This document shows positions 1 through 47,340 of a DNA stretch of 47,340 bases, piece by piece (position 1 is the stretch's first letter; every line of letters starts with the position of its first letter). The position numbers and the translations under genes are program-made. The notes beneath the pieces were generated by a model, which was not told where the DNA came from, did not search any database, and saw only the letters and a list, made by a program, of their open reading frames with translations. This DNA is from Phycisphaerae bacterium (GTDB lineage: Bacteria > Planctomycetota > Phycisphaerae > Tepidisphaerales > Tepidisphaeraceae). The stretch spans positions 1 to 47,340 of the forward strand of contig JAICTV010000013.1 in assembly GCA_025936175.1 (NCBI GenBank). Reading direction: 5' to 3'.

Positions 1-2
1 AG

Positions 3-533
3 AACAACCGCGACGAGGTACCGCTCGGCTATCGCACCGCGGACAAGCAGTTCAACTCGATGGTCTGGTCGGCGACGACGCAGCAATACGTGATCTTCGG
101 CCTGCTCTACCGCGCGGGGCTGATGAAATCGCCCGCGGCGTTTTATTGCCCTTCGGAAAACAATCAGCAGTCGATGTACAACTCGCCGATCAATCCCTGG
201 CCGCCGGGAAGCGACGGCCAGACGCCCGCGACCAACGGCTACTGCGGCTACGCCTGCCGGCCCGATGTGAATATCGACGACGCCGTCGCCGGCAATGTGC
301 CGTTCCCCAAACTCTATCGCTTCCGCAACCTCGCGATCCTTTCGGATCTGACGGCGACGCCCGAGCGCGTCTCCACGCGACACAACAGGGGGATCAACGT
401 CCTGTGGGGCCACGGCGGCGCGCGCGGGGTCGAGCGCGCGACCTTCAACGATCCTCTGAACCAGTGCCCGGTGTTGAATAAGGCGTACAACGCGTATCAA
501 GATCAGATCTGGCGGATTCTCGATCCGCAATGA
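3..533 (+). CDS. Prepilin-like H-x9-DG-type protein, C-terminal part (5' end outside window)
   Basis: The reading frame is open from the first complete codon, so the N-terminus, including any prepilin methylation helix, lies upstream of the window. The visible 176 residues contain a CPSE segment, a run of Tyr/Gly/Pro-rich loops, and then AILSDL followed by HNRGINVLWGHGG. This matches the layout of planctomycete type II pseudopilin-like proteins, which end in a conserved His-x9-Asp-Gly segment. Here the pair after the nine residues is His-Gly rather than Asp-Gly. These proteins are exported and thought to assemble through type II/IV pilus-like machinery; the individual function is unknown. It is convergent with the metal ATPase downstream, with 19 bp between them. 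The family call rests on the C-terminal pattern only. Confidence 0.6.
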   Translation, partial: NNRDEVPLGYRTADKQFNSMVWSATTQQYVIFGLLYRAGLMKSPAAFYCPSENNQQSMYNSPINPWPPGSDGQTPATNGYCGYACRPDVNIDDAVAGNVPFPKLYRFRNLAILSDLTATPERVSTRHNRGINVLWGHGGARGVERATFNDPLNQCPVLNKAYNAYQDQIWRILDPQ

Positions 534-552
534 CGTGTTGGGGAGCAGAGGC

Positions 553-2799
553 CTATCGCGGCTTGTACATGAGAATTCGCATCGCGTTCAGCACCACGAC
601 GACGGTCGAGCCTTCGTGGAACAGCACCGCGACGCCGAGGTAGGTGTATCCCAGCGCCGCCAGCGGCGCGAGCACCGCGATCACGCCCAGGGCGATCACC
701 AGGTTCTGCTCGATGATCCGCCGGCTGTAGCGCGAGAGGCCGATCGCGTCGGGCAGCTTGGCGAGATCGTCGGCCATGAGCGCGACGTCGGCGGTTTCGA
801 TGGCGACGTCCGTTCCCGCGCCGCCCATCGCGATGCCCACCGTCGCCGTCGCCAGCGCGGGCGCATCGTTCACCCCGTCGCCCACCATCGCCACGCCGCC
901 GTATTTCGTTTCGAGCAGCTTGACCAGCTCGAGTTTGTTCTCCGGCAGCAGCTCGGCGTGATGCTCGTCGATGCCGATCTGAGCGGCGATCGCCGCGGCG
1001 ACGGGAGCCTTATCGCCCGTGAGCATGATCGTCCGACGGATGCCCATGCGATGCAGCCGCTGAATCGTCTCGCCCGCGTTGAGCCGCGGCGTGTCGGACA
1101 ATCCGATCACGCCGATCGGACGATCGTCGATGCCGACGACGACGGTGCTCTTTCCCTCATGTGCGAGCCGGCCGATCGTGTCGGTCAGCAGTGCGGCATC
1201 ACCGTTGAGGGCCGTAAACATCTCGGCGCGCCCGACGGAGATAACATGCCCGCCGACCGTCGCGCGCACGCCTTGTCCGGCGGCCTGCTGAGCATCAATC
1301 GCGTCGGCGATTCCGTAACCGTGCGATCGCGCCTCACCGACGATCGCGACGGCAAGCGGGTGCGTCGACCCCTTCTCCACCGCCGCCGCAAGGGAGAGTA
1401 TCCTCTCCGCGGTCATAAAGGGGTCACTTCCCATTTTGTCCGCGGTCATAAAGGGAAGTGACCCCTTTTTGACCGCAGCCGGGAGTGAATCGAGCGGCAG
1501 CACGTCCGTCACCGTCGGCCGGCCCTGCGTGAGCGTGCCGGTCTTGTCGAAGCAGACCACCCGCACGCGGCCGAGGTTCTCGAGGTGCACGCCGCCCTTC
1601 ACCAGCACGCCGATCTTCGCCGCCCGCGCGATGCCGCTGAGAACCGCCGCCGGCGTTCCGATCGCCAGTGCGCACGGCGACGCCGCCGTGAGGAACGCCA
1701 TCGCACGATAAAACCACGTCCCCCAGAATCCGCCGTGCGCGAGCGGCGGGACAAAGATGAGCAGCGCGGTGCCGACCAGCACGACCGGGACGTACCACTT
1801 CTCGACGCGATCGGTGAACACCTGCGTCGGCGATTTGGTAGCCTGCGCTTCCTGGACCAACGTAACGATCCTGGCGAGTGTGCTCTCGGCGGCGAGCTTG
1901 GTCGTCTTCACGGTCAACAACCCTTCGCCGTTGATCGTGCCCGCGAAGACAGCCGAGCCGATGACTTTCTCGACCGGCGCAGACTCGCCGGTGATCGGAG
2001 ACTGATCGATCGCGGAGGCCCCGCTCACGACGACGCCGTCGCAGGGCAGCCGATCGAAGGGCCGGACGACGACGTTGTCGCCGATCGCGAGATCCTCGAT
2101 GCGAACAAGCCGCTCCTTGCCGTCAGCGTCACGTCGCGTCGCCGTGTCCGGCGCAAGCCTTGCCAGCGCCTCGATCGCCTTGCGCGCCCGGTCCATCGCC
2201 AACTCTTCACCCGCCCCGCCGAGCGCGAACAGGACCAGCAGCAGCGTCCCTTCCTCGTAGTGTCCCAGCGCCGCCGCGCCGAACGCGGCGGCGAACATCA
2301 GCACGTCGATGTCGAACTTGAACTCGCGCAACACATGGAGCGTGTCGATCGCGGTGTACCATCCGGCGATGATGAAGCCGGCAAAGACCGACGCGAGCCG
2401 CAGCCACGGCGGCCCGTCGACCGCCCGCGTGATGGTCGCGACCATCAGCAGGAGCGCGCCGACCAACGCCATCGCCAGCTTGTGATGCGTCAGGATCAGC
2501 TCGCGCAGCCGCTCGATCGACTTGCGATCCTTCGGCGGCTCCGCCTGGCGCGGGCCGCCTTCGCGCAGATGAAAGCCCAGCTCGTCTAATCTCCGGGCGA
2601 TTTCCGGGAGGGCGCAGCGCGAGCGATCGAATTCGACGCTGAGGGATGCCGCGGCGAAGCTGGCGCGGGCGGTGACGCCGGGCAGCCTGGCCAGAACCGA
2701 CTCGACCAGCCGCTCGCTGCGCTGCGACACCATTCCTTCGACGCCCAGCACGACGCGGGCGCGATTTTCGTTCGGGCTGAAGGTCGTCGCTGTGGTCAT
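553..2799 (-). CDS. P1B-type heavy-metal transporting ATPase (SPC type)
   Basis: This 748-residue inner-membrane ATPase should export a divalent transition metal. In order there is a degenerate HMA-like domain (about residues 10-75; the GMxCxxC metal site reads GMVSQRS, so its cysteines are gone), paired N-terminal membrane helices, the actuator TGES, the membrane motif SPCALAIGTPAA, the phosphorylation site DKTGTLT (Asp near 418), the nucleotide-domain HP motif STHPLA, GDGVNDAPAL, and a last helix with HEGST. SPC together with HEG(G/S)T is the signature of the P1B-4 subgroup, linked to Co, Zn or Fe export, rather than the CPC Cu/Zn/Cd groups. Residues about 442-464, between the phosphorylation site and the HP motif, are encoded by a palindromic repeat inserted in frame. 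It is divergent from the thioredoxin gene. Substrate is inferred; the family is secure. Confidence 0.93.
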   Translation of the reverse strand: MTTATTFSPNENRARVVLGVEGMVSQRSERLVESVLARLPGVTARASFAAASLSVEFDRSRCALPEIARRLDELGFHLREGGPRQAEPPKDRKSIERLRELILTHHKLAMALVGALLLMVATITRAVDGPPWLRLASVFAGFIIAGWYTAIDTLHVLREFKFDIDVLMFAAAFGAAALGHYEEGTLLLVLFALGGAGEELAMDRARKAIEALARLAPDTATRRDADGKERLVRIEDLAIGDNVVVRPFDRLPCDGVVVSGASAIDQSPITGESAPVEKVIGSAVFAGTINGEGLLTVKTTKLAAESTLARIVTLVQEAQATKSPTQVFTDRVEKWYVPVVLVGTALLIFVPPLAHGGFWGTWFYRAMAFLTAASPCALAIGTPAAVLSGIARAAKIGVLVKGGVHLENLGRVRVVCFDKTGTLTQGRPTVTDVLPLDSLPAAVKKGSLPFMTADKMGSDPFMTAERILSLAAAVEKGSTHPLAVAIVGEARSHGYGIADAIDAQQAAGQGVRATVGGHVISVGRAEMFTALNGDAALLTDTIGRLAHEGKSTVVVGIDDRPIGVIGLSDTPRLNAGETIQRLHRMGIRRTIMLTGDKAPVAAAIAAQIGIDEHHAELLPENKLELVKLLETKYGGVAMVGDGVNDAPALATATVGIAMGGAGTDVAIETADVALMADDLAKLPDAIGLSRYSRRIIEQNLVIALGVIAVLAPLAALGYTYLGVAVLFHEGSTVVVVLNAMRILMYKPR
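1409..1476. repeat. Palindromic REP-like element inside the ATPase gene
   Basis: Positions 1409-1432 and 1453-1476 form a 24-bp inverted repeat with one mismatch (core aaaggggtcacttccc), separated by 20 bp. The left arm's outer part, ccgcggtcataaagg, is also repeated directly at about 1439-1453. Read on the minus strand it stays in frame and encodes AVKKGSLPFMTADKMGSDPF and a few more residues, with FMTA occurring twice. The KGS(D/L)PFMTA peptide is one I recall as common in planctomycete open frames, which fits a dispersed element rather than conserved protein sequence. Confidence 0.85.
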
Positions 2800-2854
2800 T
2801 CGCTCGGATCGATTCTACGATTGCGGCGGCGGCGAAACAGCGCGCCGGTTAACT

Positions 2855-3373
2855 GTGACCGAATCTCAGCCCAAACCTCCGCAGTCCAGCGCGTTCCGCC
2901 CGCTGATCGTGATCTTCCTGCTTTTCGCGGGCGTCGCGGGAGTTACGGCGTTTTCAAGATGGCACGTGGCGCCGGAACTGGTGGACTGGTCCGACAGCTT
3001 CAGCGTCGCGCGCGAAAGAGCGCGGACGGAACACAAGCCAATCCTGCTTTACTTCACCGCGAGCTGGTGCGGCCCGTGCCAGGAGATGCGGCGAAGCGTC
3101 TGGACCGACCAACGCATCGCCGATGCGCTGTCGGCGTACGTCACCGTCCGCATTGACATCGACAAGCAAGGCGATCTGGCGCGGCAGTATCACACCGAAT
3201 CGATCCCGCAGTTCTTCCTGATGGATGAAGACGGGAACATCCAGCGCAGCGAGACCGGCGCGATGGACGCGGATCAATTCCTGGCGTGGCTCGCGAAGGC
3301 GACCGCGTCTTCGCCCCCGCTTCACTCCGAGATCGAACTCGCCCGCTCTGCCGCCACGGGTTCGTCGACGTGA
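2855..3373 (+). CDS. Membrane-anchored thioredoxin-like protein
   Basis: The 172-residue protein begins with a short cytoplasmic stretch, one membrane helix (about residues 15-35) and then a thioredoxin fold with the active site WCGPC and the cis-Pro region SIPQFFLMDEDG. The fold faces the periplasm if the helix is a signal anchor. It probably reduces or rearranges disulfides, or acts like DsbD-gamma/thioredoxin_7 proteins that accept a C-terminal cargo. I chose GTG at 2855 because the frame upstream would run through the divergent ATPase coding region and encodes arginine-rich, non-protein-like sequence. Its last 52 bp overlap the convergent methyltransferase gene. Family confident; partner unknown. 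Confidence 0.85.
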   Translation: MTESQPKPPQSSAFRPLIVIFLLFAGVAGVTAFSRWHVAPELVDWSDSFSVARERARTEHKPILLYFTASWCGPCQEMRRSVWTDQRIADALSAYVTVRIDIDKQGDLARQYHTESIPQFFLMDEDGNIQRSETGAMDADQFLAWLAKATASSPPLHSEIELARSAATGSST

Positions 3374-4104
3374 AGCAGCCCGATGCCCGCCCACTGCTGG
3401 TCCGCGGTTTCCAGCAGTTCTTCGCACCGCCATTTCGCCTTCAGCTCGTTCCAGAACGGCCGAACCTTGTTGAGCGGGTCGACCTGCCGCGGCGCGATGT
3501 CGTGGAAGGCGATCAGCCCGCCGCTGCGGACGAGCGGGCCGTACATCGCAAAGTCCCGCTTGATGCCGTCGTAGGTGTGGTCGCCGTCGAGCAGAAGGAA
3601 GTCGATCGGTTCGCCGCCGAGTGAGCGTTTCACCGCCTCCAGCGACCGCTGCTCGTGCGAGTCGTCCTGCAGCAGTTCAATGGACTGCCCGTCGACGGCG
3701 AAGGCCTGGTACATCGGCCGCTTCCACAAGGGATACCCGCCGCCGAACTCCCCGCCGGGCAGGTCAAGGCTGAGCAATTTCGCGTCGGGAGCGGCAACGC
3801 GCGTGAAGAGGAACAGGGTGCCGCCGTTGGCCGTGCCGATCTCCATCACCCGCCGCGGCCGCAGCGCCTGCACGCGCGCCAGCAGCTCGCGGATCTCCGA
3901 GCGGACCTGAATCGGGCGGATGATGCGATGGCAGGTGTTGAAGGAGAAGTCGAGCAGAGCGTCGAGGTCGGCGAAGGTGGGCTTGCGCGCCAGCTTGCGT
4001 TTGGCGCAGAGGGTACCCAGCGTGTGCTGCATCGCCTTGCGTGCCGCCCCGCCGACGCCTTGCGAGCGCAGCAGGTTCATCGCCTTCTTAATGGTGACCG
4101 ACAC
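3322..4104 (-). CDS. Class I SAM-dependent methyltransferase (Methyltransf_24/CmcI-like)
   Basis: The 260-residue protein has a Rossmann methyltransferase core: motif I is VMEIGTANGGTLFLF (about residue 90), the acidic loop is LSLDLPGG, and a later strand is IDFLLLDGDHTYDGIKRDF, followed by GGLIAFHDI. The D-G-D-H-T-Y-D pattern with the following HD is typical of the CmcI/rhamnosyl O-methyltransferase and Methyltransf_24 groups, which often modify sugars or small molecules. It is the last gene of the nuoD-to-nuoF operon, 10 bp after nuoF, and its 3' end overlaps the thioredoxin gene by 52 bp on the other strand. The acceptor cannot be told from sequence; a glycan is plausible given the FkbM gene in the same operon. 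Confidence 0.8.
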   Translation of the reverse strand: MSVTIKKAMNLLRSQGVGGAARKAMQHTLGTLCAKRKLARKPTFADLDALLDFSFNTCHRIIRPIQVRSEIRELLARVQALRPRRVMEIGTANGGTLFLFTRVAAPDAKLLSLDLPGGEFGGGYPLWKRPMYQAFAVDGQSIELLQDDSHEQRSLEAVKRSLGGEPIDFLLLDGDHTYDGIKRDFAMYGPLVRSGGLIAFHDIAPRQVDPLNKVRPFWNELKAKWRCEELLETADQQWAGIGLLHVDEPVAAERASSISE

Positions 4105-4114
4105 GCCAAGCCCC

Positions 4115-5467
4115 CTAGCGGGTGTTGCTGCCCATCGGCGTGAGCACGTTCAGACTGCCGCGCTTGATCGTCAGCGGGACCGTCTCAATCGGCGCCTCGG
4201 GGCAGCGCGCCGCGAACTCCTCGTAGAACTTGTTGATGAACGTCCGCGTCGCCCACGCCGTACCGTCCGCCAGGCCGCAGATCGTCGTGCCGGGCATGAT
4301 GCCCATCGTCTTTTCCAGTTCGAGGAGCATCTCCAGGTCTTTGGCGCGCCCGCCGCCGTCCACGATGCGGTCGAGGATCTTGCGCATCCAAGCGCTTCCT
4401 TCGCGGCAGGGCGTGCACTGGCCGCAGCTCTCGTGGGCGTAGAAGCGGACGCAGTTGCGCAGCGCGGCGACCATGTCTGTGTGCTCGTTCATGACGATCA
4501 TGCCCGCGGTGCCGAGTCCGAGGCAGCCGCCGCGGAAACGCACGTCGTCGAAATCGAGCTTGATGTCGAGCTGCGTCGGACCGAGCACGCCCATCGAGAT
4601 CCCGCCGCAGATCGCCGCCTTGTATTTGCCGCCCTTCATCCCGCCGGCCATGTCGATCGACTGTTGCAGCGTGATGCCGAGTTCGTTCTCGTACACGCCG
4701 GGCTTGTTGAGGTGTCCGCTCATGCCGAAAAGTTTCGGACCCGGCGACGAGGGCGTGCCCATCGTCTTAAACCACGCGGGGCCTTTCTCGATGATCGGCG
4801 GGACGAGGCAGAGCGTCTCGACGTTGTTGATGACCGTCGGCCGCGCGAACGCCCCCGCGATCGCCGGGAACGGCGGCTTATTGCGCGGCCAGCCGCGCTT
4901 GCCTTCGAGCGATTCGAGCAGTCCCGTCTCTTCGCCGCAGATGTAAGCACCGGCGCCGCGATGCACGTAGCACTCGAGCTTGCACTGCGAGCCGAAGATC
5001 CCCTGCTGGCCGAAGACTTTGTTGTCGTACGCTTCCTTGATCGCGTTCTCGAGCGCCTTCGCCTGGCGGTGGTATTCGCCGCGGATGTAGATGTAGGCGA
5101 CGTCGCACTGCGTCGCGATGGAGGCAATGGCGATGCCTTCGAGCAGCGAGTGCGGGTCGTAGTCCATCAGATAACGGTCTTTGAACGTCCCCGGCTCCGA
5201 TTCGTCGGCGTTCACCGCGAGATAGTGCGGCCCCTTCTTTTCCTTCGGAATGAACGACCACTTCTGTCCCGCCGAGAATCCCGCTCCGCCGCGGCCGCGC
5301 AGGCCCGAGTCGATCACCGTCTTGATGATCTCGTCCGCCTTCATGTCCAGCACCTTGCGCAGCGACGCGTAGCCGCCGGTCTTGGCGTAGTCGTCGTAGC
5401 CGACGAGCTTGCGTTGGCTGGGATCGAGGGGAATGCGCTTGGTGAGGACGGGTTCGTTAAACGCCAT
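4115..5467 (-). CDS. nuoF: NADH-quinone oxidoreductase subunit F
   Basis: NuoF carries the FMN and the first 4Fe-4S cluster of the NADH-dehydrogenase arm of complex I and takes hydride from NADH. The 450-residue product has the NADH glycine loop GRGGAGFSAGQKW (about residue 70), the FMN segment NADESEPGTFKDR, GAYICGEETGLLESLEG, and the C-terminal cluster ligands ESCGQCTPCREG followed by the distal Cys in TTICGLADG. I chose ATG at 5467 because the product then begins MAFNEPVLTKRIPL, like family members; the frame is open a further 17 codons upstream. It is separated from nuoE by four other genes in the same operon, 76 bp after the FkbM gene. No nuoG follows. Confidence 0.97.
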   Translation of the reverse strand: MAFNEPVLTKRIPLDPSQRKLVGYDDYAKTGGYASLRKVLDMKADEIIKTVIDSGLRGRGGAGFSAGQKWSFIPKEKKGPHYLAVNADESEPGTFKDRYLMDYDPHSLLEGIAIASIATQCDVAYIYIRGEYHRQAKALENAIKEAYDNKVFGQQGIFGSQCKLECYVHRGAGAYICGEETGLLESLEGKRGWPRNKPPFPAIAGAFARPTVINNVETLCLVPPIIEKGPAWFKTMGTPSSPGPKLFGMSGHLNKPGVYENELGITLQQSIDMAGGMKGGKYKAAICGGISMGVLGPTQLDIKLDFDDVRFRGGCLGLGTAGMIVMNEHTDMVAALRNCVRFYAHESCGQCTPCREGSAWMRKILDRIVDGGGRAKDLEMLLELEKTMGIMPGTTICGLADGTAWATRTFINKFYEEFAARCPEAPIETVPLTIKRGSLNVLTPMGSNTR

Positions 5468-5543
5468 GGCGAGGGAAATAGTAGCGAGATCGAAAAGGCG
5501 GGCAACCTGTCCAATCAATGGCCGGGCTTGCCGTGCCGACGAT

Positions 5544-6338
5544 TTACCGCTTGCGCCGGCCGTTGATGATGCAGCCTTGGGCGTCGTCCTGCTTCATTAC
5601 GACGTCGAAGCCTTCGTTGCGCACCAGGTTGATGAAGTCGTCGCGCTGCCGCCCGGCCGGCGCGTGGACTTCCATGGCCACCTGCTGCGCCATTGCCAGC
5701 AGTTTGCTCCCCGGCCTGAACAGTTCGAACTCGCTCCCCTCAATGTCGCACTTGATCAGGTTGATCTTCGACAGGTTGAAGCGACGGATGAACTCGTCTT
5801 CCGAAAGGTACTCGTTCTGAATGCCGCTCTCGGTGGCGACCATGTCGCGCTGGAACTGCGTTTCGCCGCCGATGAAGGCGCTGCAGATATCGCAGCGATT
5901 TTCCCACCCGTCGTTGATCTCGAGCAGGTGGCGGATGCGTTCGCAGTCGCTGACCCGCGGTTCAACGCAGACGCAGCGCGTGTCGGGATGCATGCCCAGC
6001 GCCAGCGCGGTAAAGAAGCCGCGGTTCGCCCCGAGATCGAGGACGACGCCGGCGGGCGCGATCTCGATGTATCCCCCGTTCGTGTAGACGTCGCGGACCC
6101 AGACTTCGCGGATCGAGGAGATCGCGTACGGATCCTCGATCTTCGCCCGCGCGCCGCGAAGCTTCGGGTAGAAAGGGCCGCTTCCCATCCCCCGATCCGC
6201 GGACTGGAGGGTGCGCGTCCTGATGCACGTTCGCGCGTGCAACGCGATCTGCATCAGCCAACGCAGCGCCACTCCGACCCCGCACACACGCGCCAGCCCG
6301 AGGAAATCGCGAACCACCGTTCGAAAGATCCGACCCAT
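5544..6338 (-). CDS. FkbM-family methyltransferase
   Basis: This 264-residue protein has the FkbM O-methyltransferase core: GVVLDLGANRGFFTALAL (SAM motif I, about residue 95), VCVEPRVSDCERIRHLL, and the diagnostic LIKCDIEGSEFELF with the IEG.E signature near residue 200. FkbM-like enzymes methylate hydroxyl groups on sugars, polyketides or surface glycans. The N-terminal 80 residues contain a short hydrophobic stretch (LGLARVCGVGVALRWLMQIAL) and may bind the membrane. It sits in the nuoDEF operon, 37 bp after the small gene at 6376-6588 and 76 bp before nuoF. Nothing suggests a role in complex I; co-transcription with envelope modification genes is more likely. Confidence 0.88.
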   Translation of the reverse strand: MGRIFRTVVRDFLGLARVCGVGVALRWLMQIALHARTCIRTRTLQSADRGMGSGPFYPKLRGARAKIEDPYAISSIREVWVRDVYTNGGYIEIAPAGVVLDLGANRGFFTALALGMHPDTRCVCVEPRVSDCERIRHLLEINDGWENRCDICSAFIGGETQFQRDMVATESGIQNEYLSEDEFIRRFNLSKINLIKCDIEGSEFELFRPGSKLLAMAQQVAMEVHAPAGRQRDDFINLVRNEGFDVVMKQDDAQGCIINGRRKR

Positions 6339-6375
6339 TCAATTCTGTTCCGATGGCACGACGCGCTGAAACGAC

Positions 6376-6588
6376 TTAATTCGGTAATCGTTTGCCGTCG
6401 TCGCGGACGACTTCATCGATGATTGTCCGTCGCAGTTTCTCCTCCGGCCGGTCAGGGAGCGTCGCTTCCTGAACGGTCGTTTTTTTGTACACGATCTTAG
6501 GCTGCGCCACATCCTTGCCGGCGGCGCCTTTGACGTAGCCGATCTGGCGTCCGAGCCATCCGAAGAGACTCTTCGACTTCTTTGCCAT
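6376..6588 (-). CDS. Small conserved-looking protein of unknown function (70 aa)
   Basis: A 70-residue basic protein starting MAKKSKSLFGWLGRQIGYVK, with an amphipathic N-terminal half and a charged C-terminal half ending RRTIIDEVVRDDGKRLPN. No catalytic motif or membrane segment is visible. It lies 4 bp after the 92-residue gene and 37 bp before the FkbM gene, so it is very likely translated as part of the nuo operon. I do not recognise the family. The tight spacing and ordinary amino-acid composition support a real gene. Confidence 0.6.
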   Translation of the reverse strand: MAKKSKSLFGWLGRQIGYVKGAAGKDVAQPKIVYKKTTVQEATLPDRPEEKLRRTIIDEVVRDDGKRLPN

Positions 6589-6592
6589 CGCT

Positions 6593-6871
6593 TCAGTCGA
6601 CCGTCACGTCGAACTCGCGTTTCGCCTGGTGAATCGCGTCTTCGCGCGTTCCGTGCCACGAATCTCCGATGAATCCGCCGGAGGCGTCGAAGCGATGAAG
6701 CACCCACGCGCCCGACATCCCCGGCTCGAGGACGAGCCGGCTCACCAATCCTCCCGCGGCCGGCTTGAGTCCGACACCCCGCGGCGCGCCCAGGTTCATC
6801 GCCGCGTGCGGCAGGCAATCGTTGCTCGCCGGCATGGGCTTGGGAAGATTGACGACGATCTTCGACATCAT
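6593..6871 (-). CDS. Small protein of unknown function (92 aa)
   Basis: A 92-residue soluble protein. The C-terminal half, WVLHRFDASGGFIGDSWHG followed by TREDAIHQAKREFDV, looks like a compact alpha/beta module in which a beta-hairpin is followed by a helix, as in small proteins that decorate larger enzymes. The N-terminus is rich in proline and small residues (LPKPMPASNDCLPHAAMNLG). Its start overlaps the stop of the phosphatase-like gene by 4 bp (ATGA), indicating translational coupling. I do not recognise a family and assign no function. Confidence 0.6.
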   Translation of the reverse strand: MMSKIVVNLPKPMPASNDCLPHAAMNLGAPRGVGLKPAAGGLVSRLVLEPGMSGAWVLHRFDASGGFIGDSWHGTREDAIHQAKREFDVTVD

Positions 6872-7512
6872 TCCTGTCCGACCGGTAATCCCTCGGGCAC
6901 CGCACCAGTCACCGGATCATAGACTTCGATAAACCGCTTCACATCCCCCACCGTCCGCTGGCTGTGCCCGAACGTCAGCATCTGCTCGATGCACTTTTCC
7001 TTCGCCCATCCGAGCACGCTCCGCTGATACGCCGCTACCATCATGCCCGTCCGACGGACGCCTTGAGCGCAATGCACGAGAATCGGCTGGTTCTGCTTGC
7101 CTGCCACCACGGACAGGAAGTGGCGGACATCCTCAGAACTCGGCCACCCGCCCAGCTTCACCGGGATTCGCTCGATTTTCACGCCGTTGCGCGCGCACCA
7201 CTCGACTTCCGCCGCGAGCTCCGGCTTACGCGTGTCCGCCAGCTCGGTGTCATCAATCAGGCAGACGACCGTCTTGATCTTGCCGCACTGAATCGCGTGG
7301 CTGAACTCCCGCACGCCCCGATTGCCGGATCGATAGAGCACGCCTGGATCGACGACGGCGAAGTGATAGGTCTGCCACTTTGCCCACCAAAGTGCGCCGC
7401 CTGCGAGCACGACCGCGACGATTGCTAACGCGATCGGCAGCACGAGACGACGAGCCTTAGTGGCCACCTTCGTCCCAGGTAATCGTCGGGTCTTTGTAAT
7501 CAGCCGGATCAT
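6868..7512 (-). CDS. Membrane-anchored dual-specificity/tyrosine phosphatase-like protein
   Basis: The 214-residue protein has one N-terminal membrane helix (LVLPIALAIVAVVLAGGALWW, about residues 24-44) and then a phosphatase fold whose P-loop reads HCAQGVRRTG, a complete CX5R signature with the catalytic Cys and Arg. Upstream, LYRSGNRG and VVCLIDD match the start of bacterial DSP/tyrosine phosphatase-like domains. It should hydrolyse phospho-tyrosine, phospho-serine/threonine or a phospho-lipid/sugar on the outer side of the membrane. The ATG at 7512 overlaps nuoE by 56 bp; a GTG at 7467 would reduce that to 11 bp and still keep the helix. It is between nuoE and nuoF in one operon. Confidence 0.82.
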   Translation of the reverse strand: MIRLITKTRRLPGTKVATKARRLVLPIALAIVAVVLAGGALWWAKWQTYHFAVVDPGVLYRSGNRGVREFSHAIQCGKIKTVVCLIDDTELADTRKPELAAEVEWCARNGVKIERIPVKLGGWPSSEDVRHFLSVVAGKQNQPILVHCAQGVRRTGMMVAAYQRSVLGWAKEKCIEQMLTFGHSQRTVGDVKRFIEVYDPVTGAVPEGLPVGQE

Positions 7513-8032
7513 CCGGCAGCTTGTTCAGCACATCAGCGAGCTTCTCCGGCGTGAGGTTCTCGTGCAGCACTTCGTTCACCAGCGCCACCGGCGCGGTGCC
7601 GCAGGAGCCGAGACATTCCAACTCGACGAGCGTAAACCGCCCGTCCGCCGTCGTCTCGCCGACCTCGATCCCCAGTTTCTCCTCGACCTCCCGGGTGAGC
7701 TGCTTCGACGCGCAGATCTCGCACGAGAGCGACCGGCAGACCTGGATGAGATACTTCCCCTTGGGCTTGAGCCAGTACTCCTCGTAGAACGTCGCCGTAT
7801 CCATCACCTCGGCCGGCGAGATCTCGAGGAACTCGGCAACTTCTTCCAGCGCCGCGATGGGAATCCAGTTGTAGGTGTGCTGGATGGCGTGCAACGTCGG
7901 CAGGAGACAGGCGCGCTTGGTCGGATAGCGCGGAAAATACCTCTTCGCGATGTCGATCTTCAGATCGTCGGTCAGGTACTTTGTGCCCTTCTCGACGACG
8001 GCGTTTCGGCGATCTTCAGCAATCCAAGCCAT
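7457..8032 (-). CDS. nuoE: NADH-quinone oxidoreductase subunit E
   Basis: NuoE holds the off-path 2Fe-2S cluster N1a and packs against NuoF in the NADH arm of complex I. The 191-residue product has the helical N-terminal half with RYPTKRACLLPTLHAIQH and then the thioredoxin-like half with ligands in CRSLSCE (C-x4-C) and ECLGSCGTAP (C-x3-C). It follows nuoD by 107 bp, and its 3' end overlaps the phosphatase gene. NuoF, its direct partner, comes four genes later. Family identity is secure. Confidence 0.96.
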   Translation of the reverse strand: MAWIAEDRRNAVVEKGTKYLTDDLKIDIAKRYFPRYPTKRACLLPTLHAIQHTYNWIPIAALEEVAEFLEISPAEVMDTATFYEEYWLKPKGKYLIQVCRSLSCEICASKQLTREVEEKLGIEVGETTADGRFTLVELECLGSCGTAPVALVNEVLHENLTPEKLADVLNKLPDDPADYKDPTITWDEGGH

Positions 8033-8139
8033 TTTTGCCCCAGCAATCGTTCCGCTTCAGCCGTTTCTGCGCCGCACATTCTGCGATTCGGCCAATTCTG
8101 CGGCGCAAACAACGCCGCTTCGGCGGCCATCGGCGCGAT

Positions 8140-9417
8140 TTATCGATCCAGTTCCGCCGCGATGACGTTGATTGATCCCAAAATTGCCGGCACGTCGCTG
8201 ACCATGTGCCCTTCGATCATCTTCGGGAACGACTGATAATTGATGAAGCTGCACGGCCGCGTGCGGACGCGCCACGGCACGTTTTCGCCGGCGGAGACGA
8301 TGTAGTAGCCCAATTCGCCGTTGCCGGATTCGATGCAGAAGTAGACTTCGCCCTTGGGGGCCTCGAAGCCCCGGTTCGTCATGATCAGCTCGAAGTGCTG
8401 AATCAACCCTTCGATGCTCGAATAGACCTGGTCCTTCGGCGGCAGGACGTCCTTGCCTTCGGGCGAGACGTTCACCGGCCCGGCGGGGATGTTGTCGATG
8501 AGCTGGCGGATGATGTGCAGGCTTTGCCGCATCTCCTCCAGGCGGACGAGGTAGCGCGCGTACACGTCGCCGGTGGTCATGATCGGCACTTTGAAGTTCA
8601 CTGCCGCCGTGCCCTGGCCGTCCCAGTTGTCGGCGAAGCAGAGGTACGGCTCGTCCTTGCGAATGTCGCGCTTCACGCCGGAGGCGCGGGCCATCGGGCC
8701 CGATAAGCTCCAGGCGATCGCCTCTTCTCGGGTCATCACGCCGACGCCTTTGGTGCGATCAATGAAGATCTGGTTCTTGCTCAGCAGCTTCTCGACATCC
8801 TCGACCGCCTGGGGCATCGCGTCGTCGATGAACGTCTTGACCATCCGCCTGAAGACCACCTCGTCCGGCAGATCCATGTTCAACCCGCCGACACGGGTCC
8901 AGCTCGTATGAAATCGCTGGCCGGACATGTACTCGACGATGTCGTAGATCTTTTCGCGCTCGTTGAAGCCGTAGAGGAAGGCGGTGAACGCGCCCAGGTC
9001 CAGACCCGCCGCCGCGACGCAGAGCAGGTGCGATTGGATGCGACCCAACTCGCCGGCGATCGTCCGCAGCACTTTGCAGCGCGGCGTGAGCTCAATCCCC
9101 ATCAGCTTCTCCGTCGCCCCATGCCACGCCAGCTCGTTGTAGATCGGGGCGGAATAGTCCATCCGATCGACGATCGTCACGTACTGGTTGTAGTTGAGGG
9201 CTTCGCCGAGCTTTTCGAACCCCGAGTGCAGATACCCGATGTGCGGCGTGCACTTGATGATGCGTTCGCCGTCGAGCTCGAGCACCAGCCGCAGCGTCGT
9301 GTGCGTCGCCGGGTGCTGCGGGCCGAAATTGAGCGTCCAGCGGTTCGACGCATCGCCCGCATACGGGTCACCGTCCGGCTGCAGTTGCGGAGAAGCGTCT
9401 TCCAGCGTGTAGGGCAT
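8140..9417 (-). CDS. nuoD: NADH-quinone oxidoreductase subunit D
   Basis: NuoD is the 49-kDa hydrogenase-like subunit that lines the quinone site of complex I. The 425-residue product shows NFGPQHPATHTTLRLVLELDGE at the start (the His-Pro-x-x-His quinone-site loop), PHIGYLHSGFEKLGE, DRMDYSAPIYNE, GVGVMTREEAI, and ends with DVPAILGSINVIAAELDR. I chose ATG at 9417 because homologues begin shortly before the RWTLNFGPQHP segment; the frame upstream to 9489 is arginine-rich. It is the first gene of the operon. The usual neighbours nuoA, B and C are not upstream, where a dead PEP-CTERM gene lies instead. Confidence 0.97.
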   Translation of the reverse strand: MPYTLEDASPQLQPDGDPYAGDASNRWTLNFGPQHPATHTTLRLVLELDGERIIKCTPHIGYLHSGFEKLGEALNYNQYVTIVDRMDYSAPIYNELAWHGATEKLMGIELTPRCKVLRTIAGELGRIQSHLLCVAAAGLDLGAFTAFLYGFNEREKIYDIVEYMSGQRFHTSWTRVGGLNMDLPDEVVFRRMVKTFIDDAMPQAVEDVEKLLSKNQIFIDRTKGVGVMTREEAIAWSLSGPMARASGVKRDIRKDEPYLCFADNWDGQGTAAVNFKVPIMTTGDVYARYLVRLEEMRQSLHIIRQLIDNIPAGPVNVSPEGKDVLPPKDQVYSSIEGLIQHFELIMTNRGFEAPKGEVYFCIESGNGELGYYIVSAGENVPWRVRTRPCSFINYQSFPKMIEGHMVSDVPAILGSINVIAAELDR

Positions 9418-9563
9418 AAGCGGCGCGGGATTATAGCGACGACGGGACTTCGTGCCATCCTTCACAATTTCCCGAGCCGGATCGATCACCTGATCCTGCG
9501 ACCGCCCTACCGATCGGCGGCCACTCCTCTACAGCCACCCGGGAGGACCGCGATTATCCTGAC

Positions 9564-10074
9564 ATGCCGCGCGATTGCCGCCGTCGCTTGCATCTTCGCG
9601 ACCACCTCGTCGGGAACAACAATACCGGCGCGACGCTGGTCGACGTCAAGGCGATCCAATGGGATCCCGCGCACGGCATGCGGCCTCTGCAGGACGCGCT
9701 GCTCGCCGACTAAAGCGGTGCGCGCTCGGGTGTAGCGTGCGGGTCCAAACTTACGTCATGCTGAGGTATTTTCGAAGCATCTGCGTTCCACGGTGAGCCG
9801 CTCCCGGTTCGCGGCCAGATCCTTCGCGGAGTACCGCTCAGGATGACGGCTCACCGACGCTCCATGCGAACGCGCGCGGCTCTACGGCATCGGTTTCCGC
9901 GGCTGGCGGTTGAACGGCGCATGGGAAGTCTCCGACGACGGCCGGATCATCGGCGGCGCCGGGACCAATCCGTCCAACGTCAGCGAAGCGTGGGTGGTGA
10001 CGATCGTGCCGGAGCCATGTTGGGTCATCGCGTGCGGTGCATTCGTGGTCATGACGCGTTGGCGACGGCTGTAG
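9564..10074 (+). pseudogene. Remnant of a PEP-CTERM HAF-repeat-type protein, broken by a palindromic repeat
   Basis: Two pieces of one protein are visible. The first (9564-9713) ends with AIQWDPAHGMRPLQDALLAD and a stop. The second, in another frame (9880-10074), reads LYGIGFRGWRLNGAWEVSDD, GRIIGGAGTNPSNVSEAWVV and then TIVPEPCWVIACGAFVVMTRWRRL, with a stop. In intact HAF-type extracellular proteins these segments follow each other directly and end in a PEP-CTERM sorting signal: VPEP, a hydrophobic helix, and a basic end. A 95-bp palindromic repeat (9754-9848) lies between the pieces. The 5' part of the gene is missing, and its last codons run into a second palindrome. The assignment of the first piece to HAF-like repeats is from pattern memory. 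Confidence 0.65.
9754..9848. repeat. Dispersed palindromic repeat, family A (copy 1)
   Basis: The left arm begins cgtcatgctgaggtattttc and the right arm ends gtaccgctcaggatgacg. Read in reverse complement, the right arm (cgtcatcctgagcggtactc...) resembles the left, including the later gaaggatctg/gaagcatctg. The same arms recur at 37517, 40295, 40447, 44066 and 46140. It sits inside the broken PEP-CTERM gene. Confidence 0.85.
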
Positions 10075-10132
10075 GGGCGACACTTGTGTCGCCGCTTCTC
10101 GTGCCCCGCGGAGGGCGACAGTCGCCCCTACA
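10070..10132. repeat. Palindromic repeat, family B, shared 3' end of two convergent genes
   Basis: The outer arms are tgtaggggcgac (10070-10081) and its reverse complement gtcgcccctaca (10121-10132), with further pairing between gtgtcgcc and gggcgac inside. TAG in the left arm (10072-10074) ends the PEP-CTERM remnant on the plus strand; TAG read from the right arm (10130-10128) ends the glycosidase gene on the minus strand. It may also fold as a bidirectional terminator, though no T-tract follows. Confidence 0.8.
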
Positions 10133-11483
10133 TTGCGGTCAGGACTTCGACGGCCATCTCCGGCAGCGTCATCGTCACGACACCGTCGTGATCGGCCCGC
10201 ACGGGATCAAGTAACTTCAGCGTCCCCTTCCGATCCGCGTTCCAGATCGTCGCGCGATAAGACTGATCTGGCTTCATGCCGCCGATGGTCACTTTCTTCT
10301 CCGCGTGCACGCGATTGAGGACGAACGTGCTCATCTCATCGCCCTTGCCCTTCAGCGCGGCGACCCACACGTCTTCGACTGCTCCGTCGATCTTCATCGC
10401 GTGCCAGCCCGGCTCGCACGCGTGCGTGAACATCTTCAACAGCCAGTACCCCGGCTTGAGGGCGAACTTGGTTTCGACGGGACCGATCACGCCGTAGCCC
10501 ATCTTGCGGTCGTACCACGCATCGTACAGGTCCCACTGCGCGGTCCCGACGAAGCCGGCGTTGAGGCAGTCGATCGTGAAGATGGCGATCTCGAAGCTGT
10601 AGACCGGCTCATCGCACAGCGGCGTGCCCTTGTCGCTCTTGCCCGGCTCTTCGCCGGGCTTGGCGCGAAAACCGCGCGCGCCGAACTCCGTCACGTACAT
10701 CGGCCGCCGCTGCTTCTCGGGCATCGCGTCCAGCGTCGCCTTCACCTCCGCGATGTGCTGGCGGAACGTGCCGATGCGCCAGTAGTCCCAGTAGGAGTGG
10801 ATCGAGTAGCCGTCGCAGACGTCGCTCATCTCGCGGGCCATCATCTCCAGCCAGTGCTTCCACTTCTCCCCGACCAGGTCCCCGCCGATGATTCTGATCT
10901 GATCCCGAATTCCCGCCTCGCGCAGCGCGCGGTCGAACGCGTGATAGACCTTCGGATAGCGGGCGATTTTCACATCGTCGGAGTTCTCGTCCGGCTCGTT
11001 CTGAATCGTCGCGTACCGGATGCACGTCAGCCCGTGCTTGTCGCGCAGCGCCTTGATGGCAGTGGCGAACCGCTTCGTCACGCCGTCCATGTCCTGGTAA
11101 TGATCCGGGTCGTACCAGAGCTGGATCAGCACGCTGGCGCCGGCGTCCTGCGCGAGCTTGGCCGTCTTGATGAACGACTCGCGCATGCCGGTGTGACCTT
11201 CGGCGATGGAAGCGTCGGTGTCTTTCTCCCACCAACTGTTGAGAAAGAAAATCCGCACAAACTGCGGATGCAACTCCTTCACCTTCGCTTCGAGATCCTT
11301 CACCTGCTCCGCGCTGATCTCGCGCGGCATGTTGGGATACGCGTAGAGGTACGGGTTCATGCACGCGCCGAACCCGGCGATCGGATCACCGATGGATCGG
11401 TCGCTGATCGTGAAGTCCGCACCCCGACAAACGGCGCAAGCCGTCATCACGACGATGAACGTCGCGCCCAGCGCTGCTTTCAT
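10128..11483 (-). CDS. Secreted glycoside hydrolase, clan GH-A type (GH30/GH39-like)
   Basis: The 451-residue protein starts with a signal peptide (MKAALGATFIVVMTACAVCRGA) and continues as a TIM-barrel glycosidase. GFGACMN near the mature N-terminus and VRIFFLNSWWE are barrel strands; YATIQNEPDE carries the predicted acid/base Glu, and YVTEFGARG the predicted nucleophile Glu. A C-terminal beta domain (about 370-451) includes MSTFVLNRVHAEKKVTI. This is the arrangement of GH30 and related clan-A retaining enzymes that cleave plant or microbial polysaccharides; the substrate is not predictable here. ATG 11483 fits the signal peptide. It lies 35 bp downstream of the phosphoesterase gene, and its stop codon comes from a palindromic repeat. 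Confidence 0.8.
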   Translation of the reverse strand: MKAALGATFIVVMTACAVCRGADFTISDRSIGDPIAGFGACMNPYLYAYPNMPREISAEQVKDLEAKVKELHPQFVRIFFLNSWWEKDTDASIAEGHTGMRESFIKTAKLAQDAGASVLIQLWYDPDHYQDMDGVTKRFATAIKALRDKHGLTCIRYATIQNEPDENSDDVKIARYPKVYHAFDRALREAGIRDQIRIIGGDLVGEKWKHWLEMMAREMSDVCDGYSIHSYWDYWRIGTFRQHIAEVKATLDAMPEKQRRPMYVTEFGARGFRAKPGEEPGKSDKGTPLCDEPVYSFEIAIFTIDCLNAGFVGTAQWDLYDAWYDRKMGYGVIGPVETKFALKPGYWLLKMFTHACEPGWHAMKIDGAVEDVWVAALKGKGDEMSTFVLNRVHAEKKVTIGGMKPDQSYRATIWNADRKGTLKLLDPVRADHDGVVTMTLPEMAVEVLTAM

Positions 11484-11518
11484 GGCAGAGGATTCTAATC
11501 GCGATGCGCGCCCCGCGC

Positions 11519-13105
11519 TTATCCCTGGTGACATGAGGAGCGATGATACCGCCGACGCCGCAGCAGCGCGGCGCCGCCGCCGCACAGAAGGAACAGCAAC
11601 GCCCCCGGCTCGGGCACCGAGGTGGCCGCCAGCGCGGGCGCCGGTGTCGCGGACGGCGACGTCGTCGTGAAGCTGACCTTCAACGTCGGCCGCAGCGAGA
11701 CGTTCGAAAACTCATCCGACTGCCAGCGCCACGCGTCGGTGCCGCCGGTGTTGGCGGTGATGACCCAGCCGAAATCGCTCGACCCGTTCGCCCACGCCTG
11801 CACGCTTTTGGTGACGTCGAAGGTGACGAGCTTCCCCGGCGTCCCGGGTGTGAGGGTCGCGTCTGCGGCGCTGAGGCTCTCGATGCCGTCGGTGCTGATG
11901 CCGCTGCTCAGGCTGTTCCAGGTGGACGATTCGCTGAAGCCTTTGAGCAGGCGGTGGATGCCGAAGGAGCCCTTGCTGCCGTCGACCGAGCCGCTCGAGG
12001 TTTGCAGCGTAAGCTGTGCCGAAGTGATCTTTGCGCCGTGCGGGATCTGCGATGAGCCGCTGCCGACGAGGGAGTCGAAGCGGACGAGCGCTTCGGATTT
12101 GGGCGACTGCCCGGCGACGATCGGCGTGGCGCTGCCGTGTGTTGACGCGGCGCCCGATGAGCTCACATACGTGTCGTGCCCGCCGGCGTAATTGCTCGAG
12201 CCTTTGCGGAAGGTGAGGGTTTTCGTGATCGTCGGCGTGGTCGTGGTCGTGTTCCAGATGTTGGCGATATCGCTCGCGCCGCCCGCCGCGCCCGCGCGCG
12301 AGACGCCGTACATGTCGCTGATCGTCCTCAGCAGATCGAACTGACCATAACGCGTCGAGCTGCTCGCGCCGCTCTTGACCACCTGCCCGCTCACGATCGT
12401 CGCGACGCGATTGTCTTCGCCGTAATCGTCCTCGTCCCACGTGACCACGAGCATGCTGTTGTGCGACCTGGCCCAGGTGTTGTACGCGCCCAGGTGGCTC
12501 GACAACCACGAATCGCCGGCGGAGATCGAGCCGTCGTGCATGTTGTTCGCGTTGTTGGGCACGACGAAAGAGACGGTCGGCAGCTTCGAATAGTCCGTCG
12601 GGAAGCTGCTCATCGACATGTTGACGCTCGAGGGAAGCTGATTGCCGCTCGGGTTGGAGCTCTGCCAGTTCACCCACGGGTTGTGCTTGCGCGCGTAGTT
12701 GCCGGAGGTCTCGCCGGTCCACCCGGTCGAGGGAAGCGATTCGGAATAGCCGCCGAAGCTTAAGCCTTTGGCCCGCAGCGCCGCCGCGAGATTCGGCGTC
12801 GCAAAGGGCACGTTGCCGGGCATGTCGTCGTCGCTCACCCCCTGATCGGAGCCGCTGAACAGGTTCAGGTAGTTCGGCTGGCTGGGGTGCGACAGCGCGT
12901 AGAAGTCGGTCAGCGCCGCCCCGCTCCTGGCGAGTGAATTGATGAAGCCGGCGCTGGAGCTTGCAAAGATCTCGTCGGCCCCGCGATTCTCTTCGACGAC
13001 GACAACGACGTGATCCGGCCTGGGAAGCGCCGCGCGGGCCGCGCCCGCATGCAGCATCAGGAACGTAAGGACGACCGCGCAGGCAACGAATGCGCGAAAC
13101 GGCAT
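11519..13105 (-). CDS. PEP-CTERM phosphoesterase with DNRLRE-like C-terminal module
   Basis: The 528-residue exported protein has a signal peptide (about residues 1-25), then a phosphoesterase/acid-phosphatase domain of the alkaline phosphatase superfamily: HVVVVVEENRGADEIF (metal-site start), ALSHPSQPNYLNLFSGSDQG, and VVTWDEDDYGEDNRVATIV with metal-ligand acids. A second beta-rich module (about 290-480) with ITSAQLTLQT and VTKSVQAWANGSSDFGWVI resembles DNRLRE/disaggregatase-related carbohydrate or matrix binding domains. The end, SVPEPGALLFLLCGGGAALLRRRR, is a PEP-CTERM signal for exosortase-dependent anchoring. It probably releases phosphate from phosphomonoesters or phospholipids outside the cell. 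It is followed by the glycosidase, 35 bp later. Confidence 0.88.
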   Translation of the reverse strand: MPFRAFVACAVVLTFLMLHAGAARAALPRPDHVVVVVEENRGADEIFASSSAGFINSLARSGAALTDFYALSHPSQPNYLNLFSGSDQGVSDDDMPGNVPFATPNLAAALRAKGLSFGGYSESLPSTGWTGETSGNYARKHNPWVNWQSSNPSGNQLPSSVNMSMSSFPTDYSKLPTVSFVVPNNANNMHDGSISAGDSWLSSHLGAYNTWARSHNSMLVVTWDEDDYGEDNRVATIVSGQVVKSGASSSTRYGQFDLLRTISDMYGVSRAGAAGGASDIANIWNTTTTTPTITKTLTFRKGSSNYAGGHDTYVSSSGAASTHGSATPIVAGQSPKSEALVRFDSLVGSGSSQIPHGAKITSAQLTLQTSSGSVDGSKGSFGIHRLLKGFSESSTWNSLSSGISTDGIESLSAADATLTPGTPGKLVTFDVTKSVQAWANGSSDFGWVITANTGGTDAWRWQSDEFSNVSLRPTLKVSFTTTSPSATPAPALAATSVPEPGALLFLLCGGGAALLRRRRYHRSSCHQG

Positions 13106-13195
13106 ATCTCACCTCCACAGCGAGTGGAGGCACGTTAAGCGGCCCGCGCGCCAAGGCGAACGCGCGATTCGGCGATTCAGGGAAAAAAATTTCGG

Positions 13196-13366
13196 CTACG
13201 AACTCGCCGGCACGGTGAGCGGGGCGGGCAGTGGAGCGGGCTGGACGCTGCGGAGCCGGCTGGCGACATACCCCAGCGTCAGCACGAGCACCACGTACGG
13301 CGCGAACATGGCAAAGCCGTCGATCCCCACGATAAAGACCAGCGGCAAAAACCGGATCGCTCGCAT
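13196..13366 (-). CDS. Small membrane protein of unknown function (56 aa)
   Basis: A 56-residue protein with two probable membrane segments, FLPLVFIVGIDGFAMF and APYVVLVLTLGYVASRL, and a proline-rich polar tail. The predominance of hydrophobic residues in clean blocks supports a real gene, but there is no recognisable domain. It stands alone between the phosphoesterase and the glycosyltransferase, both on the same strand, with about 90 bp and 135 bp of spacer. Confidence 0.45.
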   Translation of the reverse strand: MRAIRFLPLVFIVGIDGFAMFAPYVVLVLTLGYVASRLRSVQPAPLPAPLTVPASS

Positions 13367-13500
13367 CGGCCGAAACTGTATCACGGCCCATCCGGGACTT
13401 TAGAAATTCGCCGCCGTTTCGACAGATTGTCTTACCGGACGTTGATAAGTCGGGAAAAGACTGCCGCCGACGCCCGGCCGCAAAATGTCGCGGCATTCAA

Positions 13501-14427
13501 TCACAAAAGCTCAACGACCTCGCCGGAGAGGGTCAGCGGGGGCTCATAGTCCGAGCTTGGTTCGAACGGCGCCGCGTTGAGACGATCGAAATGCTCGCGT
13601 CGCATTTCGCGGAAGGCCGCGGGCAAATTCGTCTTACCCCACTTGCTGCGGAATCGGTCGTACGCACTCTCGACGAGCTTTAACATGTCTTTTGCCTGCT
13701 CTTGAAACACCGTGTGGTCGGCGGCGGCGGTTTCCTTCGCCGTGCCGGCGCCGGCGTGATCGAGCCACGCGCCGCGGGCGATGACGTGGCGAAACCCCGC
13801 GCGGTGCAGGCGGATGCCGTAGTCGATATCCGACATGAAGCCGAAGAACCGCGTGTCGAACACGCCGATGCGATCGATGACCGCCCGTCTGACGAGCATC
13901 GCGTCGCCGATGAGCATCGGCCAATCGATCGCTTCGGCGCCGAACCGACGCCGCACGTCGCCGGAGAAGGCGATGATTTCGTTCAGCCCCGTGAGCGGCG
14001 TCGGCGGCTTGATGACGAACGACCTGGCCCAATCCATGTGCTGCGACGTCGGCCGGACGATGCCGATGCGCGGGTCGCTCCGCGCCACGTCCATCATCGC
14101 CCGGGCGCAATCCGGCGCCAGCCGCATGTCGTGGCTGACGAACAGGACGTGCCCGCCCCTGGCCATGGAGAGCGCGTACGCCAGCCCCGCCGCGTAGTGC
14201 ATCTGCCGCTTGAATCGCACGACTGTCGCGTTGTCGCGAGCGACGTCGTCGCGGAACGCTGCCAGCGTCGGCAGCACCGCGCGCCATTCGTCGGAGAAGT
14301 CGTCGAACAGCAGGTATTCGACGCCGTCGTCGAGAGCACGAACCGATTCATGACACGCGCGCAGCGAGCGGACGCACTGCTCCGCGTAACGGGGCGCGTT
14401 GCGAAAGAGGACGATGACGCTGATCAC
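13501..14427 (-). CDS. Family 2 glycosyltransferase
   Basis: The 308-residue product starts VISVIVLFRNAPRYAEQCVRS, the first strand of a GT-A fold, then LLFDDFSDEW and GGHVLFVSHDMRLAPDCARAM, where the metal-binding DxD is replaced by H-D-M as in many GT2 proteins. Later FFGFMSDIDYGIRLHRAGFR gives the catalytic-loop acidic residues (ED-like D-I-D). It should transfer a sugar from a nucleotide donor to a surface glycan or lipid. I chose GTG at 14427, 11 bp after the folD stop; longer frames run through folD and look non-coding. It is probably co-transcribed with folD. Confidence 0.78.
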   Translation of the reverse strand: MISVIVLFRNAPRYAEQCVRSLRACHESVRALDDGVEYLLFDDFSDEWRAVLPTLAAFRDDVARDNATVVRFKRQMHYAAGLAYALSMARGGHVLFVSHDMRLAPDCARAMMDVARSDPRIGIVRPTSQHMDWARSFVIKPPTPLTGLNEIIAFSGDVRRRFGAEAIDWPMLIGDAMLVRRAVIDRIGVFDTRFFGFMSDIDYGIRLHRAGFRHVIARGAWLDHAGAGTAKETAAADHTVFQEQAKDMLKLVESAYDRFRSKWGKTNLPAAFREMRREHFDRLNAAPFEPSSDYEPPLTLSGEVVELL

Positions 14428-14438
14428 GTGAAGTGCGC

Positions 14439-15308
14439 TTACCTCTGATGTGCCGCCAGCAACTCCGCGCTGCGCAGCGTGTTGCGCAGGAGCATGGCGA
14501 CGGTCATCGGGCCGACGCCGCCGGGCACCGGCGTGATGTGCGACGCCTTGGCTTTCACCGAATCGAAATCGACGTCGCCGACCGTTTTCTTGCTGCCGTC
14601 GGCCAGCGTGATGCGGTTGATGCCGACGTCGACGACCACGGCGCCGTCGCGCACCGAGTCGGCGTCGATCAAGCCCGGCTTGCCGACGGCGACGACGAGG
14701 ATCTCCGCCCGCCGCGTGTGCAGCTTGAGATCGCGCGTGGCCACGTGGCAGAGGGTGACGGTCGCCATCTGCTCGGCCAGCAGCAGGGCGATCGGTTTGC
14801 CGGCGATCTCGCTCGCGCCCACCACGACGGCCTCGGCGCCGCGGATCTCGCGTTGCGTGGACTTGATCAATTCGATCACCGACAGTGCGGTGCACGGCGC
14901 GATGATCGTGTGCCCGTAAACCACGTAGCCGATGTTCGCCGGATTGACCCCTTCGACGTCCTTGATGACGTCGATCTCGTGCTGCATGCGCGTCGCGTCG
15001 AGGCCTTGCGGCAGCGGCAGGTGCATCATGATGCCGGTGACGGATGGGTCGGCATTGAGTCGATGGATCTCCTGCTTGAGCTGCTCTTGCGTGACGTCGG
15101 CGGGGAGCTTGCGCAGCTCGTAGTCGATGCCGACGTTGCGGCAGGCGTCCGCCTGTCGCTGCGCGTACATCTCGCCCGCGGGTGTCGCGCCGACGAGCAC
15201 CGCCGCGAGGTGGACCGGACGTCCGAGCGCGGCGACGCGCTTGCGGACGTCCTGCTTGAGACTCTCCGCCAACGCCGAACCGTCGATGATCACCGCCGCG
15301 CCTGCCAT
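14439..15308 (-). CDS. folD: FolD methylenetetrahydrofolate dehydrogenase with altered cyclohydrolase residues
   Basis: FolD normally oxidises 5,10-methylene-THF and hydrolyses methenyl-THF to 10-formyl-THF. The 289-residue protein aligns end to end: PASQIYV-like start, VVVGASEIAGKPIALLL (dinucleotide loop), ILVVAVGKPGLI, VVVDVGINRI and ITPVPGGVGPMTVAMLLRNTL. Measured against the E. coli numbering (offset two), Tyr50 is kept (Tyr48), but Lys54 is Gln52, Gln98 is His96 (MMHLPLP), and Asp121 is Glu119 (KDVEG). Those three are the catalytic residues of the cyclohydrolase. The dehydrogenase half looks intact. It is followed by the GT2 gene. The enzyme may be a dehydrogenase only. Confidence 0.93.
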   Translation of the reverse strand: MAGAAVIIDGSALAESLKQDVRKRVAALGRPVHLAAVLVGATPAGEMYAQRQADACRNVGIDYELRKLPADVTQEQLKQEIHRLNADPSVTGIMMHLPLPQGLDATRMQHEIDVIKDVEGVNPANIGYVVYGHTIIAPCTALSVIELIKSTQREIRGAEAVVVGASEIAGKPIALLLAEQMATVTLCHVATRDLKLHTRRAEILVVAVGKPGLIDADSVRDGAVVVDVGINRITLADGSKKTVGDVDFDSVKAKASHITPVPGGVGPMTVAMLLRNTLRSAELLAAHQR

Positions 15309-15356
15309 CTCCCGGCGATTATGCGCCAAGCGGCGCGAGAGCCAAACCGGCGCGAC

Positions 15357-15947
15357 TCAGGCGATGGGGGAAACCAGCCGCGTTCGCGGCGTGGGGGCGA
15401 TGAGATGCGCGCGGGCCGCGCACGCCGGGCATTCTCCGCCCGCCGCCGGCAGCCACGGATAGCCGCAATCGGTGCATCGCCCGTGCATCGACCGCCAGCG
15501 CCGCCGCGCCGCGCGCGTCAGCTCCGACGCGGGCACCAACGCGAGCAGCGCGGTGACCATCCAGTACGGTACGGCGAAACTGATGCAGCGGACGTTGACG
15601 CTCTGCCCGTGCTCGCCGCTCAGCCAGACGCTCCCATCCTCGGCCCAGAAGCCGGCATAGGAATCGCCCCAGTAGAGATCGTCCCAGTGGTTGGCGATGA
15701 AGGATTCGGTGCGGCGAACGCTGAGCGACCGCTGCTCTGGCGAAGGGACATTCTCGATGATGGTGACGCAGGCGATGCCGCGGTACGAGCAAAGCTCGTA
15801 ATGATCCTGTCCGATCGACGCCGCCAGGCCCGCGCGCACCATCAGCGGATAGCTGATCGCCCAGCAGACGACGACCAGCACCGCCGCCACGGCCAGCGCC
15901 ACACATGCGCAGCGCGATTTGAGCAAACTCCACATAACCCGCCCCAT
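15357..15947 (-). CDS. Membrane protein with C-terminal zinc ribbon
   Basis: The 196-residue protein has an N-terminal membrane helix (ACVALAVAAVLVVVCWAISYPL), an extracytoplasmic middle with WDDLYWGDSYAGFW and WLSGEHGQSVNV, a second helix (PYWMVTALLALVPASEL) and a cytoplasmic CTDCGYPWLPAAGGECPACA zinc ribbon (two CxxC pairs). This helix-domain-helix-ribbon layout is frequent in planctomycete hypothetical proteins. The function is unknown. It starts at ATG 15947, divergent from the cobalamin adenosyltransferase, and ends 48 bp before folD, so it may lead that operon. Confidence 0.7.
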   Translation of the reverse strand: MGRVMWSLLKSRCACVALAVAAVLVVVCWAISYPLMVRAGLAASIGQDHYELCSYRGIACVTIIENVPSPEQRSLSVRRTESFIANHWDDLYWGDSYAGFWAEDGSVWLSGEHGQSVNVRCISFAVPYWMVTALLALVPASELTRAARRRWRSMHGRCTDCGYPWLPAAGGECPACAARAHLIAPTPRTRLVSPIA

Positions 15948-16107
15948 GGCAATTCGACGCTTCCGAATCGGTCGAGAGAGACTTGAACTTCTTGACCTGT
16001 CACGGAGCGTGCGGGTGTGCCAATGCGCGGTCAAGGCAGCGCCCTTGATTGCCACCGTCCGGCCGACAATCATCGAGGCCCGCGGCACACGTGCGCGATC
16101 CGTCAAC

Positions 16108-16656
16108 ATGAAGATTTATACCAAAACCGGCGACGATGGAAGCACGGGTTTGCTCGGCGGCTCGCGCATCAGCAAGGGAGATCCGCGGATCGATTGCTAC
16201 GGCATTGTCGACGAGCTCAACGCGAGCCTCGGCTGGGCGGGCGCGGTCTCGCCGATGGGCGATTTGCCCGAGCAACTGCGCTCGATCCAGGCGGACTTGT
16301 TCGTCATCGGCTCACATCTGGCGGTCTCAGACGGCGCATCGGCGCCCGCTACGCTTCCGCCGCTGGAAGAGTCCTCCGTCGGCCGCTTGGAAATGCAGAT
16401 TGACGCGGCAGTTGCGCGCCTGCCGGCGCTGCGCAACTTCATTCTCCCAGGGGGCTGCGAGCAGGCGGCGCGGCTGCACGTGGCGCGGACCGTCTGCCGG
16501 CGGGCCGAGCGAAACCTCGTGCGCTTCGCGCAGGACCGGCCGGTCCCGCCGCTCATCTTGACCTATCTTAACCGCCTGAGCGATTGGCTCTTTGTGCAGG
16601 CGCGCCTTGCGAACCAGAATGCCGGCGTCGATGACGCACTCTGGAAGACAAAGTGA
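16108..16656 (+). CDS. PduO-type ATP:cob(I)alamin adenosyltransferase
   Basis: This enzyme adds the 5'-deoxyadenosyl group to cob(I)alamin to make coenzyme B12. The 182-residue product starts KIYTKTGDDGSTGLLGGSRI (the ATP-binding N-terminus), then YGIVDELNASLGWAG, and ends with FILPGGCEQAARLHVARTVC and RRAERNLV, the Arg-rich ATP/cobalamin face of the PduO family. ATG 16108 gives the family start; the frame upstream overlaps the divergent zinc-ribbon gene. No cobalamin riboswitch is visible in the 160 bp upstream. It stands alone, so it most likely serves B12-dependent enzymes elsewhere in the genome. Confidence 0.94.
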   Translation: MKIYTKTGDDGSTGLLGGSRISKGDPRIDCYGIVDELNASLGWAGAVSPMGDLPEQLRSIQADLFVIGSHLAVSDGASAPATLPPLEESSVGRLEMQIDAAVARLPALRNFILPGGCEQAARLHVARTVCRRAERNLVRFAQDRPVPPLILTYLNRLSDWLFVQARLANQNAGVDDALWKTK

Positions 16657-16852
16657 ACGCATCTCCACGAGTTGCCCAAAAAACCTTGCGCCGGCGTCAC
16701 ATTTCCCGTGGAATCGCCCGGCGGCGGCGACTACCCTAGACCCGAAGGCACGCCGCAGTTTCTGCCCTCGGGGGGCGGAGCGATGGGTGGCGCTTTTTTT
16801 CCGCCGGAACTCGACCCGATTGCGTCCCCGGGCCGAAGAGGGTGTTTGTTAG

Positions 16853-18676
16853 ATGACCCACAGAACTAGACGTCGCGGATCTCGTTACACCTTCGCTGCC
16901 GCAGGCGCTTCGATTGTGCTCGCCGCCGCCGCGGCGGCGTCGGCGCAGGTGTCGGTACAGGCGCACACCGTCGGGACGACGCCGCGCGACATCGTGATCA
17001 ACCCCGATGCGATCAAGCCGTTCGTCGATGCCGCCAAGACGCGCCGGGTCGACATCATTGGCATCGGCGACTCGAATCAGATCGGAGGGCCCGGCAACGA
17101 CTACGGTTGGGATCACGGCTACGCCAAGGCCTGGACGGAACATTACGGCACGTACGCCACGGAAGTGCTCAACACGACCGGGGAGGGTGGCTGGGGCGGC
17201 GCCGGCTATCTGGCAAGCGGGGGAGCCCCGTACGGCGCGTCCGCGACCGGAGCCCCGGCGGAGTTGGACAAATACCGGATGTTCTACGATTCCCAAGGCG
17301 ATGCGATTAACGATTTCCCGCCCACTTACGCCTACATGGGCAGCTCCTACGTCGAACCAACCGATCACTGGAGTCCGACCGCCCGGGTCCTTCCCAGCAA
17401 CCCATTATGGGGCCAAAATCTGACGTGGAATTTTACCTACGGCACGTTTGCCAACGGCACGGGCGGGTTCATGCCCAACGCCAGCAGCAGTTTTGTGACC
17501 GTTGCTGACGGGCCACGGATCAGTACATCCACGGGCGTCGTTGGATTGCACGATGGATCGCTGTCGCTGCCGGCGTCGGCATATCAGCAACTGACCCAGC
17601 CGCTCGACTTCTCGTTTTCGCCATATGCGACATCGACGATCCAGGGGCCGTTCTTCGCGCAGTACCAGCGCGTGACGGGCGATCGTGCCAGCGGCGTCAG
17701 TTACTCCACGATCCTCGCGCAGGGCGGACGCGCGCTCGTCCACGCGGCCACCGCCCTCCAGACGCAGTCCGATGACGCGCTCAAGGAGTACATCCGCAAC
17801 GTCGTGCGCTACCAGGACGGCGCGCCGATGCTGCTGGTGGATGTGACGCACGGCGGAAACGACGGCGGCTGGCATATCCCCAGCGTGGGACCGGCGCATG
17901 TCGCCGACAGCTCCACCCCCGCCGGCTTCGCCGATGACATCACCGCCGTCGCCGAGCGCCTGCGCGGCGTCTGGACCGCGATGGGCTACGACCCGAAGAA
18001 CCTGATGTTCCAATACGGCCCTTACCACCCCACCGACGGCGACGCCGGCGGCGGACAAACCAAGATCCAGCGCCTGGCCGCCTGGGAAGACGCCGTCATT
18101 CAGCTTTCGCAGCAGCACCCGGAATACAACCTTTCGATCGTCCGCGGCACGCGCGTCACCACGCCGCTGACCATGGCCACCAGCAACTGGTACGATCCCG
18201 GCGGGGACGCCCACCTCACGCCCGCCGGTTACGAGGGCGTTGCCAAGCTCGCCGTCGATCAGATCGTCGCCTACACCGATCCCAACGCCGTTCCCAATCA
18301 GTCGAACGTCACGAGCCTCAGCTTCACCTTTAACACCGACGTGTCGGCGAACCTGACCCCGGATGATCTGCTGCTGCATCACTTGGACGACGACACGTTC
18401 GTCCCGTCGTCCGCGCTGGCGGTGAACTGGGACGCCGCCACGCTTACCGCGACCTGGTATTTCCAGGATCTGCCGCTGGGCGAATTGCAGGCCGGGCAGT
18501 GGGATGGGACGCTCAAGACTTCGACGCTCGGCGGCGCTCTGGCCGGCGGCGGCCCCGCCGGGAGCGATTACACCTTCAGCTTCACCGCCAGTCCGATCCC
18601 CGAGCCCGCCGCCGCCGCCGTATTGCTCGTCGCGGCCGGCGCTGCACTTGCACGACGACGCTCGCGACGGAGTTGA
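16853..18676 (+). CDS. PEP-CTERM SGNH/GDSL-type hydrolase
   Basis: The 607-residue exported protein has a long signal peptide, then an SGNH hydrolase: IIGIGDSNQIGG (block I, nucleophile Ser), GGNDGGWHI, and the terminal block DAHLTPAGYEG with the catalytic Asp-x-His. A block of large aromatic/Gly loops is inserted between them. The C-terminal 120 residues (VTSLSFTFNTDVSANLTPDD and later WYFQDLPLGELQAGQW) resemble an Ig-like bacterial module common in planctomycete surface proteins, and the end PIPEPAAAAVLLVAAGAALA plus RRRSRR is a PEP-CTERM signal. It likely deacetylates or deesterifies an extracellular polysaccharide. No neighbour is in a tight operon with it; the YdjY gene starts 62 bp later. 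Confidence 0.84.
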   Translation: MTHRTRRRGSRYTFAAAGASIVLAAAAAASAQVSVQAHTVGTTPRDIVINPDAIKPFVDAAKTRRVDIIGIGDSNQIGGPGNDYGWDHGYAKAWTEHYGTYATEVLNTTGEGGWGGAGYLASGGAPYGASATGAPAELDKYRMFYDSQGDAINDFPPTYAYMGSSYVEPTDHWSPTARVLPSNPLWGQNLTWNFTYGTFANGTGGFMPNASSSFVTVADGPRISTSTGVVGLHDGSLSLPASAYQQLTQPLDFSFSPYATSTIQGPFFAQYQRVTGDRASGVSYSTILAQGGRALVHAATALQTQSDDALKEYIRNVVRYQDGAPMLLVDVTHGGNDGGWHIPSVGPAHVADSSTPAGFADDITAVAERLRGVWTAMGYDPKNLMFQYGPYHPTDGDAGGGQTKIQRLAAWEDAVIQLSQQHPEYNLSIVRGTRVTTPLTMATSNWYDPGGDAHLTPAGYEGVAKLAVDQIVAYTDPNAVPNQSNVTSLSFTFNTDVSANLTPDDLLLHHLDDDTFVPSSALAVNWDAATLTATWYFQDLPLGELQAGQWDGTLKTSTLGGALAGGGPAGSDYTFSFTASPIPEPAAAAVLLVAAGAALARRRSRRS

Positions 18677-18738
18677 GCGCGCAGCGCCGGGCCGTGCATC
18701 GCGCAGGGCGGTCTCTACGCTGTTAGACTTGCGGCATC

Positions 18739-19839
18739 ATGCGCCGCACCACCGCCCGCCTCCCGTTCGCCGTCGCGTTGCTCGCAGTTCTCGTGATCGG
18801 CACAAGACTGTGGGCCGCGCCCGCGCCCGGCGGCGCCCTGGCGCCCGCGCCGGCGGCGACGCATCCGGTCGGCAACTTCCCGTTTCTCCAGGTGGACGTC
18901 GCGGCGAAGCAGGTCCGCGTCGAGTGCGAGGCGCTGCGCGTGAAGGCGCCGCTGGAATTCTTCTGCTGCGTCACCGGCACCAACGAGCACGAATCGGTCC
19001 TGCGGTCGAAGGTGAAGCCGTCGCACCTTCATGCGGCGCTGTTGATGCTCGGCTTGCAGCCGGGCCAGGGCGTGCATTTCGACCAGGCGTCACAGAAGTG
19101 GCTCCCGCCGCACGGGCCGGCGCTTGATATCAGCGTCGAGTTCGAGAAAGACGGCAGGACGGTTCGCCTGCCCGGTTACAAGGTGATGCGCGACACGCGC
19201 ACGAAGAAGTCGATGCCACCGATGACCTGGATCTTCGCCGGCTCGCGGTTCATCGACGGGCGCTACGGCGCGGACGAGACCGGCTATCTCGTCAGCGTCG
19301 TCAACTTCGATCTCACCGTCATCGACGTGCCGGAACTGGCGAGCAACGCGAACGAAACCCTGGAGTGGGAGACGGATCTTGACGTGATGCCGGCGGCGGG
19401 CGCGAAGGTGACGATGATCGTCGAGCCGGCCGGACACGCGGCCAGCGCGCCCGCGACGACGCGGCGCGGCGCGGCGGCGGTCGATCAGACGCTCGTGACC
19501 GTCAGCGCCGACGGCGTGATCCGGATGAACGACGTCGAGTATTCGGCCAGGCAGCTCTCCAAGCTGATCGACGATCTGCCCCGCGCCCGGCGGGCGCGGG
19601 TCGCGGTGGCCAACGCGATCGAGGAGAACCCGGCGGCGCGGGCGGTTGTCAACGAGCTGGCCCGCACGGGAACGGATTTCATCGTCATTCCGCAGGCGGT
19701 TGCCGCCACGCGCATCGGACGCGACGAGCAGACCGAGCAGATCATCGACGAGCTTCGCCGCACGCGCCGCAGGCTGCTCGACGACGCGGAGCGGATTCAG
19801 ACGCTGATCGAGAAGCTCGACGCCGAACCGGCGAAGTGA
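18739..19839 (+). CDS. YdjY-domain secreted protein with C-terminal ExbD/TolR-like region
   Basis: The 366-residue protein has a signal peptide (about 1-26) and a YdjY domain (about 45-220): FPFLQVDVAAKQVRVECEAL, LEFFCCVTGTNEHESVLR, and SHLHAALLMLGLQPGQGV, as in planctomycete YdjY proteins. The last 120 residues (VTVSADGVIRMNDVEYSARQ to VVNELARTGTDFIVIPQAVA) resemble the periplasmic fold of ExbD/TolR proteins, whose beta-strand-helix repeats end in a similar way, but without the membrane anchor, and finish with a coiled-coil-like, charged helix. The function is unknown. It is followed 22 bp later by a polytopic membrane protein, suggesting the two are translated together. Confidence 0.7.
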   Translation: MRRTTARLPFAVALLAVLVIGTRLWAAPAPGGALAPAPAATHPVGNFPFLQVDVAAKQVRVECEALRVKAPLEFFCCVTGTNEHESVLRSKVKPSHLHAALLMLGLQPGQGVHFDQASQKWLPPHGPALDISVEFEKDGRTVRLPGYKVMRDTRTKKSMPPMTWIFAGSRFIDGRYGADETGYLVSVVNFDLTVIDVPELASNANETLEWETDLDVMPAAGAKVTMIVEPAGHAASAPATTRRGAAAVDQTLVTVSADGVIRMNDVEYSARQLSKLIDDLPRARRARVAVANAIEENPAARAVVNELARTGTDFIVIPQAVAATRIGRDEQTEQIIDELRRTRRRLLDDAERIQTLIEKLDAEPAK

Positions 19840-19861
19840 CTCCTGCGGGGGGACGCGCGCG

Positions 19862-20551
19862 ATGCGAAAGCTCTTCATCATCGCGATGCCGCCGTTCCTG
19901 CTGGCGGCCCTGGCGACGACCCTCGGCTGCCTCGCCGTCGGCGCGACGCTCGGCCTGTTCTTCGCCGGCGTCATGATCGCCGCGATCGTTATCCCGCCGC
20001 TTGCGTCTTGGCGACAGGATCTGCCCGAGTCAATCTTCGCAGCGGGCGGCGTGATCGACGGCATCGGCGTCGTCTGGCTCGTCGCCGCGCTGCTCTCGAG
20101 CGACATTACATTCGTGCGGTGGTTCCAGGCGTACATCGTGCTCCTGGCGTGCGGTTCTGCGTCGTGGGCGACCACGCTGACGCTGCGCCGCGCGACCGGG
20201 CCCACCGCCGCCGCCGCGATCGTCGTGATGATCGAATCGCTCTGGCTCACCTGGCCGATCTACGCATCGCCGTGGATCTCGCGCGGCCCGGTCGCGCTGC
20301 TCGCGCCCGTCGATCCGCTGTTCGCGCTCAATCGCGTGTTCATCGATCTCGGCGTGTGGACGCAGCAGCGGCTGATGTACCGCCTGACGTCGCTCGGTCA
20401 GGACGTGCCGCTGTCGCTGCCGGCCACGATCCTGCCGTGCGTCATGTTTCACTTGGTCATTGCGTCAGTATTGGCGCTGCCGCTGTGGTGGTCGCGTGCT
20501 CGGCGGGCGGCGTCGAAGGCGCACCAGACGGAAGCGTCGCCGGCGTCTTGA
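19862..20551 (+). CDS. Polytopic membrane protein, probably an ABC-transporter-like or unknown permease
   Basis: The 229-residue protein has six or seven hydrophobic segments, beginning with FIIAMPPFLLAALATTLGC and including VGATLGLFFAGVMIAAIVIPP, GIGVVWLVAALLSS, YIVLLACGSASWATTL and VALLAPVDPLFALNRVF. It contains no clear transporter signature. It follows the YdjY gene by 22 bp. The 3' end overlaps the convergent lipoprotein gene by 95 bp. I assign no function; ABC-type permease is only a possibility from its shape. Confidence 0.62.
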   Translation: MRKLFIIAMPPFLLAALATTLGCLAVGATLGLFFAGVMIAAIVIPPLASWRQDLPESIFAAGGVIDGIGVVWLVAALLSSDITFVRWFQAYIVLLACGSASWATTLTLRRATGPTAAAAIVVMIESLWLTWPIYASPWISRGPVALLAPVDPLFALNRVFIDLGVWTQQRLMYRLTSLGQDVPLSLPATILPCVMFHLVIASVLALPLWWSRARRAASKAHQTEASPAS

Positions 20552-21341
20552 GCGCTTCGCTGGTCGGCAGCTTCGGAAGCTTCCCCGTCAACAGCAGCGG
20601 CGCGACGATGACCCTGCCGAACGGTCGGCTCAGGCTTCCGATGTGGTCGCCGATGTTCCCCAGACGGATCCAGTCCGAGTCGTACGGTACTTGCACGAGC
20701 TTTTCGTACTGCCTGGCGTCGGCCGAAACCGGCCTGGCGAAGCCGACCTTGCCGGCGGCGTCGGTCTTCACGCCGTCGATCGTGCCGAACATGTTCGTCC
20801 CCACGCCGAGCACCGCGACGTCGTACGGGCTGTAGAAGACGTAGACGTGACCGCGCACGTGCCGCAGCGCCGCGGTCAGGTCGTACCTGGGCGAGAGCGC
20901 CGGCGAGAGGAGCACGATGTCATCCACCATCACGTCCGCCGGCGTCTGCTCCAGCGCCCAGACGATGATGCCCGCCCCGCCGCTGTGCGCGCTGACCGTG
21001 AGCTTGGCGCCAGGGTGGTCGCGGACGTTCTGCTCGATCATCCCGGCGACCTTCGTCGATTCGACCTTGTGCCGCTGCGTCGTCAGCAGCGCGCTCAGGC
21101 CCGGATCGTTCCCGGTCCAGTCGTACGGCTCGAACTCCGCGTCGAGTCCGCCGTCCTGAAGGCCGCGGAGGAGCAGCCGATCGATGCTGCGGTATCCGCC
21201 GATCCCCGGAAGGTGAATGTGATACGCCCCCGGCGGCTGTGCGACCGCATGGATGATATGCGCCGGCTCGGTGACGCAGCCCGCGCCGGCGGACAGCGTC
21301 ATGAGCAGCGCGAGGATCAGTTGGATCGGTCGGCGAAACAT
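20457..21341 (-). CDS. Alpha/beta-hydrolase-like lipoprotein
   Basis: The 294-residue protein has a lipobox (LSAGAGC near residue 21) after a signal helix, so it should be a lipoprotein. The rest has an alpha/beta-hydrolase pattern: YHIHLPGIGGY, LTVSAHSGGAGIIVWAL (nucleophile elbow, the serine in HSGGA), DIVLLSPALSP, and YVFYSPYDVAVLGVG with a candidate acid. The C-terminal 35 residues are Pro/Thr/Ala-rich. It may hydrolyse esters or act on envelope lipid. Its 3' end overlaps the membrane protein gene by 95 bp on the opposite strand, the largest overlap in the window. Catalytic His placement is not certain. Confidence 0.7.
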   Translation of the reverse strand: MFRRPIQLILALLMTLSAGAGCVTEPAHIIHAVAQPPGAYHIHLPGIGGYRSIDRLLLRGLQDGGLDAEFEPYDWTGNDPGLSALLTTQRHKVESTKVAGMIEQNVRDHPGAKLTVSAHSGGAGIIVWALEQTPADVMVDDIVLLSPALSPRYDLTAALRHVRGHVYVFYSPYDVAVLGVGTNMFGTIDGVKTDAAGKVGFARPVSADARQYEKLVQVPYDSDWIRLGNIGDHIGSLSRPFGRVIVAPLLLTGKLPKLPTSEALKTPATLPSGAPSTPPAEHATTTAAAPILTQ

Positions 21342-21436
21342 CTGCGTTTGGTTCCCGACAATAGTAGCGTGTTCCGGCTCAAGTCACGCCGGCCGATTTT
21401 GTTGCCGGCCGGTCCAGCGACTACTCTTCTGCGGCG

Positions 21437-22540
21437 ATGAAGACTTCCGCCGCTTTGCTAACTCACCCAGGTCAACCTTTCCGGATCGAGGCGGTCGATC
21501 TGGATCAGCCTCAAGCGAATGAAGTCCTGATCCGCATCGCCGCGGTCGGTGTCTGCCACAGCGACTGGCACCTGGCCACCGGCGCGACCAGGCACCCGAT
21601 GCCGGTCATCCCGGGACACGAAGGCGCGGGCGTGGTCGAAGCGGTCGGCCCGGGCGCCGATGACGTGAAGGTCGGCGATCACGTGGCCCTCAACTGGGCC
21701 CCCGCGTGCGGCTCGTGCTTCTACTGCCTGCACGACCGCTCCAACCTCTGCGAGACCTACACCGCGCCGGTCTGGGCCGGCATGATGCTGGACGGCACCA
21801 GCCGGATCCGCTGGAACGGCCAGACCGTTTACAGCTATTGCGGCCTGGCCGCCTTCTCGCGGCGCACGGTCGTGCCGCGCAATAGCTGCGTCGTCATCCG
21901 CAAGGATGTGCCGCTGGAGGTCGCTGCACTGGTCGGCTGCGCCGTTGCTACGGGCGTCGGCGCGGCGATGTTCACCGCCGGCGTTAAATCGGGCCAAAGC
22001 GTCGTCGTATTGGGCTGCGGCGGCGTCGGCCTGAGCATCATCCAGGGCGCTCGACTCTGCGGCGCATCCCCGATCATCGCGGTTGATTCGCAGACGCCCA
22101 AGATCTGGGTCGCAAAGCACTTTGGGGCGCAAAGTGCGATCCTGTCGAGCGACGACGTGCTCGGCATCGTCAAGAGGCACACGAACGGACGCGGTGCCGA
22201 CCACGTCTTCGAAGCCGTCGGCGTCCCCGCTTTGCAGGAAAAAGCACTCGACCTCGTCCGCCCCGGCGGCACCCTCACGCTCGCCGGCCTCTCCCCGATG
22301 GGCACGACCACCAACTTCCCCTCCGCCCTGCTGACGCGGCAGGAGAAGACGATCAAAGGCAGCTACTACGGCACCGTCCACGCCCCGCGCGACTTCCCGC
22401 TGCTTCTCGACCTCTATCATTCCGGGAAGCTCAACCTCGATGACATGATCACCAGGCGCTACCGGCTCGATCAGATCAACGAGGCGTACCGCGACATGGC
22501 CGAAGGCAAGCTGGCGCGCGGGGTCGTCGTCATGGAATGA
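21437..22540 (+). CDS. Zinc-dependent alcohol dehydrogenase (MDR family)
   Basis: The 367-residue enzyme oxidises or reduces alcohols and aldehydes with NAD(P). It shows GVCHSDWHLATGA (catalytic-zinc Cys), GHEGAGVVEAVG, the structural zinc cysteines CGSCFYCLHDRSNLC, the Rossmann loop VVVLGCGGVGLSIIQGARLCG, and KGSYYGTVHAPRDFPLLLDL near the end. The length and the glutamate in the GHEGAGVV segment match the medium-chain class III-like group, whose members act on formaldehyde-glutathione or mycothiol conjugates or simple alcohols. It is preceded by the divergent lipoprotein gene and followed by a hairpin, so it is probably a single-gene unit. The specific substrate is unknown. Confidence 0.92.
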   Translation: MKTSAALLTHPGQPFRIEAVDLDQPQANEVLIRIAAVGVCHSDWHLATGATRHPMPVIPGHEGAGVVEAVGPGADDVKVGDHVALNWAPACGSCFYCLHDRSNLCETYTAPVWAGMMLDGTSRIRWNGQTVYSYCGLAAFSRRTVVPRNSCVVIRKDVPLEVAALVGCAVATGVGAAMFTAGVKSGQSVVVLGCGGVGLSIIQGARLCGASPIIAVDSQTPKIWVAKHFGAQSAILSSDDVLGIVKRHTNGRGADHVFEAVGVPALQEKALDLVRPGGTLTLAGLSPMGTTTNFPSALLTRQEKTIKGSYYGTVHAPRDFPLLLDLYHSGKLNLDDMITRRYRLDQINEAYRDMAEGKLARGVVVME

Positions 22541-22554
22541 GCAGTCTCGCGAAT

Positions 22555-22573
22555 CCCGGCACAGAGTGCCGGG
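22555..22573. terminator. Possible hairpin between convergent ADH and lipoprotein genes
   Basis: cccggca (22555-22561) pairs with tgccggg (22567-22573) around a five-base loop, 15 bp after the alcohol dehydrogenase stop. There is only a short ctttgg after it and no T-run, so it is a weak call for an intrinsic terminator; it could serve both directions. Confidence 0.4.
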
Positions 22574-22611
22574 CTTTGGAGCGACGCGCGACATAGAGCA
22601 GCAGCGTGCGG

Positions 22612-22968
22612 CTACTTCGGCGGCGCCGGCGGCGGGGTGGCGCCGGGGAGGTACTCGAGCACGTTGCCGTGCGGATCAATCCTGAGCATGCGGACGCTGC
22701 CGGGGTCGGTCGCGTGGCGGCCGAAGGAGTCCGACTCCACCGTGCGCTGGGCGCGCACGATCCAGCCGCCCTCCTGGCCGTAGGGGCGGGCGTAGAACTC
22801 GTCGCCCTCCGCCGCCGCCTTCTTTTCCTTCAGGTAATCTCTGGCGATGGTGACCGCGTCCGCTTCCTTCAGCGGGTAGGGATGGGTCGTGGGCTTCTTC
22901 TTATCCGGCGCGCAGCCGAAAGTAAGAGCCAGCGCGAGCGTGACGATTGTGATAACACACTTTTTCAT
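22612..22968 (-). CDS. Small predicted lipoprotein
   Basis: A 118-residue protein with a signal helix and lipobox (LTFGC near residue 19), then a charged segment KKKPTTHPYPLKEADAVTIA and DYLKEKKAAAEGDEFYARPY that look like a small alpha/beta domain for a conserved hypothetical family, ending with a Pro-rich tail. The last line, MLRIDPHGNVLEYLPG, ends in a strand-turn. The function is unknown. Its ATG shares one base with the stop codon of the shortened ALDH gene, so it is translationally coupled to that operon. Confidence 0.7.
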   Translation of the reverse strand: MKKCVITIVTLALALTFGCAPDKKKPTTHPYPLKEADAVTIARDYLKEKKAAAEGDEFYARPYGQEGGWIVRAQRTVESDSFGRHATDPGSVRMLRIDPHGNVLEYLPGATPPPAPPK

Positions 22969-23942
22969 CAGACCCCCACCGGGTGCCAGGTGGTCTTCAC
23001 TTCCTGCGTGTCGAGGATGAAGTACGGGCTGTGCGCATCGTCGCTCATCCAGTCCTCGCGGTCGTAGCTGATGGCGCGCTTGACGTTCAGAGCGGCTTTG
23101 GTGCGCACGGTCGCCAGCTCCTCACGGTCGTTGCCACAGTAGACGGTGGCGTTGACGTCCATGTGATTGGCGAAGTGCTCGAGCAGCTCCGCGCGTTTGC
23201 CGGTGAGGAGGTTGACGACGCCGCCGGGGAGATCGCTCGTCGCTAAAACTTCTGCGAGTGTCACCGCCGAAAGTGGTTTGGCGGTCGATGCCAGCGCGAT
23301 GCACGTATTGCCGCCGACGATCGCCGGCATGATCGTCGAGATCAGGCCGATCAGACCCGTTTCTTCCGGCGAAAGAATCGCCACCACGCCGGTGGGCTCG
23401 AGCAGCGAGAAGTTGAAATGGCTGCTGGCGACGGGGTTCACGCTGGAGAAGATCTGCTGGTACTTGTCCGCCCAACCCGCGTAGTAGAGGACGCGGTCGA
23501 TGCTCTTCTCGACTTCAAGCCTTGCCACTGAAGTGGCGAGGCCGCTGACGGAAAGCTCCTCGACGAACTGCGCGGCGCGACCTTCGAGCATCTCGGCGAT
23601 GCGATAAAGGATCTGTCCCCGAAGGTAGGCGCTCTTGCCCGCCCAGCTTGATTGCGCCGCGCGCGCGGCGACGACCGACTCGCGGAAGTCCTTCCGCGAT
23701 GACAGGCAGATGTTGGCGACCGCGTGACCCTTCGCGTTTTTCAGCAGGTAGTAGCGGCCCGATTCCGTGCGCGGGAACTTGCCGCCGATGTAGATCTTGT
23801 AGGTCTTGAGCACCGGAAGACGCTCCGCCGTCGTCTCTTCCAAATGCGCGTGGCCGTTGCCGTTTTCCGCGCGGGCGGTTGTCGTCCGCGGCTTGGATTG
23901 CGTCGCGGTGCTGCCGTTCTTTCGTTTGCTCGTCTGACTCAT
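22968..23942 (-). CDS. Shortened aldehyde dehydrogenase homologue lacking the catalytic residues
   Basis: The 324-residue protein aligns with the first two-thirds of aldehyde dehydrogenases (about residues 45-270: YKIYIGGKFPRTESGRYY to LPGGVVNLLTGKRAELLEHF), after a 45-residue basic, low-complexity N-terminal extension. At the place of the catalytic Asn (IPWN in the neighbour) it reads LSPEET, the coenzyme-binding Lys region reads IALAS, and the chain ends before the Glu (LELGG) and Cys (GxxC) that other family members need. It is therefore not an active ALDH on its own. It sits in the same operon as the full-length ALDH, separated only by a small membrane protein, so a regulatory or structural partner role is plausible. 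Confidence 0.85.
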   Translation of the reverse strand: MSQTSKRKNGSTATQSKPRTTTARAENGNGHAHLEETTAERLPVLKTYKIYIGGKFPRTESGRYYLLKNAKGHAVANICLSSRKDFRESVVAARAAQSSWAGKSAYLRGQILYRIAEMLEGRAAQFVEELSVSGLATSVARLEVEKSIDRVLYYAGWADKYQQIFSSVNPVASSHFNFSLLEPTGVVAILSPEETGLIGLISTIMPAIVGGNTCIALASTAKPLSAVTLAEVLATSDLPGGVVNLLTGKRAELLEHFANHMDVNATVYCGNDREELATVRTKAALNVKRAISYDREDWMSDDAHSPYFILDTQEVKTTWHPVGV

Positions 23943-23960
23943 GTTCGCCTCGCGGTCAGG

Positions 23961-24302
23961 TCAATACTGCAGGAGAAGCATCAAACCGAAGATCGCCGCG
24001 GCGACGCCGCACATCGCCAGCGACGCGAAACCGAACGTTCGCAGGTGACGCTTCTGTCGCAGCGCCGCAATCCCCAACACGATTCCGGCGATCCACAGCA
24101 ACAAGACGACCGCGCCGAAGATCGGCGCGACACCGCGAATCAATCCACCGACCGGGCCGCCGAGGGGCTGGCGGATCAAAAAGATCGTCAGCGCGATTCC
24201 GCACGCCGACGCACAGGCGCATCCGAATCCGATCACGCCGCGGCGCGAGTGCGTCGCATGCTGGGCAGGCCCCTGCGCGTATGGAATAGGCTGATCGCTC
24301 AT
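23961..24302 (-). CDS. Small three-helix membrane protein (DUF4190-like)
   Basis: The 113-residue protein has a polar N-terminus (about 20 residues), then three hydrophobic stretches: GVIGFGCACASACGIALTIF, IFGAVVLLLWIAGIVLGIAAL, and FGFASLAMCGVAAAIFGLMLLL. The charged gap of RQKRHLRT between the second and third matches DUF4190-like proteins, in which a GxxxG-rich helix pair is linked by a short basic loop. Its function is not known. It lies 1 bp after the ALDH stop and 18 bp before the shortened ALDH, so it is in the middle of that operon. Confidence 0.6.
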   Translation of the reverse strand: MSDQPIPYAQGPAQHATHSRRGVIGFGCACASACGIALTIFLIRQPLGGPVGGLIRGVAPIFGAVVLLLWIAGIVLGIAALRQKRHLRTFGFASLAMCGVAAAIFGLMLLLQY

Positions 24303-24303
24303 G

Positions 24304-25782
24304 TCAGTTCAAATTCAGGTACGGCGCCAGTCCGTGGAGCCCGCCTTCGCGACCCATGCCGGATTCCTTGTAGCCGCCGAAGGGCGACGTCGGGTCGAAC
24401 TTGTTGTACGTGTTGGCCCAGATCACGCCCGCGCGCATCTTGCTCGTGACTTTGAAAATCTTTGAGCCCTTGTCCGTCCACACGCCGCCGGAGAGTCCGT
24501 ACGGCGTGTTGTTCGCCTTCTCGATCGCCTCGGCGACGGTGCGGAACGTTTGAATCGCGACGACGGGCCCGAAGATTTCTTCCTGCACGATCCGGTGCGA
24601 CTGCGAGCAGTTCATGAACAGCGTCGGGCGGCAGAAGTAGCCGCTGGTCGGGACGTCGCAGCTCGCGCACCACATCTCGGCGCCTTCGTCCTGGCCGAGC
24701 TGGAGGTACTCGTTGATCTTGTCGAGCTGCATCTTCGAGTTGATCGCGCCGATGTCGGTGTTCTTGTCCAGCGGATCGCCGACGATCAGCGTCGCCATGC
24801 GGTCTTTCAATTTGCGGATGACGACGTCGGCGACCGATTCCTGGATGAACAGGCGCGAGCCGGCACAGCAGACGTGGCCCTGGTTGAAGAAGATGCCGTT
24901 GATGATGCCTTCGACCGCCTGATCGATCGGCGCGTCTTCGAAGATGATGTTGGCGGCCTTTCCCCCAAGCTCCAGCGTGTAGCGCTTTCGCGACGACGCG
25001 AGCGATTTCTGGATGAGTTTTCCGACTTCGGTCGAGCCGGTGAAGGCGATCTTGTCGACGTCGGGATGATTGACGATCGCCGCGCCCGTTTCGCCCGCGC
25101 CGGTGACGATGTTCACGACGCCCGGCGGGAGATCGGCGTCCTGGATCAACTCCGCGAGCTTGAGCGCTGTCAGCGGCGTGGTCTCGGCGGGTTTGAGGAT
25201 GACGGTGTTTCCGGTCGCCAGCGCGGGCGCCAGCTTCCACGCGGCCATCAGCAGCGGAAAGTTCCACGGGATCACCTGCCCCGCGACGCCGAGCGGCTTG
25301 GGGCGCTTGCCCGGGAACGCGTACTCCAGCTTGTCCGCCCAGCCGGCGTAGTAGAAAAAGTGTGCGGCGGCGAGCGGGATGTCCACGTCGCGGGATTCGC
25401 GGATCGCCTTGCCGCCGTCGGTCGATTCGATGATCGCGAACTCGCGGGCGCGCTCCTGCAGCATGCGCGCGATGCGGTAGATGTACTTGCCGCGCTCCTT
25501 GCCCGGCATCTTCGACCAGGTCTTGTCGTACGCGCGGCGCGCAGCCTTGACGGCGCGATCAACGTCTTCCGCGCCGGCCAGCGCGATTTCCGCAATCTTC
25601 TTCTCGTTCGCCGGATTGGTCGTGTCGAAGTACTGGCCCTTCGACGGCGCGGCGAACCTGCCGTCGATGAACAGGTCGTAGCGCGGCTTGATCTCGACCT
25701 TGGCGGTTTCGGGCGCCGGAGCGTAGCTCCAGTCGGTGTTGAAGTTGAGTTTGACGCCGTTGCCGGCGGCGGTAGTGGTCAT
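24304..25782 (-). CDS. Aldehyde dehydrogenase (NAD(P)-dependent)
   Basis: The 492-residue enzyme oxidises aldehydes to carboxylates. It has PWNFPLLMAAWKLAPALATG with the oxyanion Asn, ILKPAETTPL with the cofactor Lys, FTGSTEVGKLI, TLELGGKAANIIFEDA with the general-base Glu, NQGHVCCAGSRL with the nucleophile Cys, and EEIFGPVVAIQTF. It is likely to form tetramers. It begins the operon ALDH - membrane protein - shortened ALDH - lipoprotein; deoC lies further upstream on the same strand beyond a sulfotransferase. In other bacteria deoC sits next to two ALDH genes, so acetaldehyde from deoxyribose-phosphate cleavage is a reasonable substrate, but not proven here. Confidence 0.94.
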   Translation of the reverse strand: MTTTAAGNGVKLNFNTDWSYAPAPETAKVEIKPRYDLFIDGRFAAPSKGQYFDTTNPANEKKIAEIALAGAEDVDRAVKAARRAYDKTWSKMPGKERGKYIYRIARMLQERAREFAIIESTDGGKAIRESRDVDIPLAAAHFFYYAGWADKLEYAFPGKRPKPLGVAGQVIPWNFPLLMAAWKLAPALATGNTVILKPAETTPLTALKLAELIQDADLPPGVVNIVTGAGETGAAIVNHPDVDKIAFTGSTEVGKLIQKSLASSRKRYTLELGGKAANIIFEDAPIDQAVEGIINGIFFNQGHVCCAGSRLFIQESVADVVIRKLKDRMATLIVGDPLDKNTDIGAINSKMQLDKINEYLQLGQDEGAEMWCASCDVPTSGYFCRPTLFMNCSQSHRIVQEEIFGPVVAIQTFRTVAEAIEKANNTPYGLSGGVWTDKGSKIFKVTSKMRAGVIWANTYNKFDPTSPFGGYKESGMGREGGLHGLAPYLNLN

Positions 25783-25977
25783 AGCGCTCCCTCAATCACG
25801 ATGGCGGCCAAACCGACCGATTGTATCAGCCGAAGCCAGTTCTTGCATGTTGCGCCCGGCTGGCGGGATCGTGGATTTCCGGCGAAATCGCGGTTGCGCC
25901 CGTTACAATCGCCGCCTTGATGCCGAAGGCGACGCTGCCGCCCCATTTCCTGCCCGTGCCCGTTGAGCCGCCCGTCA

Positions 25978-27132
25978 TCAGGTCCAGAAGCGGAAGCTTT
26001 GCAAGTCTGACTGCTGCAGCCGCGACAGCGCCACCAGCATTCCCAGCACCAGTGCGATCAACCCCGCTAACGCCGGACGCAGGACGTTGGGGCTGACCGG
26101 CAGCGGCCGCGGCTTCGTCTGCAATGTTGCGGCGTCGTCGGTCACGGCGGGCCTGAGCAGCACGCGCAGGCGAAGCGTCACGAAGCTGCGCAGCGGCATC
26201 CGATTGACCGACGCGCGGCGGAGGAACTGGAGCGGCGCGCGGACGCACCCGCGCGCCAGGATCGCCAGCGCGGCGAGCCGCGCGACCGGCCCGAAACGTG
26301 CCGTCAGCGCCGCGCACTTCGGGTACCACCGCCGCAGCGTTGATGACGTGCACAGCGTGCGGACGACGAAGACCTCCGCCGCCGTGAGCGTCTGCGCGTA
26401 TCGGTTGGCACGATCGCCCTGAATCCCGCGCACGCCCTGGACGATCCTGTATTCCTTCTCCGCCGGGTTGATCAGCGGGACATCCAGCAGCGACGGGTCG
26501 TACGGGCGGAGGAGGAAGTCGCACAGCTCGCCGACGGTCTGCTCCGGTGCGGCGAGCAGGTCTTCATAGCGGACGATGTGAAATCGATCGGGAAAGGTGC
26601 GCTGGTGGTGCGCCGCCAGCTCCGAGCCGCGCTTCCAGCCCAGCGCCGAGACGATCAGGTTCTCGCCTCTGGGGTCGCGGCGTTTGTGTGACGCGGCGGC
26701 GTCGAGAGGGTTGCGCATCAGGTAGACCATCTTCACGCCGGGCATGCGGCAAAGAAGCACTTCGGCGTGGAAGACGTAGGACGTGGCCTTTCGCGCCCAG
26801 AAGGTCCCTCCGGCGGCGCGGGCGGCCAGCGAGAGCGCGTTGTGGAAGATGGCAACGGAGTCGGCGTGCGGACGCTGCGCGGCCAGCGCGCGGAGCTCGG
26901 CTGCGACCTTGTCATGCATCGGCTGCGGGCCCAGCGGCAGGTGCGCGATGATCCAGTCGGCGCGCTCGGCCGCCGACGGCAGCGCGTCGAGGCGCGCGCG
27001 GTGCTCGAGGACGACGTCCTCGCCGTCATTGAAAACACAACCGGCCATCCGGCCGATGAGGTGCGTCAACATCGTGTTGCCGCTGTGCTGGCGACCACAG
27101 ACGAAGACGCCCGGCAACCTGCCCGTTTCCAT
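25978..27132 (-). CDS. Sulfotransferase-family protein with a C-terminal membrane helix
   Basis: The 384-residue product has the PAPS-binding P-loop GVFVCGRQHSGNTMLTHLIG near the start, the 3'-phosphate loop MRNPLDAAASHKRRDPRG and HIVRYEDLLAAPEQTVGEL, the standard layout of the sulfotransferase family. The C-terminus ends in a hydrophobic segment, VLRPALAGLIALVLGMLVAL, a probable membrane anchor that the core family lacks. It should sulfate a surface glycan or lipid. Gaps of about 195 bp to the ALDH operon and about 220 bp to deoC argue for its own promoter. I chose ATG at 27132 because the frame upstream to 27234 is not protein-like. Confidence 0.85.
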   Translation of the reverse strand: METGRLPGVFVCGRQHSGNTMLTHLIGRMAGCVFNDGEDVVLEHRARLDALPSAAERADWIIAHLPLGPQPMHDKVAAELRALAAQRPHADSVAIFHNALSLAARAAGGTFWARKATSYVFHAEVLLCRMPGVKMVYLMRNPLDAAASHKRRDPRGENLIVSALGWKRGSELAAHHQRTFPDRFHIVRYEDLLAAPEQTVGELCDFLLRPYDPSLLDVPLINPAEKEYRIVQGVRGIQGDRANRYAQTLTAAEVFVVRTLCTSSTLRRWYPKCAALTARFGPVARLAALAILARGCVRAPLQFLRRASVNRMPLRSFVTLRLRVLLRPAVTDDAATLQTKPRPLPVSPNVLRPALAGLIALVLGMLVALSRLQQSDLQSFRFWT

Positions 27133-27355
27133 CAAAGCCCTCTCTCGTTCCCCGTGCCCCCCTGCGGCGCCTGCCCGCCCCCGCGCAGACCCCGTCCCGC
27201 CCGTTGAAACGTCCCGGTCCAGCAAATATTGCAATGGTTCCGGACCGCCGGCGGGAAACTTCCACCGTCAGCAACGAATTAGAGCCAATTCATGTGAAGA
27301 TGGACCGACGCCGCTGAAAGCGCTGGTCGTTCCTCCCCTTTTTTTCTCCGACCGC

Positions 27356-28285
27356 TCAATCCTTCGAGAAGTAATCGAGCGATTGGTATACGCCGCTCGC
27401 TTCCTTCGCCAGCTGCATGAGAATGTCGTTCGCCAGCCGCGACGCGCCGATGCGGAAAAGGTCGGGCGTCATCCAGTCCTGTCCCAACGTTTCGCGCAGC
27501 ACAACGAGATATTGAATCGCGGTCTTCGCGGTCGAGATCCCGCCGGCGGGCTTCATGCCGATCTTTTTTCCCGTCGCGTGATAGAAGTCGCGGATCGCTT
27601 CGAGCATGACCAGCGTGACCGGCAGCGTTGCCGCCGGCGTCACCTTGCCGGTGCTGGTCTTGATGAAATCGGCGCCCGCGTGCATGGCGATGTCGCTGGC
27701 CTTGCGCACCTGATCGAAGGTGCCCAGCTCCCCCGTTTCGAGAATCACCTTGAGATGCGCCGCTCCGCACGCTTCCTTCACCTGCGCGATCTCGTCGAAG
27801 ACGTACTGATAATCGCCGGCGAGGAAGTGGCCGCGGCTGATGACCATGTCGATCTCGTCGGCGCCTTCGCTCACGGCGTAGCGCGTGTCGTCGAGCTTGA
27901 CGTTGAGGGGATACTGGCCGGACGGGAAACCGGTCGCGACGGCGGCGACGTTGATGCCGCTGTCTTTGAGCTCGTCCTTGGCGATGCGCACGAGCGTCGG
28001 ATAGACGCAGACGGCGGCGACGTGCGGCAGCGCCGCCATCGCATCGTGCAGGTGCTTTGCCTTGTAGCACATCTGCCTGACCTTGCCGGGCGAGTCGGCG
28101 CCTTCGAGCGTGGTCAGGTCGATCATCGCCAGCGCGAGCTTGAGCGCGTGGACCTTCGATGCCTTCTTGATGCTGCGTTTGGCCAGGCGATCGACGCGTT
28201 CCTCGATGCCGACCTGATCGACGGTGGGCGTCCGAGAGAGATCGGGGAGAGACGATGAAAACGACGCGGTGTTGCTGGCGATCAT
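27356..28285 (-). CDS. deoC: Deoxyribose-phosphate aldolase
   Basis: DeoC splits 2-deoxyribose-5-phosphate into acetaldehyde and glyceraldehyde-3-phosphate. The 309-residue enzyme has a 75-residue N-terminal extension over the usual E. coli length, then ALKLALAMIDLTTLEG, AAVCVYPTL, VATGFPSGQ, EGADEIDMVISRGHFLAGDY, the Schiff-base lysine in ADFIKTSTGK, and IGMKPAGGISTAKTAIQYL with the second active-site Lys. I chose ATG at 28285; the frame further upstream passes through a repeat. Its product acetaldehyde is a natural substrate for the ALDH downstream. The start is near a divergent region before the NTF2-like gene. Confidence 0.95.
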   Translation of the reverse strand: MIASNTASFSSSLPDLSRTPTVDQVGIEERVDRLAKRSIKKASKVHALKLALAMIDLTTLEGADSPGKVRQMCYKAKHLHDAMAALPHVAAVCVYPTLVRIAKDELKDSGINVAAVATGFPSGQYPLNVKLDDTRYAVSEGADEIDMVISRGHFLAGDYQYVFDEIAQVKEACGAAHLKVILETGELGTFDQVRKASDIAMHAGADFIKTSTGKVTPAATLPVTLVMLEAIRDFYHATGKKIGMKPAGGISTAKTAIQYLVVLRETLGQDWMTPDLFRIGASRLANDILMQLAKEASGVYQSLDYFSKD

Positions 28286-28332
28286 GCGAGGGGGGATTGT
28301 AGCAAGTCGGCCTTGGCGCGCTCCGCGATGAG

Positions 28333-28458
28333 CGATTGGGTTCGTTTTGCAACGGCGCGCGGGCGCAAATCGGGTGAAAACCGCATTTTTGACCTCAAAA
28401 CGCGGTTTTCCGTTGGCTTCGATTGGGTTCGTTTTGCAGGGACGGGTTGGTTTTGCGC
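28333..28458. repeat. Interspersed repeat with direct copies and a hairpin (CKTNPI-type)
   Basis: Within the 337-bp gap between deoC and the NTF2-like gene, cgattgggttcgttttgca occurs at 28333-28351 and again at 28420-28438, with a third weaker copy near 28444-28458. Between the first two lies a 14-bp inverted repeat with one mismatch, gaaaaccgcatttt and aaaacgcggttttc (about 28376-28410). On the minus strand the direct copies encode CKTNPI, a peptide I recall as common in planctomycete hypothetical frames, so this is likely a dispersed intergenic element. Apart from it I see no gene in the gap. Confidence 0.7.
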
Positions 28459-28622
28459 ATTGGCCTGGCGCGCGACCAACCGCGTCATTTCCCGACATCC
28501 CGCCCGCGCCCCTCTTTCGACTCCAAAGTGACATGATGCGCCTCCCCTAGTACCGCGCGATTGCACAAATTTGATCACGAAGCTGCAATTCCAGCCGGAA
28601 TTCTTTTTGAGAGGAGCGCCAC

Positions 28623-29000
28623 ATGACGCCGGATGAGTTCATGCGGGAATACGAGACCTCCGGCCGCAACGGCGGCGTGGACAGGACGCTGTCGCTCATC
28701 GATGACGACGCGGTGTATTGGTTCAGCGACGGCGCCAGCCACGTCGGCAAACGCGCGATCAAGCGCGTGCTGCAGCGCAACGCCGAGCTGATTCAAGACG
28801 AGAACTATCGCATCAGCGACATCGTGTGGGTCGCGCAGAGCGACGATGTGGCGGCGTGCATCTATCACTTCGACTGGTCCGGCACGCTCCGCGGCTCGCC
28901 GGCGAGCGGGAGCGGGCGCGGGACGAGCGTGCTCAAACGGCGCGGCGACGCGTGGGTGGTCGCTCATGAGCACCTGAGCAAGATGAGCGCCCAGCCGTGA
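28623..29000 (+). CDS. NTF2-like/SnoaL-like protein
   Basis: The 125-residue protein has the NTF2-like cone fold pattern: an N-terminal helix (MTPDEFMREYETSGRNGGVD), the pair of beta strands LSLIDDDAVYWFSDGASHVG, then RNAELIQDENYRISDIVWVA and a long beta-rich end, SVLKRRGDAWVVAHEHLS, typical of the SnoaL/DUF4440 small domains. No clear catalytic pair could be assigned. A strong ribosome site (gaggag, 8 bases before the ATG) supports the start. It is not in a tight operon. Confidence 0.78.
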   Translation: MTPDEFMREYETSGRNGGVDRTLSLIDDDAVYWFSDGASHVGKRAIKRVLQRNAELIQDENYRISDIVWVAQSDDVAACIYHFDWSGTLRGSPASGSGRGTSVLKRRGDAWVVAHEHLSKMSAQP

Positions 29001-29096
29001 TCGCGCCGCCGTGCAGTTCGTGCAAATAAATCGGAGACCTCCCTTGTTATGGCACTGCCGCCGGAATGTCGGCGGCCAATTGCTCGGAGGTCGGAA

Positions 29097-30104
29097 ATGC
29101 AAAAATTCATAGCGGCGGCGTTGGTTGAAACCCTCGAGATGCGGAAACTGTTGTCCGCCTCACTGGACGCGAATGAGCTGTTCGTTACCGGCACCGGCGG
29201 TGACGATTCCATTTTCGTCGCGCTGCAGGCGGGGGATGCGACGAAGCTCGACGTGAAGGTCAACAAGATCGTCAGCACCTTCGACGTCGGCTCGGTTCGC
29301 GAGATCAAGATCAACGGCCTGGGCGGCGACGACCATATCGAAGTGATCGAGACCAACGGCGTTGTCCCGGTGCAGACCCGTATCTTCGGCGGCGGCGGAT
29401 CGGACACGATCGTCGGCGGCGCGGGGCTCGATCGCATCCACGGCGACGACGGCAACGATCTCATCACCGCCGCCGGCAACCGCGACCGGGTCTGGGGCGA
29501 CGGCGGGGACGATGCGCTCTTTGGCGGACGCGGGAACGACCTGGTCGACGGCGGCGGCAACGACGATTACGTCGAAGGCGACCGCGGCGACGATTCGCTC
29601 ATCGGCGGCGACGGCCGCGATCGCATGCGCGGCGTGGACGGAAACGATAGCCTCGATGGCGGGTCCGGCGCGGATTCGATCGACGGCGACGCGGGCGATG
29701 ACTCGATCTTCGGCGGCGGCGGGAACGATCACGTCAACGGCGAGGCGGGCGATGATTCGCTCCGCGGCGGCGACGGGGACGACGATCTCTCCGGCGACGT
29801 CGGCGACGACTCCCTCGACGGCGGCAACGGCGACGATGACGTCCGCGGCGGCGGCGGCCACGATCACAACCACGGCGGCGCAGGCAACGACGACTTCGAC
29901 GATGACTCCGCCAATGACGTCAACGACGACCGCGGCACGGACGATGCCGGCAACAACCGCCACGGCGACGACGACGGCGTCAATCACGACGTCGGTGATG
30001 ACAACGGCGGAGCGACGAATACCGGCGGCGGCACGGACGACGGCACGAATCATGACGTGACGGACGACAGGTCGGCGGCGGCGCAGCTCGATGAGCTGAA
30101 GTAG
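29097..30104 (+). CDS. Exported RTX-like calcium-repeat protein with a planctomycete LExRxLLS motif
   Basis: The 335-residue protein begins MQKFIAAALVETLEMRKLLS, which has the LExRxLLS-type motif found near the start of many planctomycete exported proteins. After a beta-rich start (about 20-85), residues about 90-270 are hemolysin-type repeats (GGxGxDxxx nonapeptides) such as GGAGLDRIHGDDGNDLI and GGRGNDLVDGGGNDD, which bind calcium between turns of a parallel beta-roll. The C-terminal 70 residues lack repeats but are very rich in Asp, His, Asn and Gly and may bind more metal. A good ribosome site (cggagg, 6 bases before the ATG) decides the start over an upstream codon at 29049. There is no RTX type I signal. 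Confidence 0.85.
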   Translation: MQKFIAAALVETLEMRKLLSASLDANELFVTGTGGDDSIFVALQAGDATKLDVKVNKIVSTFDVGSVREIKINGLGGDDHIEVIETNGVVPVQTRIFGGGGSDTIVGGAGLDRIHGDDGNDLITAAGNRDRVWGDGGDDALFGGRGNDLVDGGGNDDYVEGDRGDDSLIGGDGRDRMRGVDGNDSLDGGSGADSIDGDAGDDSIFGGGGNDHVNGEAGDDSLRGGDGDDDLSGDVGDDSLDGGNGDDDVRGGGGHDHNHGGAGNDDFDDDSANDVNDDRGTDDAGNNRHGDDDGVNHDVGDDNGGATNTGGGTDDGTNHDVTDDRSAAAQLDELK

Positions 30105-30111
30105 CCTGCGG

Positions 30112-30182
30112 GGGAGGGCGACGCTTCGGCCGAGCCGCTGTGCGTGGCTGAGACACCGGCTCGGCAGGAGCCTCGCCCTCCC
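30112..30182. repeat. Palindromic repeat, family C (GEAPAEP-type)
   Basis: Left arm gggagggcgacgcttcggcc... (30112-30137) and right arm ...cggcaggagcctcgccctccc (30157-30182) pair over 26 bp with three mismatches. Read on the minus strand the right arm encodes WEGEAPAEP, a peptide I recall from many planctomycete open frames. It lies 8 bp after the calcium-repeat gene stop and may fold as a hairpin. Confidence 0.8.
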
Positions 30183-30215
30183 ACATCTCCAATCCGGCCG
30201 GTACGATTCGCCACC

Positions 30216-31196
30216 ATGCCGCTGCTGGCGCCGGTCACGCGCAACCCGAGCCCCGGGATTCGCCTTTTCCGGGCGTTCGGGATTGACGTTTACCTGCACT
30301 GGCTCTGGTTCGTCATCGCCTTCATCGAGATCAGCAACTCGAACCACCGCTATTCGTCGCTGGCGTGGAACGTCGCGGAGTATTGCTCGCTGTTCGTGAT
30401 GGTGTTGCTGCACGAGTTCGGGCACGCGCTGGCTTGCAAGTCGGTGGGCGGGCGGGCGGAGCGGATCATGCTCTGGCCGCTGGGCGGCGTCGCCTACGTA
30501 CAGCCGCCGCCGCGCGCCGGGGCGCTGCTCTGGAGCATCGTCGCCGGGCCGCTGGTGAACGTCGCGCTGGCGCCGATCACGATCGGCGTCTACATGTTGA
30601 TCCGCTCGGCGACGATCGCGGCATCGACGGACGTGCGGCACTTCGCGTTTTACGTCGCGGCGATCAACATCCTCCTGCTGGTGTTCAACCTGCTGCCGAT
30701 CTACCCGCTGGACGGCGGGCAGATCCTGCGGGCGCTGCTCTGGTTCATGATCGGGCGCGCGAACAGTTTGCGGGTGGCGAGCCTGATCGGCTTGATCGCC
30801 GCAGGCGCAGCGCTGGCGTGGACGGTAACGCACCAGATGTGGTGGACGACGGCGCTGGCGGTGTACGCGCTGGTGCGTTCGTGGGGCGGGTTGCAGCAGG
30901 CGGGGAACGTGAGCCGATTGCTGGCGTTCCCGCGACATGATGAGTTGAAATGCCCCGCGTGCGGGATGTCGCCGCCGCGGGCGCCGCTGTGGCGCTGCGC
31001 GTGCGGGGCGACGTTCGACACGTTCGACATGCACGCGACCTGTCCGCACTGCGGGCAGAAGTTCGAGACGACGATGTGCCTGCACTGCGGCGAGAAGTTT
31101 CCGATCGATGAGTGGGTCGGCGCCGAGACGCTTCCGCCGGCGCCGACGCCCGCGTTCCTGTCCCCCTTTCCCGGAGCGGCGATGCGATCGCGCTGA
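30216..31196 (+). CDS. Site-2 protease family membrane metalloprotease with C-terminal zinc ribbons
   Basis: The 326-residue protein has the M50 site-2 protease core: LHEFGHALACKSVGGRAE (HExxH zinc site), GGVAYVQPP, and NLLPIYPLDGGQILRALLW (the NPxDG zinc ligand), in six or so membrane helices. It should cut within the membrane to release an anchored factor. After the core, about 60 residues contain four cysteine pairs: CPACG, CACG, CPHCG and CLHCG, forming two predicted zinc ribbons on the cytosolic side. These could dock the substrate or a nucleic-acid partner. I chose ATG at 30216; an earlier start would be inside a palindromic repeat. Confidence 0.9.
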   Translation: MPLLAPVTRNPSPGIRLFRAFGIDVYLHWLWFVIAFIEISNSNHRYSSLAWNVAEYCSLFVMVLLHEFGHALACKSVGGRAERIMLWPLGGVAYVQPPPRAGALLWSIVAGPLVNVALAPITIGVYMLIRSATIAASTDVRHFAFYVAAINILLLVFNLLPIYPLDGGQILRALLWFMIGRANSLRVASLIGLIAAGAALAWTVTHQMWWTTALAVYALVRSWGGLQQAGNVSRLLAFPRHDELKCPACGMSPPRAPLWRCACGATFDTFDMHATCPHCGQKFETTMCLHCGEKFPIDEWVGAETLPPAPTPAFLSPFPGAAMRSR

Positions 31197-31242
31197 CGCG
31201 TTGCGTTGCGATGGTGCGGCCGGATAATTCGCCGCCACGGAT

Positions 31243-32052
31243 ATGGGCGGCATCGGTTCACTTCTCCGCGGCGCGCTGGCGCATCCGCTGACGCGCGGGG
31301 CGGACCTGGACGACCCGAAGACCACCGCGCTTCGCCGGGAGATCATCAAGAGCAAGCCGTTTTTGAAAAAGATTTACGACGAGTGGTACGCGACGCTGGC
31401 GCACGACCTGCCGGCGGGCGAGGGGCGCGTGCTGGAGCTCGGATCGGGGGCGGGATACCTCCGTGAGTTCGTGCCGGACGTCATCACATCGGAAGTCTTC
31501 ACCTGCGCGGGCATCGACGTCGTGCTGGACGGCCAGCGCATGGCTCTGCCGGATGATTCGCTGCGCGCGATCGTGATGACCGACGTGTTTCATCACCTGC
31601 CGAACGTGCGGCTGTTTTTTGGCGAGGCGACGCGGACGGTGCGCGAGGGCGGCGTGGTGGCGATGATCGAGCCGTGGGTGTCGCGCTGGTCGAGGCTGAT
31701 CTACACGAAGCTGCACCACGAGCCGTTTCGGCCGGAGGCACAACAGTGGGAGTTTCCGCCGAGCGGGCCGCTTTCCGGCGCGAACGGAGCGCTGCCGTAT
31801 ATCGTCTTCGAGCGCGACCGCGCGATCTTCGAGCGCGAGTTTCCGCAATGGCGGATCGAGAAGGTCGAGCCCTTCATGCCGCTGCGATATTTGCTGTCGG
31901 GCGGGGTGTCGATGCGCTCGCTGGCGCCGGGGTTCTCCTACGGCGCGATCCGGGCGATGGAATCGCTCACGGGCGGCGCGGGCGCGATGTTCGCGCACAT
32001 CGTCGTGCGGAAGCGACGCGCGGGCCGGGACGCGGATAAGATCGGCGGTTGA
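31243..32052 (+). CDS. SAM-dependent methyltransferase (Methyltransf_11 type)
   Basis: The 269-residue protein has VLELGSGAGYLREFVPDVI (SAM motif I, about residue 67), TCAGIDVVLDG, MALPDDSLRAIVMTDVFHHL and GGVVAMIEPWVSRWSRLIY, a small-molecule class I methyltransferase. The C-terminal half, WEFPPSGPLSGANGALPYI and LRYLLSGGVSM, is longer than in the minimal family and could hold the acceptor. It overlaps the next gene by one base (TGATG), so the two should be translated together and the acceptor could be the glycosyltransferase product. The likely role is modification of a lipid or sugar. Confidence 0.8.
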   Translation: MGGIGSLLRGALAHPLTRGADLDDPKTTALRREIIKSKPFLKKIYDEWYATLAHDLPAGEGRVLELGSGAGYLREFVPDVITSEVFTCAGIDVVLDGQRMALPDDSLRAIVMTDVFHHLPNVRLFFGEATRTVREGGVVAMIEPWVSRWSRLIYTKLHHEPFRPEAQQWEFPPSGPLSGANGALPYIVFERDRAIFEREFPQWRIEKVEPFMPLRYLLSGGVSMRSLAPGFSYGAIRAMESLTGGAGAMFAHIVVRKRRAGRDADKIGG

Positions 32053-33896
32053 TGTTTTCCGCGACGCGAAAAGTGATAGCCGTAGTGCTCGCCGCCGCGG
32101 GGATCGCGCTGTGGCTGACGACCGGCGAGCACGCCGGCGCGTCGCCGTGGCGGGTGGTGCTGCTGGTGGTCGCGGCGGCGGTGTCGCTCGTGCCGATCAC
32201 GCGCGACTCGATCGCGTGGGCGCTCGATCACGTGCGCCGGCCGACGGATCGCGCGCGGCGGCTTACGGCGCTGGGCGTCGCGATCGTCGCAATGGGCTAC
32301 ATCGGCCTGGAGGCCAAGCTTCAGGACCGCGACCTGATTCCGAAATATCACGACGAGCACATGCACATGCTGCAGGTGCGGATGCTCGCGCACGGGAAGC
32401 TGTGGACGGCGCAGCACCCGCTGGCGGACTTCTTCGAGACGTTTCACGTCTTCGTCAAGCCGGTCTACGCGTCGATCTACTTCCCCGGCACCGCGCTGAT
32501 GTACGTGCCGTCGATCTGGCTGCACCTGCCCTTCTGGTTTTTGCCGCTCGTCGTCGCCGGGGGGTGCTGCGCGATTCTCTACCTCATCGTCACTCAGATT
32601 TGCGACGGCGTGGCCGGTTTGCTGGCGGCATTGATGCTGCTGTCGCTGCGCTATTTTCGCTATCTGGCGATGATGGTGATGTCGCACAGCGTGATGCTGC
32701 TGCTCGGGCTGCTGATCATCTGGACATGGATGCGGTGGCGACGGGAGCGAAAGCTTCGCTGGGCGGCGCTGGCGGGCGCGCTGATGGGCTGGGCGGCGAT
32801 CACACGGCCGGTCGATGCGCTGTGTTACAGCCTGCCGGTCGGACTGGCGATGCTCATCGAGATGCGGCGGGATGATTGGCGGAAGATCGGCATCACGCTG
32901 TCGCTGCTGGTCGTCTGCGCGCTGCCGTTCCTCGCCGTTCAGGTGATTCAGAACATCGGCGTCGTCGGTAAGCCGTTCACGACGCCGTACCGCGCGTACT
33001 GCGACGCCTACACGCCGCAGATGTCGTTCGGCTTCCACGACTTCGATCCGAACATCCGCCCGCAGACGAATTTGCAGCAGCGGCTCGATTATTACGACCA
33101 CTTCACGCTGCCGGCGGCGCGGGAGCACGCGCTGGTGCCGACGTGGAAGGTGTGGATTGCGAGTCGGTTTCCGGTGCTGTCGAAAGACGCGCTGCCGAAC
33201 CGGATGTTGCTGATCCTGCTGCCGCTGGGATTGCTCGCGATTCGTGGCCTGCCGCGCGCGGTGTTCGTCGCGGTGTTGCCGATGTACATCGCGTTCTACT
33301 GGTTCTTCGCGTACCTGCTGCCGTGGTATTGCGTGGTGATCGCGCCGGCGATTCTGGTGCTCGTGCTGCTCGGCGCGCGGGCGGCGGCGGACGTCTGGCG
33401 GCGGACGGGGGCGCGGCGGAGCGTTGAAGTCTTCCTCGCGCTCGCGATCGCGACGCTCACGATCAGTTGGCTGCCGGAGTTCAATCCCGCGATCCTCGAC
33501 GACCCGTACCCGTGGCAGACGCACGGGCCGTCGATGTGGTTCTCGTACGTGGTGCTGCCGCAGCAGGTGAAGACGCCGGCGATCGTGCTGTTCCGCTACA
33601 AGACCGGCGACATCATCCACGAGGAGCCGGTCTACAACATCGACGTGGTCAACCCGGACGATGCGCCGATCATCCGCGCGCACGATCTTGGCGTGCAGCG
33701 CGACCGGGAGCTGTTCGAGTACTACGCCAAGCGGCAGCCGGAGCGGATGGTGTACCTGTACGATCGAGCGACGAAGCAGTTTGCGGAGCTGGGGCGGGTG
33801 AGTGATCTGGCGCGGCGGCTGCCGGCGAGTCGTTCGGCGACGAGCACCTCAAATAGTGATCACCAGCGCGGGCCGTCGAGCTCCGGGCCCATGTAG
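32052..33896 (+). CDS. GT39-like polytopic glycosyltransferase
   Basis: The 614-residue integral membrane protein has about twelve helices (for example VVLLVVAAAVSLVPI, FLPLVVAGGCCAILYLIV, AVFVAVLPMYIAFYWFFAYLL). The first large loop has HDEHMHMLQVRMLAHGKLW, corresponding to the DE-containing catalytic loop of ArnT/PMT-type transferases, and later YASIYFPGTALMYVPSIWL as in the GT39 PG motif. These enzymes use a lipid-phosphate sugar donor outside the membrane. ATG at 32052 overlaps the methyltransferase stop by one base. The 3' end overlaps the convergent second GT39-like gene by 37 bp. Confidence 0.82.
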   Translation: MFSATRKVIAVVLAAAGIALWLTTGEHAGASPWRVVLLVVAAAVSLVPITRDSIAWALDHVRRPTDRARRLTALGVAIVAMGYIGLEAKLQDRDLIPKYHDEHMHMLQVRMLAHGKLWTAQHPLADFFETFHVFVKPVYASIYFPGTALMYVPSIWLHLPFWFLPLVVAGGCCAILYLIVTQICDGVAGLLAALMLLSLRYFRYLAMMVMSHSVMLLLGLLIIWTWMRWRRERKLRWAALAGALMGWAAITRPVDALCYSLPVGLAMLIEMRRDDWRKIGITLSLLVVCALPFLAVQVIQNIGVVGKPFTTPYRAYCDAYTPQMSFGFHDFDPNIRPQTNLQQRLDYYDHFTLPAAREHALVPTWKVWIASRFPVLSKDALPNRMLLILLPLGLLAIRGLPRAVFVAVLPMYIAFYWFFAYLLPWYCVVIAPAILVLVLLGARAAADVWRRTGARRSVEVFLALAIATLTISWLPEFNPAILDDPYPWQTHGPSMWFSYVVLPQQVKTPAIVLFRYKTGDIIHEEPVYNIDVVNPDDAPIIRAHDLGVQRDRELFEYYAKRQPERMVYLYDRATKQFAELGRVSDLARRLPASRSATSTSNSDHQRGPSSSGPM

Positions 33897-35302
33897 ATGA
33901 ACGTCATGTTCTGCGCCAGCGCGATCATGATCAGCAGCAGGCAGCCGAAGACGATGTAACGATCGCGCGGCCGCCAACGCGCGAGTTCCAATCCCACGAT
34001 GGCCATCAGGAAGGGAAACTGGATCAGCCAGAGCCGCGCCGTTTCGCCCGGGAGCAGCGCCGCCAGCGCGACCGTGATGATCTGGATCATCGCGAGGAGC
34101 ACGAGCCGATCGCGCGGCGAGCGGCCGGCGAAGAGGCGCGAGCGGATCGAGATCAGCAGGAAGATCAGCAGAAGAAAGCTGATCCATCCGCCGCCGAGCG
34201 CGAAGTCGAGTACGTCAAAAAGGATGTGCCGCGGGAACGGGCGGACGAGCGGGATGAGATCGCGCGCCTGCGTGCGCGAGATGCTCTGGAAGGTCTCGAT
34301 CGGGTCGAAACCCGTCGCGAAAAAGAGCGCGGCGTACAGCACGATGATGGTGATGATCGCGATGAGTCCCGCGCCGGCGGCGCGGTAGAAATCGGCCGGG
34401 CCGCGATCGGCCAGCAGCAGCATCCAGTCGATCATGATGAAGCAGCCGAGGACGAGGAAGATGTAGCTGCAGAACAGGCCCAGCGCCAGGACCGCGCCGC
34501 AGGCGACGGCGGCGGCGATCGATCGCCAGCCCGCCGCGCTGCGCGATGCGATGTGCCACAGGGCAAGGATGACGCACGCGAGCATCGGATAGACCTGATC
34601 GAACTGCGGCGCGAAGAGCACGAGGGAGGGACAGAGAGCAAAGAAGCTCGCGCCGACGAAGGCGGCGTCGCGATCATCGCTGTACTTGCGCAGAAACCAG
34701 AAGCACGCCGGCGCCGCGCCCGCCGCCAGCAGCAGCACACCGATCCCGCCCGCCAGCGCGCCGGCTTGCCCGTGTCCGAGCAGCTTGACGAAGGGGACGT
34801 AGTAGAGCATCAGGCCCGGCGGCTTGTACTTGGCGTGCAGGTGCATCATCGGAAGGATGTCGGGGTACTGAAGCAGGATCTGCGAGAAGGGAATGTTCTG
34901 GCTCTGGGCGTTGAGGATGGTGGCGTCGATCCAGTAGCTGGTGTTGGTCGCGCTCTGCACGATCGCGACGAGACGGTGCAACCCGACCGGCGGCTGGAAG
35001 GCGAGGGCGACCAGCTCGAGCGCGAACGTGGTCGCCGCGAGCAGCACGAGCGCGAGCTTGAGACGATTTCTCAGGAACGCCCACTGCGCCGCCGCGAACG
35101 GCACGGCCCCCGTCGCGATCATGCCCGGATAAATCCACCACGACAGCCGCCGCCACGACCAGATCCAGTACCACGGGCCGTTCACGCCGTGCACGTGACA
35201 GACGACCAGGACGGTCATCGTCAACGCAAGGAGGATTACGCAGATCAGCTTCGCCGGCGGCGGAATCGTCATCGATCGTCGCTGTGAGGGGGCGTCGGTC
35301 AT
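33860..35302 (-). CDS. GT39-like polytopic glycosyltransferase/mannosyltransferase
   Basis: A 480-residue membrane protein with about ten helices, including LICVILLALTMTVLVVCHVHG, LALVLLAATTFALELVALAF and IAIITIIVLYAALFF. The segment HLHAKYKPPGLMLYYVPFVKLL carries the KPPG motif that follows the catalytic loop in the GT39/GT87-like group, and SLVLFAPQFDQVYPMLACV fits a later loop. It likely adds a mannose or other hexose to an envelope glycan from a polyprenyl donor. It starts opposite xseB with only 38 bp between, and ends over the end of the convergent GT39-like gene. I chose ATG at 35302, the last start before the basic N-terminus. Confidence 0.78.
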   Translation of the reverse strand: MTDAPSQRRSMTIPPPAKLICVILLALTMTVLVVCHVHGVNGPWYWIWSWRRLSWWIYPGMIATGAVPFAAAQWAFLRNRLKLALVLLAATTFALELVALAFQPPVGLHRLVAIVQSATNTSYWIDATILNAQSQNIPFSQILLQYPDILPMMHLHAKYKPPGLMLYYVPFVKLLGHGQAGALAGGIGVLLLAAGAAPACFWFLRKYSDDRDAAFVGASFFALCPSLVLFAPQFDQVYPMLACVILALWHIASRSAAGWRSIAAAVACGAVLALGLFCSYIFLVLGCFIMIDWMLLLADRGPADFYRAAGAGLIAIITIIVLYAALFFATGFDPIETFQSISRTQARDLIPLVRPFPRHILFDVLDFALGGGWISFLLLIFLLISIRSRLFAGRSPRDRLVLLAMIQIITVALAALLPGETARLWLIQFPFLMAIVGLELARWRPRDRYIVFGCLLLIMIALAQNMTFIYMGPELDGPRW

Positions 35303-35340
35303 CTTCCATCCCATCGCACGAAGTTCTAAACTACCGGCCG

Positions 35341-35610
35341 ATGGCACGAAAGCAGACGCCGCCCAGGAGCTTCGAGGAAGCGCTTGCCGAACTCGAGCAG
35401 ATCCTCGCGGACATCGAGGGCGGCCAGGTGCCGCTGGAAGAGAGCCTGGTCAAGTACGAACGCGGACAGTTCCTGATCCAGCATTGCCGCGGCGTGCTGA
35501 CGTCGGCGGAGAAGCAGATCGAGCTGCTCAGCAAGGGCGAAGGCGACGAGCTGCGCTCGACGCCGATGCCGTCGGCAGAAAAGACGGCGGAGGAGGACGC
35601 GGAGTCGTGA
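35341..35610 (+). CDS. xseB: Exodeoxyribonuclease VII small subunit
   Basis: XseB is the small helical-hairpin subunit of exonuclease VII, which degrades single-stranded DNA. The 89-residue product has SFEEALAELEQILADIEGGQ and VPLEESLVKYERGQFLIQHC, the two-helix core of the family, then a short acidic tail. ATG at 35341 is the conserved start. Its last 4 bases overlap the GTG of the prenyl synthase, the same gene order as in E. coli (xseB-ispA). The large subunit xseA is not nearby. Confidence 0.93.
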   Translation: MARKQTPPRSFEEALAELEQILADIEGGQVPLEESLVKYERGQFLIQHCRGVLTSAEKQIELLSKGEGDELRSTPMPSAEKTAEEDAES

Positions 35611-36512
35611 GCATCGACGTGACGACCCTGTCGGCCCAAGACTTGCTCAAAGCGCACGGGGCGGCGACGGATGCCGCGCTCAAGCACGCGCTGGAGAAGC
35701 TGACCGATGCGCCGCAGCGCCTCGTCACGTCGATCGGGTACAGCCTGACCGCCGGCGGGAAGCGACTGCGGCCGGCGCTCGTGCTCGAGTGCGCGGCCGC
35801 CTGTGGCGGAAACGACAAGTCGCACAAGAGCGCCCTCGCGGCGGCCGTGGCGATGGAACTGATCCACACCTTCTCGCTGGTTCACGACGACCTGCCGGCA
35901 ATGGACGATGACGATCTCCGTCGCGGTCAGCCGACGAATCACAAAGTCTTCGGCGAAGCGATGGCGATCCTCGCGGGCGATGCGATGGTGACGCTGGCGT
36001 TCGAGACGATCGCGACCGATGCCGAGCCGAAGCTCGTGCCGGCGCTCGTGCGCGAGCTCGCGGCGGCGGCGGGGCCGGAGGGGATGATCGGCGGGCAGGT
36101 GCTCGACGTGGACGGCGAGAACCAGAACCTCGCGCTCGCCGGGTTGCAGAAGATCCATCGCATGAAGACCGGCGCGCTGCTGACTGCATCGTGCCGGATG
36201 GGCGCGATCGCCGCCGGCGCCAGCGACGGGCAGCTCAACGGCATCACGAAGTTCGGCCGCAACGTCGGGCTGGCGTTTCAGATCGTGGACGACGTGCTGG
36301 ACGTCACGTCCACGCCGCAGCAGCTCGGCAAAGCGACCAACAAGGACGCCGATCGCGGAAAGAACACGTATCCGAGCTTGATCGGACTGGACGCGAGCCG
36401 CGCCGCGGCGCGGGAAGCCGTCAATGCAGCCCTTGAAGCGCTTTCGAGCTTCGGCCCCTCCGCCGATGGGCTGCGCGCGATGGCGCGATTTGTCGTCGCG
36501 CGGCAGTTTTGA
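35607..36512 (+). CDS. ispA: Polyprenyl (farnesyl/geranylgeranyl) diphosphate synthase
   Basis: This enzyme joins isopentenyl diphosphate to an allylic diphosphate. The 301-residue protein has GGKRLRPALVL, the first aspartate-rich motif HDDLPAMDDDDLRRG, GGQVLDVDGE, and the second aspartate motif VGLAFQIVDDVLDVTST. The spacing DDLPAMDDDD (D-D-x4-D) matches short-chain bacterial enzymes. The start GTG at 35607 overlaps the xseB stop (GTGA) and is preceded by a ggagg-type site within xseB. It is the second gene of the xseB-ispA pair; dxs, next in the E. coli order, lies 5 kb downstream. Chain length is not certain. Confidence 0.93.
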   Translation: MSIDVTTLSAQDLLKAHGAATDAALKHALEKLTDAPQRLVTSIGYSLTAGGKRLRPALVLECAAACGGNDKSHKSALAAAVAMELIHTFSLVHDDLPAMDDDDLRRGQPTNHKVFGEAMAILAGDAMVTLAFETIATDAEPKLVPALVRELAAAAGPEGMIGGQVLDVDGENQNLALAGLQKIHRMKTGALLTASCRMGAIAAGASDGQLNGITKFGRNVGLAFQIVDDVLDVTSTPQQLGKATNKDADRGKNTYPSLIGLDASRAAAREAVNAALEALSSFGPSADGLRAMARFVVARQF

Positions 36513-36522
36513 ACTTCGCATG

Positions 36523-36593
36523 CGTGGCACGGGCGCCTCGCCCGTGTTGAAGCGGCTATAGCCGCTCATGCATGGCGAGGCGCCCATGCCACG
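36523..36593. repeat. Palindromic repeat, family D, after ispA
   Basis: cgtggcacgggcgcctcgcc (36523-36542) and ggcgaggcgcccatgccacg (36574-36593) are reverse complements with one mismatch in 20. Inside them gcggctatagccgc (36552-36565) is a perfect 14-bp palindrome. On one strand the right half would encode HGEAPMPR. Eleven bp after the ispA stop, it may act as a bidirectional terminator. Confidence 0.85.
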
Positions 36594-36666
36594 TGTTAAG
36601 CCTTTCCGCAAATCAGTCGAAATTCGCCTTGCCGCCTGTCGCGCGGCGGGGCCACAATCTGCGGCC

Positions 36667-37479
36667 ATGCCCACGCACATCCTGGTCGGTCTTCTCGTCC
36701 TGTTTTCGATCCCGTCTCTCGCCCGCGCGGCGGACCCGCCGTCGGCGGACACCGCGGCCAAGCAGCTCTCCGATTCGCCGCGGCACGGCGAATGGGCGGA
36801 CGTGGTCATGGGCGATCAGAAGATCAAGACGTGGGTCGTCTATCCGGAGACCAGGGACAAGGCGCCGGTCGTCATCGTCATCCACGAGATCTTCGGCGAG
36901 AGCGACTGGATCCGTTCCGTCGCCGACGCGCTGGCGGCGGAAGGTTACATCGCCGTCGCGCCCGACCTGCTCAGCGGCAAAGGCCCCAGCGGCGGCGGGA
37001 CGGATTCGTTCGCGCCGAACAAGGTGCAGGAAGCGATTCGCGGGCTGTCGAAGGATGAAGTTGTGCAGCGGCTGAATGCCGTCCGCGATTACGCGATCGC
37101 ACTGCCGAGCGCCAGCGGCAAGAGCGCGACGATCGGCTTCTGCTGGGGCGGCGGCGCGAGCTTCAATTACGCGGCGAATCAGCCGAAGCTGAACGCGGCG
37201 GTCGTCTACTACGGCACGCCGCCGGATAAGGACGCGATGGGAAAAATAGAATGCCCCGTCGCCGGTTTCTACGGCGGCGACGATTCGCGCGTGACCTCGA
37301 CGGTCGAGCCGACGGCGAAGATGATGCAGGAGCTGAAGAAGACCTACACGCATCACGTCTTCGACGGCGCGGGCCACGGATTTCTCCGCCAACAGTCCGG
37401 CCGGAATGGCGCGAACGAGAAGGCGGCGAAGGAAGCGTGGAGCGAGACGATCGCGTTTTTGAAGAAGACGTTGCAATAG
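36667..37479 (+). CDS. Secreted dienelactone hydrolase-family protein
   Basis: The 270-residue protein has a signal peptide (about residues 1-22), then an alpha/beta hydrolase of the dienelactone hydrolase group: VIVIHEIFGESDWIRSVADA, IGFCWGGGASFNY with the cysteine nucleophile, FYGGDDSRVTS with the Asp, and FDGAGHGFL with the His, so the Cys-Asp-His triad is complete. Family members act on dienelactones or carboxyl esters of diverse small substrates. The signal peptide places it outside the cytoplasm, which is not universal in this family. ATG at 36667 is preferred because the frame upstream is the palindromic repeat. Confidence 0.88.
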   Translation: MPTHILVGLLVLFSIPSLARAADPPSADTAAKQLSDSPRHGEWADVVMGDQKIKTWVVYPETRDKAPVVIVIHEIFGESDWIRSVADALAAEGYIAVAPDLLSGKGPSGGGTDSFAPNKVQEAIRGLSKDEVVQRLNAVRDYAIALPSASGKSATIGFCWGGGASFNYAANQPKLNAAVVYYGTPPDKDAMGKIECPVAGFYGGDDSRVTSTVEPTAKMMQELKKTYTHHVFDGAGHGFLRQQSGRNGANEKAAKEAWSETIAFLKKTLQ

Positions 37480-37516
37480 CAACAGCATTTTCTCTGTGCT
37501 CGCGCGGCGGAGAATT

Positions 37517-37600
37517 TCATCCCGAGGTACTCCGACGGATCTCGATGTAGAAGCACCGTTCGACTCCGAGATCCCTCGCGGAGTACCGTTCGGGATGACA
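37517..37600. repeat. Dispersed palindromic repeat, family A (copy 2)
   Basis: Left arm tcatcccgaggtactccgac and right arm gtaccgttcgggatgaca, with ggatctcg/cgagatcc further in; the arms are imperfect reverse complements. It lies 37 bp after the dienelactone hydrolase stop and about 36 bp before the molybdenum hydroxylase small subunit, so it falls within what would otherwise be an operon or promoter gap. Confidence 0.85.
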
Positions 37601-37636
37601 GCTTCGCACGGTCCGCGTGTGAGAGCGAGGTTCCAT

Positions 37637-38128
37637 ATGCAAGGCGTCGAAGCGAAGTTCACCGTCAACGGCAAGCCGGTCAGCGTCACGACGGATCCCA
37701 ATCGATCCGTGCTGGAAATCCTCCGCGAGGACCTGCAACTGACCGGCACGAAGTACGGCTGCGGCGAAGGGGCGTGCGGGGCGTGTACCGTCCTCGTGGA
37801 CGGCAAGCCGAAGTTCAGTTGCTCCACGCTGCTGAGCGAGGTCGTCGGGAAGAAGATCGTGAGCATCGAAGGTTTGGCCAGCGGCGAAACGCTCCATCCC
37901 GTGCAACAGGCGTTTCTCGACGAAGGCGCGTATCAATGCGGGTACTGCACGGCCGGCATGATCATGGGCGCCGTCGCGCTGCTCGAGAAGAACCGCAAGC
38001 CGAGCGATGAGCAGATCGCCAGGGGGATGAACGGTCACATCTGCCGGTGCGGGACTTATTCGAAGATCGTCGCCGCCGTGCGCAAGGCGGCCGAGGCGAT
38101 GCCTCAAGCGACGGAGGCCAAATCATGA
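37637..38128 (+). CDS. 2Fe-2S subunit of a xanthine-oxidase-type molybdenum hydroxylase (CoxS/IorA-like)
   Basis: The 163-residue subunit passes electrons from the molybdopterin site to an acceptor. Plant-type ferredoxin cluster ligands are in YGCGEGACGACTVLVDGKPKFSC, and the second cluster in QCGYCTAGMIMGAV and GHICRCGTYSKI, the alpha-helical 2Fe-2S domain. Both halves are complete. The ATG at 37637 is preceded by gagcgagg. The stop overlaps the ATG of the large subunit (ATGA), so they form one unit. It is the small partner of the Tat-exported large subunit. Confidence 0.95.
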   Translation: MQGVEAKFTVNGKPVSVTTDPNRSVLEILREDLQLTGTKYGCGEGACGACTVLVDGKPKFSCSTLLSEVVGKKIVSIEGLASGETLHPVQQAFLDEGAYQCGYCTAGMIMGAVALLEKNRKPSDEQIARGMNGHICRCGTYSKIVAAVRKAAEAMPQATEAKS

Positions 38129-40233
38129 AGACTTCCACCGACACGATGGCGTTGTATCGCGACGATGACGATGAGCAGATCATCGAGCCGGTCGGCTACG
38201 ACTTCGGCCTGACGCGGCGGACGTTCGTGCAGGTGCTGGGCGCGGGGTTGCTGATCGCGGTGGCCGCGCCGTCGATCGCACAGGCACAGGAGAGCGGCGT
38301 CGGCGGACGCCGGCGCGGCGGGGGCGGATTTACCGGATCGTCCAAGCCCGTGCCGCTCGACGCGCGCATTCACATCGGCAAGGACGGCGCGATTACCGTC
38401 CTTACGGGGAAAGTCGAAGGCGGGCAGGGCGCCCGCGCTGAGATCACGCAGGCGGCGGCGGAAGAGCTGCGCGTGCCGGTCGATCGCGTGACGCTGCTGA
38501 TGGCGGACACGGAGCTTTGCCCGGACGACGGCTTCACCGCCGGCAGCCGCACGACGCCCTCGACGCTGCCTTCGATCCGAAGCGGGTGCGCCGCGGCGCG
38601 ACAGCTCCTGGAGAAATGGCGCGGCGGCGACGAATCGAAAACGTACGCGGATCTGGCAGCGGCGGACGCGAAATCGCTGTCGCAAGTGCCGGGGACCGAC
38701 GTGCAGATCACGCCGACGAGCGAGTGGAAAGCGCTGGGCAAGCCGACGGCCCGGCCCAACGGGCGCGACATCCTCACCGGCGCGCACAAGTACCCGTCCG
38801 ACATCATCCGCCCCGGGATGCTGTACGGAAAAATCCTCCGCCGCCCGTCGTACGGGGCGAAATTGACGGACGTGAACACCGACGCGGCGAAGGCGATGGA
38901 GGGTGTCGACGTCGTGCACGACGGCGACTTCGTCGGCGTTGCGGCGCCGAACACGTCGATCGCGAAAGCAGCGATCAAGGCGATGGAAGATTCCGCGAAG
39001 TGGGATCAGCCGCCGCATCCGTCGAGCAAGCAGCTGTTCGAATACTTGAAGAAGAACACGAAGGGCGGTGTGCCGGCGAATCCGTTCGCGGATGAAGTTT
39101 CCGGCGCGGCGAAGTCGCTGCGGGCGGAGTACCACGTGCCCTACGTGCAGCACACGCCGATGGAGCCGCGGGCGGCGGTGGCGGAGTGGGATGAGAACGG
39201 GAAGGTCACCGTCTGGACTGCGACGCAGAACCCGTTCGGCGTGCGCCGCGAACTGGCCAACGCGTTTCACGTTGACGAATCGACGGTGCGCGTCGTCGTC
39301 CCCGATTTCGGCGGCGGATTTGGCGGCAAGCACACCGGCGAGTGTGCCGTGGAGGCGGCGAGGCTCGCGCAAGCGGTGAAGCAGCCGGTCGCATTGCAAT
39401 GGACGCGGGCCGAGGAATTCACCTGGGCGTACTTCCGCCCCGCCGCCGTCATCGAATGCCAGGCGAGCCTCGACGCGTCGGGAACGCTGACGAGCTGGCA
39501 CTTCGTCAACATCAACGCCGGCCGGCCCGGCGTCGAATCGCCCTACCGCTGCGAGAAGAAGAATCAGCAGGCGGTGGATTCCGCGCCGCCGCTGCGGCAC
39601 GGGTCTTATCGCGCACTCGCCGCCACGGCGAACAATTTCGCGCGCGAGAGCTTCATCGACGAGCTCGCGGCGGCGACGGGGAAAGATCCGCTGGCGTTCC
39701 GGCTCGATCACATCGAGATCGACCGGCTCCGCGCGGTGCTCGAAGAAGCGGCGAAACAGTTCGGCTGGAGCGATCGCCGCGCGAAGCAGCGCGACGCGAA
39801 TGTCGGCGTCGGTCTCGCGTGCGCGATGGAGAAGGGATCGTTCGTTGCAACCTGCGCCGAGGTCGAAATCGATCCCGCGAAGAACGTCGCGAGGGTGAGG
39901 CGGGTCGTGCAGGCGTTCGAGTGCGGCGCGATCACCAATCCCTCCAACCTGCAATCGCAGAATATGGGAGCGATCATCCAGGGCCTCGGCCCCGCGCTGC
40001 GCGAGGCGATGGTTTTCGAGGAGGGGAAGATTCAGAACGCCTCGCTCTGGAAGTACGAGGTCCCCCGCCAGGCCGACGTGCCGGTGATCGAAGTGTACCT
40101 GGTGAACCGACCCGACCTGTCGTCCGCAGGAGCGGGCGAGACGCCGCTGATCACGCTGGCTCCGGCGATCAACAACGCGATCTTCGACGCGACGCGGAAG
40201 CGGTTGCGGGAAATGCCGCTTCGACTCGCGTAG
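38125..40233 (+). CDS. Molybdopterin-binding large subunit of a xanthine-oxidase-type hydroxylase, Tat-exported (IorB-like)
   Basis: The 702-residue subunit binds the molybdenum cytosine-dinucleotide cofactor and hydroxylates aldehydes or N-heterocycles. A twin-arginine-like signal (LTRRTFVQVLGAGLLIAVAA, about residues 28-50) places it in the periplasm, as in isoquinoline 1-oxidoreductase-type enzymes; the small subunit has no signal and would travel with it. Sequence blocks are GQGARAEITQAAAEEL, ARPNGRDILTGAHKYP, PDFGGGFGGKHTGECAVEAA, PPLRHGSYRALAATANNFA and GAGETPLITLAP, with the catalytic Glu in GAGE. The order is the single-chain IorB form without a separate FAD subunit, so electrons probably go to a cytochrome or quinone-linked acceptor. 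It overlaps the small subunit start by 4 bases. Confidence 0.93.
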   Translation: MKTSTDTMALYRDDDDEQIIEPVGYDFGLTRRTFVQVLGAGLLIAVAAPSIAQAQESGVGGRRRGGGGFTGSSKPVPLDARIHIGKDGAITVLTGKVEGGQGARAEITQAAAEELRVPVDRVTLLMADTELCPDDGFTAGSRTTPSTLPSIRSGCAAARQLLEKWRGGDESKTYADLAAADAKSLSQVPGTDVQITPTSEWKALGKPTARPNGRDILTGAHKYPSDIIRPGMLYGKILRRPSYGAKLTDVNTDAAKAMEGVDVVHDGDFVGVAAPNTSIAKAAIKAMEDSAKWDQPPHPSSKQLFEYLKKNTKGGVPANPFADEVSGAAKSLRAEYHVPYVQHTPMEPRAAVAEWDENGKVTVWTATQNPFGVRRELANAFHVDESTVRVVVPDFGGGFGGKHTGECAVEAARLAQAVKQPVALQWTRAEEFTWAYFRPAAVIECQASLDASGTLTSWHFVNINAGRPGVESPYRCEKKNQQAVDSAPPLRHGSYRALAATANNFARESFIDELAAATGKDPLAFRLDHIEIDRLRAVLEEAAKQFGWSDRRAKQRDANVGVGLACAMEKGSFVATCAEVEIDPAKNVARVRRVVQAFECGAITNPSNLQSQNMGAIIQGLGPALREAMVFEEGKIQNASLWKYEVPRQADVPVIEVYLVNRPDLSSAGAGETPLITLAPAINNAIFDATRKRLREMPLRLA

Positions 40234-40253
40234 GGCATGCTGCGAGCAACAGC

Positions 40254-40513
40254 GTCATGCTGAGAGGGTGTTTAAGAAGATCACACGCCCGTGACGTCAT
40301 GCTGAGGTACTCTGAAGCATCTGCGTTCCCTTGCGCAGATCCTTCGCGAGTCACGCTCACGATGACACGCCTTGCGGCGTTCTCGGCTGTGTAAATAAAC
40401 ACTCTCAGCATGACATTGGGCGCCCTCTACGGCCTTCTTTGACACCCTCTGAGGTACTCCGAAGTAATCTGCGTGATCGAAACCAGAATTCTTCGAAGTA
40501 CCTCAGGATGACG
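40254..40513. repeat. Nested cluster of family A palindromic repeats in a 372-bp gap
   Basis: An outer inverted pair, gtcatgctgagagggtgttta (40254-40274) and taaacactctcagcatgac (40396-40414), differs by a 2-base bulge. It encloses a complete family A element (40295-40367: cgtcatgctgaggtactctg ... ctcacgatgac). A further copy follows at about 40447-40513 (ctgaggtactccgaagtaat ... gaagtacctcaggatgacg). The gap between the molybdenum hydroxylase and the DinD-like gene thus holds at least three arms-pairs, one apparently inserted within another. I see no gene here. Confidence 0.8.
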
Positions 40514-40578
40514 GTCATCGCGGGTCGCACCAGCAGTGAGATTCGATCGCACACTGCCCGGCGAAAAACGTACTACTC

Positions 40579-40617
40579 CTTAGCTTAAGTCATTGGAGAA
40601 CAAGGATGTTAGCTAAG
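40579..40617 (+). promoter_or_regulatory. Inverted repeat spanning the DinD-like ribosome site
   Basis: cttagct (40579-40585) and agctaag (40611-40617) are exact reverse complements, 25 bp apart. The Shine-Dalgarno-like ggagaa (about 40595) and the ATG (40606) lie between them, so base-pairing or a bound repressor would cover the translation start. Seven bases are short and could be chance. Confidence 0.3.
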
Positions 40618-41265
40618 AAGGAATCGCCCGCGACGCGGGAGCTGTTGAACGATCCGCAGATCCAGAACGCGCTGGAAGAGGGGACGGTTTTTGAGCTGCT
40701 TCCGACGCTCGATCCAGCGCGGGCCGAGCGGCTGAAAACCTGGCTCGCCGGCGCCGCGCGAGAACGGCTGGAGGAGGCGGACGACCCGGAGCTGGCGATC
40801 GTCCGCACCCGGCGCGCCTACGAGCAGCAAGGTCACAGCCGAGTGTGGATCGATCAGCGGATGAGGTCGGTGAGTGCCCGGCATGAGTTGACGGGCGAGT
40901 GGTATCGCCGCGGCATGCGAGACAGCGATCACTTTCGCGCGCTGACCAACCAGATGAGCCAGGCCGCGTTCGGCATGGATGTCGAAACCTACCGCCGCTA
41001 CAAGGGGTTGTTTCGCACCCGCGAGAACCTGCGCGATCACATGACCGATCTCGAGCTGTCGCTGCTGGCGCTAGCCGAGACCACTGCCGTCGAGCTGCAT
41101 CGCAGCCGGCGGAGCAGCGGATTCGAGGCCCTGCTGCTGGATGCGAAGGAGGCGGGTCAGATCATCGGGCGGACGCGCGGGGAGATCGAGTCGCAAAGCG
41201 GGCGGCCGGTGGTCTCGGCGCAGAACCAGCTATCGTCGCGGCCTCGGCGTCCGATGGCGGCTTGA
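40606..41265 (+). CDS. DinD-like protein (C-terminal DinD domain, no BRO-N domain)
   Basis: The 219-residue protein carries, at about residues 75-210, the pattern of DNA-damage-inducible DinD-type proteins: GHSRVWIDQRMRSVSARHEL, TGEWYRRGMRDSDHFRALTN, YKGLFRTRENLRDHMTDLEL and FEALLLDAKEAGQIIGRTRG, then SGRPVVSAQNQL. The usual N-terminal BRO-type DNA-binding domain is missing; instead there is a short N-terminal helical stretch with acidic residues. E. coli DinD inhibits RecA filament function, but whether this shortened form does so is unknown. It stands between a repeat cluster and dxs. The family call is from pattern memory. Confidence 0.72.
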   Translation: MLAKKESPATRELLNDPQIQNALEEGTVFELLPTLDPARAERLKTWLAGAARERLEEADDPELAIVRTRRAYEQQGHSRVWIDQRMRSVSARHELTGEWYRRGMRDSDHFRALTNQMSQAAFGMDVETYRRYKGLFRTRENLRDHMTDLELSLLALAETTAVELHRSRRSSGFEALLLDAKEAGQIIGRTRGEIESQSGRPVVSAQNQLSSRPRRPMAA

Positions 41266-41267
41266 TT

Positions 41268-41352
41268 CTCATCACGAAGACATGAACGGCAGCGGTTTTC
41301 GGAGTTCGGGCGACGCGTCGTGATCTTCGTGACTTCGTGGCGAACATGTTTT
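41268..41352. repeat. Possible degenerate inverted repeat upstream of dxs
   Basis: tcacgaaga (41272-41280) and tcttcgtga (41323-41331) are exact reverse complements, and the right side continues gacttcgtgg, like a widespread cttcgtg-type intergenic repeat. The 285-bp gap between the DinD-like gene and dxs has no gene that I can support. This is weak; the arms are short and there is only one copy here. Confidence 0.35.
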
Positions 41353-41550
41353 CACAATGTTAGGTTGCGCCGACTTTTCCGCGCCGCTTCGTTGCCTTAC
41401 TCCTGCCCTCTCGCTAACTTACGCCACGCGAAACTCCGCCGCCGCCGCGCGCGTGTTGTTGTGATCATGCGTCGGCGTCACCGAAGGTTCCCGTCGTTCA
41501 GGGCTTTTGAAAGCGGCACACGGTTACCATCAGTGGCAGGAGGACCCGGC

Positions 41551-43545
41551 ATGACGCTGCTCGAGCGAGTCCAATCACCCGACGATCTGAAGAAGCTCTC
41601 GCCGGATGAACTGACCGGGCTCGCTCAGGAGATGCGTTGCCGGATTTTCGACGCCGTCAGCAAGAACGGCGGGCACCTGGCGTCCAACCTGGGCGTGGTG
41701 GAGTTGACCATCGCCCTGCACTATGTCTTCGACTTCGGGCCGTATCCCGAGGGGCCCGATCGGCTGCTCTGGGACGTCGGGCATCAGTCGTATCCCCACA
41801 AGATGCTGACCGGGCGCACGCACCTGTTCGACCGGCTGCGCAAGAAGGGTTCCGTCGGCGGCTTTCCCTCACCGGAGGAATCGCCTTACGACCTGTTCGC
41901 CGTCGGCCATGCGGGCACCGCGATCTCCACCGCCGTCGGCATGGCGCGGGGCGATGCGCTCAAGGACCGCAAGAACCACGTCGTCGCGGTGGTGGGCGAT
42001 GCATCCATCGTCAACGGCGTGTCGCTCGAAGGCCTGAACAACGCGGGCACGCTGCACCGCCAGCTTTTGATCATCCTCAACGACAACGGCATGAGCATCA
42101 GCCCCCCGCAGGGCGCGTTCAGCCATTACCTCGAGCGCGTGCGCGTCAGCACCACGTACGATGAGTTCAAGAAGATCAGCCGGCACATGGTGCATCAGCT
42201 TCCGACGACCGTCGGCAGCCGGATCGAGCAGCTCTGGCGTCACTTCAAGGAGGGCGTGAAATCGACCTTCTGGGGCGGGCAGATGTTCGAGGCGATGGGG
42301 ATCAAGTACATGGGCCCCCTCGACGGGCACGACCTCCCCGGGCTGATCAACATGCTCGCGGAGCTCAAGCACGTGCAGGCGCCGATCCTGTTGCACGTGA
42401 AGACCGTCAAAGGCCACGGATACGAGGTCACCTGCAACGAGCCGACCAAGTTCCACAGCCCTTCGCCATTCCAGGTGAACGGCTGCCGCGTCGAAATCAA
42501 CAAGGGCAGTGGCAAGTCTTGGACGACCGCGTACGCCGACGCGATGATCGCGCTGGCGAAGCAGGATCCGCGCGTGATCGCGCTGACGGCGGCGATGCCG
42601 GACGGGACGGGCCTTTCCAAATACGAGAAAGAGTTTCCCGACCGCTACATCGATACGGGCATTTGCGAATCGCACCTGACGGCGATGGCCGCCGGCATGG
42701 CCAAGAGCGGCATGCGGCCCTTCGCGGCGATCTACTCGACGTTCATCCAGCGCGCGTTCGACCAGGCGTGGCAGGAAGTGATCCTCAACGGCGTGCCGGT
42801 CGTCTTCTGCACGGACCGCGCCGGCTACGTCGGCGACGACGGGGCTGTGCACCACGGCTTCATGGACCAGGCGTTCCTGCGTCCGCTGCCGGGGATCGTG
42901 CTCATGGCCCCGAGCGACGAGGCGGAGCTGAACCGGTCGCTGCGGCTGGCGCTGTCTTTGGAAACCGCGTCGGCTGTCCGCTATCCGCGCGACAACGTGC
43001 CGGCGACGAACTTCGAAGACGCGATCGATCCGTCGCTCCGATCGGCGGCGAAGCAGGAATGGAAAGTCGGCAGGAGCCGGCGGCTGCGCGACGGCTCCGA
43101 TGCGACGCTGATCGTCTACGGCGCGCTGGCCGAGGCGGCGATGGCCGCGGCGGCCAAGCTCGCCGGCGAAGGCTTGAACGTCGGCGTGATCGACGGACGC
43201 TTCTGCAAGCCGGTCGACGGCGACATGCTCGACGACGTGCTTCAGCCGGGACATCCGGTGTTGACGATTGAGGATCATTTGCTTCAGAACGGCTTCGGCA
43301 CCGCGGTGATCGAATACGCCGTCGCGCACGGCCTGCCGACCGGGACGATCACGCGGCTGGGCATGCCCGACCGGTTGATCCCCCACGCGACCCGCAAGGA
43401 GCAGCTCGCGGAGGCTGGCCTGGACGCCTTTGGCCTTGCGGCGAGCACGCGCGAAGCCGTCCGCGCGGCGGCGGCGATGAATCAATCGCGCGGCATCGAC
43501 GCGGCCGAAGCCGACGCCGATGTCGATGACGCGGTTTCACATTGA
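41551..43545 (+). CDS. dxs: 1-deoxy-D-xylulose-5-phosphate synthase
   Basis: Dxs makes deoxyxylulose-5-phosphate from pyruvate and glyceraldehyde-3-phosphate, the first step of the MEP isoprenoid route, using thiamine diphosphate. The 664-residue protein has NGGHLASNLGVVELTIALHY (His42), WDVGHQSYPHKMLTGR, VVGDASIVNGVSLEGLNNAG and LNDNGMSIS (the thiamine/metal motif, where the usual GDG is GDA), GICESHLTAMAAGMA (the Glu-containing loop, usually AEQH), and STFIQRAFDQ. The start ATG 41551 has a close gcaggagga site. It lies 5 kb after ispA; in E. coli xseB, ispA and dxs are contiguous. The identification is firm. Confidence 0.95.
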   Translation: MTLLERVQSPDDLKKLSPDELTGLAQEMRCRIFDAVSKNGGHLASNLGVVELTIALHYVFDFGPYPEGPDRLLWDVGHQSYPHKMLTGRTHLFDRLRKKGSVGGFPSPEESPYDLFAVGHAGTAISTAVGMARGDALKDRKNHVVAVVGDASIVNGVSLEGLNNAGTLHRQLLIILNDNGMSISPPQGAFSHYLERVRVSTTYDEFKKISRHMVHQLPTTVGSRIEQLWRHFKEGVKSTFWGGQMFEAMGIKYMGPLDGHDLPGLINMLAELKHVQAPILLHVKTVKGHGYEVTCNEPTKFHSPSPFQVNGCRVEINKGSGKSWTTAYADAMIALAKQDPRVIALTAAMPDGTGLSKYEKEFPDRYIDTGICESHLTAMAAGMAKSGMRPFAAIYSTFIQRAFDQAWQEVILNGVPVVFCTDRAGYVGDDGAVHHGFMDQAFLRPLPGIVLMAPSDEAELNRSLRLALSLETASAVRYPRDNVPATNFEDAIDPSLRSAAKQEWKVGRSRRLRDGSDATLIVYGALAEAAMAAAAKLAGEGLNVGVIDGRFCKPVDGDMLDDVLQPGHPVLTIEDHLLQNGFGTAVIEYAVAHGLPTGTITRLGMPDRLIPHATRKEQLAEAGLDAFGLAASTREAVRAAAAMNQSRGIDAAEADADVDDAVSH

Positions 43546-43617
43546 TTCGTAAAACGCGAATTTCGTAGACTTGCGGCCCTGGGGGCTTTGCTCTCTCGAG
43601 AAGGGAAGGTCCGCGTC

Positions 43618-44034
43618 ATGTCTGATCCGATCCCGCCGTCACCCGATTCCATTCCGCCGTCGCCCCTCATTCCGCCGTCGCCCGTCTCTCCCGCGCCCGG
43701 GACGCCGCATCCTCCTTCGCCGCCGCCTCCGCTCGACTACGGCATGTTCCCCCCCCGGGGTGAGTTCAACTGGTCGGACTTCTTCGCCTTCAAGACGATG
43801 ATCGCCATCCCGGTGATCATGGTGCTGTTCTGGCTGGGGGTGGCATGGTCGATCATCGCCGGCATCGCCATGATGTTCCGCGTCGGTGGGCTGTCCGGTT
43901 TCTGCACGGGCGTGGCGGTCATCCTCTTCGGCCCGTTCATCGTGCGCATCTATTGTGAATTCCTGATCGTCGTCTTCCGCATCAACGAGACGCTGACGGA
44001 AATCCACAACACGCTGCGCGGGCGGGCGAACTAA
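43618..44034 (+). CDS. DUF4282-type membrane protein
   Basis: The 138-residue protein has a proline/serine-rich N-terminal half (IPPSPDSIPPSPLIPPSPVS...), then FNWSDFFAFKTMIAIPVIMV, two membrane helices around IAIPVIMVLFWLGVAW and IAGIAMMFRVGGLSGFCTG, and IVRIYCEFLIVVFRINETLT, the order and end of the DUF4282 family. The function is unknown. ATG 43618 has a gaagggaagg site upstream; it lies 72 bp after dxs on the same strand. The proline-rich end would be cytosolic and might contact partners. Confidence 0.75.
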   Translation: MSDPIPPSPDSIPPSPLIPPSPVSPAPGTPHPPSPPPPLDYGMFPPRGEFNWSDFFAFKTMIAIPVIMVLFWLGVAWSIIAGIAMMFRVGGLSGFCTGVAVILFGPFIVRIYCEFLIVVFRINETLTEIHNTLRGRAN

Positions 44035-44065
44035 AGCAACGGCGAGTTCGTACACCGTCGCGCGC

Positions 44066-44095
44066 TGTCATCCCGAGGTACTCCGAGGGATGACA
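44066..44095. repeat. Dispersed palindromic repeat, family A (short copy)
   Basis: tgtcatcccgaggtactccg followed by agggatgaca, so the 9-bp ends tgtcatccc and gggatgaca are a perfect inverted pair around a 12-bp centre. It appears to be an internally deleted copy of the 75-95 bp elements. It is 31 bp after the DUF4282 stop. Confidence 0.8.
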
Positions 44096-44201
44096 ATCCC
44101 GACCCCCCCTGCAAGAACCGAGGCGCTGCAATAACTCCGGCACACACATCCGCCCGTCATGTCGCGAACGACCGGTGGCGGGGGGTACACTGCTTCGCAT
44201 C

Positions 44202-44993
44202 ATGCCGGAGCAAGATACCGAGCTGCCGCTGGTCGCGTATCGCATCCATCCGTACCCCTCGCTGCCGATCGTGCCGGCGTCGTCGCAGCGCAAGTGGATG
44301 GACAACACTCACGAGCGCTTCGCCTACCGCTGCCTGCCGCTGCTGATCGCCAATCAGAGCGGCTGGTTCATCGTCAACGTGCACCGCATCCGCGTCATCT
44401 GGAACGGCCGCGACGGGAAGGACGATCTCAAGGTCATCTGCAAGGGCGGCCCGCCTTCGACGCCGTGCCCGGCCGAGAGTCACTTCGGGCACGGCGTGCT
44501 GACGTTCAACCTCAACTACCTCTTCCGCACGCCCAAGGGCTACAACCTCCACGCGCGCGGCCCGGCGAACCATCCGAAGGACGGTATCGTGCCGCTCGAG
44601 GGGATCATCGAGACGGACTGGTCCGTCGCCACGTTCACGATGAACTGGAAGCTGACCACTCCGAACCAGCCGGTCGATTTCGAGCCGGGCGAGCCAATCT
44701 GCATGATCTCGCCGGTCAAGCGCAGCGAGATCGAGCAGTTCAAGCCGCAGGTGCGATCGATCGACGCGGAGCCGGAATTGAAGAAGGCGTTCGAAGTCTG
44801 GGCCGAGCGCAGGAACACCTTCAACAAGCAGCTCTTCGAGCCCAACTCGCAGGCGGCGCAGGAGAAGTGGCAGAAGGAGTATTTGCAAGGCTATTACCCC
44901 GACGGCACGAAGGCGCCGCAGCATCAGACGAAGGTGAACGTGCGCGAGTTCGAGCTGCCGCAGCCACCATCCCCGTCAACGAATCAGAGTTGA
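44202..44993 (+). CDS. DUF6065-family protein
   Basis: The 263-residue protein is soluble with no signal. Its core, LVAYRIHPYPSLPIVPASSQ, RFAYRCLPLLIANQSGWFIV, GHGVLTFNLNYLFRTPKGYN and TDWSVATFTMNWKLTTPNQP, is the pattern I know as DUF6065, a family found in diverse bacteria with a role not established. The C-terminus is charged and probably helical (EVWAERRNTFNKQLFEPNSQ). ATG 44202 starts at MPEQDTELPLVAYR. It abuts, without a gap, the convergent secreted protein gene. Confidence 0.7.
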   Translation: MPEQDTELPLVAYRIHPYPSLPIVPASSQRKWMDNTHERFAYRCLPLLIANQSGWFIVNVHRIRVIWNGRDGKDDLKVICKGGPPSTPCPAESHFGHGVLTFNLNYLFRTPKGYNLHARGPANHPKDGIVPLEGIIETDWSVATFTMNWKLTTPNQPVDFEPGEPICMISPVKRSEIEQFKPQVRSIDAEPELKKAFEVWAERRNTFNKQLFEPNSQAAQEKWQKEYLQGYYPDGTKAPQHQTKVNVREFELPQPPSPSTNQS

Positions 44994-45551
44994 TCACTTC
45001 CGCGCCGCGCGGCCGATGTCGAAGATGCGCTCGTCGAGCTTCTCGATCGCCACGCCTTCCTTCGGCACGCGGGCCGAGATGAGCCTGCGCGCCTCCGACC
45101 AGATCTCCTCGAAGCGATCGGCGGGTTGCGTCGTCGGCTCCCGCCACGTCGAGATTCGCTGCTGCTTCTCGCCGAACCGCGCGCTCATGACGCGCTGTGA
45201 TGCATCGACCGGCACCGGGCGGGACTTCGCCAACTCCGGGTCGTCGAAGAAGTGGATCGCGTCCAGCTCCTTCAGCAGCTTGTCGACTTCGGCCGGATCG
45301 ATCTTCGCCGTCCGATACGGTCTGCCGGCGTGCGTGCGGCCGGTGTTGGTGGTCCAGACCACGGTGCCGTCGCTCCAGAAGCCGGCGATGACCTGTTGGT
45401 ATTCGGTCACACCGGGCGGCGGGTAGCCGATGTCGAGATAGAGCGAGACGACGGGCAGCGAGGCTGATGCGGCGGGTCGTGATGCCGGTCGGGTCGTGGC
45501 GGCGGGCGCGGCGGAGGTGGCGAGCAGGCAGAGCAGCATGATCGTTCGCAT
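44994..45551 (-). CDS. Secreted protein of unknown function
   Basis: The 185-residue protein has a signal peptide (MRTIMLLCLLATSAAPAA) and a small alpha/beta domain: VVSLYLDIGYPPPGVTEYQQ, VIAGFWSDGTVVWTTNTGRT, YRTAKIDPAEVDKLLKELDA and IHFFDDPEL. The pattern of two strand pairs followed by a helix with IDPAEVDKLL recalls small envelope proteins, but no family is recognised. The C-terminal half is charged and helical. It shares a 52-bp divergent promoter region with the YkgJ-like gene. Confidence 0.65.
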   Translation of the reverse strand: MRTIMLLCLLATSAAPAATTRPASRPAASASLPVVSLYLDIGYPPPGVTEYQQVIAGFWSDGTVVWTTNTGRTHAGRPYRTAKIDPAEVDKLLKELDAIHFFDDPELAKSRPVPVDASQRVMSARFGEKQQRISTWREPTTQPADRFEEIWSEARRLISARVPKEGVAIEKLDERIFDIGRAARK

Positions 45552-45603
45552 GCCTTATCTGACTCTCGCGAGCACTCAAAGTTGCCTACAATCGCCGGCG
45601 CTC

Positions 45604-46119
45604 ATGAAGTTGAACGTGCTTGAGAACGCGACGCAAGCGCCGTGGTACGCCGACGGTCTGAAGTTCACCTGCTCGCAGTGCGGGAACTGCTGCACCGGGG
45701 CGCCGGGTTACGTTTGGATTTCGGAAGAGGAGATCCGTCGCCTCGCCGAGCATTTGAAGTTGACGCCGGGGACGATTGTCGAGCGCTACTGCCGCAGGAT
45801 CGCCGGCCGGTTCAGTCTTCAGGAGCGGCGCTCGCCCGAAGGGTTGTACGACTGCGTCTTTCTAAAGGAGACGCGCATCGGCAAAGGGCGAAAAGCGCAG
45901 GTGAAGCGCGTCTGCACGATCTACGACGTCCGCCCGCTCCAGTGTCGGACCTGGCCCTTCTGGTCCGGCAATCTCGGCGACAAGGACGCGTGGGAGGCTG
46001 CTGGCAAGCGCTGCCACGGCATCAACGCCGGCTCGCGCACGTTCACGCGCGAGCAGATCGAAGCGCTGCGCGACGCCGAGGACTGGCCCGAGAACCCGCC
46101 GACGTCGTCGAGTACGTGA
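45604..46119 (+). CDS. YkgJ-family cysteine cluster protein
   Basis: The 171-residue protein has the Fe/Zn-binding cysteine cluster of the YkgJ/CxxCxxCC family: FTCSQCGNCCTGAPGYVWIS (CxxCxxCC), then CVFLKETR and VCTIYDVRPLQCRTWPFWSG with the remaining cysteines, and RCHGINAGSRTFTREQIEAL. These proteins are common soluble metal-cluster proteins, perhaps oxidation of other substrates or cluster-dependent catalysis, with unknown partners. ATG 45604 starts MKLNVLENATQAPWY. It is divergent from the secreted protein and convergent with the partial glycosyltransferase downstream. Confidence 0.9.
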   Translation: MKLNVLENATQAPWYADGLKFTCSQCGNCCTGAPGYVWISEEEIRRLAEHLKLTPGTIVERYCRRIAGRFSLQERRSPEGLYDCVFLKETRIGKGRKAQVKRVCTIYDVRPLQCRTWPFWSGNLGDKDAWEAAGKRCHGINAGSRTFTREQIEALRDAEDWPENPPTSSST

Positions 46120-46131
46120 TCCTCAAGTCGT

Positions 46132-47340
46132 TCAGTCGATGTCATCCCGAGGTACTCCGAGGGATCTCGGACGCAACTGGCCTTCGAGATCCCTCGGAGA
46201 ATCTCGGGATGACAATGCTCGCTGCGCATCGGTTATCGGTATGCCGAGCGAAGCGGAGGGTCGCGTTGACGGCTGCGTCGCCGCCGGCGCGGTGGTCGCT
46301 TTCATCGTCGCGGCGGCGGCGTGGCGGGCCCTGCGCTTCTTCGCCGCGGCGCGCTTGGCGGCTTCCTGGCTCTTCTGACGCTTCAGCTTCTCCGCCTTTG
46401 CGTGGGTCCTGGCCTTGCGCTCGGCGGCGACGTGTTTCGTCGCGGCGACGTGCTTCTTCTTCCGCGCGATCTGCGTCGTGCTCGGGCGCGTCGCGCCGCC
46501 GGCGGTCGTCTTGGCGGTCATGCGCGTGGTCGCGACCGGCGTCTTGCGCCAATCCTGCGTTCCGGGCGGCACCTTGATATCGACCTTCGCCAGCACCATG
46601 TCGCCGACCTTGGCGACGCGCTCGGTCGGGACGATCACGCCGCGGTCCATCAGCTCGCGGATCTCGCGCTCGCCTTTGCCGTAGAGGTTGGACGGGAAGA
46701 CGGCGTAGTGGATGTTCAATGCCGCCAGGTGCGTCGGCCAATGCACGGGCGATTTGTTCGTCGGGATGATGTCCTTCTGCATCACCACTTCACGGCCGCT
46801 GGTATAGCTCATGATCGTCGCGCCGGGCGCGATGACCTTCTCGCCGGGCGGGACGAGCGTGCGCACCGCCTCGCTCATGTCGAGCACGTACTTCCACTTG
46901 GGCCCTTCCTCGGCGGAGCGGTTCCAGCCGCGCTGCTCGCCGATCACCTTGCAGCAGCGGGCGAAGTTGGGACAGACCACCGCGAGGATGCCCAGGATCA
47001 GCGTCAGCTCGGCCCATTTCGGCGGAACGTTTTGCGCGACGACGACGGTGAGCAAAACCCAGCTCAACATCATGATCGGCAGGACCATGACGTAGTAGCG
47101 CGGGACCGCCGTCATCACCAGCGTCACCGCGACGGTCAGATACACCAGCAGCGGCCAGAGCCAGTTGCGGCGGAGCAGCACCAGCGGCGCGAGCAGCGCG
47201 ATGACATTCATCAACTGCGTCATCCCGGGCAGCCACTTTTCGCCGAAGAACGAGTACGCCAGCTCGGAGTTGATCATCTCCGGCAGCGTTTTCTGCACGT
47301 TGGCGGCGACGTTGCGGAGTGCGGCGATGGCGTCGCGCTC
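46132..47340 (-). CDS. Partial GT39-like membrane protein with a basic C-terminal tail (5' end outside window)
   Basis: The frame is open to the window edge, so the N-terminus is missing. The visible 402 residues have membrane segments (LMNVIALLAPLVLLRRNWLW, LVYLTVAVTLVMTAVPRYYVM, LPIMMLSWVLLTVVVAQN) and an extracytoplasmic domain with VIAPGATIMSYTSGREVVMQ and FPSNLYGKGEREIRELMDRG, the layout of GT39-like transferases. After residue about 265 comes a long Lys/Arg/Ala-rich tail (IARKKKHVAATKHVAAERKA and AAKRAAAKKRRARHAAAATM), unlike the family. The last 26 or so residues (SSRDSPRDLEGQLRPRSLGV...) and the stop region are encoded by a family A palindromic repeat, so the natural C-terminus may have been different. 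Confidence 0.72.
   Translation of the reverse strand, partial: ERDAIAALRNVAANVQKTLPEMINSELAYSFFGEKWLPGMTQLMNVIALLAPLVLLRRNWLWPLLVYLTVAVTLVMTAVPRYYVMVLPIMMLSWVLLTVVVAQNVPPKWAELTLILGILAVVCPNFARCCKVIGEQRGWNRSAEEGPKWKYVLDMSEAVRTLVPPGEKVIAPGATIMSYTSGREVVMQKDIIPTNKSPVHWPTHLAALNIHYAVFPSNLYGKGEREIRELMDRGVIVPTERVAKVGDMVLAKVDIKVPPGTQDWRKTPVATTRMTAKTTAGGATRPSTTQIARKKKHVAATKHVAAERKARTHAKAEKLKRQKSQEAAKRAAAKKRRARHAAAATMKATTAPAATQPSTRPSASLGIPITDAQRALSSRDSPRDLEGQLRPRSLGVPRDDID
46140..46214. repeat. Dispersed palindromic repeat, family A (copy inside the glycosyltransferase C-terminus)
   Basis: Left arm tgtcatcccgaggtactccg (with agggatctcg after it) and right arm ending gagatccctcggagaatctcgggatgaca; the arms pair nearly throughout. 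It is intact, and the minus-strand frame reads through it, giving the last residues of the glycosyltransferase, which stops 5 bp beyond the element. Confidence 0.88.

Follow-up and report, generated by a model that had tools for sequence, protein, structure and literature searches.

The genes between nuoE and nuoF in the window (the whole stretch analysed here, 47,340 nucleotides of a Phycisphaerae genome) had been treated in a first-pass annotation as one insertion. Judged from the gene content of related loci, this insertion is not a single unit, and its genes would fall into three age layers. The deeply conserved member of the set, overlooked in that annotation, is its smallest gene, which encodes a 70-aa protein (s70). 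In the reading that we lean towards, s70 would be an old, lineage-specific protein with an accessory or assembly role in the NuoE/NuoF module, a phosphatase gene (PTP) and a gene for a 92-aa protein (s92) would be family-level additions, and an FkbM-family methyltransferase gene and a second methyltransferase gene (MT24, for a Methyltransf_24 protein) would be recent passengers. The usual position of s70, next to the genes of the NADH-oxidising end, suggests that this undescribed protein may act as a helper or component of complex I that has so far escaped notice. Open frames and family profiles give the following order on the minus strand:

8140..9417, minus strand: nuoD, 49 kDa-type complex I subunit (ATG at 9417, open frame 8140-9489; NF004739, 450.5 bits vs cut-off 360; Pfam Complex1_49kDa, E 1.7e-102)
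7457..8032, minus strand: nuoE, [2Fe-2S] subunit (TIGR01958, 154.2 bits vs cut-off 142.4)
6868..~7467, minus strand: PTP, N-terminal hydrophobic/membrane segment and DSP/PTP-type domain with the active-site motif HCX5R as HCAQGVRR (PF22741, E 3.3e-16, score 59.5 vs gathering score 27; PF03162, E 6.5e-12, 45.8 vs 27)
6593..6871, minus strand: s92, with the invariant motifs DCLPHAAMNLG and GGFxxDxxHG (family-locus comparison)
6376..6588, minus strand: s70, predicted helix and beta-hairpin, conserved G13 and RRT/E59 (class-wide profile matches)
5544..6338, minus strand: FkbM-family methyltransferase (TIGR01444, 48 bits vs cut-off 37.7)
4115..5467, minus strand: nuoF, NADH/FMN-binding subunit (NF010120, 477.4 bits vs cut-off 389)
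3322..4104, minus strand: MT24, Methyltransf_24/CmcI-like methyltransferase (PF13578, 48.6 bits vs cut-off 26.3)

NuoD, NuoE and NuoF each exceed at least one curated NCBIfam cut-off, and two other NCBIfam models stay under theirs (TIGR01959, 525.2 vs 558.65; TIGR01962, 454.4 vs 459.35). The nuoF start was placed by comparison with relatives beginning MAFTEPVLTKRI or similar, and nuoE is the sole PF01257 match (E <= 0.001) in the window's incomplete genome. Open frames and family matches bear out the order reported earlier, with nuoD, nuoE and nuoF in the usual sequence, a phosphatase, two small genes and FkbM between the last two, and a second methyltransferase, MT24, 10 bp behind nuoF. The dense packing on one strand was also described correctly: nuoE and PTP overlap by ~11 bp (the PTP start is a GTG overlapping the nuoE stop) and PTP and s92 by 4 bp, and gaps of 4, 37 and 76 bp separate s92 from s70, s70 from FkbM and FkbM from nuoF. 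The spacing of 4-76 bp given for the whole run holds between nuoE and nuoF and not for nuoD and nuoE, which are 107 bp apart. Queries with E. coli NuoA, B, CD and G-N matched no further gene in the window, in agreement with the statement that nuoA-C and G are not adjacent. From the tight packing we infer that the eight-gene stretch is co-transcribed. A promoter and terminator scan performed at chance level (6 terminators vs 5.7 expected, 1 promoter vs 1.0 expected); its single promoter-like site lies upstream of nuoD (9458-9430), its weak minus-strand terminator-like sites lie only between nuoD and nuoE (8127-8113), and it placed no site of either kind between nuoE and nuoF.

The case for s70 rests on its distribution. 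A first profile search matched it in 24 of 392 phylum genomes, every one in the window's class; the profile (A1) was made from 14 family proteins and G046, so 22 of the 24 matches are independent of it. At 18 of the 23 other loci from this search, s70 adjoins nuoE. A wider class profile (A4), made from the window and 33 of the 45 copies in named loci and thus partly built from loci later counted, found s70 in 47 of 198 class genomes, 40 of which, across six families, carry it inside the nuoD/E/F cluster. Within the window's family this is true of 16 of 18 carriers, with s70 behind nuoE directly or after PTP/s92. Outside the family it is true of 24 of 29: in 22, s70 lies behind nuoE or between nuoD and nuoF (as in L203 and L205, where nuoE was not detected), and in two it lies ~1.5 kb before nuoF. 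Two loci, L038 and L045, keep nuoE, PTP and s70 together with no nuoF in the stretch read. In the other seven genomes s70 lies away from nuoD/E/F, and in four of these, all of one genus, it is beside a pfkB-like gene. We found nuoD in 120 of the 198 class genomes, including all 47 carriers of s70, and s70 in none of the other 78 (Fisher p 6.5e-13, relatedness not taken into account).

The surveyed genomes are mostly incomplete, and an s70 match is missing from 73 of the 120 with nuoD, mostly in families where none was found. Family f5 has 19 genomes with nuoD and no s70; its NuoE, represented by one row on a long branch, is placed inside the s70 clade. Three genomes of f18 (G060, G236 and G407) lack s70, though f18 otherwise carries it. 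In the window's family, five genomes with a high-scoring nuoD (G008, G009, G011, G015 and G024) gave no s70 match, and neither did G002 and G022, which are less complete and whose nuoD is distant or fragmentary. Inspection by eye of six s70-less loci (L107, L108, L110, L112, L127 and L150) revealed no hidden copy. On a NuoE tree whose rows include loci picked for carrying s70, the s70 label needs five changes, and a single change suffices in none of 200 bootstrap trees.

The s70 protein of the window belongs to no Pfam family. A search with 34 members for a match to a known accessory or assembly protein gave only scattered weak matches of single members to unrelated families (best E 0.034); Pfam, NCBIfam and PDB yielded no clear relative (best PDB sequence E 0.41), and neither s70 nor s92 had a PDB fold match at E <= 0.001. 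The structure model has a helix at 8-24 and strands at 31-43 and 51-63 (mean pLDDT 76.8, pTM 0.36). In one within-genus pair, dN (0.217) is lower than dS (0.73), and the product is probably cytoplasmic. Linkage alone is no proof of binding. In the reading we lean towards, s70 would be an old complex I accessory gene of a single large clade within the class, and its product would most likely bind the NuoE/NuoF (N-module) part and aid its assembly or stability. The helix and hairpin could dock on the surface of NuoE or NuoF, which is a guess given the pTM of 0.36 and the lack of a PDB fold match.

A more specific proposal, which we regard as tentative, is that complex I of this planctomycete clade has s70 as an extra subunit of its own at the NuoE/NuoF tip, gained while the ancestral nuo operon was dismantled, and that the window's family then added s92, possibly with an NDUFS4-like fold, and an exported phosphatase. 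Less probable in our estimate than the reading we lean towards is that s70 is not a subunit and is instead an assembly or maturation factor (one that loads NuoE/F with FMN or iron-sulphur, for instance) and departs once the enzyme is complete. The linkage of s70 to nuoD/E/F fits such a factor equally well, and present gene data do not separate the two. Five deep-branching loci have a near-complete nuo operon and no s70, whereas other nuo genes are seldom nearby in the named loci, s70 carriers among them (this survey left out NuoCD rows, hence nuoC); a complex encoded by scattered genes might require help to assemble. Against a factor, s70 resembles no known assembly factor in Pfam, NCBIfam and PDB searches, and L062 and L063 of family f3 have nuo genes dispersed around nuoE yet no s70, so dispersal does not require s70. 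These two loci, together with L057 (nuoD-E-F-G) and L056 (nuoD-E-F), which also lack s70, loosen the strict tie between s70 and operon break-up that we had considered.

The second layer would consist of PTP and s92, which would have joined the interval in the window's family and are probably co-produced with NuoE/F, contact with them not being required. Gene order across the loci compared indicates that, in this position, they are seen only in that family. The earlier question of whether the intervening genes always lie beside nuoE has a different answer for each gene: among 22 family loci, the window included, PTP follows nuoE in 13, s92 lies behind it in seven and s70 in 16, and FkbM in the window alone. 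Outside the family, s92 gave weak partial matches, mostly to its C-terminal half, in five of 294 phylum genomes, none beside the window's nuo queries. For s92, dN is 0.073 and dS 0.50, and for PTP 0.068 and 0.46 (one within-genus pair). The s92 model (b-a-bbb-a; mean pLDDT 72.2, residues 20-37 under 50) has three strands and a helix that prompted us to consider NDUFS4, which found no profile support: PF04800 is absent from the window's genome, with a positive Caulobacter control, and from the weak Pfam matches of seven s92 members (PqqD, E 0.013; VID27, E 0.15). In a fold search the complex I or supercomplex chains 9buh_J, 8ba0_Q and 9ihq_Q (we take the Q chains to be NDUFS4) reached Z 3.1-3.2, a score that many unrelated rows share, and the best row, Z 4.9, was to other small proteins.

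FkbM and MT24 have no match in 34 other nuoE loci (21 from the family and 13 from other families of the class), and by this comparison both look like private additions to the window locus, the putative recent passengers of the third layer. An insertion unique to this strain, which the first-pass annotation had named as a possible objection, is thus found, among the loci compared, for these two genes and not for PTP, s92 or s70. All of the extra genes could be passengers with functions unrelated to complex I, if the gap after nuoE is a place where a well-expressed operon tolerates insertions. The restriction of FkbM and MT24 to one of 35 loci fits, as does L112, where a presumed HicB/HicA-like pair fills the gap; many nuoD genomes do without s70, and G013 has, next to nuoA, a second PTP-type gene whose relatives in nine other stretches do not adjoin a nuo gene (a general link of this second gene to nuoA was therefore rejected). 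We nevertheless think this unlikely for the set as a whole, since it accounts well for FkbM and MT24 and not for s70: a passenger should not hold to nuoD/E/F in 40 of 47 genomes of six families, nor be confined to genomes with nuoD.

Among 15 full-length family copies of PTP, 13 follow nuoE and one precedes nuoF; of the 13, 12 retain an intact CX5R site (lost in L047). The PTP behind nuoE in G008 has lost the site, and a further copy in that genome sits immediately ahead of nuoF on a separate contig. The named loci outside the family show no PTP match in the nuoE-nuoF interval. L114 has a second PTP-type gene, ~9 kb upstream of nuoE. Lys/Arg residues precede the membrane segment in nine of 11 alignment rows (A3, as given, by eye), which by the positive-inside rule places the catalytic domain outside the cytoplasm; row L036 has none before the segment and two after it. 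PTP is therefore probably exported, judging by these rows, which makes direct action on cytoplasmic NuoE/F doubtful. That PTP is a dedicated regulator dephosphorylating a complex I subunit, whether NuoE, NuoF or a different one, seems very improbable: its position, its mostly intact site and a mycobacterial precedent for complex I as the target of a signalling protein (PMC9274095, accessible text) would suit it, against which stand the predicted topology, the site-less G008 copy and the family-restricted position.

We therefore put forward s70, which is unannotated, keeps to nuoE/nuoF across six families of a single planctomycete class and, in the genomes surveyed, is present only with nuoD, as a candidate independently acquired supernumerary subunit. 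If this is true, bacterial complex I has gained supernumerary parts independently of the mitochondrial line, and s70 opens the question of whether nuo operon break-up and accessory-gene gain are connected; should s70 prove to be an assembly helper and no more, annotation would still gain a new family in need of a name. Searches of the open-access literature brought up no paper on these genes in Phycisphaerae.

NDUFV1 and NDUFV2 are the counterparts of NuoF and NuoE. Mammalian NDUFV3 (~8-10 kDa) is adjacent to NDUFV1/NDUFV2, according to the accessible text of one report (PMC5293009), which is the place proposed for s70; the two have no sequence relation in a PDB sequence search, and the likeness is an analogy only, the place of s70 being deduced from gene order. 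The best-known supernumerary subunits are those of mitochondria and, on the bacterial side, of Paracoccus, as far as the available part of a second report goes (PMC11522691). There, the alphaproteobacterial enzyme of Paracoccus denitrificans likewise has lineage-limited extra proteins (NDUFS4, NDUFS6, NDUFA12 and the PIMT methyltransferase), one of them a SAM-dependent methyltransferase that became a subunit. Those extras were seen in the purified enzyme, whereas s70 and s92 match none of the four in Pfam scans, and the window's genome has no PF04800 match; FkbM and MT24 fall in methyltransferase families other than that of PIMT. The mycobacterial response regulator Rv3143, reported to interact with NuoD and proposed as a modulator of Nuo (PMC9274095, accessible text), is likewise a signalling-type protein and a precedent for a complex I regulator; its interaction was tested, whereas PTP is a predicted phosphatase. 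In a PDB sequence search, the best matches of the PTP profile were 2m3v (E 2.7e-10) and then 4r0s (TpbA of Pseudomonas aeruginosa, E 6.3e-10). TpbA is an exported tyrosine phosphatase similar in length to PTP, which, unlike TpbA, sits in a nuo cluster.

The window is contig C303, part of an incomplete 5.5-Mb genome, and carries the following cluster:

9417 to 3322, minus strand: in transcription order, nuoD, nuoE, PTP (a DSP/PTP-type phosphatase gene), s92 and s70 (small proteins of 92 and 70 amino acids), FkbM (an FkbM methyltransferase), nuoF and MT24 (a Methyltransf_24 protein)

Each Nuo subunit encoded here scores above one or more curated cut-offs, and E. coli Nuo protein queries matched no further nuo genes in the window. 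The gene arrangement described in the first-pass annotation holds. The genes are also closely spaced, as it had stated, but the nuoD-nuoE gap, at 107 bp, is the one spacing above its range of 4-76 bp. Judged from this packing, a single transcript is likely. A promoter and terminator scan returned no more sites in the window than in shuffled sequence; at that level, it placed one promoter-like site 5' of nuoD, weak minus-strand terminator-like sites in the nuoD-nuoE gap, and neither kind from nuoE to nuoF.

Outside the cluster, we observed other elements in the window:

1409-1476: inverted repeat of 34 nt, zero spacer, 88% complementary
553-2799, minus strand: heavy-metal P-type ATPase gene, which contains that repeat (in-frame reading KKGSLPFMTADKMGSDPFMTAE)
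46140-46214, with related copies at 37514, 40294 and 44065: repeat family D2, four 31-nt repeats in all
11519-13105, minus strand: protein with the C-terminal tail VPEPGALLFLLCGGGAALLRRRR, which we take to be a PEP-CTERM-like motif

The repeat in the ATPase gene appears to be a short palindromic element that was inserted there. One D2 copy falls within a 35-nt inverted repeat with GTCATCCCGAGGTACTCCGAGGGATC, and the D2 repeats are perhaps an interspersed palindromic element.

The genes interleaved with nuoE and nuoF had been regarded as a single insertion. When the window's proteins were compared, directly and then with iterated profiles, to 34 nuoE loci of relatives (21 from the same family and 13 from other families of the class), they proved not to be one unit, dividing instead into private, family-level and class-level genes. 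FkbM and MT24 had a match in none of the 34 loci and are best read as passengers. That the nuoE-nuoF gap accepts passengers is shown by a relative's locus, L112, where the same gap is occupied (10600-11168) by what we take, from its translation, to be a HicB/HicA-like toxin-antitoxin pair; PTP, s92 and s70 were not found there. Of 22 family loci, the window's among them, 13 have PTP after nuoE, 7 have s92 and 16 have s70. In one within-genus pair, dN/dS was ~0.30 for s70 and ~0.15 for both s92 and PTP, which fits expectation for maintained proteins.

PTP and s92 are family-level additions, and their tie to complex I is weaker. Across 26 family genomes, full-length PTP turned up 15 times, in 14 genomes. 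Thirteen of these copies follow nuoE, one (in G008) immediately precedes nuoF, and one (in G004) lies elsewhere. The two G008 copies lie on separate contigs, as if a split cluster had left one at each end; the copy behind nuoE (L047:10232-10831) has lost its CX5R site, and that before nuoF (L187:3212-3757) is intact (HCREGVRR). PTP belongs to the DSP/PTP family, with 2m3v and TpbA its closest solved structures by sequence. Lys/Arg precede its membrane segment in 9 of 11 alignment rows read by eye, which suggests that the domain is exported, and the protein's site of action is probably extracytoplasmic. Genome G013, a single contig of 7.19 Mb, has a second, distant PTP-type gene immediately after nuoA (L045:4901-6084); this gene's relatives had no nuo neighbour in nine other stretches. 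For s92, the same 26 genomes gave matches in eight, of which seven are full-length and all in the nuoE-nuoF interval, and one is weak, partial and elsewhere. The seven aligned sequences share 35 invariant positions, including C19, H22 and H73; the predicted structure (b-a-bbb-a) has no clear match among solved folds.

The class-level gene, s70, is old, and is the result worth following. It occurs in 18 of the 26 family genomes, at the nuoE locus in 16. A first profile (14 family proteins and one from another family) matched 24 of 392 phylum genomes, every one in the window's class; of the 23 loci other than the window's, 18 have nuoE beside s70, and the remaining five, all of family f4, have no window gene within 1.5 kb. 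A wider, 34-sequence profile matched 47 of 198 class genomes. All 47 are among the 120 with nuoD (E ≤ 1e-60), so that none of the 78 others carries s70 (Fisher p 6.5e-13, uncorrected for relatedness). The converse fails: 73 genomes have nuoD with no s70 match, among them 19 from f5, three from f18 and, in the family to which the window belongs, at least five. When the 47 genes were traced, 38 lay downstream of nuoE or in the nuoD-nuoF interval, two ~1.5 kb upstream of nuoF, and seven without any nuo gene in the surrounding 14-18 kb read. In four genomes of genus g25 (L196, L197, L199, L201), s70 is away from nuoD/E/F and adjoins what is presumably a pfkB-like sugar kinase gene. Of the 80 named nuoE loci, 18 have s70 ≤300 bp behind nuoE, 26 have it at a greater distance downstream, on the same strand (PTP or s92 intervening in most family loci), and one has it elsewhere in the locus; it was not found in 35, some ended early by contig ends.

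Around these 80 loci, E. coli queries found just one nuoI and one nuoA (NuoCD rows dropped), a scarcity which implies that the operon is dispersed around nuoE there. In five class loci, from five families, s70 is lacking and the stretch read contains a near-complete operon, running from nuoA or nuoB to nuoM. The match between s70 presence and dispersal is loose: two f3 genomes (L062, L063) have a dispersed operon and lack s70, which is likewise absent from L056 and L057. On a midpoint-rooted NuoE tree of 52 rows, among which s70 carriers are over-represented, a branch with support 100/98 splits off seven s70-less rows, and s70 requires five changes, against a mean of 11.8 with shuffled labels (0 of 500 shuffles as low). 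None of 200 bootstrap trees gets by with just one change. The pattern would fit a single gain followed by several losses.

NuoE and NuoF are parts of the NADH-oxidising tip of complex I. A functional tie between s70 and the complex is supported by the gene's position between nuoE and nuoF, by its absence where nuoD is absent, and by its continued linkage to nuoE in loci with no nuoF downstream (L038, L045). The 34 aligned sequences have six invariant columns, counting the start Met, and a class consensus that includes LRRTTIEEVE; we found no clear relatives in Pfam, NCBIfam or the PDB. The model has a helix (8-24) and a hairpin (strands 31-43 and 51-63), with block pLDDT of 83-91 across residues 31-60 and a pTM of 0.36. 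We propose that s70 may bind NuoE/NuoF and aid assembly or stability. Small extra proteins seated on complex I are exemplified by NDUFV3 (PMC5293009) and by the Paracoccus subunits (PMC11522691).
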